From an uncultured Ruminococcus sp. (GTDB lineage Bacteria > Bacillota > Clostridia > Oscillospirales > Ruminococcaceae), in NCBI GenBank assembly GCA_947169885.1, contig CAMVRM010000021.1, positions 1 through 47,369 on the forward strand: a DNA stretch of 47,369 bases, read 5' to 3'. The notes beneath the pieces were generated by a model. That model saw nothing but the letters and a program-made list of their open reading frames with translations, was not told the DNA's origin and searched no databases. Of this stretch, positions 1-47,369 are shown piece after piece. Each line of letters begins with the position of its first letter. The first letter of the stretch is position 1. Both the position numbers and the translations under genes were made by a program.

Positions 1-9
1 TCATGAAAT

Positions 10-51
10 CCCCCCTTTCCTCTTTCTTCCCCGAGGGGGTGTCCCTCCAAA
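10..51 (-). repeat. G-rich terminal repeat, left copy
   Basis: Read on the minus strand this 42-bp stretch runs from TTTGGAGGGA to a terminal AAAGGGGGG. It matches 37 of 42 positions of the stretch at 47299-47340 on the plus strand, without gaps. The two copies are therefore inverted and lie within 30 bp of the two ends of the window. It is G/A-rich on one strand and has no coding potential. Bases 52-110 hold no gene that I can support. Confidence 0.75.
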
Positions 52-110
52 AAGTGGGGTTCACATCAAACTACCCCTAAGAGAAACAGCATGAAAAGCC
101 TACGCCGCCC

Positions 111-377
111 AAAAGTGAACCTTTGGACTGCTTTTGATATGCCGCTTCATGTGTTGGCTGTTCAAAAGTATTGTCTCGGACTATTTTTGATATGCCGCTT
201 CATTTGTCGCCCGTTCGCCGCTGGGCTCACATCGCACAAAGGTAGGCAAGCCGCTCGTAAGGGATAGCTGTGGTCGGTTTATTTGTTGCGAGCGGCTTGA
301 TCTTGAATGGAGCTCTGCTCCAAACCTCGCCGGTCTAGCGCAACCGGAGTGCGCTAAGTCGCTTACGCGCGATTCCG
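111..377 (+). repeat. Structured dispersed repeat, copy 1 (downstream of spoIIIAD)
   Basis: The block starts with AAAAGTGAACCTTTGGACTG and ends with CGCGCGATTCCG, two bases before the spoIIIAD stop codon. It is about 95 percent identical to 34041-34254, apart from about 53 extra bases near its 5' end in which a GATATGCCGCTTCAT segment is duplicated. It contains nested inverted repeats: CAAGCCGCTCG with CGAGCGGCTTG, GGAG with CTCC, CCGG with CCGG, and GCGC arms near the end. That suggests a folded RNA or a palindromic mobile repeat rather than a coding sequence; overlapping ORFs have no recognisable product. Nothing else is seen in 1-379. Confidence 0.85.
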
Positions 378-379
378 CT

Positions 380-766
380 TCAAAAGAGCAGTGTTTTGAC
401 CGTTTCGGCTGCCGCCGAAAAGAGGGGGGCGGCGGCGATGAGTACTGCCGCTCTGCCTGCAAGTTCCAGCTGGGACGCAAGGGCGTTCTCGCCGCTGTCA
501 CGGCAGATGTCGCACCCCAGCTGTGTCACGAAACATATGCCGATACACTTGAACACTACCACGATATACCTTGTTCCCGAACCTATGCCCGAAAGAAGCT
601 GTTCAGCCGATTCCCATATCGTCCTTATGTCGGCGAGAAAACGCAAGCCTACCGCACAGGCGGCGGCAAGCGTGCAGACCGTCCGCACTGTCGGCGAACT
701 ATCCGCTAAAAGACGCAGTATCACCGCCGAACCTATGCAGAAACACACAAGCTTTATTATCTCCAT
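380..766 (-). CDS. spoIIIAD: Stage III sporulation protein AD
   Basis: A 128-residue integral membrane protein that is nearly all hydrophobic helix, with the family-type stretch IELAGR-like (LELAGRAAVLIAAAPLF) near the C terminus. SpoIIIAD belongs to the SpoIIIA-SpoIIQ channel complex, which spans the two membranes around the forespore during engulfment. Length fits the family (about 130 residues). The ATG follows the spoIIIAC stop by 3 bases, so it is the fourth gene of an AA-AB-AC-AD operon. In known operons spoIIIAE follows directly; here the next sequence is a structured repeat and no AE start is present before the window ends, so the operon is either interrupted or cut off at the window edge. 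Confidence 0.9.
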   Translation of the reverse strand: MEIIKLVCFCIGSAVILRLLADSSPTVRTVCTLAAACAVGLRFLADIRTIWESAEQLLSGIGSGTRYIVVVFKCIGICFVTQLGCDICRDSGENALASQLELAGRAAVLIAAAPLFSAAAETVKTLLF

Positions 767-769
767 GGG

Positions 770-964
770 CTAAAAACCGAACAGCGTGCGCACCTTGTCG
801 AACAGCTCCGCTATGCGCTCGACTATCATCATCAGCACCACGATAAGCCCTGCAAGCGCCGTCATCATCGCCTGTTCGTCACGCTCACAGCGTTTGAGAA
901 GCTGTACCAGCACAGCCACTATCATTCCCACCGCCGCTATCTTGAAGATAAGCTCCAGTTCCAT
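770..964 (-). CDS. spoIIIAC: Stage III sporulation protein AC
   Basis: A 64-residue protein with two hydrophobic helices separated by a short charged turn (KRCERDEQ), as expected for SpoIIIAC, a small membrane subunit of the SpoIIIA channel. The start is set at the ATG at 964 because an AGGAG ribosome binding site sits 7 bases upstream; a longer reading to 1012 would overlap spoIIIAB and has no such site. It lies 14 bases after spoIIIAB and 3 bases before spoIIIAD, consistent with one polycistronic mRNA. Confidence 0.9.
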   Translation of the reverse strand: MELELIFKIAAVGMIVAVLVQLLKRCERDEQAMMTALAGLIVVLMMIVERIAELFDKVRTLFGF

Positions 965-978
965 TTTCGGCACTCCTT

Positions 979-1464
979 TTATATCAGCATAACGGCGAAC
1001 AATATGCCGCAAAGCACGCCCAGCCGCCTTGAAAGCGATGCACGCTTTTCCGCTCGTGGTCTTTCCTCCGAAAGCCTGCTCGTGAAATACGCTCTTGCCG
1101 CTTTAAGGCGTTTGAGTTCCGACAGCCTGTCTGCCGAACCTAACTGCGTGAAATATATTTTAAGACGTTCTCTGTCCTGTTCGGTATAGCCGTCCTCGTT
1201 TGTTTCAAGACGTTCAAGCACTTCGCAAGCGCCTGCATCTTTCGGCAGACTGTACAGAAAATCGGGCAGTTGTGAGGAAGTCTTTCTGAGTATAGTGAGC
1301 ATCACGGGGACGTTCGGCGCTTCGTGTTCCATGATAAGTTCCAGCTGTAAAAGCATATCGCAGGTCATGGCGAGGAGTTTCACAGCTTTTATGTACATCT
1401 GCGCAAAGGCGTTCCCCGTGAGCGCTCCGCACGCCGCGATCAGAAGCATTCCGAGAAGCTTCAT
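979..1464 (-). CDS. spoIIIAB: Stage III sporulation protein AB
   Basis: A 161-residue protein with an N-terminal hydrophobic segment (residues 2-20), a mostly helical soluble region of about 120 residues, and a C-terminal hydrophobic helix (LGVLCGILFAVMLI). This is the arrangement of SpoIIIAB, a subunit of the SpoIIIA complex resembling GspF-type platform proteins. Its ATG overlaps the spoIIIAA stop codon by 4 bases (ATGA), pointing to translational coupling. Assignment rests on length, topology and gene order more than on single diagnostic residues. Confidence 0.87.
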   Translation of the reverse strand: MKLLGMLLIAACGALTGNAFAQMYIKAVKLLAMTCDMLLQLELIMEHEAPNVPVMLTILRKTSSQLPDFLYSLPKDAGACEVLERLETNEDGYTEQDRERLKIYFTQLGSADRLSELKRLKAARAYFTSRLSEERPRAEKRASLSRRLGVLCGILFAVMLI

Positions 1465-2396
1465 TCTTTCAGCCTGCTAAACGAGATGAGCCTGCCGCAC
1501 ATACTGCCTGTCCCCAGCACTGCCGCATAGTCGAATACCCCCGACTTGATGAGCCTGCCCGACACCCGGCGCTTTCTGAGCGAGGGGATGTCGGGAGCGT
1601 GACAGGTGCAGACCAGCTTCACTCCTGAATTTACGGCATATTCAAGCGCCGCAATGTCATCTTTTGTGCCTATCTCGTCACAGACGACTATCTCGGGGGA
1701 AAGCGTTCTCACAGCCGTTATGACTGCATCGGCTTTCGGGTAGCCGTCAAGAACGTCACAGCGCAGACCTATGTCGTTCTGAGCGGTGCAGTTCTCCATG
1801 CAGGCTATCTCTCCACGCTCGTCTGCGATACACACACGGTAACGCTCGCCCAGTCTGCGGCAAAGGTCACGCAGAACGGTGGTCTTGCCGCCGCATGGCG
1901 GAGAAGCGATTATGAGCGACACTGCGCCCTCGGAAAAAGCCTGCTCATACAGCCTGTCCGCACAGCCTTTTACCTGACGGGCTAATCTTATCACAACGGA
2001 AGAAATGTCCCTGACGGAAGTTATCTCCCTGCCTGTCGGGCCGCAGACTGCCGTTCCGCAAAAGCCCACTCTGTTGCCGCCCTCAACGGTTATCCAGCCC
2101 TGCGCAAGTTCTCTCGGATAAGCGTGTACCGAGCCTTTGAAAGCCGCCGTGAAAGCCGTCCGAACGTCCTCGGGAGTGACTGCTTCCGCCTGTTCGGGAG
2201 AGTTCATAAGTCTGCCATCACGGGTCACGAAGTATTCCTTTCCGTAAAGCACCGCCGAAAAATATCTCCCTGCACGAAGCCGCAGTTCGGTCATATGTTC
2301 ACGTTCGGCGGCTTCAACGCTCATGAGTGCGTTTTGCAGTCTCACGCTCAGAAGTACCGCCGCTTTGTCAAGCGAAGTCAAGCTTGTTCTTACCAT
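1461..2396 (-). CDS. spoIIIAA: Stage III sporulation protein AA (ATPase)
   Basis: A 311-residue cytoplasmic AAA-type ATPase of the SpoIIIAA family, related to secretion ATPases and thought to power the SpoIIIA channel. Visible features are a Walker A motif around residues 164-173 (ASPPCGGKTT), in which the usual first glycine of the P-loop is replaced, and a Walker B-like EIVVCDEIG. The start is placed at the ATG at 2396 because AAGGAG lies 8-9 bases upstream; the upstream ATG at 2417 would add seven residues and has no properly spaced site. It is the first gene of the spoIIIA cluster. In Bacillus this operon is under sigma E; no sigma-E promoter was identified here. Confidence 0.92.
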   Translation of the reverse strand: MVRTSLTSLDKAAVLLSVRLQNALMSVEAAEREHMTELRLRAGRYFSAVLYGKEYFVTRDGRLMNSPEQAEAVTPEDVRTAFTAAFKGSVHAYPRELAQGWITVEGGNRVGFCGTAVCGPTGREITSVRDISSVVIRLARQVKGCADRLYEQAFSEGAVSLIIASPPCGGKTTVLRDLCRRLGERYRVCIADERGEIACMENCTAQNDIGLRCDVLDGYPKADAVITAVRTLSPEIVVCDEIGTKDDIAALEYAVNSGVKLVCTCHAPDIPSLRKRRVSGRLIKSGVFDYAAVLGTGSMCGRLISFSRLKE

Positions 2397-2477
2397 TTTG
2401 TCCGCTCCTTTTTTCATTTCCTGATAAATAATATGCGGACAGGCAGAGGATTATTACTGCTATAAATGAGCGGTGAA

Positions 2478-2542
2478 TAAAAAAAGAGATAAGAAATAAC
2501 CTGCGCCGTGCTTTACGTAAACGCCGTATATTTCTTATCTCT
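2478..2542 (-). terminator. Terminator after the phosphohexomutase gene
   Basis: A 14-bp perfect stem pairs 2485-2498 with 2529-2542 (AGAGATAAGAAATA with its complement), followed on the minus strand by seven T. It lies just past the stop codon at 2566 and separates that gene from spoIIIAA. The plus strand also has a short T run beyond the stem. Confidence 0.8.
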
Positions 2543-2565
2543 GAATTTTTATATCTTATTAAGCC

Positions 2566-4290
2566 TTAGAAGCCGAGTATCTTCTTGAAGCTTTCGGCAA
2601 GCTTTTTCTCCTGAGCCTCAGCGGCTTCACGAGTCTCGCCGATAGTGGTGTAATATGCCTTGATCTTAGGCTCTGTGCCCGAGGGACGGATGATAACGGA
2701 AGCGTCCTGCTCAAGTCTGAACGTCAGGACATCGCTCTTGGGGAGATCAAGCTTACTTACCTTTCCGCACTTGAAGCAAGTCTCGGTAGATGCGAGATAA
2801 TCGCCGAAGCTCTCGACTTTCAGACCGCCGATCTCCTTGGGGGTGTTGGTGCGCAGGTCGGACATTATCTCCTTCATGCGCTCCATGCCGCTTGCGCCCT
2901 CGCATACAAAAGATTCCTGAGAGTGCTTGTAGTTGCCGTACTTAGCATACATCCTGTCTCTTGCGTCAAGGAGCGAGATGCCCTTTGTGCGGTAGAATGC
3001 CGCCATTTCGCAGATGAGCATTGAAGCCACAACTGCGTCCTTGTCACGTACATAAGAACCTGCAAGATAGCCGTAGCTTTCTTCAAAGCCGAAGATATAT
3101 CTGTCAGCCTCGCCGTCAGCTTCGAGGAAACCTATCTGCTCGCCGATGAACTTGAAGCCTGTCAGCACTTCACGCAGTTCAACGCCGTATTCCTCCGCCA
3201 TTTTCTTAACGATGTCGGTGGAAACGATAGTCTTTACTGCAACAGGTCTTTCGGGCATAGTGCCGAGTGCCTTTCTTTCACTGCAAATATACTCCATGAG
3301 AAGTGCGCCTGTCTCGTTGCCCGAGAACAGAACATATTCTCCGTCAGGCGAGGGAACGGCGATACCAACTCTGTCGCAGTCGGGGTCGGTAGCAAGCAGA
3401 AGGTCGGGCTTTACTGTCTCGCACAGCTTCAAGCCGTAAGCGAGGGCTTCTTTTATCTCGGGGTTCGGGAAAGGACAGGTGGGGAAATTGCCGTCGGGGT
3501 TCTCCTGCTCGGGAACGACAGTCACTTCCTTAACGCCGATCATGTTGAGGATAGAACGAACGGGCTTGTTGCCTGTGCCGTTGAGCGGAGTGTAGACAAC
3601 TTTAAGACCGCTGTCTGCAACGAGATCGGTGTGGATACCCTGCTTTCTGACCTCTGCGAGATAATCGGAAATGCAGTTGTCATCGATGAAAACTACCATG
3701 CCGTCAGCAACAGCCTTGTCAAAGTCAGCTACCTTTGCGCCGCCGAACATGGGAACTTCGCCTATCTTGCCGATGACTGTGTTCGCAACGTCAAGAGTTA
3801 TCTGACAGCCGTCAGAGCCGTATACCTTGTAGCCGTTGTATTTTGCGGGGTTGTGTGAAGCTGTCACCATGATGCCTGCGGAACAGCCGAAATAGCGGAC
3901 TGCATAGCTGAGCATGGGAGTAGGCATAAGCTCCTTGTATATGTATACCTTGATGCCGTTTGCGACAAGCACGCTTGCGGCAGCCCTTGCGAAAACTTCC
4001 GACTTGATGCGTGAATCGTAGGAGATAGCTACCGAGCCGTTCTCGAAATCGCCGTTAACATAGTCTGCAAGACCCTGAGTTGCACGTCTTACGGTATAGA
4101 TGTTCATTCTGAAAGCACCTGCACCGATAACGCCTCTGAGACCGCCCGTGCCGAATTCAAGGTCACGGTAGAAACGGTCGATTATAGCTTCTTCGTCACC
4201 CTCGATGCTTTTCAGTTCTGCCGAAAGGTCGGGGTCTTCCGTGGCGTTCTCGCACCACAGCTTGTAAAGAGCTTTGATCTCTTCTGTCAT
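2566..4290 (-). CDS. Phosphoglucomutase / phosphomannomutase
   Basis: A 574-residue member of the alpha-D-phosphohexomutase superfamily, converting hexose 1-phosphates and 6-phosphates. All four active-site loops are visible: TASHNP with the phosphoserine at about residue 145, the metal-binding TDPDCDR, the sugar-specificity loop GFEESYGY, and the phosphate-binding RPSGTEPK near the C terminus. Length and the FGTGGLRG N-terminal motif resemble Firmicutes alpha-phosphoglucomutase (PgcA-like), but glucose or mannose preference cannot be settled by eye. The ATG at 4290 has a GAGGTG site directly upstream; a GTG at 4299 would overlap that site. It is a single-gene unit with its own promoter and terminator. 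Confidence 0.93.
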   Translation of the reverse strand: MTEEIKALYKLWCENATEDPDLSAELKSIEGDEEAIIDRFYRDLEFGTGGLRGVIGAGAFRMNIYTVRRATQGLADYVNGDFENGSVAISYDSRIKSEVFARAAASVLVANGIKVYIYKELMPTPMLSYAVRYFGCSAGIMVTASHNPAKYNGYKVYGSDGCQITLDVANTVIGKIGEVPMFGGAKVADFDKAVADGMVVFIDDNCISDYLAEVRKQGIHTDLVADSGLKVVYTPLNGTGNKPVRSILNMIGVKEVTVVPEQENPDGNFPTCPFPNPEIKEALAYGLKLCETVKPDLLLATDPDCDRVGIAVPSPDGEYVLFSGNETGALLMEYICSERKALGTMPERPVAVKTIVSTDIVKKMAEEYGVELREVLTGFKFIGEQIGFLEADGEADRYIFGFEESYGYLAGSYVRDKDAVVASMLICEMAAFYRTKGISLLDARDRMYAKYGNYKHSQESFVCEGASGMERMKEIMSDLRTNTPKEIGGLKVESFGDYLASTETCFKCGKVSKLDLPKSDVLTFRLEQDASVIIRPSGTEPKIKAYYTTIGETREAAEAQEKKLAESFKKILGF

Positions 4291-4346
4291 TATTATCACC
4301 TCATAAAAATATTAGACACTGATTTGAGCATATCTATAACAAAATT

Positions 4347-4375
4347 ATTATATCATAATCACCAATAAAATTCCA
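4347..4375 (-). promoter_or_regulatory. Probable promoter of the phosphohexomutase gene
   Basis: On the minus strand a perfect TATAAT (4347-4352) lies 17 bases after a weak TGGAAT -35 element (4370-4375), about 57 bases upstream of the ATG. The -35 is poor, so this is moderate evidence. Confidence 0.5.
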
Positions 4376-4463
4376 GTGGCTTTGTTACATTTAACAAATT
4401 ATTCATTATTTTCGATAAATTAGCATACGATAACGTTTACGTTCCAAAAATTATCATATGAAA

Positions 4464-5993
4464 TCACCTAGTCCAGTATTTGCGGTCTAGTGAGCGATAG
4501 CTTATCGCTTCGATGATGTGTTTCACGTCAAGAACCTCGCTCCTGTCAAGGTCGGCGATCGTCCTTGCGACTTTAAGCACCTTGTCATAGGCTCGTGCGG
4601 ACATTCCGTAGGCGTTGAACACACGTTTGAGCGCCGCTCTTGCGTTGTCGGTCATGGCGCACACTTCTGTCATCATGTCGGGAGTAAGTTTGGCGTTGCA
4701 GGTGACGGGAGTGCCTTTGTAGCGTTCGGTCTGAATATCCCTCGCCGCCTGAACACGTTCACGGACAGCCGCCGAACTTTCAGCCTTTTTGCCCGAAGAA
4801 AGATCCTCGAACTCCACCGATGCGGCTTCAACGTTTATGTCTATCCTGTCGAGCATGGGACCCGAGATCCTTGAAAGATATGCTTCAACTTTTTTCGGGT
4901 TGCAGGTGCATTTTCTTTTCGGGTGTCCGTAATAACCGCAGGGACAGGGGTTCATAGCCGCCATGAGCATGAACGATGACGGATAAGTGACCGTGCCTGC
5001 CGCACGGGAGATAGTCACCTTTCCGTCTTCAAGCGGCTGACGGAGAATTTCGAGAGCGTTTCGGTTGAACTCGGGAAGTTCGTCCAGAAACAGCACGCCG
5101 TTGTGCGCAAGAGATATTTCGCCCGGGCGAGGAGTACTGCCGCCGCCCGAAAGTCCTGCCGTTGAAACGGTATGGTGCGGCGAGCGGAACGGTCTTTCGG
5201 AGACAAGCGGGTGCTTGGGGTCTATCTCGCCTGCGACAGAATAAACGTTGGTAGTCGCTATGGCTTCTTCAAAAGTCATTTTCGGCAGGATAGACGGCAG
5301 AGCCTTTGCAAGCATGGATTTTCCCGAACCGGGAGGGCCTATCAGCAGTGCGTTGTGTCCTCCGCTTGCGGCTATTTCCAGCGCACGCTTTGCAAGTTCC
5401 TGACCCTTTATGTCGCAGAAATCCGCACGGAACACTTCCTGCTTATCCTCGGGGATATAAGGCGGCTGAACGCTTATCTTTCCGCCTATCGCAAACTGTT
5501 CCACAAGCTGTCTGAGACAGCTCACGCCGTATATCTTCACGCCCTCGACCACCGAAGCTTCGGCGGCGTTCTGTTCGGGGACATACATCTCGGTTATGCC
5601 GAGGGAACGTGCAAGGATCGTCATGGGGAGAACTCCGCGCACTCCCCTGACCTCGCCGCCCAGCGACACTTCGCCTATGAAAGCCGTATGCTCGGTATCG
5701 CAGCTGCGTATCCAGCCCTGTGTCATGGCGAGCGCCATTGCGATAGACAGGTCATGGACTGTGCCCGTCTTTTTCACATCGGCAGGCGCAAGGTTCACTA
5801 TCACCCTTGCTTCGGGAAAGCTGAGTTTCGAGGTGCGGAAAGCGCTTTTCATGCGTTCACGGCACTCTCTGACAGCGGCATCGCCCAGACCGATTATCTG
5901 AAAGTCGGGCAGCTCCCTGCTTGTCTCGATCTCAGCAGTGACGGGAAAGGCGTTCAGCCCCGTCAGCCCGAAGCTTTTTATTTTATAGAACAA
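4464..5993 (-). CDS. comM: YifB/ComM family Mg-chelatase-like AAA+ ATPase
   Basis: A 509-residue protein with the three-part YifB/ComM layout: an N-terminal Lon-protease-like domain (residues about 1-170), a central AAA+ ATPase with Walker A GPPGSGKS (219-226) and Walker B VLFLDELPEF (about 300-309), and a C-terminal Mg-chelatase domain. Four cysteines (C350, C352, C362, C364, CPC and CTC) are typical of the family. ComM is a hexameric helicase aiding branch migration during natural transformation in Gram-negative bacteria; the role in Clostridia is less clear. The start is a TTG at 5993 with AGAGGG about 9 bases upstream, and the N terminus matches the family (YKIKSFGLTG). Confidence 0.92.
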   Translation of the reverse strand: MFYKIKSFGLTGLNAFPVTAEIETSRELPDFQIIGLGDAAVRECRERMKSAFRTSKLSFPEARVIVNLAPADVKKTGTVHDLSIAMALAMTQGWIRSCDTEHTAFIGEVSLGGEVRGVRGVLPMTILARSLGITEMYVPEQNAAEASVVEGVKIYGVSCLRQLVEQFAIGGKISVQPPYIPEDKQEVFRADFCDIKGQELAKRALEIAASGGHNALLIGPPGSGKSMLAKALPSILPKMTFEEAIATTNVYSVAGEIDPKHPLVSERPFRSPHHTVSTAGLSGGGSTPRPGEISLAHNGVLFLDELPEFNRNALEILRQPLEDGKVTISRAAGTVTYPSSFMLMAAMNPCPCGYYGHPKRKCTCNPKKVEAYLSRISGPMLDRIDINVEAASVEFEDLSSGKKAESSAAVRERVQAARDIQTERYKGTPVTCNAKLTPDMMTEVCAMTDNARAALKRVFNAYGMSARAYDKVLKVARTIADLDRSEVLDVKHIIEAISYRSLDRKYWTR

Positions 5994-6103
5994 TGAGCAG
6001 ACCCTCTTTCAAACTCCTCGGGCACAACGGCGAAAGATGACAGATAACAGAAAAGGTGCGGCATATCCTGTTTTGTTCCCGAGGTGTACTTTTATTTGTA
6101 CAG

Positions 6104-7180
6104 TTAAATATTTGCATCAAGGAACGAAAGAATATCCGCATAGACCTCGTCCTTGTTTATCTCGTTGAGAAGTTCGTGGCGTGCGCCCTCGTAAAGCTTC
6201 ATTGAAGCGTCACAGCAGTACTCGCACATTCTGTTGTATACATTCTTCACGCCCTCGCCGTAACTGCCAACGGGGTCTTCTGTGCCTGCAAGAAGGAGCA
6301 TGGGGATGTCCTTCGGCAGATGCGTATACCACCTGTCGTCCGAAACGTAATACATAACAGACGCAAGGTTCATATAGCCGTTGACGGTGAACTTGAAATT
6401 GCACAGCGGGTCAGCGACGCACTTTTCCACAACTTCCTCGTCACGTGACACCCAGTCGATGTTGGTCTTGGGGTCTTCGATGCGCTCGTTGTACTTGCTG
6501 AAACCTATCTTGTCAAGCAGAGGGCTTGTCACGTTGTCGCCCTTGACACGCTTTATCGCTTCTGCCTGAGTGAGCATTATCGTGATAGCCGCCTTGCCGA
6601 CAGTCTTTTCCTTGCCCGACAGCATATCGAACAGCTTTTCGCCAACTCTCTTTGCGTTCTCGCCGCCGATGCTCTTGTCTATCTCCTGCCCGACTTCCTC
6701 AGCCTTTTCAAAGCCCTTTGAGGTGATCTTTTTAACGTCAGTCTCAAAGCCGTCACCCGTGCCGAGGAAGATATAGCCCTTGCAGGCGCTTGCGTGCTTG
6801 ACTGCGTATGCCCTTGCCATAAAGCTTCCCATGCTGTGACCTATCAGGAAGAAAGGCTTGTCGGGGTATTCCTCTTTCATGAGCTTTGTGAGCCTGAACA
6901 TATCGTTCACCACGAGCTGCCAGCCTTTTTCGGGGGCGAAGTAGCCCAGTTCCGCAGGCGAATCAACAGTCTGACCGTGACCCAGATGATCGTTTCCGCA
7001 GGCAACATAACCGTTATCCGCAAGATAGTTCATGAAGTCACGGTAGCGGTCGATATATTCGCACATTCCGTGTGCTATCTGAACAACGCCTTTCGGCTCG
7101 CCGTCGGGACGGACAACGATATAAAAACTCTGATGCAGACCGTCCGAACTTTCAAAACGTTTTTCCTCAAATTCTCTCAT
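6104..7180 (-). CDS. Alpha/beta hydrolase, monoacylglycerol lipase-like
   Basis: A 358-residue serine hydrolase of the Hydrolase_4 / lysophospholipase type. The nucleophile elbow GHSMGS places the serine at about residue 116; Asp about 302 (GTEDPVG) and His about 335 (GARHELLNE) complete a catalytic triad. The oxyanion region is IAHGMCEY, and NDHLGHGQT is the loop common to monoacylglycerol lipases. No signal peptide, so cytoplasmic. A larger-than-usual helical cap (about residues 150-250) is rich in charged residues. The start at 7180 has AAGAAGG nine bases upstream. The substrate cannot be inferred. Confidence 0.85.
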   Translation of the reverse strand: MREFEEKRFESSDGLHQSFYIVVRPDGEPKGVVQIAHGMCEYIDRYRDFMNYLADNGYVACGNDHLGHGQTVDSPAELGYFAPEKGWQLVVNDMFRLTKLMKEEYPDKPFFLIGHSMGSFMARAYAVKHASACKGYIFLGTGDGFETDVKKITSKGFEKAEEVGQEIDKSIGGENAKRVGEKLFDMLSGKEKTVGKAAITIMLTQAEAIKRVKGDNVTSPLLDKIGFSKYNERIEDPKTNIDWVSRDEEVVEKCVADPLCNFKFTVNGYMNLASVMYYVSDDRWYTHLPKDIPMLLLAGTEDPVGSYGEGVKNVYNRMCEYCCDASMKLYEGARHELLNEINKDEVYADILSFLDANI

Positions 7181-7290
7181 GTGATTACCTTCTTTCTTTT
7201 GCATTATAAAAATTGCCTATACCAAATATATTTTACCACATTTGCCACAAAAAAGCAATACCCTTTGTGTGAATATTTGACGAAAACTAT

Positions 7291-7327
7291 AAAAAAAGAG
7301 ACAGTCCGAAACACGAACTATCTCTTT
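7291..7327 (-). terminator. Terminator after the ABC exporter operon
   Basis: On the minus strand, AAGAGATAGTTCG pairs with CGGACTGTCTCTT around a short loop (two mismatches), followed by a seven-T run. It is located just downstream of the permease stop codon at 7336, the last gene of the four-gene exporter operon. Confidence 0.85.
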
Positions 7328-7335
7328 CTTATTTC

Positions 7336-8592
7336 TTATTCATATCTGAGTGCGTCGATAGGGTCAAGTCTTGCGGCTTTGATCGAGGGGAGAAGCCCGA
7401 AAACTATGCCGACTGCCATTGAGAATACTACCGAGATAACGATAGCAGGCGTTGAGATAGCAACGGGGACTTCCGCCATTTTCGAGATGACCTGCGCAAG
7501 CCCAACGCCTGCCGCAACGCCGATAATTCCGCCTATGCTGGTCAGCACGCTCGCTTCGGTCAGGAACTGCATGAGTATCTTTCCTCTGCGTGCGCCAAGC
7601 GCTTTCTTCAAGCCTATCTCCCTTGTTCTTTCGGTGACGGAAACGAGCATGATGTTCATAACGCCGATACCGCCGACAAGCAGGGATATGCTCGCTATCC
7701 AGATGAGCATACTGTTTGTCGAGCCGCTGAGTTTCTGCATCTTTTCAGCCTGTTCGAGCAGGTTCTCGCTCTTGTACTTGATGTTGGAGTCCTTGCTCAC
7801 TGACAGCCGGCTGTTCAGAAGTTCCTCGGCTGCCTTGCCTGCGTTCGTCATGGCATCGGTGCTTTCTGCCTTGATGACAACATTCTGCGGAACGTCGAAC
7901 TTGAACATGATAGGCCAGCACTCGGAGGGGATATAGACCATGCTCCCCTCTGATTCGGAATAGATCTTGTAATCGTCAATGCTGTTGATAACAGGCTCGA
8001 ACTGCGAACTTTTCACCACAACGCCCAGCACTGTGAACGGTTCGCCGCTTATCTCCAAAGTCTTGCCAACGGGGTCGTCATCGCCGAAAAGCGACTTCAC
8101 CACCGAGGGATTGACAAGACACACCTTGCGGTCGCCCTTGTAGTCACGCTCGGCAAAGCCCTTGCCTTTCATTATCTGAAAGCCCATTGTGTCGAAGTAT
8201 CTGTCGTCAACGCCGCATATCGAACCGCCTTCAAGCATGGAGTTGTTATAGAACAGGCTGTCGACATAATTCTGCATACGGTAAGCGGTGCAGTCCTCGA
8301 TGCCGTCCTCTGCTTTGAGTTCGTCTATAACGTTCTTGTCGATAACAGGCACGCCGTCAGGTATCTCCGACCACTCGAACTGCATTTCCGAGTCGCCCTG
8401 TTTAAGGGTTATCTTGACGGTGTTCTCGCCCGAACCGATGAGGTTGTTTTTTATCTCCTCGTTCGTTCCCTTGATAGTCGAGACTATCGCAATGATAGCC
8501 GCAATGCCGATTATGATGCCCAGCATGGTGAGGAAAGAACGTATCTTGTGGGAAAAAATGCCCTGAAAGGACAATCTGATGTTTTCTATCAC
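7336..8592 (-). CDS. MacB-like ABC transporter permease (FtsX domain)
   Basis: A 418-residue permease with the MacB topology: one N-terminal membrane helix (MLGIIIGIAAIIAIVSTI), a large extracytoplasmic MacB_PCD domain (about residues 45-280), and three C-terminal helices forming the FtsX domain with the family signature ERTREIGLKKALGA. It lacks a fused ATPase, which is supplied by the separate gene at 10552-11238. AAGGAGG ends only one base before an ATG at 8598, so the GTG at 8592, seven bases after the site, is the more likely start; the two differ by two residues. Such permeases act as mechanotransmission exporters or extract lipoproteins; the cargo is unknown. Confidence 0.92.
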   Translation of the reverse strand: MIENIRLSFQGIFSHKIRSFLTMLGIIIGIAAIIAIVSTIKGTNEEIKNNLIGSGENTVKITLKQGDSEMQFEWSEIPDGVPVIDKNVIDELKAEDGIEDCTAYRMQNYVDSLFYNNSMLEGGSICGVDDRYFDTMGFQIMKGKGFAERDYKGDRKVCLVNPSVVKSLFGDDDPVGKTLEISGEPFTVLGVVVKSSQFEPVINSIDDYKIYSESEGSMVYIPSECWPIMFKFDVPQNVVIKAESTDAMTNAGKAAEELLNSRLSVSKDSNIKYKSENLLEQAEKMQKLSGSTNSMLIWIASISLLVGGIGVMNIMLVSVTERTREIGLKKALGARRGKILMQFLTEASVLTSIGGIIGVAAGVGLAQVISKMAEVPVAISTPAIVISVVFSMAVGIVFGLLPSIKAARLDPIDALRYE

Positions 8593-8604
8593 GGTCATCC
8601 CTCC

Positions 8605-10548
8605 TTAATAATCATCATAGATCGAGACAGGCTCGTCAGACTCATGGGTCCTGACACCCTCTTTGACATCCTTGCCGTAGGGGAAGCATATCTTGTCCTT
8701 GGTGGAAAGCCCTGCCTTTACCTCGACAAGTTCGCCGTAAAGTTCGATGCCTGTTTTGACGTACTGCTTTTTGAGAAGTCCTTTTTCGTCCGCTTTCATG
8801 ACATAATATCCCGAACCCTCACGGTGCAGATACCACATGGGGACAAAGAGCGAAGTTGATTTTTCCTGTTCCTCCGCCATCTTTTCATAATCAACAAGAG
8901 GGGTAACATCTATCCAGCTGTCGACAACAAGTGAGTTTTCTTCCTCGACCCTGCCCGTTACAACGAATGTACTGCTGTTTGGGTTGTCGCTCCAGTTATA
9001 GTTGCTGTAAGATGCAGGCTCGTCCTTAACACCCGTCACGCTTATGGTGAAAGATTCACCCGTCTGATAATTCATGCCCTGAAACTTTGCGCCCTCGGTG
9101 AATTTCGGCAGTGAAAGTTCTCCGACTTCTATCTCAACGTTTGTCGCTTCATCGCCTCTGATTATTATGTAAGAGGAATCCAGCAGTGAATCATCAATGC
9201 CAAGATCGGAGTCCGGCTCTTCGTCTAAGTTTTCGTCAGACCTGTCACCGTACATTTCTTCTTCCTCGTAATATTCCTCGTCCTCGTAATATTCCTCTTC
9301 TTCGGAACCGCCGAGCTTATCCTTGCCTACCTTTGCAACGATGCCGTCTATCTTTGCAACTATCCTGCCGTCATTGACCTTTTTCTGACTGTTCTCGAAC
9401 GCAAGCTTTTTCTCACGAAGATCAAGTTCAAGGTCTTTTATGGCGTTCTCCTGCTCTCTTATCTTCTTGTCAAGCTCGGCACGGGGGTACATATAGTTCT
9501 CGTTGACGGGAGTGTTGTCATTGCGGTTCTCGTCAGGCTCGGGTTCTTCGTAATAATAATCATCGCCGTCATCAGCGTAATCAAAGTCATCGAACTCGCT
9601 GTGGTCAAAGTCATGAGCGTCATCGGGAATGCTTTCATCATCGGGATAGCTTTCGTCATCGGGAAGTTCATCGCCCGGCTGAGGACCTGTGTAGACATAA
9701 AACGCTCCGCAAGTTCCCTCTCCCGAACCGTCATAGCTGACCATGTTATTGAACAAAGTAACGCCGTTGTTCACCGTCCAGTCATGGACAGTCAGCTTTT
9801 CGTCAGTGCCGTCAAGCACCCACATATAGAGCAGAACGCCCTCATCGCTGTAAACGTTCAGGACAGCCTTGCGCCTGCCCTGTATCGTCTCGCTCATGAA
9901 TGGCTTTGCGACTATCGCATCAAAGGTCATGTTGAATTGGAACACGCCGTCCTCGTCCTGTCCGCTCGCCTGCCTGTAAGTACCCAGCTTGTCGATAAGC
10001 TTCATTTCGGGTTCGTCATCGGGAACGCTCGACTCGAAAGAGGAACTTTCCTCGGACGAACTGTCGGGAAAACTGAACTCCTCCTCAAAGTCGGGTTCTT
10101 CGGGTTCTTCGTAAATGACCTCAGCAGGCTTCATCTCGGAGGGGAGCAGGGTCTTGAGCCGTTCAAGTTCCCTTTTGCCCTTTTTGATGTTGACCTCGAT
10201 AACGCCTATCTCGGCTTTCTGCTGGGCGGTGACAAGTTCAAGGCGTGTGGTGTCAAGTTCTAAGAGAACATCGCCTTTTTTGACATAATCGCCGACTTTG
10301 ACTTTTACTTCCTTTATCTGGTCTTCTGCGCCAAGTCCGACAGTCTGAGTGTTCGAGGAGACAACTCTTGCATCATAGCGCTCGCTGTTTTCCATAGCCA
10401 TCCAGCCCATGTCCTCTGAGATCATGCTCACGGGAACAACATCGACTATCCTCTTGTCGTCCTTGCTCTGCTTGTATTTTTGGTATCCGAATTTTCCGCC
10501 TGCTGCCACTATCGCCAGACACAGCAGGGTAATGATAAGTTTCTTCAC
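8605..10548 (-). CDS. Membrane fusion / adaptor protein with inserted domains (adaptor B)
   Basis: A 647-residue HlyD/MacA-type adaptor with one N-terminal membrane helix (residues 4-20). The lipoyl half-motif (IKEVKVKVGDYVKKGDVLLELD, 79-99) and first coiled-coil helix (about 104-136) are followed by an insertion of about 215 residues (140-355): acidic Ser/Glu linker, a possible beta-rich globular segment (185-287), then a second acidic linker of Asp/Tyr repeats. The second hairpin helix follows (355-392), then the other lipoyl half (RIVAKIDGIVAKVG). A second acidic insert (411-458) precedes the beta-barrel. Typical MacA proteins are about 370-400 residues and lack these insertions. The start is GTG with AGGAGG about 8 bases upstream. 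It lies 3 bases after the ATPase gene. Confidence 0.88.
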   Translation of the reverse strand: MKKLIITLLCLAIVAAGGKFGYQKYKQSKDDKRIVDVVPVSMISEDMGWMAMENSERYDARVVSSNTQTVGLGAEDQIKEVKVKVGDYVKKGDVLLELDTTRLELVTAQQKAEIGVIEVNIKKGKRELERLKTLLPSEMKPAEVIYEEPEEPDFEEEFSFPDSSSEESSSFESSVPDDEPEMKLIDKLGTYRQASGQDEDGVFQFNMTFDAIVAKPFMSETIQGRRKAVLNVYSDEGVLLYMWVLDGTDEKLTVHDWTVNNGVTLFNNMVSYDGSGEGTCGAFYVYTGPQPGDELPDDESYPDDESIPDDAHDFDHSEFDDFDYADDGDDYYYEEPEPDENRNDNTPVNENYMYPRAELDKKIREQENAIKDLELDLREKKLAFENSQKKVNDGRIVAKIDGIVAKVGKDKLGGSEEEEYYEDEEYYEEEEMYGDRSDENLDEEPDSDLGIDDSLLDSSYIIIRGDEATNVEIEVGELSLPKFTEGAKFQGMNYQTGESFTISVTGVKDEPASYSNYNWSDNPNSSTFVVTGRVEEENSLVVDSWIDVTPLVDYEKMAEEQEKSTSLFVPMWYLHREGSGYYVMKADEKGLLKKQYVKTGIELYGELVEVKAGLSTKDKICFPYGKDVKEGVRTHESDEPVSIYDDY

Positions 10549-10551
10549 TGC

Positions 10552-11238
10552 TTATGCCTCCTCTCCTGTGAACAGTTCGCCGTCACGGATATAGACTATT
10601 CTTTTTGCACGCTGGGCTATCTCCTGAGCGTGGGTTATCATAACGATAGAAACGCCCTCATCGTTGAGTTCCGAGAACAGCTTCATGACCTGCTCGCCCG
10701 ACTTTGTGTCAAGTGCGCCTGTAGGTTCGTCCGCAAGCAGAAGTCTCGGCTTGTTCACGATAGCACGGGCGATAGCGACTCTCTGCTTCTGACCGCCTGA
10801 AAGCTGTGTGGGCTTGTGATACATCCTTTCTTCAAGACCCACCCTTTGCAGAGCGACCTTTGCACGCTTTCTGCGCTCGCTTTTCTTAACGCCCGCATAC
10901 AAAAGCGGAAGTTCCACGTTTTCAAGAGCCGACTGTCTCGGCAGAAGATTGAAGTTCTGGAACACAAAGCCTATCTTCTTGTTCCTTATGGCTGAAAGCT
11001 GTTTGTCACGGCACTTTGCAACGTCTTCGCCGTCAAAGAAGAAGTATCCCGAAGTCTGTTTGTCAAGACAGCCGATAATGTTCATCATAGTCGACTTGCC
11101 CGAACCCGAGGGTCCCATTATCGCAACATACTCCCCGTCAGAAACAGAGAAATTTATGTTTTTCAGCACAGGCACGGGAACTTTGTCGATGTAATACGCT
11201 TTGTCAACATTCTTTAATTCTAAAATTATATCCGACAT
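10552..11238 (-). CDS. ABC transporter ATPase, MacB/LolD type
   Basis: A 228-residue nucleotide-binding subunit. Walker A GPSGSGKST is at residues 42-50, the Q-loop is in FVFQNFNLLP, the signature LSGGQ is at 146-150, Walker B is LLLADEPTGALD (DEP at 170-172), and the H-loop is in MITHAQE. The DxxTGALD continuation is typical of the LolD/MacB/FtsE-like subfamily that pairs with FtsX-type permeases, which agrees with the neighbouring permease. It lies between the two adaptor genes, 12 bases after one and 3 bases before the other. Confidence 0.95.
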   Translation of the reverse strand: MSDIILELKNVDKAYYIDKVPVPVLKNINFSVSDGEYVAIMGPSGSGKSTMMNIIGCLDKQTSGYFFFDGEDVAKCRDKQLSAIRNKKIGFVFQNFNLLPRQSALENVELPLLYAGVKKSERRKRAKVALQRVGLEERMYHKPTQLSGGQKQRVAIARAIVNKPRLLLADEPTGALDTKSGEQVMKLFSELNDEGVSIVMITHAQEIAQRAKRIVYIRDGELFTGEEA

Positions 11239-11250
11239 AGCCGCACCGCC

Positions 11251-12660
11251 TTAACCCTTAGCGGCTTCAATGCCGTCACCATTGTCTTCTGTTTCGTCCT
11301 CGGGAAGTTCTTCCTCAGCGCCGTCAGCTTCAACAAATTCGCCGTCTTCGCCCTCGACCATGCCGCCTTCTTCTTCAAACTCACCGACTTCCTCGCCGAA
11401 CTCCTCAAAATCGCCGTCTTCCTCAAATTCATCAAAGTCGGCATCGTCGCCGAAGTCTTCATCTTCCACGTCATTTTCGGGAATATCCATTTCCTCAATG
11501 TTATTTGTGACAGCCATTCCGACTTCTATCTTGCCCATAGGATAAGCGATGCTGTCATCCTTTTTAAGACCGCTCTTTATCTCGCAGTCGCCCATTTCCT
11601 CGTCACGTTCGCCGACAGTCACTTCACGCTTTTCGATCCTGTCCTTTTCGCCCTTGACCCAGACGAACGTTTTGCCGTCCTCCTCGATCAGATAGTCGGA
11701 ATAGATCCATATGCCCTTTTTCTCCTTGACCTCAGCGCCCATGTTGAAGTCAGGCTCGATGATGATATGCTGACCCAGCATCAGACCGTCAAGCGTTTCA
11801 GGCTCGATCGTAAAGCTGTACTTTGAACTTTGAGAAGCCTCGCCCTCATCGTAATAATCTTCCTCCGACTTTTTGGGGTTGGTGTCGATGACCGAGATAG
11901 TGCCGTTCCATGTTTTTTCGTCTATCCTCGACCTTATGATAACGGGCATACCCACATAAAGCGTGTTGATAGTCATCTCATTGACAGTGCCTTTCAGCAC
12001 GTAGTTATCGCCCTTTGAGATGCGCACCACGATATTTTCCGACAGCGTTTCCATGTTATTGAGATCGGCGACCTCTTTGATAATGCCGTCAGTCGGTGCG
12101 GTGACAGATGCGTTCTTTATCGACTTTTTCAGTTTTTCGTTTGCGGCGTGTTTAGTCTTTATCTCGTATTCGGAAGTTGCGATGTCGCTTTTGAGAGACA
12201 GTATATCCGCTTCCAGCGACACAGCTTCTTCCTGATTAGCCTTAGCCTTTAATTTTTCCATTTCTTCGAGTTCTTTTTTCTTTGTCTCGACCTCGTATTC
12301 AAGGCGTTCGGCTTCGATAACGGCGCTGTCAAGTTCAAGGTTCATCTGTTCCACGTCATAGACGAACAGTTCATCGCCTTTTTTGACCTCATCGCCCACC
12401 TTTACCGAGATAGACTTGATAGTTTTGGTGCTGTCATACTTGACATCTTCGGTCTTCTGCGCTTCAACTACCCCCGTGAAACGCATTCCCGACAGTCCAA
12501 GCCCCGAGTTGCTCATGACTTCCGAGACTTTCTGCACATACACAGTGCCGTCAACTTTCGGCACATCGTTCTTCTTCCAGTACTTATAGCCTGCAAACCC
12601 TGCGCCTGCGGCTATCGCCACTGTTATGACCGCTGCTGCGATCTTCCTTCCTACTGACAT
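11251..12660 (-). CDS. Membrane fusion / adaptor protein with acidic tail (adaptor A)
   Basis: A 469-residue HlyD/RND-type adaptor, first gene of the exporter operon. It has an N-terminal membrane helix (residues 6-25), a lipoyl half-motif (IKSISVKVGDEVKKGDELFVYD), a continuous coiled-coil hairpin of about 90 residues, the second lipoyl half (ASVTAPTDGIIKEVADL), and a beta-barrel region. The last 80 residues or so are an acidic, phenylalanine-containing low-complexity tail (DFGDDADFDEFEEDGDFEEF). Unlike adaptor B the hairpin is uninterrupted. The ATG has GGGAGG 8 bases upstream. Two unlike adaptors in one operon with one ATPase and one permease suggest a mixed complex or a division of labour; that is inference. 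Confidence 0.9.
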   Translation of the reverse strand: MSVGRKIAAAVITVAIAAGAGFAGYKYWKKNDVPKVDGTVYVQKVSEVMSNSGLGLSGMRFTGVVEAQKTEDVKYDSTKTIKSISVKVGDEVKKGDELFVYDVEQMNLELDSAVIEAERLEYEVETKKKELEEMEKLKAKANQEEAVSLEADILSLKSDIATSEYEIKTKHAANEKLKKSIKNASVTAPTDGIIKEVADLNNMETLSENIVVRISKGDNYVLKGTVNEMTINTLYVGMPVIIRSRIDEKTWNGTISVIDTNPKKSEEDYYDEGEASQSSKYSFTIEPETLDGLMLGQHIIIEPDFNMGAEVKEKKGIWIYSDYLIEEDGKTFVWVKGEKDRIEKREVTVGERDEEMGDCEIKSGLKKDDSIAYPMGKIEVGMAVTNNIEEMDIPENDVEDEDFGDDADFDEFEEDGDFEEFGEEVGEFEEEGGMVEGEDGEFVEADGAEEELPEDETEDNGDGIEAAKG

Positions 12661-12718
12661 TTTGTGTCCTCCCTTTTATCTTTTTATGCGGGTACGTTCT
12701 GTGTACTCCACATTGTTA

Positions 12719-12746
12719 ATTATATCACAAAAAAATCATCTGTCAA
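12719..12746 (-). promoter_or_regulatory. Promoter of the ABC exporter operon
   Basis: Minus-strand TTGACA (12741-12746) and TATAAT (12719-12724) are separated by 16 bases, about 60 bases upstream of the adaptor A start codon. Both hexamers match consensus. The rest of 12661-12990 contains a short AT-rich repeat (12837-12870) and the divergent esterase promoter. Confidence 0.85.
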
Positions 12747-12836
12747 TAAGCCGCCGAGAATTTAAGAAATTCGTAAGAAAAATAATATACCTCATATAGA
12801 TTTTTACAGTATTTTACAAAACAACATGACATCATG

Positions 12837-12870
12837 AAATAAGAAATTAGAGATAAGAAATAAGAAATAA
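12837..12870. repeat. Short AT-rich repeat shared with 34280-34308
   Basis: A tract built from AAGAAATTAG and GATAAGAAATAAG units. The reverse complement of 34280-34308, upstream of speE, is nearly identical over about 28 bases. Related AAGAAATA tracts occur in the terminator arms at 2485-2542. Function unknown. Confidence 0.6.
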
Positions 12871-12910
12871 CTGACGTGAACTGTAATTTTGCTGTTCTTA
12901 TTTTAAATTG

Positions 12911-12939
12911 TTGACATTATAAATAGTATGTGGTATAAT
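12911..12939 (+). promoter_or_regulatory. Consensus promoter of the SGNH hydrolase gene
   Basis: TTGACA (12911-12916), exactly 17 bases, TATAAT (12934-12939). The start codon follows about 50 bases downstream with a GGAGGG ribosome binding site. Confidence 0.9.
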
Positions 12940-12990
12940 AAATTTATGAAATATAACTGTTTTCTTATTTCTTTTCTTGGAGGGATAACT

Positions 12991-13647
12991 ATGCTAGTTT
13001 CGATATTCGGCGATTCTATAAGCACATATGAAAATATGAACCCCGAGGGCTACCTCGTTTTTTACGACCTCGCACACAGGATGCTCAACAGCCTTATGAG
13101 CGCTGACGAGACTTGGTGGGGCAGACTTCTTGCCGACAATGGCTGGGAACTGCTCGTCAATGCCTCTTACTCGGGGAGCAGGGTCACGGGCGATGAGTTC
13201 CCCTCGGGCTGTTCGCAGGAACGCATCGACGCACTGAAAACCGACCGCACCCCCGAACTTATCCTCGTCTATCTCGGGTACAACGATTACGGTTTCTGCG
13301 TTCCCCCCGACAGCTTTGAAAGCGCCTGCGCCCTTATGCTCGAACGCCTGAAACGCACTTATCCCGACTCTCGGATAGTCTGCGCAACTCTGCTCCCGAC
13401 TTATGTTTTCTACCGTCCCGATATTTCCGAACGGCTCAACGTCAACGAGCAGGGCGTTTCTCTGGACACTTACAGCGATGTTATACGCCGTGTCTGCAAG
13501 AGTTCGGGAGTTGATGTCGCCGACCTCGCCGCAACGGGCATAAAAATGGACACCCTCGACGGCTCACACGGCACTCTCGGCGGTCATCGTGAACTTTTCA
13601 CGGCATGGAAACAAGCGCTTGAACAGATAAAAGAGAACAGAGAATAG
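12991..13647 (+). CDS. SGNH/GDSL-family hydrolase (esterase)
   Basis: A 218-residue cytoplasmic protein with the SGNH blocks: GDSIS near the N terminus (serine nucleophile, about residue 8), the glycine-containing oxyanion segment SGSRVTGDEF, GYNDYG with the block III asparagine, and a C-terminal Asp...His pair (DTLDGSHGTLGGH). The GDS start only a few residues from the N terminus and absence of a signal peptide argue for an intracellular carbohydrate or lipid esterase such as an acetyl esterase. The start at 12991 is chosen from GGAGGG eight bases upstream; the longer reading from 12928 would run through the promoter's transcription start. Confidence 0.88.
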   Translation: MLVSIFGDSISTYENMNPEGYLVFYDLAHRMLNSLMSADETWWGRLLADNGWELLVNASYSGSRVTGDEFPSGCSQERIDALKTDRTPELILVYLGYNDYGFCVPPDSFESACALMLERLKRTYPDSRIVCATLLPTYVFYRPDISERLNVNEQGVSLDTYSDVIRRVCKSSGVDVADLAATGIKMDTLDGSHGTLGGHRELFTAWKQALEQIKENRE

Positions 13648-13690
13648 ATAACGGATATGGTGCGGCTTCACCGTATATTATAAAAATATT

Positions 13691-13732
13691 AAACTGCAAA
13701 CCGTCTTTTTTGGCGGCTTGCAGTTTGTTTTT
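13691..13732. terminator. Bidirectional terminator between esterase and GH113 genes
   Basis: AAACTGCAAACCG (13691-13703) pairs with CGGCTTGCAGTTT (13714-13726), with T-rich tails on both strands. It serves the convergent genes ending at 13647 (+) and 13731 (-). Confidence 0.85.
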
Positions 13733-14714
13733 ATCTGTCTATTTTTTTGTACCATTCTTTCATGACTTGCTCGGCTTTCTTTCCGTAGCAGGTGAAATCG
13801 TGGTTTTCGTGCGCTTTTTCTTCCTCGGGGATAACGGCTTTCCAGTCCCACCAGAAATAGCCCCTGAACCACGGCTTGTCAAAGCTTGACGAGATAGCCG
13901 CTTCGTAGAAATCTGCCTGTTCCTGCTCGTCGGGCTTCTCCCCGGGGTCATAGCGGAACTCCCACGGATACTGCGAACAGCCGCTTATACTGCGCATACC
14001 TATCTCGGCGAACATGACAGGCTTGCCGTAATGCTCATGGACTTTCTCCAGCTTTTCCACCTGAGCGTCCCACACCGCTTTCATAGCAGTCAGCGACCTG
14101 TCGGCAGGGGTCGTGCAGGGGTAATACGCCGAGATGCCGATAACGTCCACCGCCGTCAGCCACGGAAAACGCATCTCATCGCCGTGGTTTACGTTGTGCA
14201 TGATAAGCCCGTGATAGACCTTGCGCACTTCCTCTATCATCGTGACACAGCGAGCCGCCTGCGAATCCATTCCTGCCATTTCACAGCCCGTGCAGAGCAT
14301 CTCACAGCCCTCCTGCTCGGCGATAGCGGCATAGTGGCACATGAACAGCGTGTAGTTCCTGAACCACGTTTCCCACATCTTCTGCTTTTCGGGCGGAAAA
14401 TTTATCCTTGCACGCCACACACCGTCAAGGCAGTCGACCATGGGTTTCAGGCAGACTTTCAGCCCCAGCTTTTTTGCCTTTCTTATGGCAAAGCGGACTT
14501 CATCGTCCGACTGGGTGCGCCCGAATTTTGCGAAAATATTCAGCGAGTGATAAGCCTCCTGAAAGCAGTTGACGGGTATACATATCCAGTTCAGCCCGTC
14601 AGATGCAAGGCGCTCCATGGAGCGTTCAGCCTGCGGTGTTGAGTAAGCGCCGCTTCCCGAGTAAAAGCCCCATGTGTAGCCCTTGCAGAAAAAATCATTG
14701 TTTGAGATCACCAT
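13731..14714 (-). CDS. Glycoside hydrolase family 113-like beta-mannanase
   Basis: A 327-residue TIM-barrel glycosidase. Two conserved acidic segments fit GH113 endo-beta-1,4-mannanases: GCEM with Glu about 145 as likely acid/base, and PVMFAEIGMRS with Glu about 237 as likely nucleophile. Other barrel strands are visible as VCLKPMVD and VIGISAYYP. No signal peptide, so it would act in the cytoplasm on imported manno-oligosaccharides. The ATG at 14714 is chosen because AAAGGA lies 9 bases upstream; a longer reading to 14756 overlaps the previous gene. It is the third gene of an operon with the acetyltransferase and RlmA-like genes, 13 bases after the latter. Family assignment is by motif, so GH5-like relatives are not excluded. 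Confidence 0.8.
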   Translation of the reverse strand: MVISNNDFFCKGYTWGFYSGSGAYSTPQAERSMERLASDGLNWICIPVNCFQEAYHSLNIFAKFGRTQSDDEVRFAIRKAKKLGLKVCLKPMVDCLDGVWRARINFPPEKQKMWETWFRNYTLFMCHYAAIAEQEGCEMLCTGCEMAGMDSQAARCVTMIEEVRKVYHGLIMHNVNHGDEMRFPWLTAVDVIGISAYYPCTTPADRSLTAMKAVWDAQVEKLEKVHEHYGKPVMFAEIGMRSISGCSQYPWEFRYDPGEKPDEQEQADFYEAAISSSFDKPWFRGYFWWDWKAVIPEEEKAHENHDFTCYGKKAEQVMKEWYKKIDR

Positions 14715-14727
14715 TGAGTTTGTCCTT

Positions 14728-15549
14728 TCATTTTTTCCTGAAAACAAGAATGTCAAAGCCGCAGGTCACGTCAAGCTCAGCGAGTTTTTCAAGCCGCTCC
14801 ACGCCCTCTTTCGGGGATTTGTAGTAATAAGGGGTCATGGTGAAAAGGTCGGCTATCGCCTTTTGTGACGGCAGATGCGCCTGATATTCAAGGCGAACGC
14901 TGTCGGCAGGCGCAAAGTTTTTCAGCTTGTAATCGTTGGGCTGATTGAGATACGGCTTGTCATAAATGACCGATTTGAGTTCAAAAAGGTGCTTGGGCGA
15001 GGGACACACGATAACGAGACTGCCGCATTTTTTCAGCACTCTTGCGTATTCATCGTTGCTGACAGGCGCAAAAGTACACACGATAAGGTCAGCCGATCTG
15101 TCCGCAAACGGCAGTTCAAAGCAGGAAGCCGCCGCAAACCGCACGTTCGCAAGCCCCAGTTCACGAGCCTTTGAAGCGGCGTGCTTCACCCCCGACTTTG
15201 ACAAGTCCATGCCGTAGACGTTCGCTTTCGGGTTGCGTGCGGCGTAGATGTTCGTGTAATAGCCCTCGCCGCAGCCGCAGTCAAGCACCTCGGGAGCATC
15301 GGCGGCGCAGGTGCGTTTTGCGATGATCTCCGCCACCGTTTCTGCAAGCTTTCGGTAAGCGTTGAGTTCCAGAAAATCCGTGCGAGCCTTTATCATCATG
15401 GGGTTGTCGCCTGCGCTCTCGGGGGCGTGCTTTGCGCTCAGAAGATTGACGTAGCCCTGCGCCGCCGTGTCGAACCGATGACCCTTTTTGCAGGAATATC
15501 CGAACTTATTCTCTTTGAGCCTGCCTTTGCAGACGGGACATACAAACAT
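14728..15549 (-). CDS. rlmA: RlmA-type 23S rRNA (guanine-N1) methyltransferase
   Basis: A 273-residue SAM-dependent methyltransferase with an N-terminal zinc ribbon (CPVCKG, then CKKGH), followed by the RlmA hallmark FDTAAQGYVNLL and a Rossmann fold with SAM motif VLDCGCGEGYY and the later CTFAPVSNDEYARVLKKCG. RlmA enzymes methylate G745 or G748 in helix 35 of 23S rRNA; the Gram-positive type confers tylosin or related macrolide tolerance. The start at 15549 has AAAGGAG 9 bases upstream. It begins 4 bases after the acetyltransferase gene. Confidence 0.88.
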   Translation of the reverse strand: MFVCPVCKGRLKENKFGYSCKKGHRFDTAAQGYVNLLSAKHAPESAGDNPMMIKARTDFLELNAYRKLAETVAEIIAKRTCAADAPEVLDCGCGEGYYTNIYAARNPKANVYGMDLSKSGVKHAASKARELGLANVRFAAASCFELPFADRSADLIVCTFAPVSNDEYARVLKKCGSLVIVCPSPKHLFELKSVIYDKPYLNQPNDYKLKNFAPADSVRLEYQAHLPSQKAIADLFTMTPYYYKSPKEGVERLEKLAELDVTCGFDILVFRKK

Positions 15550-15553
15550 CTGC

Positions 15554-16012
15554 TCAACTCCTTTTTCGTGTGAAGCGTTCGCCCTCGTCACCGATAACGC
15601 CGTTTTTCACGAATCCGCATTTTTCAAGGACTTTCTGCGAGGGGATATTATCGGCGGCGGCTTCGGCTTCAACGGCTTTGACATCTTCGTGCGAAAAAGC
15701 CCACTCGACAAGTGCCGTCAAAGCTTCCGTGGCGTAACCGTTTCCTTGATATTCGTCATATATACCGTAACCCACTTCGGGAAAGCCGCCGTTTTCGCCC
15801 TTAAAGCAAAAATCGCCGACTGCCGTGCCGTCAAGCCGTTCAACACGCCACATTGCGTACCACTCGCAGCTCTCGGAGAACTGAACGGAAAGTTCAAGCA
15901 TCTGCGAATAGGCGCACCTGAGTTCGGGGTCGCACTCGGCGCTTACTGCCTGCTTCATCTGTTCGCAGGTCATCGGATAAATTTTAAGGCGTTTTGTCGT
16001 AAGCGTTGTCAT
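15554..16012 (-). CDS. GNAT-family N-acetyltransferase (RimJ/RimL-like)
   Basis: A 152-residue GNAT enzyme. The acetyl-CoA pyrophosphate loop is seen in EYQGNGYATEAL, followed by the C-terminal NIPSQKVLEKCGF motif typical of RimJ/RimL-type acetyltransferases. The opening TTLTTKRLKIYPMTCEQM also fits that group. The substrate may be an antibiotic, amino acid or protein N terminus and cannot be told. It is the first gene of a three-gene operon; AAGGAG precedes the ATG by 7 bases. Confidence 0.88.
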   Translation of the reverse strand: MTTLTTKRLKIYPMTCEQMKQAVSAECDPELRCAYSQMLELSVQFSESCEWYAMWRVERLDGTAVGDFCFKGENGGFPEVGYGIYDEYQGNGYATEALTALVEWAFSHEDVKAVEAEAAADNIPSQKVLEKCGFVKNGVIGDEGERFTRKRS

Positions 16013-16041
16013 ATCCTGCTCCTTTTTGAAATTCAGTACCT

Positions 16042-16070
16042 ATTATAGCATAATGATACAGGATTGTCAA
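16042..16070 (-). promoter_or_regulatory. Promoter of the acetyltransferase-rlmA-GH113 operon
   Basis: Minus-strand TTGACA (16065-16070), 17 bases, TATAAT (16042-16047), about 30 bases upstream of the ATG. Confidence 0.9.
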
Positions 16071-16161
16071 TAATGTTTTTTTGCCTGAATTTTCCGTGGA
16101 TATACTCCGTTTTTTTAGGGAAAAATGTTAATGAACTTAATAGAAAAAGGAGTGTTGACTT

Positions 16162-16335
16162 ATGAGTATTTCGGCAATAAGCAAGGGTCTGAGCGCAGGG
16201 ATAGCGGTCGGGAGCATGGTCTATGCGCTGACGGACAAGAAAAAACGCACCATGAAAAGGCTTAAACGCAAAACTTCCCGGGCGATAACCGCTTTCACCG
16301 ACATCGCTGACAGCATCGCAGACATTCTCCAATGA
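16162..16335 (+). CDS. Small YtxH-like membrane-associated protein
   Basis: A 57-residue ORF starting MSISAISKGL at an ATG preceded by AAGGAG (9 bases), and ended by a strong terminator 4 bases after the TGA. It has a glycine-rich hydrophobic segment (KGLSAGIAVGSMVYALT), a basic stretch (DKKKRTMKRLKRKTSR) and a C-terminal amphipathic helix (FTDIADSIADIL). This order, short hydrophobic segment then basic-amphipathic tail, resembles YtxH-type small proteins. The good ribosome binding site and dedicated terminator argue it is real. Function unknown. Confidence 0.75.
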   Translation: MSISAISKGLSAGIAVGSMVYALTDKKKRTMKRLKRKTSRAITAFTDIADSIADILQ

Positions 16336-16339
16336 AGAA

Positions 16340-16377
16340 AACGGCTCTCAGACTTTCACGCCGAGAGCCGTTTTTGT
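16340..16377 (+). terminator. Terminator after the small YtxH-like gene
   Basis: ACGGCTCTC pairs with GAGAGCCGT around a 13-base loop and is followed by a run of five T. Typical intrinsic terminator. Confidence 0.9.
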
Positions 16378-16421
16378 TATTATGCACAAATTTATGCGTA
16401 AAAATTCTATGAATACGTGTA

Positions 16422-16450
16422 TTGACTGCGGCGGTTATTTGTGTTATACT
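16422..16450 (+). promoter_or_regulatory. Consensus-like promoter with no clear gene downstream
   Basis: TTGACT (16422-16427), 17 bases, TATACT (16445-16450). The next plus-strand feature is the hairpin at 16533-16560, about 75 bases past the expected transcription start, so the product would be a short RNA. No ORF with a ribosome binding site follows; the ORF spanning 16382-16588 starts upstream of this promoter. Confidence 0.6.
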
Positions 16451-16523
16451 TTTGTTACTGAATGTTACCGAATTGTAATTATTGCAGACAGTGACATTCC
16501 AGCCAAAACAGAATATGACGGGG

Positions 16524-16560
16524 AAAAATATAGACGGCAGACACGAAAGAGTCTGCCGTC
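16524..16560 (-). terminator. Hairpin after the cohesin-like gene
   Basis: GACGGCAGAC (16533-16542) pairs perfectly with GTCTGCCGTC (16551-16560). The minus-strand tail is TATATTTTTCC, so it can end transcription of the gene whose stop is at 16585. It could also cap a short plus-strand RNA from the promoter at 16422. Confidence 0.75.
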
Positions 16561-16584
16561 GTCGATTTATCAGGGGTTATTTTA

Positions 16585-18018
16585 TTAGTCCTCGTCGGGT
16601 TCTTCCTCGGGCTGTTCGTCGGAATGCTCCTCGTCCTCGGAAGTCGCTTCGGTTTCCTCGTTCTCGCCGTTATCTTCGGCTTCCTCCCCGGTATCTTCTT
16701 CCTCATCGGGATATTCGGTATCCTCTCCGTCAGCTGAGTTATTCTCATCATTCGGATAGGTGTCATCATCGCCGTAGAGCGCTTCCTGCATGGCATCCTT
16801 TTCGCTCTTACGCTTGCTCATGAGCGCAAACGCACGCTTGTAGGGGTTGCCGAAAAAGAAGAAAAACTCCGCAAATATTGCAATGATACCAAGTATAACA
16901 GCTATATAGATGATAAGATATTTTACCTTTTCATTGCTCTTTGTCTGTGTCTTGACGATCTCGCCGTCAGCAACTGCGACTGCCTCAGTCTCTGCGGCGG
17001 CAGGCTGAACTTCGGAAGGTGCGGCGCTCTCTGCCGCCTGAGTTGTGACAACGGGCGCAGTCTCGGTAACTACCAGCCTGTAATATTTCACACTGCCGTC
17101 ATTGAACTCAACGGTCATGTTCGTCAGACCGTCTGCAAGAGTTGTCAGACCCTTTTCGTCAGCCGTGGCGATAGTCGCATCGGACAGAGTTGCCTTCTTG
17201 ACGTTCTGAAGCCCGATCGAATCGAACAGTATCTTTGAATCGGAGCGAGCAACACGCAGTTCGGTATACATCGACTCGTCAGCCGCCGCATCAACGGGGA
17301 CTGCGCCCTCGATCTGGATTATCGTGCCGTCTGCACGGTATGTCACCTCGGTCATGCTCATGTCACGCAGAGAATTAACGGTTATGTAAAGCACGGTCGA
17401 GCGCTCGGTCGTATCTATTATCTCAAAATCCAGCACAAGATACCCCGGCTTTGTCTCAGCCGCAGAGTCGGTGCTGTCAGTCTCGGAGCTTTCGTCATAT
17501 GTCTGCGTACCGCCGTCACTTGTGTATTGCAGCTGAACAGTTCCCGGGGAAGTCTCGGCGGCGGCAAGCGTGCCTTTTACCTTCTTGCTGATAGTGGTCT
17601 TGTTGAGTTTCAGCACCTTGCTGTCATAAGTTATCGTCAGGTCGGCGGCTGAAACATCTGTATTGCCGTCAATAAACAGTTCGGCAGAAAATTTCTTGTC
17701 GGCGATCTTGGTCGGGGTGAGCTTTACGGTGAAAGGCGCATCTTTGAACGGGTCAACAAGGGGAACATCATCGCTCGCAGAACTCGAATCTGAGTCGGTG
17801 CTTGTGTAATAGCCCGTATCGTCATCGGCGGAAGCTGTCTGGTCGGTGTAGCCGTAATCGGCAGTACCGTCATCCCATGTGTCGTAGTCGCCCGTGCCGT
17901 AATCGGTGTAGCCATAGTCGGTGTAGCCGTCGTCCCAGCCGTAATCTGCGGAAACGGTCAGCGCCTGAGCGGAGAGCAAAAGGCAGGCACTCACTGCCGC
18001 AAGAAGTCTTGTTTTCAT
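16585..18018 (-). CDS. Membrane-anchored protein with cohesin-like domain
   Basis: A 477-residue protein with a signal peptide (residues 1-24, ending ALTVSA), a Tyr/Asp/Gly repeat segment (about 25-60, units such as GYTDYG), a Ser/Asp linker, then a beta-sandwich resembling cohesin domains (from about 95, starting FTVKLTPTKIADKKFSAEL and including ADLTITYDSKVLKL). A second extracellular region and an Ala/Glu/Val linker follow, then a membrane helix (YLIIYIAVILGIIAIFAEFF) and a cytoplasmic tail of about 85 residues that is strongly acidic. The cohesin resemblance is by pattern (VxLxxxxA...DLTITYD...VL), so another cadherin- or CBM-like fold is possible. RBS is AAAGAGG before the ATG. Monocistronic with its own promoter. 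Confidence 0.72.
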   Translation of the reverse strand: MKTRLLAAVSACLLLSAQALTVSADYGWDDGYTDYGYTDYGTGDYDTWDDGTADYGYTDQTASADDDTGYYTSTDSDSSSASDDVPLVDPFKDAPFTVKLTPTKIADKKFSAELFIDGNTDVSAADLTITYDSKVLKLNKTTISKKVKGTLAAAETSPGTVQLQYTSDGGTQTYDESSETDSTDSAAETKPGYLVLDFEIIDTTERSTVLYITVNSLRDMSMTEVTYRADGTIIQIEGAVPVDAAADESMYTELRVARSDSKILFDSIGLQNVKKATLSDATIATADEKGLTTLADGLTNMTVEFNDGSVKYYRLVVTETAPVVTTQAAESAAPSEVQPAAAETEAVAVADGEIVKTQTKSNEKVKYLIIYIAVILGIIAIFAEFFFFFGNPYKRAFALMSKRKSEKDAMQEALYGDDDTYPNDENNSADGEDTEYPDEEEDTGEEAEDNGENEETEATSEDEEHSDEQPEEEPDED

Positions 18019-18074
18019 TTTATCAACCTCTTTAATCTATCAAAGTTCGATGTCATTTATTATCATACATCATA

Positions 18075-18103
18075 ATTATACAATATTCAGGCTGATATGT
18101 CAA
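18075..18103 (-). promoter_or_regulatory. Promoter of the cohesin-like membrane protein gene
   Basis: Minus-strand TTGACA (18098-18103), 17 bases, TATAAT (18075-18080), about 57 bases upstream of the ATG. Confidence 0.9.
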
Positions 18104-18218
18104 GTAAAAAATACACAATTCTTTTTAATACCGATAAAAAAAAATCACAGTACAGCGGTATAATTTTTTTGCAATGTGTCAATAATCATAACATCAAACC
18201 AAAAAGGAGTACGAAATT

Positions 18219-18443
18219 ATGGACAGAAATGACATTGCAAAACTGTTTTTGATGCTGACTATGCTGGGGGCGCTGGTATTGTCGGCGGTCAGGACACCTG
18301 CGAGCGCCGAAACGCCGAAAGACTGCCTGTTTTTCCCGCAGTTCACAGCCGCCGCCGCATCTTCAAAGGACACGGACACTGACACGGAAATAACATACAC
18401 TTTCGGGATAACCGAACTGTTCTCACACCTCAGACATGCGTAA
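18219..18443 (+). CDS. Small secreted or membrane-anchored protein, unknown
   Basis: A 74-residue ORF with AAGGAG 9 bases upstream of its ATG. Residues 8-30 form a signal-peptide-like hydrophobic stretch (LFLMLTMLGALVLSAV) ending in a plausible cleavage site TPASAE. The remaining 45 residues hold one cysteine, an alanine run and an acidic threonine/aspartate segment (SSKDTDTDTEITYTF). No family is recognised. TATAAT occurs at 18159-18164 but without a convincing -35. The gene converges on trpF; the hairpin between them has its T run on the minus strand. Confidence 0.6.
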   Translation: MDRNDIAKLFLMLTMLGALVLSAVRTPASAETPKDCLFFPQFTAAAASSKDTDTDTEITYTFGITELFSHLRHA

Positions 18444-18474
18444 AAAAACGGACTATCATTATCAATAGTCCGTT
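18442..18474 (-). terminator. Terminator after trpF
   Basis: AACGGACTAT pairs with ATAGTCCGTT around an eight-base loop; the minus strand continues with seven T. Lies 12 bases past the trpF stop. Confidence 0.88.
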
Positions 18475-18485
18475 ACATCGTACAG

Positions 18486-19100
18486 TTATATATTGCGTAC
18501 ACTGCGCACGAACCCTTCCGCAAGAACCGCATCTTTGCCGCCTTGGGGACGTTCGATGCCGCTGCTCACGTCAACGCCGTCAGGGTGTACCGCTTCTATC
18601 GCACGGCGAACGTTATCGGGGTTCAGACCGCCTGCCAAAAACAGCTTTCGCCCTGCCGTGTCAAGCGTTTTCAGCTTGTCCCAGTCGAAAGTCCTGCCGC
18701 TCCCCGGCTCTGCCGCATCGAACAGGAATGTCACTATTTTGTCAAGGCTCTTGCACCGTTCAAGCTCGGCTTCGTCCGCATCATTAAATGCACGAATTAT
18801 CGGCAGTTCACAGCAATTGTACGTTTCATCGGACAGTTCACCGTGTATCTGTATCATGTCAAAGCCTGCGCCGCTTATCGCTTTTACCTGTTCGGGAGTA
18901 GGCGAAACGGTCACGGCGACTGCCTTTATGCCGTCAAGCCTGCGCACAAGTTCTTCCGCACGTTCAAGCGTCAGATTTCTGCGGCTTTTCGGGAAAAACA
19001 GCACGAAACCGACATACTCGGGTCTCAGCCTGTTGACAAGTGAAATGTCCTCCTCGGTGGTCATGCCGCAAAGCTTTATGAGTGTTTCCATGTCAGTCAC
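18486..19100 (-). CDS. trpF: Phosphoribosylanthranilate isomerase
   Basis: A 204-residue TIM-barrel enzyme of tryptophan synthesis. It has the N-terminal KLCGMT with the catalytic cysteine (C11), DMIQIHGELSDE, the catalytic aspartate in FLFDAAEPGSGRTFDW, and phosphate-binding loops LAGGLNPDNV and GVDVSSGIE. All the usual active-site elements are present. It is not next to other trp genes; its GTG start overlaps the 3' end of metH by 8 bases, so it appears co-transcribed and coupled with methionine synthase. An internal ATG at 19091 is the alternative start. Confidence 0.92.
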   Translation of the reverse strand: MTDMETLIKLCGMTTEEDISLVNRLRPEYVGFVLFFPKSRRNLTLERAEELVRRLDGIKAVAVTVSPTPEQVKAISGAGFDMIQIHGELSDETYNCCELPIIRAFNDADEAELERCKSLDKIVTFLFDAAEPGSGRTFDWDKLKTLDTAGRKLFLAGGLNPDNVRRAIEAVHPDGVDVSSGIERPQGGKDAVLAEGFVRSVRNI

Positions 19101-21462
19101 CGTAAACTTCCTTGGCGATGTCGCAGGACTGTTTAGCGTCCTTTGCGTAGTAATCAGCGCCTATCTGTGCGGCGTAATCGGGGGTAAGCACCGCACCGCC
19201 TACCATTATTTTACATTCGTGGTGCTGACGGAGAAGCTTTATCGTGTCCTCCATGCCTTTGAGGGTGGTGGTCATGAGCGCACTCAGCCCCACAAGCTTG
19301 ACATCATGCTCTATCGCCGCATCGACAACAAGCTGAGGGTCAACGTCTTTGCCTAAGTCAATGACCGTGAAGCCGTAATTTTCGAGCATGACTTTCACGA
19401 TATTCTTGCCTATATCGTGAACATCGCCCTTGACAGTGCAAAGCACGATCTTTCCCTTTGAAACGCCTGCGCCGCCGCTTTTGAGCATACTCTGCTTTAT
19501 CACTTCAAAACAGCTTTGCGCAACGCCTGCGGTCATTATAAGCTGGGGCAGGAAAATTTTGCCTTTTTCAAACTCTGCGCCCGTTTTGTCAAGTTCGGGG
19601 ATAAGAATGTTATTGACTATCTCCATGGCTTCGGTAGTCTCCAGAAGCTTTGCGGTTATCTGCGCCGCATCGTTTTTAAGTCCGTGGCTCATGGCGTAGC
19701 CGAGGGTCATATCCTCCTGCTTAACGGCAGGCTGAGAAGATGCCGCCGTGTCGCCGCCGTAATTCTCGACAAACTCCTTAGCGTTCTTGTCGATATTCGC
19801 AAGAAGTCTGTACGCTCTGACCGCCGAAGTCATCGAAGCGATGTTCGGGTTCATGATAGGCAGGTCAAGACCCTTTGTCAGCGCCATTGTCAGGAACGTG
19901 CGGTTGACTATCTCACGCTGAGGGAGTCCGAAACTTATGTTCGACACGCCGAGAACGGTGCGCACGCCCAGCTTTTCCTTGCATATGCGGAGCGCCTCGA
20001 TAGTCTGCATAGCCGCCTCCTGCTCCGCCGAACAGGTGAGCGTCAGGCAGTCGATACAGATGTCGCTTCTGGGTATCCCGAGTGCATCGGCACGCTTGCA
20101 GATCTTCTCGGCTATCGCCACTCTGCCCTCGATCGTTTTCGGTATGCCGTCCTCGTCAAGGCACAAGCCCACGACTGCCGCACCATATTTCGCAACGAGC
20201 GGCAGGATAGCCGACAGCGACTTTTCTTCGCCGTTTACCGAGTTGACTATCGGTTTTCCGCTGTATATCCTCAGTGCGGAATCAAGCACCTCGGGGATAG
20301 AGGAATCTATCTGCAAAGGGGTGTCGCATATGCCCTGAACGGCTCTTATGGCGCTGAGCATCATCTCACGCTCGTCAATGCCGGGCAGACCAACGTTCAC
20401 GTCAAGTATCTCTGCGCCTGCGTCTATCTGCTCTATCGCCTGATTGCATATGTAGTCAAGGTCATGCTCCTGAAGTGCCTGCTTGAAGCGCTTTTTGCCC
20501 GTGGGGTTTATGCGCTCGCCGATTATCCTCGGGCAGTCGATGATGACCGCATTTGAAGCACTGCAAACCGCAGAGGGGAGCGTTTTGGTGACAGCCTCGC
20601 ACTTTCTGCCCTCAAAGGCTTTGACGGTTGCGGCTATGTAATCGGGGTTCGTGCCGCAGCAGCCGCCGACTATCTTTATGCCGAGGGGTATCATCTTGAC
20701 GAGAAGTTCTGCAAATTCCTCGGGCATAACATTGTATTCGTTGGTAACAGGGTCGGGCAAGCCTGCGTTCGGCTTTATCACGACAGGAAGATTCGTACAG
20801 CCGCAAAGCTTCTCCACCGAGGGGAACAGCTCACGGGGACCCAGCGAACAGTTTATGCCTATCGCATCTGCGCCCAAGCCCCCCAGCGTCATAGCCATAG
20901 ACTCGATGCAACAGCCCGTGAAAGTACGCATATTCTCCTCGAAAGTCATGGTGACGATAACGGGCAGGTCACTGTTTTCCTTTGCGGCGAGAAGTGCCGC
21001 CTTAGCTTCGAGCAGGTCGGTCATGGTTTCAAGTACGATGATGTCCGCATCTTTTCCTGCAACTATCATTTCCCTGAAAATATCATACGCTTCGTCAAAG
21101 AGCATCGTTCCGTTAGGCTCGATCATCTGACCGATAGGACCGATGTCAAGAGCGCAGAAAACTTCCCTGTCTGCCTTTTTCTTCGCACGGTTTCCTATCT
21201 CCACCGCAGCGCCGATTATCTCGGCAACAGTTTTGCCCGACTTTGCGAGCTTGTATCTGTTTGCGCCGAAAGTGTTGCAGTAAAAAATATCTGAACCTGC
21301 GTTTATGTATTTTAAATGTATATCCTCGATAAGTTCGGGACGGTCAAGGTTGAGCAGTTCGGGTATCTCGCCTGCTTCAAGCCCTGCGCTCTGGAGCATA
21401 GTGCCCATTCCGCCGTCTAAAAATAGAAATTCTTTTTGTGACAGGAGCTTTTTAAGTTCCAC
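19093..21462 (-). CDS. metH: Cobalamin-dependent methionine synthase (lacks reactivation domain)
   Basis: A 789-residue enzyme that methylates homocysteine using methyl-tetrahydrofolate and B12. Domains in order: homocysteine-binding barrel (about 1-290, with INCSLGP and GGCCGTNPDYI carrying the zinc cysteines), pterin-binding barrel (about 310-570, starting IIGERINPTGKKRF), B12 cap helices (about 590-660), and B12-binding Rossmann domain with D680-x-H682-x-x-G685 (DVHDIG) as the lower axial histidine motif. The C-terminal SAM-binding reactivation domain of full-length MetH (about 1200 residues in E. coli) is absent and is encoded by the preceding gene. The start is GTG with GAGGTG six bases upstream, overlapping that gene by 11 bases. 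Confidence 0.95.
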   Translation of the reverse strand: MELKKLLSQKEFLFLDGGMGTMLQSAGLEAGEIPELLNLDRPELIEDIHLKYINAGSDIFYCNTFGANRYKLAKSGKTVAEIIGAAVEIGNRAKKKADREVFCALDIGPIGQMIEPNGTMLFDEAYDIFREMIVAGKDADIIVLETMTDLLEAKAALLAAKENSDLPVIVTMTFEENMRTFTGCCIESMAMTLGGLGADAIGINCSLGPRELFPSVEKLCGCTNLPVVIKPNAGLPDPVTNEYNVMPEEFAELLVKMIPLGIKIVGGCCGTNPDYIAATVKAFEGRKCEAVTKTLPSAVCSASNAVIIDCPRIIGERINPTGKKRFKQALQEHDLDYICNQAIEQIDAGAEILDVNVGLPGIDEREMMLSAIRAVQGICDTPLQIDSSIPEVLDSALRIYSGKPIVNSVNGEEKSLSAILPLVAKYGAAVVGLCLDEDGIPKTIEGRVAIAEKICKRADALGIPRSDICIDCLTLTCSAEQEAAMQTIEALRICKEKLGVRTVLGVSNISFGLPQREIVNRTFLTMALTKGLDLPIMNPNIASMTSAVRAYRLLANIDKNAKEFVENYGGDTAASSQPAVKQEDMTLGYAMSHGLKNDAAQITAKLLETTEAMEIVNNILIPELDKTGAEFEKGKIFLPQLIMTAGVAQSCFEVIKQSMLKSGGAGVSKGKIVLCTVKGDVHDIGKNIVKVMLENYGFTVIDLGKDVDPQLVVDAAIEHDVKLVGLSALMTTTLKGMEDTIKLLRQHHECKIMVGGAVLTPDYAAQIGADYYAKDAKQSCDIAKEVYGD

Positions 21463-22126
21463 ACCTTACACCTCGTTTTCTGAAATCACAGGTCTTTGAA
21501 AGATTGCAGACGACACAGCCCCTCCTGCCCTTGTCGATCGGCAGGTCGGACAGACCGATGACCGCAGTGACGGATTTTGAGGGGATAAGCATTGACGAGG
21601 GTGTGCAGGTCACGCCCGCACGCTTTCCTGCGTTGAGAAGTTCGATGATATGCGGCTGAGTTTCGAGCGGAAAATCGCCGTAACCGGGGGAAAAACGCCA
21701 TGTGAAGAACTTTGTGGAAAACTTGTTCGCAAGTTCCGTTTCGACTTCACTGCACACGGCTTCTACCGCCGCAGACGCAAGGCAGTCGGTCATGAATCCC
21801 AGCGCAATATCCTCACGCTCTTTGAGCCTTATGAGTTCGTCCGCCCTTGAAGAAACGGTCACGCACATTACCACCACACTGTCACAGCAGGCAAGGTGTT
21901 CTCTTATCGAATTGCCGATAAATCTGAGTTTTGTGCCTTTGAGTTCCACCGCTCCCTCGATAAATCCTATCGGGAAAACACGGTAGACCACGGCAGGTTT
22001 AAGCTCATGTTCAAGCAGTGCCGCAAGGGCTGTTATCGTTTTCATCTGTGCTTCATCGGGCGGCTCACGGTAGCCCATATAACGGACAGCTTCGTCAATA
22101 TTTATCATAAATCTGTTCACTGACAT
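21452..22126 (-). CDS. Methionine synthase reactivation-domain protein
   Basis: A 224-residue stand-alone version of the MetH C-terminal activation domain, which uses SAM to re-methylate inactive cob(II)alamin. Conserved features include YMGYREPPDE near the N terminus and the RFSPGYGDFPLETQ segment, equal to the RxxxGY region of MetH. Three to four cysteines near the C terminus (CVVCNLSKTC, RC) resemble the version in Clostridia and could bind metal. It directly precedes and overlaps the truncated metH, so the two chains should work together. GGAGAG lies eight bases before the ATG. No B12 riboswitch is recognisable in the 125 bases upstream. Confidence 0.9.
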   Translation of the reverse strand: MSVNRFMINIDEAVRYMGYREPPDEAQMKTITALAALLEHELKPAVVYRVFPIGFIEGAVELKGTKLRFIGNSIREHLACCDSVVVMCVTVSSRADELIRLKEREDIALGFMTDCLASAAVEAVCSEVETELANKFSTKFFTWRFSPGYGDFPLETQPHIIELLNAGKRAGVTCTPSSMLIPSKSVTAVIGLSDLPIDKGRRGCVVCNLSKTCDFRKRGVRCGT

Positions 22127-22251
22127 TCGGCTCTCTCCTTAAAACAATTATTACCCCATTATCCAAATAACATGATACTACTTTAATTGATAAAATTATA
22201 ACATACTAAGAAAGCCTATTCTACAAAAACCTTAGAAAAATACTATTAAAT

Positions 22252-22791
22252 TTATATTAACTTTAATTCAATGTCGTTCCAGTCGTCACGCATCTCGACT
22301 GCCCTGCCCTCTCTGAGCGATGCGGGAACATCGAGAAATCGCTGATTTGAACTGCCTCTGAAACTCAGTTCCAGCGAACGCTTTTCAAGAACGAACCTGC
22401 CGTCCACAAGTCCGTCAAGGCGTTCGAGCAGTTTCATATATCCGTTTTCCTCGGTCGCATGAGCGGTAAGGTATTCAAACTCAAAGCCCGTATAGGAAAT
22501 AATATTGATGTCGGGGCGGTGCTTTCTCAGCATATCCGCAAGACAGACCAGCGGCTTGCACTGACAGAACGGCTCGCCGCCCGAGAAAGTCACGCCGTCA
22601 AGCATCCTGTCGGCGGTTATCTTTTCAAATATCTCCTCAACGGTCATGACAGTGCCGCCCTCAAAGTCCCACGTCTGGGGATTGTGACAGCCCTCGCAGT
22701 GGTGCGGACAGCCCTGCACGAACACCGCATATCTGACCCCGGGACCGTCAACGATCGAATCGTCAACAAGCCCTGCAATTTTAATGTCCAT
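22252..22791 (-). CDS. nrdG: Anaerobic ribonucleotide reductase activase (radical SAM)
   Basis: A 179-residue radical-SAM enzyme with the cluster motif C28-x3-C32-x2-C35 (CPHHCEGC) and the GGEPF SAM-binding segment (TFSGGEPFCQ). It generates the glycyl radical on NrdD. IVDGPGVRYAVFVQGCP is typical of NrdG. The start at 22791 is fixed by homology-like MDIKIAGLVDDSIVDG; the AAGGAG site is 13 bases upstream, rather far. It is the last gene of an ansA-uppP-nrdG run, and is 2.7 kb from, and on the other strand to, its partner nrdD. Confidence 0.93.
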   Translation of the reverse strand: MDIKIAGLVDDSIVDGPGVRYAVFVQGCPHHCEGCHNPQTWDFEGGTVMTVEEIFEKITADRMLDGVTFSGGEPFCQCKPLVCLADMLRKHRPDINIISYTGFEFEYLTAHATEENGYMKLLERLDGLVDGRFVLEKRSLELSFRGSSNQRFLDVPASLREGRAVEMRDDWNDIELKLI

Positions 22792-22810
22792 TTTTTTACA
22801 TAGCTCCTTT

Positions 22811-23671
22811 TTATGCTTTGACAAGCCCGAAATACAGCAGGACAAGCACGCCCAGCACTATCCTGTACCAGCCGAACACCGTGAAATCGTGCTTTTTGAT
22901 GTAGTTCATCATGAACTTTATGACGAATACTGAAACTGCGAACGCAACTATCATTCCGAGAAGAAGCTGGGCAGTCTCAGTGCCTGTCATGTGACCGCTG
23001 TGAGCGAAGAACTTCACGAGTTTCAGCAGGCTCGCACCGAACATGACGGGCACGGCAAGGAAAAATGTGAACTCCGCCGCAACAGTCCTGCTCACGCCGA
23101 TTATCAGCGCACCGACTATCGTTGCGCCCGAACGTGAAGTGCCCGGGAAAACTGCGGCGATGAGCTGGAACGCACCTATCATGAGCGCCACGCAGTAGGG
23201 CATCTGTTCTATCGAGTTGAACACGGGCTTGCGGTTCTTGTTGAAGCGCTCGGCGATTATGAATATCACGCCGAAAAGTATCAGCATTATCGCTATCGTC
23301 TGCCAGTTATAGAACATCTTGTTGAACAGGTCATCGAACAGAACGCCTATGACCGCCGCAGGCAGGCACGCCGCAAGACACTTGAACCACATACTGAAAA
23401 TGTCCGTTTTTATGTACGCTTTCCAGCCGTCAGTGCCGAGCGGTCTCGGGTTGTTCTTTTTGCCGAAGGGGAAAAGCTGTCCCCAGTAAAGCACCACGAC
23501 TGCCATTATCGCACCCAGCTGAATGACAACATCGAACATCTCCTGAAATTCCTCGGTGGCTTTAAGTCCGATGAATTCGTTCGCAAGGATAAGGTGTCCC
23601 GTACTGCTGACGGGTAGCCATTCGGTTATGCCCTCAACTATTCCCAGCAGTATTACTTTCAGAAATTCCAA
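22811..23671 (-). CDS. uppP: Undecaprenyl-diphosphatase (BacA type)
   Basis: A 286-residue polytopic membrane enzyme that recycles the cell-wall lipid carrier. The two signature regions are GIVEGITEWLPVSSTGH (residues 10-26) and PGTSRSGATIVGALIIG. About eight membrane helices are evident. The start is a TTG at 23671, with GGAGAG about nine bases upstream; no in-frame ATG lies nearby. Overexpression in other species gives bacitracin tolerance. The gene sits 22 bases after ansA and 19 bases before nrdG. Confidence 0.95.
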   Translation of the reverse strand: MEFLKVILLGIVEGITEWLPVSSTGHLILANEFIGLKATEEFQEMFDVVIQLGAIMAVVVLYWGQLFPFGKKNNPRPLGTDGWKAYIKTDIFSMWFKCLAACLPAAVIGVLFDDLFNKMFYNWQTIAIMLILFGVIFIIAERFNKNRKPVFNSIEQMPYCVALMIGAFQLIAAVFPGTSRSGATIVGALIIGVSRTVAAEFTFFLAVPVMFGASLLKLVKFFAHSGHMTGTETAQLLLGMIVAFAVSVFVIKFMMNYIKKHDFTVFGWYRIVLGVLVLLYFGLVKA

Positions 23672-23693
23672 TCTTCATACTCTCCTTAATAAA

Positions 23694-24614
23694 TTATTCG
23701 GCGAAGTCCCCTGCAAAGGGGGTCAGCATCAGCCGTTTTATGCCCTCAGCCGTCCGCTCCTGCGACACCGCAAGGCAAAGCTTGACATACATCGTATCAG
23801 GCGAAGCCATTGGCAGGGGGACTGCTCCCAGCGACTTGTATTTTTTCGCCGTTTCGTAGTCAGCCGTCCTGCCGCCTGCGCCTGCAATGAAAACAGGCAC
23901 TCCGAGCGCCTGCGCACGGCTCATGAAGTCGGCAAACCGCCCGTCCGCACAAAGCGTCCCCGAGTGGTAAGCCGTGAGCAGTACCGCCGAAACGCCGTTC
24001 AGATCGGGATAGAACATTGACGGCAGAACAGGCATCGCAAGCACCCTCCCGAAGCCGTCAAGCTGTTCGGGGACGGGGAACGGCTCGCCGTGAATTTCGC
24101 CGCCCGTTATACTCGTCAGCAGATCGTCATAGGGCATCTGACGCACAAGGCGCACACCTTGGTGGACTTTGCACACGCCGTCAGCCTGCCACACGGCAAA
24201 CACGCCTTTTTCTCCGCTCCTGACAAGTTCGACGGCGGCGGCAAAGTTCTGTCTGCCGTTCGCACGTTCGTCATCAAGCGGATAGCCCGAAGAAACAAGC
24301 ACTATCGGAACTTTGCTGTCCGAAAAAACGTACCCCAGAAATGCCGCAGAATAGACCAGCGAATCAGTCCCGTGGGTCACGATGATGCCGTCAGCACCGC
24401 TTTTCTGCGCATCTTTCACGGCATCACTGAGCATCGACAGGTGTTCGGCGGTCATTTCCTCGCTCAATACAGTGTATGGCTCACGGCAGTCAAATATAAC
24501 ATCGGGCGAGCCTGCTCCGTCAAGCAGTGTGTAGGGCGCTTTCCCGAGAGAGATCTCAGCGCCGTGCGTTTTACTGCCTATCGTTCCGCCCGTAAAAACA
24601 ACAGCTATCTTCAT
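23694..24614 (-). CDS. L-asparaginase
   Basis: A 306-residue asparaginase/glutaminase of the bacterial type I/II fold. The nucleophile motif FTGGTIGS (Thr about 11) and the second catalytic segment VTHGTDSLVYSAAFLGY are both clear, as is ADGIIVTHGTD. Without a signal peptide it should be cytoplasmic, hydrolysing asparagine to aspartate and ammonia. GAGGTG lies eight bases before the ATG. First gene of the ansA-uppP-nrdG operon, with a clear promoter. Confidence 0.92.
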   Translation of the reverse strand: MKIAVVFTGGTIGSKTHGAEISLGKAPYTLLDGAGSPDVIFDCREPYTVLSEEMTAEHLSMLSDAVKDAQKSGADGIIVTHGTDSLVYSAAFLGYVFSDSKVPIVLVSSGYPLDDERANGRQNFAAAVELVRSGEKGVFAVWQADGVCKVHQGVRLVRQMPYDDLLTSITGGEIHGEPFPVPEQLDGFGRVLAMPVLPSMFYPDLNGVSAVLLTAYHSGTLCADGRFADFMSRAQALGVPVFIAGAGGRTADYETAKKYKSLGAVPLPMASPDTMYVKLCLAVSQERTAEGIKRLMLTPFAGDFAE

Positions 24615-24647
24615 TTTTTCGTCACCTCGCAGTTAGTCAGCCTAATT

Positions 24648-24676
24648 ATTATATCACATCGGTAAATTTATTTCAA
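24648..24676 (-). promoter_or_regulatory. Promoter of the asparaginase-uppP-nrdG operon
   Basis: Minus-strand TTGAAA (24671-24676), 17 bases, TATAAT (24648-24653), about 34 bases upstream of the ATG. Confidence 0.85.
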
Positions 24677-24704
24677 CCTAATTCAAAAAAATTAATTTAT
24701 CCCC

Positions 24705-24733
24705 TTGCTTTTTTTAAGAGAATACTGTATAAT
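24705..24733 (+). promoter_or_regulatory. Promoter of the small membrane protein gene
   Basis: TTGCTT (24705-24710), 17 bases, TATAAT (24728-24733). Divergent from the asparaginase promoter. Confidence 0.8.
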
Positions 24734-24769
24734 AAAAAGTAAGCCGTTCAAGTTTCGGAGGTGAGGAAC

Positions 24770-24988
24770 ATGGCTCAGCCGCAAAATACCCCCAAAAAAA
24801 AGAAAAAGCGCCGTGGGAGACTGCGCATTGAAGTTATCCTGCTCGTGTGGGCAGGCGTTCTTCTGCTGACGTTCCTTGCTTATATGGCAAGCACTTCCCT
24901 TGAGGACGTTCTCGAAAAAGAGCGTGGCGAGGGGGTCATCATCACTCACAGCACGATAGAAAATTCCGAGGCGGACGAAGAAGAATAG
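24770..24988 (+). CDS. Small single-pass membrane protein, unknown
   Basis: A 72-residue protein: a lysine/arginine-rich N terminus (TPKKKKKRRGRLR), one membrane helix (VILLVWAGVLLLTFLAYMA), and an acidic C-terminal segment of about 30 residues. The positive-inside rule puts the N terminus in the cytoplasm. The start is set at 24770 by GGAGGTG nine bases upstream. It has its own promoter and terminator, so it is a stand-alone gene. Size and charge layout recall small cell-division or secretion-associated proteins, but nothing specific can be claimed. Confidence 0.75.
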   Translation: MAQPQNTPKKKKKRRGRLRIEVILLVWAGVLLLTFLAYMASTSLEDVLEKERGEGVIITHSTIENSEADEEE

Positions 24989-25005
24989 CCGAATAATATA
25001 GTTTT

Positions 25006-25038
25006 GCTGCTTTAAGTTTTTTTCAAAGCAGCTTTTTT
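25006..25038 (+). terminator. Terminator after the small membrane protein gene
   Basis: GCTGCTTT (25006-25013) pairs with AAAGCAGC (25025-25032), followed by six T. Confidence 0.9.
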
Positions 25039-25072
25039 GTGTAAAGATATTGGCTTGACGGCTGTGTTTAAG

Positions 25073-25148
25073 TGTAAAGTTATTTGCTTTACATATTATT
25101 TAACGGTCATTTCACGTAAAGTTCATTGACTTTACAGAACCGTTTTTT
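25073..25148. repeat. Paired GTAAAG inverted repeats and hairpin upstream of nrdD
   Basis: TGTAAAG (25073-25079) faces CTTTACA (25087-25093), and 23 bases further GTAAAGT (25116-25122) faces ACTTTAC (25129-25135). The second pair is nested in an outer stem of AACGGT (25102-25107) with ACCGTT (25139-25144) followed by four more T. This may be a paired operator, a second terminator, or both. In the rest of 25149-25424 I see only a TTGTATACAA palindrome (25385-25394) and no gene. Confidence 0.55.
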
Positions 25149-25424
25149 AATAAATTATATAAGCGTCAGATATTCTAAAAAACATTTGTTCTGTGTGTTT
25201 TTTTGTACTTTACTGCACTTGAATTGGATATTCTGTCGGGATATGTCACGGCTGTGCGGCTGTTTATAGTGTCAAGGAATGATACTTGATAGTATCACTT
25301 ATGCTTTATCAAATGACATCGGCTTTGCAGTCTGGTGTCCACTGCGGCGCTGATTGTTAATTGGTTAAAGGCGATTTGTGCAGGTTGTATACAATCATGC
25401 TTTCCCGATTGTGCAAATAACCAA

Positions 25425-25453
25425 TTGACTTTAAAGTGAAAATACTATATACT
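25425..25453 (+). promoter_or_regulatory. nrdD promoter
   Basis: TTGACT (25425-25430), 17 bases, TATACT (25448-25453), about 92 bases upstream of the nrdD start codon. The -10 lies inside a probable NrdR box. Confidence 0.82.
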
Positions 25454-25489
25454 TGAATACAGTCACCTTTCACATACTACATATTGTGG
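25442..25489 (+). promoter_or_regulatory. Tandem NrdR boxes on the nrdD promoter
   Basis: Two 16-base sites are compared with the NrdR consensus acaCwAtATaTwGtgt. The downstream one, 25474-25489 (ATACTACATATTGTGG), matches 13 of 16. The upstream one, 25442-25457 (ATACTATATACTTGAA), matches 10 of 16, all in its left part. They start 32 bases apart, three helical turns, which is the usual NrdR spacing. The first covers the -10 element and the second lies just past the transcription start, fitting repression by NrdR. No nrdR gene is in the window. Confidence 0.75.
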
Positions 25490-25544
25490 TCGGTTTTAAA
25501 ATAGGAAATTCGATAAAAGATGAATATACGGAGGATTGATAGCT

Positions 25545-27800
25545 ATGATAATCAAGATACAGAAGCGTGACGGCAGACTTGTCACCTTCAATATCGAGAA
25601 GATCGCAAACGCCATTTTCAAGGCGGCACAGTCGGTGGGCGGTCAGAACTACGAAGAGGCGCTCCAGCTCGCAGGCAAGGTGGGCGACCTGCTCATGGAG
25701 AAGAAACTCGCCAACCCCACTGTTGAGGAAATCCAGGACTGCGTTGAAAAGGTGCTTATCGAGGAGGGTCACGCTCAGACGGCTAAGTCTTATATCCTCT
25801 ACCGCTCCGAAAGGACTAAGGCGAGAGAGATGAACACACGCCTTATGAAAGTCTATGAAGACCTGACTTTCAAGGCGGCTAAGGACAATGACCTCAAACG
25901 TGAAAACGCCAACATCGACGGCGACACCGCAATGGGTACTATGCTCAAATACGGTTCTGTCGGTGCTAAGGAGTTCTACGAGATGTATGTGCTGGACAGC
26001 AAGCACGCTCAGGCACACGCTGACGGTTTTATCCATATCCACGACTTGGATTTCTACACGCTGACTACCACCTGCACCCAGATCGACCTGACTAAGCTGT
26101 TCACAAACGGCTTCTCAACGGGTCACGGCTTCCTCAGAACGCCCAACGATATTTCCAGCTATGCCGCTCTTGCCTGCATCGCTATCCAGTCGAACCAGAA
26201 CGACCAGCACGGCGGACAGTCTATCCCCAAATTCGACTACGACATGGCGGAGGGTGTTAAAAAGACTTTCGCTCACCGTTACAGAGACAATGTTCACCGC
26301 TCGCTCGCACTCATGGCAGGCGTTGAGGATTCCTACGATACCGTTGTTCAGATAATGGACAAGATACGCACCGAAAAAGGCATCATACCCACTCTTGCTA
26401 ACGATAACGGCTACACCGAAGCGGAGCATGAATATCTGCTCGCATTCGCCGATGAAGAAACTGTCACGAAGATACAAAATTTCGCTTACAAGACTTCCGT
26501 TAAGGAGACTGACCGTGCCACCTATCAGGCAATGGAGGCGCTTATCCACAACCTGAATACTATGAATTCCCGTGCAGGCGCACAAACTCCGTTCTCGTCC
26601 ATAAACTACGGCACTGACACTTCTATCGAGGGCAGAATGGTCATCAGGAACGTCCTGCTCGCACAGGAGGCAGGTCTTGGCAACGGCGAAACGCCTATCT
26701 TCCCGATACACATTTTCAAGGTCAAGGACGGCGTGAACTACGACCCCACCGACCCCAACTACGACCTGTTCAAGCTCGCCTGCCGTGTTTCCGCAAAGCG
26801 CCTGTTCCCGAACTTCTCGTTCATCGACGCACCTTTCAATCTCCAATACTACAAGAAGGGCGACCCCGACACCGAGATAGCTTACATGGGCTGCCGCACA
26901 AGAGTTATCGGCAACGTCTACGACCCCAGCCGTGAGATCGTCACGGGACGTGGAAACCTGTCCTTCACCACCATAAACCTGCCGCGCCTCGGCATTCTTG
27001 CCGACCGCAACATCGGCGACTTCTTCGAGCTTCTCGACAAATACACCGACCTTATTATCGAACAGCTTCTCCACCGCTTCAAGATACAGTCGGAAAAGCG
27101 TGTTAAGAACTATCCGTTCCTCATGGGTCAGGGCATCTGGATCGACAGCGAAAAGCTTTCGGTCAACGATAAAGTCGGCGAGGTGCTGAAACACGGCACG
27201 CTCTCCATGGGCTTCATCGGGCTTGCGGAATGTCTTGTTGCGCTGACGGGCAAGCACCACGGCGAGGACGAAAATTCAAGAAAGCTGGGTCTCGAGATAG
27301 TCGAGCATATGAGAAAGCGCATGGACGAGGAATCTAAGCGCCGTGGTCTGAACTTCTCGCTCCTTGCGACCCCTGCCGAGGGACTTTCGGGACGCTTCAT
27401 CAAGATCGACCGTGAGAGATACGGCAATATCAAGGGCGTTACTGACAAGGATTACTATACCAATTCTTTCCATGTGCCTGTTTACTACCCGATCAACGCT
27501 TACAAAAAGATCGAGATCGAAGCGCCCTATCATGCGCTCACAAACGCAGGTCACATCAGCTATATCGAACTTGACGGCGACCCGCTCAACAATCTGCCTG
27601 CGTTCGAGAAAATAATCCGCTACATGAAAGAACAAGGCATCGGCTACGGCTCGATAAACCACCCCGTTGACCGTGACCCCGTTTGCGGCTACACAGGCAT
27701 AATCGGCGACAAGTGCCCAAGATGCGGAAGAAGTGAATCGGAACACATCAAAGTTGCCCGTGAGAGATTAAAACGCATCTGCATTACTGAGAATGAATAA
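25545..27800 (+). CDS. nrdD: Anaerobic ribonucleoside-triphosphate reductase
   Basis: A 751-residue class III reductase making dNTPs without oxygen. An N-terminal ATP-cone (MIIKIQKRDGRLVTFNIEKI onward, about residues 1-95) provides allosteric control. The large glycyl-radical barrel follows, and the C terminus has the radical site region DPVCGYTGIIGDKCPRCGRSE, combining the radical glycine with a zinc ribbon CPRCG. The start at 25545 is set by GGAGG ten bases upstream; a TTG at 25536 is less likely. It is transcribed alone from a promoter with NrdR boxes. Its activase gene nrdG lies on the other strand at 22252. Confidence 0.96.
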   Translation: MIIKIQKRDGRLVTFNIEKIANAIFKAAQSVGGQNYEEALQLAGKVGDLLMEKKLANPTVEEIQDCVEKVLIEEGHAQTAKSYILYRSERTKAREMNTRLMKVYEDLTFKAAKDNDLKRENANIDGDTAMGTMLKYGSVGAKEFYEMYVLDSKHAQAHADGFIHIHDLDFYTLTTTCTQIDLTKLFTNGFSTGHGFLRTPNDISSYAALACIAIQSNQNDQHGGQSIPKFDYDMAEGVKKTFAHRYRDNVHRSLALMAGVEDSYDTVVQIMDKIRTEKGIIPTLANDNGYTEAEHEYLLAFADEETVTKIQNFAYKTSVKETDRATYQAMEALIHNLNTMNSRAGAQTPFSSINYGTDTSIEGRMVIRNVLLAQEAGLGNGETPIFPIHIFKVKDGVNYDPTDPNYDLFKLACRVSAKRLFPNFSFIDAPFNLQYYKKGDPDTEIAYMGCRTRVIGNVYDPSREIVTGRGNLSFTTINLPRLGILADRNIGDFFELLDKYTDLIIEQLLHRFKIQSEKRVKNYPFLMGQGIWIDSEKLSVNDKVGEVLKHGTLSMGFIGLAECLVALTGKHHGEDENSRKLGLEIVEHMRKRMDEESKRRGLNFSLLATPAEGLSGRFIKIDRERYGNIKGVTDKDYYTNSFHVPVYYPINAYKKIEIEAPYHALTNAGHISYIELDGDPLNNLPAFEKIIRYMKEQGIGYGSINHPVDRDPVCGYTGIIGDKCPRCGRSESEHIKVARERLKRICITENE

Positions 27801-27830
27801 GACTTTTTTGTTAATTCTGACTAAAAGCTA

Positions 27831-27859
27831 TTGACATACATTTGATAAAGTGGTATAAT
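27831..27859 (+). promoter_or_regulatory. Promoter of the YbjN-like gene
   Basis: TTGACA (27831-27836), 17 bases, TATAAT (27854-27859); both perfect. Confidence 0.92.
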
Positions 27860-27892
27860 AATACATATCATTATTTCATTTGGAGGGTCAAT

Positions 27893-28366
27893 ATGAAAGA
27901 TTACAACAAGGATATACTCAACGCTGTCTGCGGCTATCTTGATGACAATAGCTGGAAATATGATCTTATCGAGGAAGACGGCATTGTTAAGCTGGGTTTC
28001 GGCTCGGAAAGCAAGTTTGAGTACTACATAACTTATTTTGCGATAAATCAGTCAACATTCACGTTTAACGTGGTGATACCTGCAAATGCTCAGGAAGAAG
28101 TTCGCATGAGAACAGTTGAGTTCATCACAAAAGTGAACTATCATCTGCTTCTCGGCAGTTTTGAAATGGACTTCGATGACGGTCAGCTGATCTACAAGAC
28201 AACTCACTGCTGTGAGGACACTGTTCCGACAAAAGCGCAGATAAATGCGGTAATGTTCACATCGGTAATGACTGTTGAGAAATATTCCGATGCTATCATC
28301 GCTTTGCTCTCTGAGTCTGCGACAGTTGATAAAGCTATCGAAATGGCTGAACAGAACAACGGCTGA
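27893..28366 (+). CDS. YbjN-domain protein
   Basis: A 157-residue soluble acidic protein. The alternating pattern (DGIVKLGFG..., YYITYFAINQSTFTFNVVIPANAQEEVRMRTVEFITKVNY) and the pairing of short strands with a C-terminal helix match the YbjN/type III secretion chaperone-like fold, whose members are linked to stress or motility regulation in enterobacteria. No catalytic residues are known. GGAGGG lies seven bases before the ATG at 27893; the longer ORF back to 27842 begins within the promoter. Monocistronic, with its own terminator. Confidence 0.7.
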   Translation: MKDYNKDILNAVCGYLDDNSWKYDLIEEDGIVKLGFGSESKFEYYITYFAINQSTFTFNVVIPANAQEEVRMRTVEFITKVNYHLLLGSFEMDFDDGQLIYKTTHCCEDTVPTKAQINAVMFTSVMTVEKYSDAIIALLSESATVDKAIEMAEQNNG

Positions 28367-28387
28367 TATTCAAATATTGCAACTTTA

Positions 28388-28419
28388 AAGTCTGCTGTAT
28401 ACAAACGGCAGACTTTTTT
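28388..28419 (+). terminator. Terminator after the YbjN-like gene
   Basis: AAGTCTGC (28388-28395) pairs with GCAGACTT (28408-28415) and is followed by T. The loop contains a TGTATACA palindrome. Confidence 0.88.
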
Positions 28420-28420
28420 C

Positions 28421-28449
28421 TTGACAGTTCTTTACGTTTCTGTTATAAT
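28421..28449 (+). promoter_or_regulatory. Promoter of the zinc-ribbon protein gene
   Basis: TTGACA (28421-28426), 17 bases, TATAAT (28444-28449). It starts directly after the preceding terminator. Confidence 0.92.
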
Positions 28450-28467
28450 ATTATTGAGGTGAATATT

Positions 28468-28983
28468 ATGAGATATTGCTACAACTGCGGTGCTGTCGCC
28501 GATGACCCCCGGCAGGTCTACTGCTCTTCATGCGGCGGAAAAGTTGATCCGCCAAATATGAACACACCGATACAGAACGTTCCGCCTTTTCAGAACAACG
28601 TCCAGCCTGCTCCAAACCGTGTGAATGTGACAGTGGCTGCGCCGCCGCCTGCGCCTGTCTACCGCAAAGCGTGTTCCACCTGCGGACAAGTGATAAACGG
28701 CGAAGCGCTGGTATGTCCCAACTGCGGAGTTCAGCTTACACCGAACACGGCATCTGCGCCGCAAAACAAACCCTCGGCAGCAAGCCGCATAGTCGGGCTT
28801 TTGCTCACGATCATCGGCATACCGTCAACTTTGCTCTTTCTCATGATGCTTATGCGTGAGATAGCTATCTCGCACGATGTCGGAGTAAAGGTATTCGTGT
28901 TCTTCCTGACGCTCTTGTGCGGAGCGCTCACGGCTATCGGCATAAAAAATCTGCTGGGACTGTCCTCAAAACGCAAGAAATAA
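28468..28983 (+). CDS. Double zinc-ribbon membrane protein
   Basis: A 171-residue protein with an N-terminal zinc ribbon (CYNCG...CSSCG), a proline-rich linker (about residues 28-67), a second ribbon (CSTCG...CPNCG), another linker, and two membrane helices (IVGLLLTIIGIPSTLLFLMML and FVFFLTLLCGALTAIGI). Such zinc_ribbon_2 membrane proteins are common in Clostridia and Ruminococcus, with no known function. The start at 28468 is chosen from GAGGTG eight bases upstream. The leader is short and the gene is monocistronic. Confidence 0.82.
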   Translation: MRYCYNCGAVADDPRQVYCSSCGGKVDPPNMNTPIQNVPPFQNNVQPAPNRVNVTVAAPPPAPVYRKACSTCGQVINGEALVCPNCGVQLTPNTASAPQNKPSAASRIVGLLLTIIGIPSTLLFLMMLMREIAISHDVGVKVFVFFLTLLCGALTAIGIKNLLGLSSKRKK

Positions 28984-29034
28984 AAAAACGGCATTACAGC
29001 TTTTTATCACTGTAATGCCGTTATTATTTTTTTG
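28982..29034. terminator. Bidirectional terminator between zinc-ribbon gene and secDF
   Basis: A 13-bp perfect stem, AACGGCATTACAG with CTGTAATGCCGTT, has a T run on each strand (plus: 29026-29033; minus: seven T at 28982-28988). It serves both convergent genes. Confidence 0.92.
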
Positions 29035-29036
29035 TA

Positions 29037-31433
29037 TCAGACCTGAGCGCCTACGCCGTAGCCTGTGTCCTTGTAAGTGGACTTTTTCTTTTTGCCCTGA
29101 GACTTGAAAGACTTGTCGGGGTTCTTCTTCTCAACGTGCTTCTGCCATGCGACCCAGAGGGACGGAGCAAGGCACATGGAAGTGTAAACACCCGAAAGCA
29201 TACCAACGATCATCGGGAGCGAGAAGCTCATGATCGAGGAAACGCCTTTCAGCGAGCAAACGACTGTCACGATTATCATAACAGAGATCGTGGTGACGTT
29301 GGTGTGGATATTTCTGGTGATAGTCTGCGTGATAGACATATTGGTGAGTTCCTGAATGTCCAGCTTTTTGCCGTACAGACGCTTGTTCTCACGGATACGG
29401 TCATAGATGATGATAGTCGAGTTTATCGAGTAACCCATGATCGTCAGCAGAACTGCGATGAAGTTGGAGCTGATGTCGAAGCCAAATACAACGAACGCAC
29501 CGTAAACCATTATCATATCGTGGAGAAGTGCAACGACTGAGAATGCACCTGCGGAAATACCGCCGATGTTGCGGAAACGCAGTCCGATATAGATTATCAT
29601 GACAACGATCGCAAGGAGCAGAGCCACTAAGCACTTAGCGAAGAAGGTCTTGCCGTTTGTTGCGGAAACGTTTGTGGATTCAAGAGTTTCAACATTGTTG
29701 TCGGTGAATTTCTCGGTGATAGCAGTCTTTAACTGTTCCTGCTTAGCGTCGTCGATACCGCCCTTGGAGGAGAAGCTGAGCTGGAGAGTGTCCTTGCCGC
29801 TCGTCATATCCTTACCCTGAGTAACGGTGCAGCTTTCGCCGATAGTGTCCTTGACGAGAGTCTCGACCTCGGAGTTGTCGATGCTTCCCTCAAAGGTGTA
29901 GCTGATGAGCGTACCGCCCTTGAACTCGATAGCGATCTTGGGGAAACCTGCGATAGTCAGACCTGCGAAAAGCAGTACCAGCAGGGTGGAAATGGTATAA
30001 ACGATCTTGCCCTTGCCTGTAACGTTGTAGCGCTTCTGTTCGAGAGCGGGGGCACGCTTTTCGTCCTCCTTGACACCGTAGAACTTGCGCTTTCTGAAAC
30101 ACTTGAACTTAGCAAGCGATTCGAGCATAAGTCTTGAACAGAAGATGCCGAAGAAGAAGTTTGTGATGATGCCGACTAACAGTGTGTAGCCGAGCGAATA
30201 GATCGTGCCTGCCATCTGTGCGCCGAACGCCATGAAGAAAGGCTTTAAAAGTGTGCCGAACACGCTGTCGGTCGAACCGAAGCTTCCCATAAGGATAACG
30301 GCAACGAAGATTACTGTGATGTTGGAGTCGAAAACTGCCGCCCATGCACGCTTGTAGCCCTGCTCGATAGCGCCGTTCAGGGTCTTGCCGAGGCGGAGTT
30401 CTTCCTTGATGCGCTCTGCAACGATGATGTTTGCGTCAACGCCCATACCGATCGAGAGGATAATACCTGCGATACCGGGGATAGTGAGCGTGAAGCTCTC
30501 GAAGTCCTTGAAGAAGCCCGAAATGCAGGCGAGCGAGCCTGTTACCTGACCGACAAGTGCGAGAACTGCAACAAAGCCGGGCAGTCTGTAAAAGATGATG
30601 AGGTAAACAGCCACGAAGCCGAATGCGATAAGTCCTGCCATGAGCATTGCGGACAGCGCACCTGTGCCGAGGGTCGGGCTGATGATGTTTGTGCTTGTTG
30701 CGACAAGCTTGAAGGGCAGAGAACCTGCGTTTATCTTGTCAGCGAGCGCCTTGGCTTCTTCATAGGTGAAGTTGCCCGAGATCTGAGCCTTTCCGCCTGT
30801 GATAGGCTCGTTTACGTTCGCATCGGAGATCATTGTGTCGTCCATCCAGATAGAGATGTCGCCGTTTCCTGCAAGTTCGGTGGTGGCATCTGAGAATGCC
30901 TGTGTTCCGTCAGAGTCGAGCGTCAGGCTGACTACCCAGTTAGTCTCGCCGTTGTCGCCGTCGTAACCGCCTGCTTCCGCCTTAGTTACCTGCTGACCTG
31001 TCATTATCTCCTCGCCCGTCTGCTCAGAGCCTTTGACAAAGCGCAGGATAGCAGTCTCGCCGAGTTCGCTGACAGCCTGTTCGGGATCGAAATCCGACTC
31101 CCCTGCCTGCCACGGGAATGACACGATGACTTTGTTCTTGTTGTAGTCGACATAAACTTCGCTGTCGGTGATGTTAAGGTTCAGAAGTCTCTGTTCGATA
31201 ACTGCCTTAGCCGAGTTCATGTCGTCCTCGGTAGCTTCGTAGTCATCGGCGGGACCGAACGTTGCATTGACACCGCCTCGGATGTCTATGCCCCACCTTA
31301 TCTCATTTACGCTCTTTATGACTGTAAACTGCGAGTCTCCGTAAAAGTAATGTACGCCCATTATCGTTAAGTACGCAAAGGCGAATATCAGTATGAAGAC
31401 CACGAAGAATACAGGCTTTTTTGCACGTCGCAC
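29037..31433 (-). CDS. secDF: SecDF fusion, protein translocase accessory subunit
   Basis: A 798-residue RND-family membrane protein that uses proton motive force to complete Sec-dependent export. The SecD half (about 1-450) has the motifs WGIDIRGGVNATF and, after its first periplasmic domain, GMGVDANIIVAERIKEE; the SecF half (about 490-798) has IEFKGGTLISYTFEG and the later MGYSINSTIIIYDRIRENK. Twelve membrane helices are expected. The fusion is typical of Gram-positive SecDF. The start is a GTG at 31433 with AGGAGG seven bases upstream; a TTG at 31451 would begin inside that site's leader. C terminus is basic then YKDTGYGVGAQV. Confidence 0.95.
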   Translation of the reverse strand: MRRAKKPVFFVVFILIFAFAYLTIMGVHYFYGDSQFTVIKSVNEIRWGIDIRGGVNATFGPADDYEATEDDMNSAKAVIEQRLLNLNITDSEVYVDYNKNKVIVSFPWQAGESDFDPEQAVSELGETAILRFVKGSEQTGEEIMTGQQVTKAEAGGYDGDNGETNWVVSLTLDSDGTQAFSDATTELAGNGDISIWMDDTMISDANVNEPITGGKAQISGNFTYEEAKALADKINAGSLPFKLVATSTNIISPTLGTGALSAMLMAGLIAFGFVAVYLIIFYRLPGFVAVLALVGQVTGSLACISGFFKDFESFTLTIPGIAGIILSIGMGVDANIIVAERIKEELRLGKTLNGAIEQGYKRAWAAVFDSNITVIFVAVILMGSFGSTDSVFGTLLKPFFMAFGAQMAGTIYSLGYTLLVGIITNFFFGIFCSRLMLESLAKFKCFRKRKFYGVKEDEKRAPALEQKRYNVTGKGKIVYTISTLLVLLFAGLTIAGFPKIAIEFKGGTLISYTFEGSIDNSEVETLVKDTIGESCTVTQGKDMTSGKDTLQLSFSSKGGIDDAKQEQLKTAITEKFTDNNVETLESTNVSATNGKTFFAKCLVALLLAIVVMIIYIGLRFRNIGGISAGAFSVVALLHDMIMVYGAFVVFGFDISSNFIAVLLTIMGYSINSTIIIYDRIRENKRLYGKKLDIQELTNMSITQTITRNIHTNVTTISVMIIVTVVCSLKGVSSIMSFSLPMIVGMLSGVYTSMCLAPSLWVAWQKHVEKKNPDKSFKSQGKKKKSTYKDTGYGVGAQV

Positions 31434-31459
31434 TATATTTCCTCCTATCAACTTTCTTA

Positions 31460-31499
31460 CTATGTGAGATGCTCAGACGGCAGAATTTCCCTCACATAG
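31460..31499 (-). promoter_or_regulatory. Hairpin in the secDF 5' leader
   Basis: On the minus strand CTATGTGAG pairs perfectly with CTCACATAG around a 22-base loop. It begins about 9 bases after the expected transcription start and ends about 26 bases before the start codon. No T run follows, so it is not a terminator; it may stabilise or regulate the mRNA. Confidence 0.6.
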
Positions 31500-31514
31500 C
31501 CGATTCACCATATT

Positions 31515-31543
31515 ATTATACTACTTTTCTTCCCTCTTGTCAA
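31515..31543 (-). promoter_or_regulatory. secDF promoter
   Basis: Minus-strand TTGACA (31538-31543), 17 bases, TATAAT (31515-31520); both perfect, about 82 bases upstream of the GTG. Confidence 0.92.
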
Positions 31544-31625
31544 TAGTTTGATGCTAAAAAATTCCGTAAATAATGATTTAATTTATATAAAACTGCTCAT
31601 ATCGTTCTATAAATAATATATTCAA

Positions 31626-31736
31626 ATAGTATATGCTGTCGTGAGCAAGAAACCAACTAACATTTTTCAATAAAAAAAATATATAGTGTGCGGCGTGAGC
31701 AAGTGACAAACAAACATTTTTTCAAAAAAAAAATTT
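31626..31736 (+). repeat. Two tandem copies of a 55-bp AT-rich unit
   Basis: Units at 31626-31680 and 31681-31736 share CGTGAGCAAG, then a variable ACCAACTAACA or ACAAACAAACA segment, TTTTTCAA and an A run. They are imperfect direct repeats immediately before the pentad array. No coding potential. Confidence 0.7.
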
Positions 31737-31740
31737 GCGT

Positions 31741-32031
31741 TAAACTTTGTTAGTCTTTGTTTGTCTCAGCTATACTCTCTTTTTCTTTGCTTTACTTTTC
31801 TAAATTAAACTGTACTTTACTTATCTTTACTCAACTATACTCAACTTTTCTTAACTTTACTTAGCTTTACTCAACTATTCTTAGCTTTTCTTAGCTTTAC
31901 TTAGCTTTACTTAGCTTTACTTAGCTTTACTCAACTATACTCAACTATATTTAACTATACTTCACTTTACTTAACTAAACTCAACTAAACTTACCTAAAC
32001 TAACCTATACTTACCTATCCTAACCTTACCT
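31741..32031 (+). repeat. Degenerate pentanucleotide array, (YTNNN)58
   Basis: Over 290 bp, every fifth base on the plus strand is T, with no exception in 58 units, and the base before it is always C or T (C in 53 of 58). The other three positions vary among T, A, C and rarely G. The centre contains an exact CTTTACTTAG 10-mer run (31870-31930). The period is not a multiple of three and all frames have stops, so it is not coding. The complementary strand reads NNNAG. It ends against the TGTATACA palindromes at 32033. It is the core of the 1-kb gene-free region 31434-32444. Confidence 0.9.
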
Positions 32032-32032
32032 A

Positions 32033-32062
32033 TGTATACAAGTTGTATACAAAATGTATACA
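32033..32062. promoter_or_regulatory. Three TGTATACA palindromes at 11-bp spacing
   Basis: TGTATACA occurs at 32033-32040, 32044-32051 and 32055-32062, with 3-base spacers (AGT, AAA). The phasing is about one helical turn, so three dimers could bind the same face. It lies 66 bases upstream of the polyamine operon -35 element, a normal place for a regulator site. The same 8-mer appears once upstream of nrdD (25386-25393). Confidence 0.7.
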
Positions 32063-32127
32063 CGGGACTTGCAGATTTATTCATTACAAAACTCAAAAAT
32101 GATAACAGCATATTGTTGAAAATAGTC

Positions 32128-32156
32128 TTGACAATCGTTATGAGTTGTGTTATAAT
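32128..32156 (+). promoter_or_regulatory. Promoter of the polyamine gene cluster
   Basis: TTGACA (32128-32133), 17 bases, TATAAT (32151-32156), both perfect. It implies a leader of about 280 bases before the speA start. Confidence 0.92.
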
Positions 32157-32162
32157 AGATAA

Positions 32163-32444
32163 AGCTTGAATGAGCAGCGACCGCTTTTTGATATTTTGAA
32201 AAGCAAAGCCCAGACGGACAGGCGGGTCGAAAGCCGAACGCAGCTGCGGCTGCATTATTGATAAGGGGAATTTTTTTATCCCCGACTTTTTATAAGATGA
32301 CTTTTGTCAACATCGCTTGTGAAACGGTCAATAACAATCGGCATTACTCGCTTTTCATTTTCGGCGGACGTGCAAAGAAAGACATTTTCATGCAGGTGAT
32401 GCGTTATTCGTGTCACCTGTTATTTTGATTGGACGTGGAAGATT
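32163..32444 (+). promoter_or_regulatory. Long 5' leader of speA
   Basis: About 280 bases of untranslated leader. Its first third is GC-rich with self-complementary stretches (GCAGCTGC; GGCTGC). Then GGGGA (32265-32269) faces TCCCC (32279-32283) around a nine-base loop, followed by GACTTTTTAT, which resembles a weak terminator. A 43-codon ORF (32297-32428) follows. I do not recognise a known riboswitch class. Length and structure suggest control by attenuation or translation; this is inference. Confidence 0.5.
32297..32428 (+). CDS. Possible leader peptide upstream of speA
   Basis: A 43-codon ORF from ATG at 32297 to TGA 16 bases before the speA start codon. It begins MTFVNIACETVNNNRHYS, contains several Arg/Lys/His residues (NNRHYS, GGRAKK, MRYSCH) and ends HLLF. 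In enterobacteria the speFL leader peptide upstream of an ornithine decarboxylase senses ornithine by ribosome arrest, so a short ORF at this position is suggestive. Against it, there is no good ribosome binding site: the closest G run is in the hairpin 28 bases upstream. Chance occurrence is quite possible. Confidence 0.3.
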   Translation: MTFVNIACETVNNNRHYSLFIFGGRAKKDIFMQVMRYSCHLLF

Positions 32445-33902
32445 ATGGATAATTTTATTGAAAGGCAAAAAAGAGCGCCCGTTTATGAGGCTCTGGAACG
32501 TTTCAGACGGCAGAGGGTAGTCCCCTTTGACGTGCCCGGTCACAAGCGCGGCAGAGGAAATCCCGAGCTTGTTCAGCTTCTCGGCGAAAAATGCGTCGGG
32601 CTTGACGTGAATTCCATGAAACCGCTCGACAACCTCTGTCACCCCGTTTCGGTCATATACGATGCGGAGGCGCTGGCGGCTGAGGCTTTCGGGGCGGCTC
32701 ACGCTTACTTCATGGTGGGCGGCACGACTTCTTCGGTGCAGAGCATGGTGCTTTCTGCCTGCAAAGCGGGCGACAAGATAATCCTTCCCCGAAACGTCCA
32801 CAGAAGCGTTATAAATGCGCTGGTGCTGTGCGGCGCTGAACCTGTTTACGTAAACCCCGATGTTGACCCCCACATCGGCATAGCGCTCGGCATGGACTTG
32901 TCCCAGCTGAAAGAAGCAATGGACGCTCACCCCGATGCGACTGCCGTGTTCGTCAACAATCCCACTTATTACGGCATATGCTCAGACCTGCGCTCTATCG
33001 TGAAGCTTGCGCATGAACATGATATGCTGTGTCTTGTGGACGAAGCGCACGGAACACACCTTTATTTCCACGATGAACTCCCCGTTTCGGCTATGGAGGC
33101 AGGCGCAGACATGGCGGCAGTCTCGATGCACAAATCGGGCGGAAGCCTGACACAGAGTTCCCTGCTCCTGCTGGGCGAGAGCATGAACACACGCTATGTT
33201 GAACAGATAATCAACCTTACGCAGACCACAAGTGCAAGCTATCTTCTGCTGTCGAGCCTTGACATATCACGGCGTAATCTTGCGCTCAGAGGTCATGACA
33301 GCTTTGAAAAGGTGCGCCAAATGGCGGAATATGCCCGAAGCGAGATAAATTCTATCGGCGGTTACTACGCTTACGGAAAAGACCTTGTGAACGGGCGCAG
33401 TATTTACGATTATGACGTTACGAAGCTTTCTGTCTACACCCGTGACATCGGGCTGACGGGCATTGAAGTCTATGACCTGCTCCGTGACGAATACGACATA
33501 CAGATAGAGTTCGGCGACATCGGGAATATCCTCGCTTATATCTCGATAGGCGACCGCATTCAGGACATCGAACGTCTTGTCGGTGCGCTGGAGGACATAA
33601 AGAGGCTTTACCACAAGCCGACTTCAAAGCTCCACAACGCCGAATACATCACGCCTATCGTGGCGGCTACCCCTCAGAAAGCGTTCTACTCCGACAAGGA
33701 ACTTGTGCCGATAAGAGAAACGGCAGGGCGCATCTGCGGAGAGTTCGTTATGTGCTATCCCCCGGGAATACCGATACTAGCCCCCGGTGAGATGATAACG
33801 AAAGAGATCATCGACTACACGCTTTTTGCAAAGGAAAAGGGCTGTTCCATGCAGGGACCCGAGGACGGTTCGCTTGAACGGCTGAATGTGCTGAAAGAGT
33901 GA
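32445..33902 (+). CDS. speA: Arginine decarboxylase-type PLP enzyme (Orn/Lys/Arg family)
   Basis: A 485-residue decarboxylase of the aspartate-aminotransferase fold, similar in size to the biosynthetic SpeA of Bacillus. VPFDVPGHKRG near the N terminus, the PLP-contacting VDEAHGTH (Asp about 199), and the Schiff-base lysine in SMHKSGGS (K230) are visible. The arginine preference is inferred from the operon, since aguA and aguB downstream use agmatine; lysine or ornithine cannot be excluded by motif alone. The start has a modest TGGAAG site 4 bases upstream. It is the first structural gene of the polyamine cluster. Confidence 0.9.
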   Translation: MDNFIERQKRAPVYEALERFRRQRVVPFDVPGHKRGRGNPELVQLLGEKCVGLDVNSMKPLDNLCHPVSVIYDAEALAAEAFGAAHAYFMVGGTTSSVQSMVLSACKAGDKIILPRNVHRSVINALVLCGAEPVYVNPDVDPHIGIALGMDLSQLKEAMDAHPDATAVFVNNPTYYGICSDLRSIVKLAHEHDMLCLVDEAHGTHLYFHDELPVSAMEAGADMAAVSMHKSGGSLTQSSLLLLGESMNTRYVEQIINLTQTTSASYLLLSSLDISRRNLALRGHDSFEKVRQMAEYARSEINSIGGYYAYGKDLVNGRSIYDYDVTKLSVYTRDIGLTGIEVYDLLRDEYDIQIEFGDIGNILAYISIGDRIQDIERLVGALEDIKRLYHKPTSKLHNAEYITPIVAATPQKAFYSDKELVPIRETAGRICGEFVMCYPPGIPILAPGEMITKEIIDYTLFAKEKGCSMQGPEDGSLERLNVLKE

Positions 33903-34040
33903 TATTACATATAAGTTTGTTTATGACTGAGGTGGGTTCAAGACCCTACACTACGGCGTAAGATCGCTGCTGTAAATACGGCGAAACCGCACCTTATCTA
34001 TTATCTTTTACTATAAATGAGCAGATTTGACAATTTGCAC

Positions 34041-34254
34041 AAAAGTGAACCTTTGGACTGCTTTTGATGTGCCGCTTCATTTGTCGCTCGTTCGCCGCTG
34101 GGCTCACATTGCACAAAGGTAGGCAAGCCGCTCGTAAAGGATAGTTTTGGTCGGTTTATTTGTTGCGAGCGGCTTGATCTTGAATGGAGCTCTGCTCCAA
34201 ACCTCGCCGGTCTAGCGCGACCGGAGCGCGCTAAGTCGCTTACGCGCGATTCCG
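34041..34254 (+). repeat. Structured dispersed repeat, copy 2 (between speA and speE)
   Basis: About 95 percent identical to the copy at 111-377, in the same orientation relative to the window but here on the coding strand. It contains CAAGCCGCTCG facing CGAGCGGCTTG, and shorter GGAG/CTCC, CCGG and GCGC pairs. Transcribed, it would fold strongly in the speA-speE spacer. The rest of the 421-base gap 33903-34323 holds a short tRNA T-arm-like stretch (rejected) and the short AT repeat at 34280-34308; no gene is seen. Confidence 0.85.
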
Positions 34255-34279
34255 GGTAGTTTGTTATTCTTTCTTCTTT

Positions 34280-34308
34280 CTTATTTCTTATTTCTAATTT
34301 CTTATTTT
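34280..34308. repeat. Short AT-rich repeat before speE
   Basis: CTTATTTCTTATTTC units; the reverse complement nearly matches 12837-12870. It lies directly upstream of the speE ribosome binding site. Confidence 0.55.
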
Positions 34309-34323
34309 TCGGAGGTGAGCAGT

Positions 34324-35181
34324 TTGGATTTCTGGTTTTCGGAAATGCACACGGCTAACGTTAAAATGTCCATAAGAGTTGAAAGACAGCTCTTTTCGGG
34401 AGACAGTGATTTCAGGCGCATTGATGTGTTTGAGTCGCCTGAGTTCGGCAGGTTCATAACCTCTGACGGGAGCGTTATCTTCTCGGAGCAGGACGAGTTC
34501 ACTTATGACGAGATGATCGTTCATGTTCCCATGGCAGTTCACCCGAACGTCAGGAAAGTTCTTGTTATCGGCGGCGGTGACGGCGGCGTTGCAAGAGAAC
34601 TGAGCTACTATGACGAGATCGAGGAAATAGACGTTGTTGAGCCTGACGAACTGTTCGTCAAGGTCTGTCAGGAATTTTTCCCCGACAACGCAAAGGGCTT
34701 GGACGACCCGAGAGTTAAGGTGTTCTATCGTGACGGTCTGAGATTCCTGCGCGGAAAAGAGGGGGAATATGACCTGATAATCAACGACAGCACCGACCCG
34801 TTCGGACACACGGCAGGGCTTTTCACAAAGGAGTTCTACGGAAGCTGTTACAAGGCGCTCAAAGAGGACGGCGTTATGGTCTATCAGCACGGTTCGCCGT
34901 TCTTTGATGAGGACGAGGACGCTTGCAGAGCCATGCACCGAAAGGCTTTCCGCAGTTTTCCCATAAGCAGGGTCTATCAGGCGCACATACCGACTTGCCC
35001 CTCGGGATACTGGCTGTTCGGCTTTGCGAGCAAGAAATATCACCCTCTGCACGACCTGAACGCCGAACGCTGGAATGCAAGGGGCTTGAAAACATGGTAC
35101 TACACGACCCACCTGCACACGGGGGCTTTTATGCTGCCCCGCTATGTTGAGGAGCTTCTTGAAGAAGAAGAAAGATCATAA
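34324..35181 (+). CDS. speE: Spermidine synthase-type aminopropyltransferase
   Basis: A 285-residue aminopropyltransferase. Family features: the tetramerising N-terminal beta domain, the Q-D-E motif in SEQDEFTYDEM, the SAM-type glycine loop VIGGGDGGVARE (83-91), the acidic loop VVEPDEL, and the catalytic INDSTDPFG. It transfers the aminopropyl group from decarboxylated SAM to putrescine. No speD (SAM decarboxylase) is in the window. The start is a TTG at 34324 with GGAGGTG six bases upstream; the ORF upstream of it has no site. It follows the structured repeat after speA, so read-through from the speA promoter is assumed. Confidence 0.9.
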   Translation: MDFWFSEMHTANVKMSIRVERQLFSGDSDFRRIDVFESPEFGRFITSDGSVIFSEQDEFTYDEMIVHVPMAVHPNVRKVLVIGGGDGGVARELSYYDEIEEIDVVEPDELFVKVCQEFFPDNAKGLDDPRVKVFYRDGLRFLRGKEGEYDLIINDSTDPFGHTAGLFTKEFYGSCYKALKEDGVMVYQHGSPFFDEDEDACRAMHRKAFRSFPISRVYQAHIPTCPSGYWLFGFASKKYHPLHDLNAERWNARGLKTWYYTTHLHTGAFMLPRYVEELLEEEERS

Positions 35182-35213
35182 GATCCTTAAAAATACAAAG
35201 CACGGGAAAAAAT

Positions 35214-36344
35214 ATGAACAAAAAAGTTATCCTGCTGTTGACCGCTGTACTGCTGACAGGCTGTGCAGGTTCACAGGCGGAGACAGACAATAGCTCAGAC
35301 AAAACAAGCAATATCGTCAGGGACAGAACAGTTGCTCAGACGGAGGACGAACCGCCCGAAGTCATTGATCTTCCCGAATACAGCGGAAAATATGCGTTCG
35401 GTTATGTTCCCGGGCATTTCTTTATGGATATTCGTGACACCGACTGCCTTTATCATCGGCTGGACGAGTTCGATCAGAAGATATACCGCTGTATCGTTGA
35501 TGCGGTGAACCACACCAATTACCTTGAATACGGTGCGAGAATGTATGTTGCACACACCGAAGTCGACCGCTTCAACAATGATTTCTGGTTCGTCTATGAG
35601 TGCATGACCAACGATCACCCCGAACTTTTCGACTATGAACTTAACGAACAGGACGGGCTTTACCCCATAAGCATTGAATTTATCCCCTCGGACAAAAGCG
35701 CTTACTGGTATGCAGTCGTCAAGCCGAATATGGTCATTGAGGATTTTTACGAGCGGATATATCAGCTTGACGAAGCGGCTGAGGATTTTCTTGATACGCT
35801 CGACCTCTCGAACGGCGAATATGACATCATGCTCCAGATACACGATAAGCTTATTGACGAAACAAGCGTGAACTACGATCCCGATGTGGAACACGAGGAC
35901 GACACAAAGCTTGGAGCTTACACGGCGCTTGTCGGCAACATCAACGGCGAGAAAAAAGGCGTTTGCAACAACTACACAAAAGCCTGCGGCTATCTGCTGA
36001 AAAAATGCGGCATAACCTATGCTCCTAAATACGGCGGTCTTGGCTATGACACCGATTACGAAAAAGCATATTACGCCGCCTGCCGTGAGTCGGGCGACCA
36101 CATATGGGTCATGGCTGAACTTGACGGAAAATGGTACGAAACGGACGTTCTGTGGGACGATGATGACAATTATTCAAGCGACCCTTACAGATATTTCTGC
36201 CTGTCGAGTTACGAAATGGTCATGGTCTATGACGAAGAAAACGAAAAATGGATCGTTCATATGCCTGCCAATGACGTTAATCAGGATTACAGCAGGTACG
36301 ATTCCATGAAACGAATGACCGACATTCTGCCTATCGCAGAATAA
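35214..36344 (+). CDS. Lipoprotein with transglutaminase-like domain
   Basis: A 376-residue predicted lipoprotein: signal peptide with lipobox LLTGC (C17), an acidic Ser/Thr-rich linker (18-55), then an N-terminal region of unknown fold (about 60-200) and a transglutaminase-like core. The triad is visible as C251 in KKGVCNNYTKA, H296 in GDHIWVMAELDGKWYETD, and D311 in the same segment. Such domains in bacteria are cysteine proteases or amidases, less often true protein cross-linkers. It is co-directional with the polyamine genes, 32 bases after speE and 22 bases before the dehydrogenase, so it appears to be in the operon. Its link to polyamines is an inference from position. Confidence 0.82.
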   Translation: MNKKVILLLTAVLLTGCAGSQAETDNSSDKTSNIVRDRTVAQTEDEPPEVIDLPEYSGKYAFGYVPGHFFMDIRDTDCLYHRLDEFDQKIYRCIVDAVNHTNYLEYGARMYVAHTEVDRFNNDFWFVYECMTNDHPELFDYELNEQDGLYPISIEFIPSDKSAYWYAVVKPNMVIEDFYERIYQLDEAAEDFLDTLDLSNGEYDIMLQIHDKLIDETSVNYDPDVEHEDDTKLGAYTALVGNINGEKKGVCNNYTKACGYLLKKCGITYAPKYGGLGYDTDYEKAYYAACRESGDHIWVMAELDGKWYETDVLWDDDDNYSSDPYRYFCLSSYEMVMVYDEENEKWIVHMPANDVNQDYSRYDSMKRMTDILPIAE

Positions 36345-36366
36345 TATACACAAGGAGGACAAAAAT

Positions 36367-37620
36367 ATGAAACTGTTAGTTATAGGCTGCGGCGGAGTTG
36401 CTTCCGTTGCTGTCTTCAAATGCTGTCAGAACCCTGTTTTTACCGAGATATGTATCGCAAGCAGAACGGAGAGCAAATGCGTGGAACTTGCGGACAGATT
36501 ACAGCCGAACACCAAAGCAAAACTCACAACTGCGACTGTCGATGCGGACGATTTTGATTCGCTCGTTTCGCTGATGAAAGAATTTGAACCTCACACTGTT
36601 CTCAACGTTGCACTTCCCTATCAGGACTTGACGATCATGGACGCTTGCCTTGAATGCGGCGCAAACTACGTGGATACGGCGAATTTTGAACCCGAGGACA
36701 CCGATGACCCTGCATGGCGTGCGACTTACGAAAAGAGATGCAAAGAAGAGGGCTTCACCGCTTATTTCGATTACAGCTGGCAGTGGGCTTATGACGAAAA
36801 ATTCAAGAAAGCAGGACTGACCGCACTGCTGGGTACAGGTTTTGACCCCGGCGTTACGAGCGTGTTCACTGCTTACGCTTTAAAGCACTACTTTGACGAA
36901 ATACACTATATCGACATTTTAGACTGCAACGGCGGCGACCACGGCTATCCGTTCGCAACGAATTTCAACCCCGAGATAAACCTGCGTGAAGTGTCGGCAA
37001 ACGGCTCTTACTGGGAGAACGGTCACTGGGTCGAGACAAAGCCCATGGAGATAAAGCGTGAGTACAACTTTGACGGCGTGGGCATGAAAGATATGTATCT
37101 GCTCCACCACGAGGAGATCGAGTCGCTCGCAAAGAATATCCCGAACGTAAAGCGCATACGCTTTTTCATGACTTTCGGGCAGAGCTACCTCACCCACATG
37201 AACTGCCTGCAAAATGTCGGTATGCTCTCGACCACGCCTGTTATGTTCGAGGGTCGTGAAATAGTACCTATCAAGTTCCTGAAGGCGCTCCTGCCCGACC
37301 CTGCAAGTCTGGGACCCCGTACAGTCGGCAAGACGAACATCGGGTGCATTTTCCGTGGTGTGAAGAATGGCGAGGAAAAGTGCATATACATCTATAATAT
37401 GTGCGACCATCAGGAGTGCTACAAGGAGACAGGCGCACAGGCTGTAAGCTACACAACGGGCGTTCCTGCGATGATCGGAACGGCGATGATTGCAAGCGGA
37501 ACTTGGAGCGGTGCAGGCGTGTTCAACGTTGAAGAATTCGACCCCGACCCCTACATGGACGCACTCAACAAGTATGGTCTGCCGTGGGTAGTTGACGAGA
37601 ATCCTGTATTGGTAGACTGA
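36367..37620 (+). CDS. Carboxynorspermidine/carboxyspermidine dehydrogenase
   Basis: A 417-residue member of the saccharopine dehydrogenase family. The N-terminal Rossmann motif is VIGCGGVASVAVFKC (residues 5-19). CASDH reductively condenses putrescine (or diaminopropane) with aspartate semialdehyde to carboxyspermidine (or carboxynorspermidine). Identification over lysine-pathway saccharopine dehydrogenase rests on the next gene, nspC, which decarboxylates the product and starts 1 base after this stop. The AAGGAGG site is eight bases before the ATG. The exact substrate is not determined: agmatine is also used by a related enzyme in some bacteria. Confidence 0.9.
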   Translation: MKLLVIGCGGVASVAVFKCCQNPVFTEICIASRTESKCVELADRLQPNTKAKLTTATVDADDFDSLVSLMKEFEPHTVLNVALPYQDLTIMDACLECGANYVDTANFEPEDTDDPAWRATYEKRCKEEGFTAYFDYSWQWAYDEKFKKAGLTALLGTGFDPGVTSVFTAYALKHYFDEIHYIDILDCNGGDHGYPFATNFNPEINLREVSANGSYWENGHWVETKPMEIKREYNFDGVGMKDMYLLHHEEIESLAKNIPNVKRIRFFMTFGQSYLTHMNCLQNVGMLSTTPVMFEGREIVPIKFLKALLPDPASLGPRTVGKTNIGCIFRGVKNGEEKCIYIYNMCDHQECYKETGAQAVSYTTGVPAMIGTAMIASGTWSGAGVFNVEEFDPDPYMDALNKYGLPWVVDENPVLVD

Positions 37621-37621
37621 T

Positions 37622-38758
37622 ATGTTGAAAGTGATAAGTCCGATTTTCAGGACTGTTGAAACGCCCTGTTACGTGCTTGACGAAGCAAAACTTCTTGAAA
37701 ATCTGCGGATACTCAAAGACGTGAAAGAGCGTGCAGGGTGCAAGATCCTTCTTGCGCAGAAAGCGTTTTCGATGTTTTCGGTCTATCCGACTATCGCAGA
37801 ATATCTTGACGGAACGACTGCGAGCGGACTGTTTGAGGCAAAACTCGGACGTGAAGAATTTAAGGGCGAAGTTCACACTTACTGTCCTGCGTTCAAGGAC
37901 TCCGAGTTTGAAGAGATCGCTGAAATTTCCGATCATGTGGTGTTCAATTCGGTCGCACAGCTGTACAAATTCAAGGACAGATGTAACGATATTAGCATCG
38001 GACTGAGGATAAATCCCGAGTGTTCAACTCAGGAAGAACCTATCTATGACCCGTGTGCTTCGGGTTCACGGCTGGGCGTTCGTGCCTGCGACCTGACCGA
38101 TGAAGTTGTGGAAAAGCTTGACGGTCTGCATTTTCACACGCTTTGCGAGCAGGATTCCGATGCGCTGGAAGTCACGCTCAAAGCTGTCGAGGAGAAATTC
38201 GGGCAGTATCTGAGCCGTGTCAAGTGGGTGAATTTCGGCGGCGGACACCACATCACCCGTGCGGATTATGACCGTGAAAAGCTGATAAAGCTTGTGTCCG
38301 ATTTTAGGGATAGGTACGGCGTTGAGGTTTATCTTGAACCCGGTGAAGCGGTGGCGCTAAACGCAGGATACCTTGTGACGGAAGTCATGGATATTGTGCA
38401 AAATGGCTTAAATATCGCCGTTTTAGACGCATCAGCCGCCTGCCATATGCCCGATGTTCTGGAGATGCCTTATCGTCCGCCGCTTTATCTCTCGGGTAAA
38501 GAGGGCGAAAAAGCGTACAGTTACAGACTGTCATCACGCACCTGTCTTGCGGGCGACATCATTGGCGATTACAGCTTTGACCAGCCGCTTGAAGTGGGCG
38601 ACAGGCTGTGTTTTGAGGACATGGCGATCTACTCAATGGTAAAAAATAACACTTTTAATGGTATGCCGCTCCCCGACATCGGAGTGCTTCATTCTGACGG
38701 CAGTTACGAGCTTGTGAAGCGGTTCGGGTACGATGATTTCAAGGGGAGACTATCATGA
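37622..38758 (+). CDS. nspC: Carboxynorspermidine/carboxyspermidine decarboxylase
   Basis: A 378-residue PLP decarboxylase of the alanine-racemase fold. The Schiff-base lysine is in LLAQKAF (K47); GLRINPECSTQ, the LHFHTLCEQ strand and the FGGGHHITR and EPGEAVALNAGY phosphate-binding loops are typical of NspC. It releases CO2 from carboxyspermidine to give spermidine. It begins one base after the dehydrogenase stop codon and overlaps the agmatine deiminase start by 4 bases (ATGA). Confidence 0.94.
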   Translation: MLKVISPIFRTVETPCYVLDEAKLLENLRILKDVKERAGCKILLAQKAFSMFSVYPTIAEYLDGTTASGLFEAKLGREEFKGEVHTYCPAFKDSEFEEIAEISDHVVFNSVAQLYKFKDRCNDISIGLRINPECSTQEEPIYDPCASGSRLGVRACDLTDEVVEKLDGLHFHTLCEQDSDALEVTLKAVEEKFGQYLSRVKWVNFGGGHHITRADYDREKLIKLVSDFRDRYGVEVYLEPGEAVALNAGYLVTEVMDIVQNGLNIAVLDASAACHMPDVLEMPYRPPLYLSGKEGEKAYSYRLSSRTCLAGDIIGDYSFDQPLEVGDRLCFEDMAIYSMVKNNTFNGMPLPDIGVLHSDGSYELVKRFGYDDFKGRLS

Positions 38759-39873
38759 TATTAACATCAACGCCAAAAACTGACGGGTTCTATATGCCTG
38801 CGGAATTTGCACCGCATCAGGCGACCGTCATGATATTTCCCGAGCGCCCCGGCTCATGGATAAACGGCGCAAGACCTGCGCAGGAAGTTTTCTCGCAGAT
38901 AATACGTGAGATTGCAAAAGTCGAGCAGGTGTACATTATCGTCAGTAAGTTCACTAAGCCTGTTGCCAAGGAAATGCTTTCGGAAGTACAAAATATTTCC
39001 CTGATAGAAATTCCGACCGATGACGCATGGGCAAGGGACACCGCTCCGACATTTGTCACAAACGGCAAAGTAGTTCGTGGTATAGACTGGCAGTTCAACG
39101 CTTGGGGCGGCAATTTTGACGGACTTTACGCCCACTGGGACAATGACAATAAGCTTGCCAAAGCACTGTGTAAAGAACTTTCGCTTGACGTGTATGATGC
39201 ACAGCATTTCGTGCTGGAAGGCGGCTCGATACACTCTGACGGCGAGGGTACTATCCTTGTTACCGAGAGTTGTCTTTTGAGCGGCGGCAGGAATCCACAC
39301 CTCAAAAAGTACGAAATAGCGCAGGTTTTGTGCGATAATCTCGGCGGTGAGAAAGTCATCTGGCTTCCCCGCGGGATATATAATGATGAGACAAATGAAC
39401 ACGTTGACAACGTTTGTGCGTTCATTGCACCGTCAGAAGTTGTGCTTGCGTGGACTGACAATGAGGACGATCCGCAGTTTCCGTTGTCAAAAGCGTGCCT
39501 TGATATGTTAGAAAATGAAACTGATGCAAAGGGCAGGAAATTTACTGTCCACAAGCTTCCTATCCCCGACAAGCCCGTCTGCATAACGCAGGATGAACTT
39601 GACGGATATGAGTTTGAGGAAGGCGAAGATGTTCGTGAAGTCGGCGAACGTCTTGCGGCAAGCTATGTGAACTTTTACTTTGCAAACGACATATTGCTTC
39701 TTCCGCAGTTCGGCGGCGAAAATGCCGGGAGCGACCTCAGAGCCGTGAAACTCATGAGCGAATGGTGCAGTGAGCGGCGCATTATCCCGATACCTGCGAG
39801 ACAAATAATCATCGGCGGCGGAAATATCCACTGCATAACTCAGCAGATCCCGAAAGGAGATTGTACGATATGA
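38755..39873 (+). CDS. aguA: Agmatine deiminase
   Basis: A 372-residue member of the guanidino-group-modifying fold. The C-terminal GGGNIHCITQQ carries the catalytic cysteine (C360); DDAWARDTAPTF and LEGGSIHSDGEG hold the substrate-binding acidic residues and histidine. It converts agmatine to N-carbamoylputrescine and ammonia. It overlaps nspC and aguB by 4 bases each, so the three are translationally coupled. Confidence 0.95.
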   Translation: MILTSTPKTDGFYMPAEFAPHQATVMIFPERPGSWINGARPAQEVFSQIIREIAKVEQVYIIVSKFTKPVAKEMLSEVQNISLIEIPTDDAWARDTAPTFVTNGKVVRGIDWQFNAWGGNFDGLYAHWDNDNKLAKALCKELSLDVYDAQHFVLEGGSIHSDGEGTILVTESCLLSGGRNPHLKKYEIAQVLCDNLGGEKVIWLPRGIYNDETNEHVDNVCAFIAPSEVVLAWTDNEDDPQFPLSKACLDMLENETDAKGRKFTVHKLPIPDKPVCITQDELDGYEFEEGEDVREVGERLAASYVNFYFANDILLLPQFGGENAGSDLRAVKLMSEWCSERRIIPIPARQIIIGGGNIHCITQQIPKGDCTI

Positions 39874-40745
39874 ACATAAAAGTTGCTGCGGTTCAGATGA
39901 ACTGTACCCGTGACGTTGCCGAAAATATCGCTCATGCGGACAAGCTTGTGCGGCAGGCGGCGGCTGACGGCGCAAATGTCATTCTGCTTCCCGAACTTTT
40001 CGAGCGTCAGTATTTTTGTCAGGAACGCCGCTACGATTATTACGGCTTCGCAAAACCTGTCAACGAAAATGATGCGGTGTTGCACTTTTCAAAGGTATGT
40101 AACGATTTGAACATCGTTATGCCGATAAGTTTTTACGAGCGGAGCGGCAACACGCTGTTCAACTCGGTCGCAATGATCGACGCTGACGGCAGTGTGCTTG
40201 GCGTGTACCGCAAAACGCACATTCCCGATGACCACTACTATCAGGAGAAGTTCTACTTCACGCCCGGTGACACGGGTTTCAGGGTCTGGAACACACGTTT
40301 CGGGCGGGTCGGGGTCGGCATCTGCTGGGATCAGTGGTTTCCCGAAACGGCGAGAGGCATGGCGCTGCTGGGCGCTGAACTGCTGCTCTACCCGACTGCG
40401 ATCGGCGCTGAACCGATACTCGAAACTGACAGTATGCCGCACTGGCAGCGCTGCATGACGGGTCACGCCGCAGCAAACATGATACCCGTTATCGCTGCAA
40501 ATAGGTACGGTTTAGAGGTCGTCGAGCCGTCAGACGAGAACGGCGGTCAGGCTTCTTCGCTGAAATTTTACGGCTCATCGTTCATTACTGACGGCGTTGG
40601 CGAGGTCATCAGGCAAGCTCCCCGAGAGGGCGACTGCGTGCTTTCCGCTGAGTTCGACCTTGCGGAACTGGACAAGGCTCGGCTCGAATGGGGGCTGTTC
40701 CGTGACCGCCGTCCCGACAGGTACAAGATACTCACAGAGAAGTAA
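39870..40745 (+). CDS. aguB: N-carbamoylputrescine amidase
   Basis: A 291-residue nitrilase-superfamily enzyme. The Glu-Lys-Cys triad is E42 (LLPELFE), K115 (YRKTHIP) and C152 (GVGICWDQWFPE). It hydrolyses N-carbamoylputrescine to putrescine, CO2 and ammonia. The ATG at 39870 overlaps the aguA stop and has AAAGGAG 11 bases upstream. Last gene of the cluster, followed by a strong terminator. Confidence 0.95.
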   Translation: MNIKVAAVQMNCTRDVAENIAHADKLVRQAAADGANVILLPELFERQYFCQERRYDYYGFAKPVNENDAVLHFSKVCNDLNIVMPISFYERSGNTLFNSVAMIDADGSVLGVYRKTHIPDDHYYQEKFYFTPGDTGFRVWNTRFGRVGVGICWDQWFPETARGMALLGAELLLYPTAIGAEPILETDSMPHWQRCMTGHAAANMIPVIAANRYGLEVVEPSDENGGQASSLKFYGSSFITDGVGEVIRQAPREGDCVLSAEFDLAELDKARLEWGLFRDRRPDRYKILTEK

Positions 40746-40765
40746 ATTTCAATAAAGTACAGTTT

Positions 40766-40805
40766 TACGGACAGTAAGTGTTATGATTTACTGTCCGTAT
40801 TTTTA
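40766..40805 (+). terminator. Terminator of the polyamine cluster
   Basis: TACGGACAGTAA (40766-40777) pairs with TTACTGTCCGTA (40788-40799), followed by five or six T. Confidence 0.92.
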
Positions 40806-40867
40806 CACTAATACAATTTTCATGTTTCCGAACTAAACTTTACAGAATACCCGGCTACACATAAATG

Positions 40868-40910
40868 TACAAAACAACGGACAGTGATCTCATAGAGACT
40901 ACTGTCCGTT
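40868..40910 (-). terminator. Terminator of the GH2 gene
   Basis: AACGGACAGT (40876-40885) pairs with ACTGTCCGTT (40901-40910). The minus-strand tail is TTGTTTTG, the plus-strand tail TTTATTA, so it may work in both directions. The ACGGACAGT arm is shared with the neighbouring terminator. Confidence 0.75.
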
Positions 40911-40927
40911 TTATTACGCTTATTATA

Positions 40928-43900
40928 TTATATGAACCTGATTGATTTAAGGTCAAAATCACTTCCCGGGAGAAAGCACAGCTGAACGCCTGTTTTGCCT
41001 GAGATGCCGCTTACATCAAATTCTCTGTAAATGTAATCTTTTGAGCCTTTAAATTCACATAGGGTACGTTTTAGCTCATTACCCTGAGCGTCAGTGAATA
41101 TTACATGGATACTGTTGACAGCAAGTTCGGAACGTCCGCAAATTACAAGCTTTTTCGGCTGTTCTGCAAAGTCGAACATACCAAGATCAAGCATTACATT
41201 ATTGCCTATGCCTGTTACTTCGTCCTTACCGATAGTGAACTTATCGCCGTAAATATTCACACAAGATGTCGCCGACAATTCGGCAGTTTCCTTGCGCTTA
41301 CGCTCGAAAACGAACCCCTGCACATCGTACCGCTGATCGGAGTAGATGCAGAATGTCCGCACGCCCGTCAGCGCTCGGGGCAGTTTGTAGGTCATCGGCT
41401 GGTATTTCATCCAGATCGTTGGGACGGCGTACTCGAAATCGCCCAGCAGTTCGCCGCCCTGCCCCGGGATACCGTCAAAAAACTTGATGCGCACGGGCGT
41501 GGAGTAGTTCGCAAACAGCCCGACCGTCACCGTGTCGCTGCCGACTGCGCCGAAATCCACGTTTTCAAAGCCGATCCAGCCGCCGTCGCCGATCGTTGCG
41601 CCATGCTCGATGCCGATGCAGGAATTGTCCGAAATACTGTACAGTCCGCCCGTCACGAAGCTGTAAGGGTCGGTGAAGGCGCTCCCCAGCCCCTCCGCAG
41701 TCAGCCGAACGACCGACTGGACGTGGTATCTCGGCGTGCCGTTTTTGCAGAGCGCTTTTACGAAAATTTCGCCGTCACCGAGCGCTTCAACAAGCACGCC
41801 CTCGGCGGTCTTCGACCTGATGACAGCATGGTTTATCCCTATCCCACGCACGTTTGTCAGGCGGTAGTCGATGTCATTCGAGTACGCCGCATTCTTCGGG
41901 AAAACGTCAAGCTTAACGAAAATCTGTCGGCGGTCTGTCGAAAAGTTTCTGTACTCGGGCGTGAGTTCAAGCTTTCTCACGGGAATATCCGCAAGCGCTT
42001 CGCCGCACTCACAGGTTCGCTCGATACAGTTGTCATTGAAACTGCGGACGTTTTCCACCTCCGAACCGACTGCCTGCAAACTGAGCAAAACGGGTTCAAG
42101 TCCGTTCGGCTGGACAGTTACAACTATCTCGCCTGCGGTCTTATCGGCGGCTATCATCGCAAGCAGTTTGCCCGAAAACAGCCGTCTTGACGTGCTTTTG
42201 TACTGGTCATAGTCGGTCGCATCGCCGTTATCCAAGCCGACAAGTCTGCCTGCACCCGTCACTGTCACGGTAACTCGGTCGTTCGCATTGTCCACCGTGT
42301 TGCCGTCCTTGTCGAGCGCTTCAATCTCCACAAAGATCATATCATCGCTGTTCGCCGCAAGCTGAGTTTTGTCGGGAGTGAGCCGAACAGTCGCCGTATC
42401 TCCGAAACTTCTGCGAAAATCTCTTGCGATTTCGTTGCCGTTTTCGTCAAAAGCAACAGCCAGAAGCTCTCCTTTTTGGTAAATAAGACGAGTATCAAGC
42501 GTGAAACTGTCGCCGTGAAGCCTGTCGACACGCCCCTCTGCGACTTGCTCACCGTTTAAGAAAAGCTTGACAAAAGGCGCATTTGTGGCGGCTCGAACGT
42601 CAATTTCCTCGCCCTCGTTCCAATCCCAGTAGGGGAAAAGATGCACGAACGGCGCAGTTTTCGCATCTGTCCACGCCGCACGGTAGATATAGGCGCTGTC
42701 CTTGAAGAATCCTGCCGTGTCGATCTTGCCGAAATAGCTGTTTTTCGTGGCGTAGGGGGTCGGCTCGCCGATGTAGTCAAAGCCCGTCCAGATGAACTGC
42801 CCTGCGCAGAACTCCGCATCACGGTCGGGTATCAGGCAGGCTTCGTCCGAGCGTGCCGCCCAGCCGGGGGAGCAGTTGCCGAGGGCGGAGCATTGTTCGT
42901 CATCGTCGCACAAAATTTCCTGCGCTCTCGGGAAGTGATACACGCCTCGGCTCTGGGTGACGGAGGAAGTCTCGCTGCCGTAGATGCACCAGTCGGGGTG
43001 GGCGGCGTGTTGTTCGGTGTAGAGACGCTCGGCATAGTTGTAACCGGCAATTTTGAGAATATCGGCGCATTTTTGTGCATTTTCACTACCCATGTAGTTT
43101 GAACCGATCGTCACGTAACGGTCGGAGGCGTGGTCGTGCTGTTTCACCTCACGCATGAGCATGGAAGTGACCTCCTGCCCACGGTCGGAGGCGTGTGTGT
43201 CGTAGATCTCGTTGCCGATGCTCCACGCAAATATCGACGGGTGCGAGCGGTCACGGCGTACCCATGCCGCCACGTCACGCTCATGCCACTCGGGGAAAAA
43301 TCGTGCGTAATCGTAGTCGGTCTTTTTCAGCTCCCACATATCGAAAGCTTCCGAAAGTATCAGAAAACCCATTTCGTCCGCAAGCTCCATAAACTCGACT
43401 GACGGCGGATTATGGCTGGTGCGGACGGCGTTCACGCCCATTTCACGCAGTTTGATAAACTGTCTGCGAAGTGCCGTTTTGTTCACAGCAGAACCCAGTG
43501 CGCCGAGGTCATGGTGCATACAAGCCCCATGAAGCTTCACATTTCTGCCGTTTAAGAAAAAGCCCTTGCCGGCGGTGAACTCAACACTTCTGAAACCGAG
43601 ATCCACGCCCGACGTGTCGAAAATTTCGCCGTTTTTCGTGATGCTGACTTTGCAATAGTAAAGCTGTGGAGCGTCAATGTCCCAGAGTACGGGTTCTTTG
43701 ACGTTCACACGCTGTTCGTTTACCGAATATTTGAAACCGTCAGCAGTGAGAAAGTCGGGCAGAACGCTCCTGTCGGCGGCGCACATTCCGTTCTCGATCT
43801 CAGCGACTTTGACAAGCTGTTTTCCGTCACGCCTGAACAGTTCCGTCTTTATGCTGTATCCCTCGGTCGATTCCGTTTCGGGACGTGCGGCTTCTGTGAA

Positions 43901-44380
43901 AATTTTAACATTGCCGTTTGTCTCTGCCGTCACGTAAACGCCGTCAGGGAGAATGTGGGTCTGTGCGCATCTTCTCAGCAGGACTTTGCGGAAGATGCCT
44001 GCGCCCGAGTACCAGCGAGTGTTGGGCGACTTATGGTCGACACGAACGGTTATCTCGTTCATGCCGTCTTTCAAAAGTGACGTTATATCGTGTTCAAACG
44101 TTGTATATCCGTACTTCCACTCGCCTGCGGGAACACCGTTTACATAAACTTTACTGTCCATATAAACGCCCTCAAACCTTAAAGAAGTGCGTTTGCCGTC
44201 ATCGGGGACATTTATCCTGTTCCTGTACCAGCCTGTTGAAGTTTCGTAAAGGTCATGGGTGTCATATATCAGCCAGTCATGCGGAATGTCGCAGGGTGTA
44301 AAATTTTTAGCTTCGGAAATGCTGCTCCCGTAAGGCGTTTTGCAGAACTCCCAGCCCTGTGATAGTATCGTGTCGGTCAT
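40928..44380 (-). CDS. Glycoside hydrolase family 2 (beta-galactosidase-like)
   Basis: A 1150-residue cytoplasmic glycosidase. Order: jelly-roll sugar-binding domain (about 1-160), immunoglobulin-like domain (160-265), TIM barrel (about 270-590) with acid/base E391 (WSIGNE) and nucleophile E470 (IYGSETSS), and further C-terminal beta domains. One resembles DUF4982 (about 590-690); the last 230 or so residues look like carbohydrate-binding or discoidin-like modules. HHDLGALGSAVN and TSHNPPS are typical of beta-galactosidases in this subfamily, but beta-glucuronidase or beta-mannosidase activity cannot be excluded. No signal peptide. AGGAG is 9 bases before the ATG. Monocistronic. Confidence 0.9.
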   Translation of the reverse strand: MTDTILSQGWEFCKTPYGSSISEAKNFTPCDIPHDWLIYDTHDLYETSTGWYRNRINVPDDGKRTSLRFEGVYMDSKVYVNGVPAGEWKYGYTTFEHDITSLLKDGMNEITVRVDHKSPNTRWYSGAGIFRKVLLRRCAQTHILPDGVYVTAETNGNVKIFTEAARPETESTEGYSIKTELFRRDGKQLVKVAEIENGMCAADRSVLPDFLTADGFKYSVNEQRVNVKEPVLWDIDAPQLYYCKVSITKNGEIFDTSGVDLGFRSVEFTAGKGFFLNGRNVKLHGACMHHDLGALGSAVNKTALRRQFIKLREMGVNAVRTSHNPPSVEFMELADEMGFLILSEAFDMWELKKTDYDYARFFPEWHERDVAAWVRRDRSHPSIFAWSIGNEIYDTHASDRGQEVTSMLMREVKQHDHASDRYVTIGSNYMGSENAQKCADILKIAGYNYAERLYTEQHAAHPDWCIYGSETSSVTQSRGVYHFPRAQEILCDDDEQCSALGNCSPGWAARSDEACLIPDRDAEFCAGQFIWTGFDYIGEPTPYATKNSYFGKIDTAGFFKDSAYIYRAAWTDAKTAPFVHLFPYWDWNEGEEIDVRAATNAPFVKLFLNGEQVAEGRVDRLHGDSFTLDTRLIYQKGELLAVAFDENGNEIARDFRRSFGDTATVRLTPDKTQLAANSDDMIFVEIEALDKDGNTVDNANDRVTVTVTGAGRLVGLDNGDATDYDQYKSTSRRLFSGKLLAMIAADKTAGEIVVTVQPNGLEPVLLSLQAVGSEVENVRSFNDNCIERTCECGEALADIPVRKLELTPEYRNFSTDRRQIFVKLDVFPKNAAYSNDIDYRLTNVRGIGINHAVIRSKTAEGVLVEALGDGEIFVKALCKNGTPRYHVQSVVRLTAEGLGSAFTDPYSFVTGGLYSISDNSCIGIEHGATIGDGGWIGFENVDFGAVGSDTVTVGLFANYSTPVRIKFFDGIPGQGGELLGDFEYAVPTIWMKYQPMTYKLPRALTGVRTFCIYSDQRYDVQGFVFERKRKETAELSATSCVNIYGDKFTIGKDEVTGIGNNVMLDLGMFDFAEQPKKLVICGRSELAVNSIHVIFTDAQGNELKRTLCEFKGSKDYIYREFDVSGISGKTGVQLCFLPGSDFDLKSIRFI

Positions 44381-44413
44381 AGTGTTTCACTCCTGTCTTT
44401 TTTTGTTATATTG

Positions 44414-44442
44414 ATTATACATTATCCCGAGGAAAAATGCAA
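44414..44442 (-). promoter_or_regulatory. Promoter of the GH2 gene
   Basis: Minus-strand TTGCAT (44437-44442), 17 bases, TATAAT (44414-44419), about 34 bases upstream of the ATG. Confidence 0.82.
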
Positions 44443-44474
44443 GAGTTAATTATCAATATATATAAGGATATGAA

Positions 44475-44513
44475 ACAAAAAAGACCCCCAAAGCGAAAAA
44501 CTTCGGGAGTCTT
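44475..44513 (-). terminator. Terminator after thrS
   Basis: On the minus strand AAGACTCCCGAAG pairs with CTTTGGGGGTCTT (two wobbles or mismatches), followed by six T. It lies just past the thrS stop codon. Confidence 0.87.
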
Positions 44514-44522
44514 GCAATAAAT

Positions 44523-46469
44523 TTACTTAGCCTTGGTTGCGACTTCGGTGATAAGCTTGGTGAACAGTTCGTCCGCAGGCATTGCAGGCAGTTCGCCCTC
44601 CTTGCGTGAACGTGCGGTGAACGTGCCGTCCTTCATCTCGTTGTCGCCGCATATCAGCAGATACGGTATGCGGTCGTTTCTGCCCTTCTTGATCTTCGGG
44701 CCGATGTTGGAGTCTTCCTCATCGACTGTCACACGCATTCCTGCATCGGAAAGTCTCTGAGCGAAAGCCCTTGCGTACTCGTTGTTCTCGGGCTTGATAG
44801 GCAGGATGCGCACCTGTTCGGGAGCGAGCCACAGCGGAAGCACGCCTGCATACTTCTCGATGAGCAGAGCGAGCGTTCTTTCGTAACAGCCGACGGAAGT
44901 GCGGTGAATGATGTAAGGATTCTTCATCTTGCCGTCGGTGTCAACGTACTCCATGCCGAACTTCTTGGAAAGGAGCATATCTATCTGAATGGTGATGAGC
45001 GTGTCCTCCTTGCCGAACACGTTCTTTATCTGAATGTCCAGCTTAGGACCGTAGAACGCCGCTTCGTCAATGCCGATCTCGTAATCAAGACCGATGTCAT
45101 CGAGTATCTTCTTCATTGCGCCCTGAGCCTCGTCCCACTGTTCGGCAGTTCCCTCGTACTTGTTGTTGGGGTTAGCAGGATCCCACTGAGAGAAACGGTA
45201 GCTTACGTCCTCTGCAAGACCTATCGTTTCAAGGCAGTATTTAGCGAGTTCGAGACAGCCCTTGAACTCATCCTCGAGCTGTTCGGGGCGTATGATAAGA
45301 TGACCCTCCGAAATGGTGAACTGACGAACTCGGATAAGTCCGTGCATCTCGCCGCTGTCCTCTTTTCTGAACAGGGTGGAAGTCTCGCCCAGTCTCATAG
45401 GCAGGTCACGATAGCTTCTCTTGCGGTTGAGGAACACCTGATACTGGAACGGGCAGGTCATCGGGCGCAGAGCGAAACATTCTTTCGTTTCGTCATCGGG
45501 GTCGCCCAGAATGAACATTCCGTCACGGTAGTGATCCCAGTGACCCGAAATTTTATAAAGGTCACGCTTTGCCATGTAAGGTGTCTTGGTGAGCTGATAG
45601 CCGCGCTTGTACTCCTCGTCCTCTATCCAGCGCTGGAGCGTCTGAATGACCTTTGCGCCCTTGGGGAGCAGGATAGGCAGACCCTGACCGATATAGTCAA
45701 CGGTGGTGAAGTATTCCAGTTCTCTGCCGAGTTTGTTGTGGTCACGCAGTTTTGCTTCTTCCATTTGTTTCAGATGAGCTTCGAGCAGACTTGCCTTTGG
45801 GAAAGCCGTGCCGTAGATACGTGACAGCTGTATGCCGTCCTCAGCCTTGCCCCAGTAAGCGCCCGTACAGGAGAGCAGTTTTACAGCCTTGATCGGTGCA
45901 ACGCTCATGATGTGCGGACCTGCGCAAAGGTCGATGAAGTCGCCCTGCTTGTAGAAGCTGAGAGCCTCGCCTGCATCGTTGTGCTTTTTGATAAGTTCGA
46001 CCTTGTAAGTCTCGCCACGCTCTTCCATAAGCTTTACAGCCTCGTCATAGGGAAGTTCAAAGCGTTCCAGTTCATAGCCCTCTTTTGCAAGCTTTTTCAT
46101 CTCAGCCTCGATCTTAACGAGGTCATCGGGAGCGAAAGGCTTTGCAACTTCAAAATCGTAGTAGAAGCCCGTTTCGGTAGCAGGACCTCTTGCAAGCTTT
46201 GCTTCGGGGTAAAGGTTCTTGACAGCCTGCGCCATAAGGTGAGCGGCGGTGTGTCTGAACGTTTCAGCGCCGTGCTTGTTATCGAAAGTCAGCACCTCGA
46301 ACTCGCAGTCGGAGTCGATAACGGTGCGAAGGTCTTTCACCTCACCGTTTATCTTCACACAGCAGGCAGCCTTATAAAGTCCCATGCCTATGCCCTTGAC
46401 GATCTCAGCCGCAGGCATTGCCGACTCGATCTCACGGACACTTCCGTCTTTAAGCGTTAGTTTTAACAT
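44523..46469 (-). CDS. thrS: Threonyl-tRNA synthetase
   Basis: A 648-residue class II synthetase. It has the N-terminal TGS domain (about 1-62), the editing domain with H73-x3-H77 (HTAAHLMA) and a distal C-x-H pair (CAGPH), the catalytic core with motif 2 (FRKEDSGEMHGLIRVRQF) and the zinc ligand cysteine in RPMTCPFQ, motif 3 (IHRTSVGCYERTLALLIE), and the C-terminal anticodon-binding domain. Full family length. AAAGGA lies nine bases before the ATG. It is the second gene after a Thr T-box leader, behind a small membrane protein gene. Confidence 0.97.
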   Translation of the reverse strand: MLKLTLKDGSVREIESAMPAAEIVKGIGMGLYKAACCVKINGEVKDLRTVIDSDCEFEVLTFDNKHGAETFRHTAAHLMAQAVKNLYPEAKLARGPATETGFYYDFEVAKPFAPDDLVKIEAEMKKLAKEGYELERFELPYDEAVKLMEERGETYKVELIKKHNDAGEALSFYKQGDFIDLCAGPHIMSVAPIKAVKLLSCTGAYWGKAEDGIQLSRIYGTAFPKASLLEAHLKQMEEAKLRDHNKLGRELEYFTTVDYIGQGLPILLPKGAKVIQTLQRWIEDEEYKRGYQLTKTPYMAKRDLYKISGHWDHYRDGMFILGDPDDETKECFALRPMTCPFQYQVFLNRKRSYRDLPMRLGETSTLFRKEDSGEMHGLIRVRQFTISEGHLIIRPEQLEDEFKGCLELAKYCLETIGLAEDVSYRFSQWDPANPNNKYEGTAEQWDEAQGAMKKILDDIGLDYEIGIDEAAFYGPKLDIQIKNVFGKEDTLITIQIDMLLSKKFGMEYVDTDGKMKNPYIIHRTSVGCYERTLALLIEKYAGVLPLWLAPEQVRILPIKPENNEYARAFAQRLSDAGMRVTVDEEDSNIGPKIKKGRNDRIPYLLICGDNEMKDGTFTARSRKEGELPAMPADELFTKLITEVATKAK

Positions 46470-46502
46470 TGTGATACATTCCTTTCATTATATTTTATAA
46501 TA

Positions 46503-46868
46503 TTATTTTATTAACATTAGTGTATTAACAGCAAGATTCTGATTTGCAGGCTCGTTCATCAGCTGAGTGAAATAGATATAGCCCCAGAATCCCACAAGTG
46601 CGATGCTGAATATCGTGCCCAGCGTGTTAAGGAAGACTCTCACGCCCATAGGCATTATTCGCCGCCCGTGTATCCTGCCGCCTGTCAGCTGCATGAAAAA
46701 AGTTGCAAACCAATAGCTGACGATGAAGATCGGAACAAACAACAACATTCCGTGATAATATGTTATCTGTCCGAAGTATGATATATAGATAACATACAGT
46801 GCCGCCGCATCAGCCGCAAGCATGACCAGATAGCAGATGATCCCGAGTGTTCTTCTGAAATGCAGCAT
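46503..46868 (-). CDS. Small membrane protein between T-box and thrS
   Basis: A 121-residue protein with three hydrophobic helices (LGIICYLVMLAADAAALYVIYI, MLLFVPIFIVSYWFATFFM and VFLNTLGTIFSIALVGFWGYIYF), a basic loop GGRIHGRRIMPMG, and a short hydrophilic C terminus. No family recognised. The start is at 46868 with GAGGG ten bases upstream; a longer reading to 46979 is an artefact crossing the T-box terminator. It sits 33 bases before thrS with no terminator in between, so it shares the T-box-controlled transcript. Confidence 0.8.
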   Translation of the reverse strand: MLHFRRTLGIICYLVMLAADAAALYVIYISYFGQITYYHGMLLFVPIFIVSYWFATFFMQLTGGRIHGRRIMPMGVRVFLNTLGTIFSIALVGFWGYIYFTQLMNEPANQNLAVNTLMLIK

Positions 46869-46885
46869 AAAACGCTCCCTCTCAA

Positions 46886-47163
46886 ACAAAAAATCCCGAA
46901 TATGCCGAAACAGCATACTCGGGACGACATTTCTCAAAATAGCCGTGGTTCCACCCGTATTCATGTGCAAAAACTGCACACCTTTATCACCGCATTCACG
47001 GTGCTAAGCGGATAACGGTGCTTTGCCGTCGCTGATTGGGCGCTCTGATAAGACCGGTCTTGCACAAAGCAAAAGAAAACCGCACGCCTTTCAGCCAATG
47101 GGCGCACTCTCTGTCAGCGTTTCTTACATAAACGCTTTGTGAAATGTCTCGTCACGGATTTAT
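46886..47163 (-). promoter_or_regulatory. T-box leader, threonine-specific
   Basis: On the minus strand the leader has Stem I with CACAAAG (47139-47145 region) pairing with CTTTGTG, the AGAGAG-type bulge, a terminal loop GGCTGAAAG, and a specifier loop reading AAG-ACC-GG; ACC is a Thr codon. The conserved T-box GGGTGGAACCACG follows (about 46944-46957), including TGGA that would pair with a tRNA 3' end whose discriminator is U. The terminator TCCCGAGTATGC with GGCATATTCGGGA (46894-46924) and six T comes next. High uncharged tRNA-Thr would favour the antiterminator and expression of the membrane protein and thrS. Confidence 0.92.
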
Positions 47164-47182
47164 ACGTTTTTAAGTTTACTCT

Positions 47183-47211
47183 ATTTTACACCCAAATGCA
47201 GAGTTTGTCAA
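47183..47211 (-). promoter_or_regulatory. Promoter of the T-box-thrS operon
   Basis: Minus-strand TTGACA (47206-47211), 17 bases, TAAAAT (47183-47188), just upstream of the T-box leader. Confidence 0.88.
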
Positions 47212-47298
47212 GCGACTTCACAAAGTTTTAACATTTAGAACCTGTTTTCACAAGAAGAAGGGGAGATAGGGAAAAGGTAGGGAGAGGGGGAAAGGTGG

Positions 47299-47340
47299 TT
47301 TGGAGGGAAACACCCTAGGGGAGGAAAGGGGAAAGGGGGG
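47299..47340 (+). repeat. G-rich terminal repeat, right copy
   Basis: Matches the reverse complement of 10-51 in 37 of 42 positions, ungapped. It belongs to a purine-rich stretch from about 47256 to the window end, on the plus strand rich in GGGGA and AAAGG. No gene is seen in 47212-47369. Confidence 0.75.
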
Positions 47341-47369
47341 CATACTAAGCAGTCCGAGGATAATCTCAT

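Follow-up and report, generated by a model that had tools for sequence, protein, structure and literature searches.

The window analysed here, i.e. the whole stretch of 47,369 nucleotides from an uncultured Ruminococcus sp. (genome G000, contig C21), carries between a secDF gene and an Orn/Lys/Arg decarboxylase gene a long array of pentamers, which is joined at one end to three short boxes and accompanied beyond its far end by two copies of a further box (Table 1). The triple of boxes is perfect and unique within the 47-kb window; it abuts the array, and the first-pass annotation, which had been made from the letters alone, made no mention of it. No initiator gene adjoins the array, its flanks being the secDF and decarboxylase genes. 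A Pfam scan of 17 window proteins (19-46 kb; 17 of the 48 listed ORFs of at least 170 aa) revealed no phage-type family among them. A search of the array against Rfam gave nothing at the gathering score; with relaxed thresholds, a weak SpF44 match (20.8 bits vs a gathering score of 70) overlaps the far end. Between a promoter-like site and the decarboxylase gene, positions 32178-32237 match the SpF59/ldcC RNA (RF02440, 60.7 bits), and similar sequence is also present in G001 and G004. Furthermore, arrays of a TTTCTTA heptamer are abundant in G000 (e.g. window 34270-34307), with 345+407 pattern matches vs 1+1 for the reversed control when 3 mismatches are allowed.

Table 1. Positions of the array, its boxes and the flanking genes in the window.
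Feature	Position	Strand	Remarks
AG-pentamer array	31735..32034	-	60 unbroken AR(NNN) units; plus strand reads YTNNN; AG in 53/60
Array head	31992..32031	-	AGGTA AGGTT AGGAT AGGTA AGTAT AGGTT AGTTT AGGTA; mostly the commonest phage-origin units
Three iterons TGTATACA	32033..32062 (starts 32033, 32044, 32055)	.	8-bp, palindromic, 11-bp spacing; adjoin the array; TRF period 11
Distal box TGAAAAAATGTTTGTT	31709..31724	-	past the array's far end; found next to the G000:C7 and C46 arrays too
Distal box, second copy TGAAAAATGTTAGTT	31655..31669	-	sequence
secDF gene	29037..31451	-	chromosomal flank; context
Orn/Lys/Arg decarboxylase gene	32445..33902	+	chromosomal flank; context

On the plus strand, every fifth base from 31741 onwards is a T (58/58 units), preceded by C in 53 and by T in 5 units. 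A direct recount thus bears out what the first-pass annotation had reported, and the run is even longer than claimed there, namely 60 YT units (31735-32034), two beyond the reported 58, with length and unit counts read from one assembly contig. When the 993-bp intergenic sequence (with the array in it) was simulated 2000 times by a first-order Markov model, the longest YT run did not exceed 9 units. The autocorrelation proposed in the same annotation makes the period clear, since self-identity within the array is 0.57 at lag 5 vs 0.20-0.35 at lags not divisible by 5; the still higher values at lags 10 (0.74) and 20 (0.70) indicate a 10-bp alternation of unit types. Read on the minus strand, the unit has A in 60/60, G in 53/60, T in 33/60 and A or T in 56/60 cases, and C in the last position in 2/60, so that the three positions once described as varying freely are not fully free. 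The window array holds 28 AG units in succession within its 60 AR units. AGG units make up 6/10 at the array head and 0/49 in the remainder, and loss of the G clusters at the far end (4/9 of the last units vs 2/50 of the others). The AT content of the array is 71% vs 50% for the window. As stated earlier, the array is non-coding: stops occur in all six frames (16-17 per minus-strand frame, 4-7 per plus-strand frame), and the longest open stretch comprises 36 codons.

Two further arrays exist in the same genome, one at C46, found by similarity search beside an ORF that we read as a tRNA methyltransferase, the other at C7, found by flank and pattern searches. Blast of the array in 100 genomes (own and relatives) matched at least four; beyond the own genome, the candidates scored gave three short matches (L004-L006, E 6e-4 to 1e-3) without a YT run of at least 8. 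The C7 array is made up of several unbroken runs, the longest of 38 and 27 units, and lies on the AG strand inside an open ORF of 319 aa. Its protein matches phage 'DnaD-like helicase loader' families (phrog_5708, E 6e-52; phrog_8489, E 1e-51); it gave no Pfam or NCBIfam family, and a sequence-profile search of the PDB returned at best an unrelated protein at E 0.14 or worse. Pfam DnaB_2 matches 2/9 homologs of the C7 protein. Array, polarity and the distal box TGAAA..ATGTTTGTT are common to the window, C46 and C7 loci, and the box in all three points to common descent from a C7-like gene element. C46 and C7 carry one box of another type, GGTTAACC, instead of that of the window.

When the arrays of the window and C46 are aligned from their heads over 34 units, they differ at A in 0/34, at G in 1/34 and at positions 3-5 in 11, 17 and 16 of 34 units. 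Within the window, the 23 unit types (59 units) require a minimum of 24 changes, none of them at A (equal-rate P 0.005); unit duplication within the arrays weakens both of these tests of A/G constraint. The constraint that had been suspected on the fifth-base T is consequently backed in part by the comparison with C46, with the reserve just given, and moreover by the AG-every-5 rule in replisome-organiser genes of phages and Clostridia described below. In G001, the closest relative examined (its decarboxylase is 96% identical), the secDF-decarboxylase neighbourhood is the same but contains no array, the common landmarks lying 548 bp apart vs 1028 bp in the window, so that the array looks like a lineage-specific arrival. 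The comparison of orthologous secDF-speA regions proposed earlier was thereby run on G001; it yielded presence or absence, but no information on drift. The G001 counterpart of the C46 locus has no match to the C46 array, the two flanks of the C7 locus have their counterparts on separate contigs, and the model R3 (see below) found no match at the corresponding G001 loci L009 and L226. In G001, an element of about 60 bp (L003 1815-1877) is behind 42/44 of the matches listed in this relative.

Homologs of the C7 protein occur in at least 15 of 297 family genomes (own included), 126 phage records, 15 genome_contigs loci and 2 viral contigs. From 49 loci (L076-L124) 36 non-redundant genes were retained; the 13 others were 6 near-duplicates or close relatives, 6 short or truncated genes and the own copy. 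The longest period-5 AG run averages 7.2 units in the 36 genes, which is the highest value among the 160 pairings of a dinucleotide with a period from 3 to 12; the runner-up averages 4.2. Runs of at least 5 AG units exist in 28/36 genes, and every one of the 28 starts at gene nt 354-443, just past the N-terminal domain; the units seen most often in these runs are AGGAT, AGGTT, AGGTA and AGTAT. The remaining 8/36 homologous genes are without such a run. Synonymous shuffles within each gene (300 each, AR runs) gave P<0.05 in 25/36 genes and not in 11, which implies that the register of the coding copies is partly carried by peptide or codon repetition. In the homologous gene L109 the period-5 run is mostly AA(CCN) and not AG, and a Lin1244_N-type replication initiation gene (L260 2-826) has an AG-pentamer run, i.e. 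the rule may reach beyond one initiator family.

Directly before the array, a second regularity is found. In the preceding 50 nt of 33 loci (the 28 genes, the window, C46, C7 and two orphan copies treated below), self-identity is 0.544 at lag 11 and 0.519 at lag 22, vs 0.21-0.31 at the other lags between 3 and 24. For the 28 genes alone, the lag-11 mean is 0.536 vs 0.269 in random windows from the first 330 nt of the same genes, with a maximum of 0.300 in 200 draws. The distance between the last box and the array in the window (TGTATACAT followed by AGG) equals that in the genes L077, L079 and L111 (TGGATACAC followed by AGG).

Starting from the iterons leads to the same layout. In viral contigs, a pattern of three TGKATMCA boxes at 11-bp spacing (at least 120 stretches) and one of the TGACAACC type (7) were sought, which resulted in 127 viral loci by iterons alone, 109 of them non-redundant, among the matches listed; all counts from this survey are to be read within these listed matches. 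A run of at least 4 AG pentamers begins no more than 46 nt after the iterons in 99/109 non-redundant loci, and in 91/99 the array starts at offset 1, 12, 23, 34 or 45 (1+11k), that is, in step with the boxes. An ORF matching the initiator N-terminus contains the module in 93/99 loci. Ten of the 109 are without an AG run of 4, and four of these ten lie in initiator genes. For the TGKATMCA pattern alone (111 stretches after repeat removal), an AG run is found on one side in 96 cases, on the other side in 0, and at random places in 4/555. None of the 127 loci has a run longer than 16 AG or 17 AR units, vs 60 AR in the window. L312 and L346 have iterons and an AG array outside any initiator-matching ORF; in L312, an ORF about 0.9 kb from the array resembles what we take to be a serine recombinase. 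A scan of viral contigs that started from the array pattern returned 101 stretches; the 80 examined gave 17 runs of at least 10 AG-type units, and the ORFs around 2 of them have the initiator N-terminus. Of 15 such viral runs listed, 11 are (AAGTT)n microsatellites that recur in a single context.

Independent evidence on the window comes from the model R3 (A3), built from 24 gene rows without the window, the other own-genome arrays, the two orphans and L117. Over 82 kb it found the window at 32002-32062 (minus strand), i.e. iterons and array head, with 54.1 bits (E=1e-15). The orphans L250 and L252 scored 53.2 and 50.6 bits, and C46 and C7 were weak (22.2 bits, and 11.4 bits with E 0.02). The models R1 and R2 had window rows in their training sets, which makes their scores on the window circular and of no value as independent evidence; R2 (A2) comprises 28/33 iteron rows, L085, L102, C46, C7 and L115 being omitted (no clear iterons or shifted start). 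In the 297 family genomes, own genome aside, R1 gave at least 11 matches, namely 8 initiator genes (three of them also training rows, two from G124 and one from G182), 1 gene of Lin1244_N, which we take to be another replication initiation family, and 2 places outside such genes. With R2, at least 35 of 391 class genomes matched at E<=0.01. Among the R2 loci classified (24 of 30), 15 lie in initiator genes, 3 in other genes and 6 outside genes with short arrays (L282, L288, L289, L292 and L297 without ORF; L295 in an ORF of 17 aa).

Some copies of the module are non-coding, which makes the register a property of DNA and not of the peptide. On the viral contig L331 (7752-8187) the initiator ORF stops after 124 codons, corresponding to the N-terminal domain (phrog_8489, E 4e-57), and the iterons and array follow behind it with stops in three forward frames. 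Orphans beyond the own genome are G213:C5 (L252) and G294:C32 (L250), between ORFs that we would take for ordinary chromosomal genes; iterons and AG pentamers number 11 and 12 in L250, and 3 and 8, without expansion, in L252. Together with the window and C46, clear orphans are thus present in three genera. The window copy has the 11-bp iteron spacing and the AG pentamers in 5-nt register on the last iteron, two marks of a replisome-organiser phage origin that derive from the comparison made here and not from a published definition. It does not lie within a cognate initiator gene, a location that is not invariable either, because the L331 origin stands just behind the gene. As the layout is present and the gene is not, we file the window copy as an orphan with the layout of such origins, not as a complete phage replicon.

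Taken together, the window feature is very probably, as judged from sequence comparison, an orphan phage-type replication origin of the replisome-organiser family (DnaD-like helicase loaders, e.g. Tuc2009 Rep), in which the second of two modules has been hugely expanded. What has been observed directly is the layout in two modules with its register and one-sidedness, its conservation both in initiator genes of phages and bacteria and in copies outside genes, and how far the window array is expanded. The first-pass statement that the repeat matches no nameable element type, iterons among them, is hence contradicted, since a pentamer array joined to 11-bp iterons has the layout of a phage replisome-organiser origin. 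In the mechanism that we infer, the three palindromic 8-bp iterons at 11-bp spacing (module 1) would be bound on double-stranded DNA by the N-terminal domain of the initiator. Module 2, the one-strand AG(NNN) array that starts beside the last iteron and runs away from the iterons, would offer its AG strand as a track that an initiator/helicase-loader complex engages in 5-nt register at origin opening. The 10-bp alternation of units would set like units on one face of the helix, so that a double-strand reading of the array may apply as well. Initiator binding, origin opening and a present role of the window copy thus belong to the predicted part of this picture.

Several points run against this reading. 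The window is without an adjoining initiator gene, unlike the 93/99 viral cases among the matches listed, and the one homolog found in its own genome (C7) has the different box GGTTAACC, with R3 weak on both C46 and C7. Moreover, AG runs of at least 5 are absent from 8/36 genes and runs of 4 from 10/109 iteron loci among the matches listed, and peptide or codon repetition adds to the register in coding copies.

It is already known that such phage genes contain their own origin. For TP901-1 ORF13 and Tuc2009 Rep, passages of PMC8965321 describe binding to regions of direct repeats that are located in the very genes encoding these proteins and act as ori, and the database record on Tuc2009 Rep reads 'contains origin of replication'. 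As in Tuc2009 (orf16/Rep), where 11-bp repeats are followed by 12 AG pentamers, the repeats of the family stand just after the region coding for the N-terminal domain; unlike Tuc2009, the window copy is outside genes, has no adjoining initiator, and carries TGTATACA boxes instead of CAACC-type repeats as well as 60 units. TP901-1 (ORF13) is likened from the literature description of its ori and not from sequence. A further parallel are the strand-specific repeats at bacterial oriC, the DnaA-trios and, on the opposite strand, the DnaD recognition element, as presented in passages of PMC10797057 and PMC10201434. Like DnaA boxes and DnaA-trios in the basal unwinding system described there, the window combines double-strand boxes with short strand-specific repeats in register. 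Its period is 5 and not 3 (lag-3 self-identity of the array 0.21 vs 0.57 at lag 5), its iteron sequence is another one and its presumed partner a DnaD-like phage initiator instead of DnaA; no homology is claimed. For the RepA_N plasmid pSK41, passages of PMC5703833 place the ori inside the rep gene, where it encodes the linker domain, and describe Rep domains as DnaD-like in structure. The likeness to pSK41, drawn from this description, lies in the origin within the rep gene, as in the family treated here; the passages make no mention of an AG-pentamer array. Those available from PMC3445015 and PMC5601072 contain nothing on the repeats. In the portions of the literature at hand, we found neither the combined grammar of 11-bp iterons and 5-nt AG units nor expanded orphans on chromosomes described; primary phage papers may cover part of this.

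With this assignment, an odd repeat becomes a testable origin element with a two-part grammar that is common to many phages. The 5-nt register gives a handle on DNA opening and helicase loading by DnaD-like phage initiators, as it is asked at chromosomal origins by the work on DnaA-trios and the DnaD element. Furthermore, the grammar allows a sequence-based search for replication origins in Firmicutes phages, and finding orphan copies on chromosomes prompts one to ask whether decoy origins occur in nature.

Most likely, a phage or plasmid replicon brought in the origin, which today is a fossil or, if it is still bound, a titration site for the initiators of incoming phages. We weigh the fossil somewhat above the decoy. 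For the former, to which we give not quite an even chance, the prophage or plasmid replicon would have been lost with its non-coding origin left behind, and the long array would be a slippage remnant without present function. This agrees with the absence of phage-type Pfam families among the 17 scanned window proteins (19-46 kb), with the nearest relative examined being without the array, with the distal box common to the three own-genome arrays, and with a genome rich in short tandem repeats (TTTCTTA pattern 752 vs 2 in the reversed control). Neutral decay, however, should hit the A equally, yet 0/24 changes fall on it (P 0.005), and C21 and C46 differ at A in 0/34 vs 44/102 at positions 3-5, both figures being weakened by unit duplication. 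The decoy, in which the orphan origin would titrate the initiator of an infecting phage as a chromosomal form of PER (phage-encoded resistance), is a tentative proposal by analogy that we regard as possible. In Lactococcus, origin and organiser cloned in trans give PER, as far as the available text of PMC8965321 goes, and phage Sfi21 has a non-coding element of 302 bp, similar to an origin, that confers PER through its copy number, according to passages of PMC6356513. The likeness to such elements, drawn by description, consists in non-coding origin-like DNA that could titrate a phage initiator; unlike them, the window copy is a single chromosomal locus, which may titrate little. For Sfi21, the same passages describe the effect as dependent on copy number. 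Expansion multiplies the sites (60 AR vs at most 17 in the 127 viral loci among the matches listed), another orphan, that of G294, has 11 iterons and 12 AG pentamers, and clear orphans stand between other genes in three genera. Nevertheless, orphans are rare (2 clear ones beyond the own genome in 297 family genomes, among the candidates scored), L252 with 3 iterons and 8 pentamers is without expansion, and no cognate phage was identified. The broader proposition that the AG array is a single-strand initiator track, i.e. a 5-nt counterpart of the DnaA-trio for DnaD-like loaders of Firmicutes phages, and that some gut Clostridia at the same time keep orphan expanded copies as sequence-matched decoys, appears rather unlikely to hold as a whole.

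Two readings place the array outside replication altogether. TRAP binds NAG triplets at about 5-nt spacing, and the minus strand reads NAGNN for tens of units, so that an RNA target of a TRAP-like ring protein was considered. TrpBP (PF02081) had no match in the genome, and it was found in the B. subtilis genome used as control; upstream of the array head, a consensus scan of 31400-32500 gave only one minus-strand promoter-like site (9/12 at 32134-32107). We regard such an RNA target as extremely improbable. A plain pentanucleotide microsatellite that grew by slippage and is unrelated to origins is likewise very unlikely. Pure (AAGTT)n arrays in other viral contigs and a nearly pure (CTTTA)n array on NZ_CP110134 illustrate that such repeats exist, but the window array, instead of near-identical units with changes at all positions, holds 23 types in 59 units without A loss and is joined exactly to three 11-bp iterons. 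The R3 match (E=1e-15) and the same layout in 99/109 iteron-found loci among the matches listed speak against it as well. Blast of the array gave no match in phages and one in plasmids, namely a mostly pure CTTTA run on NZ_CP110134. This record (L007, NZ_CP110134.1), filed as a Peribacillus plasmid with a CTTTA array, may be mislabelled; one of its ORFs resembles what we take to be a mitochondrial NADH dehydrogenase subunit 5.
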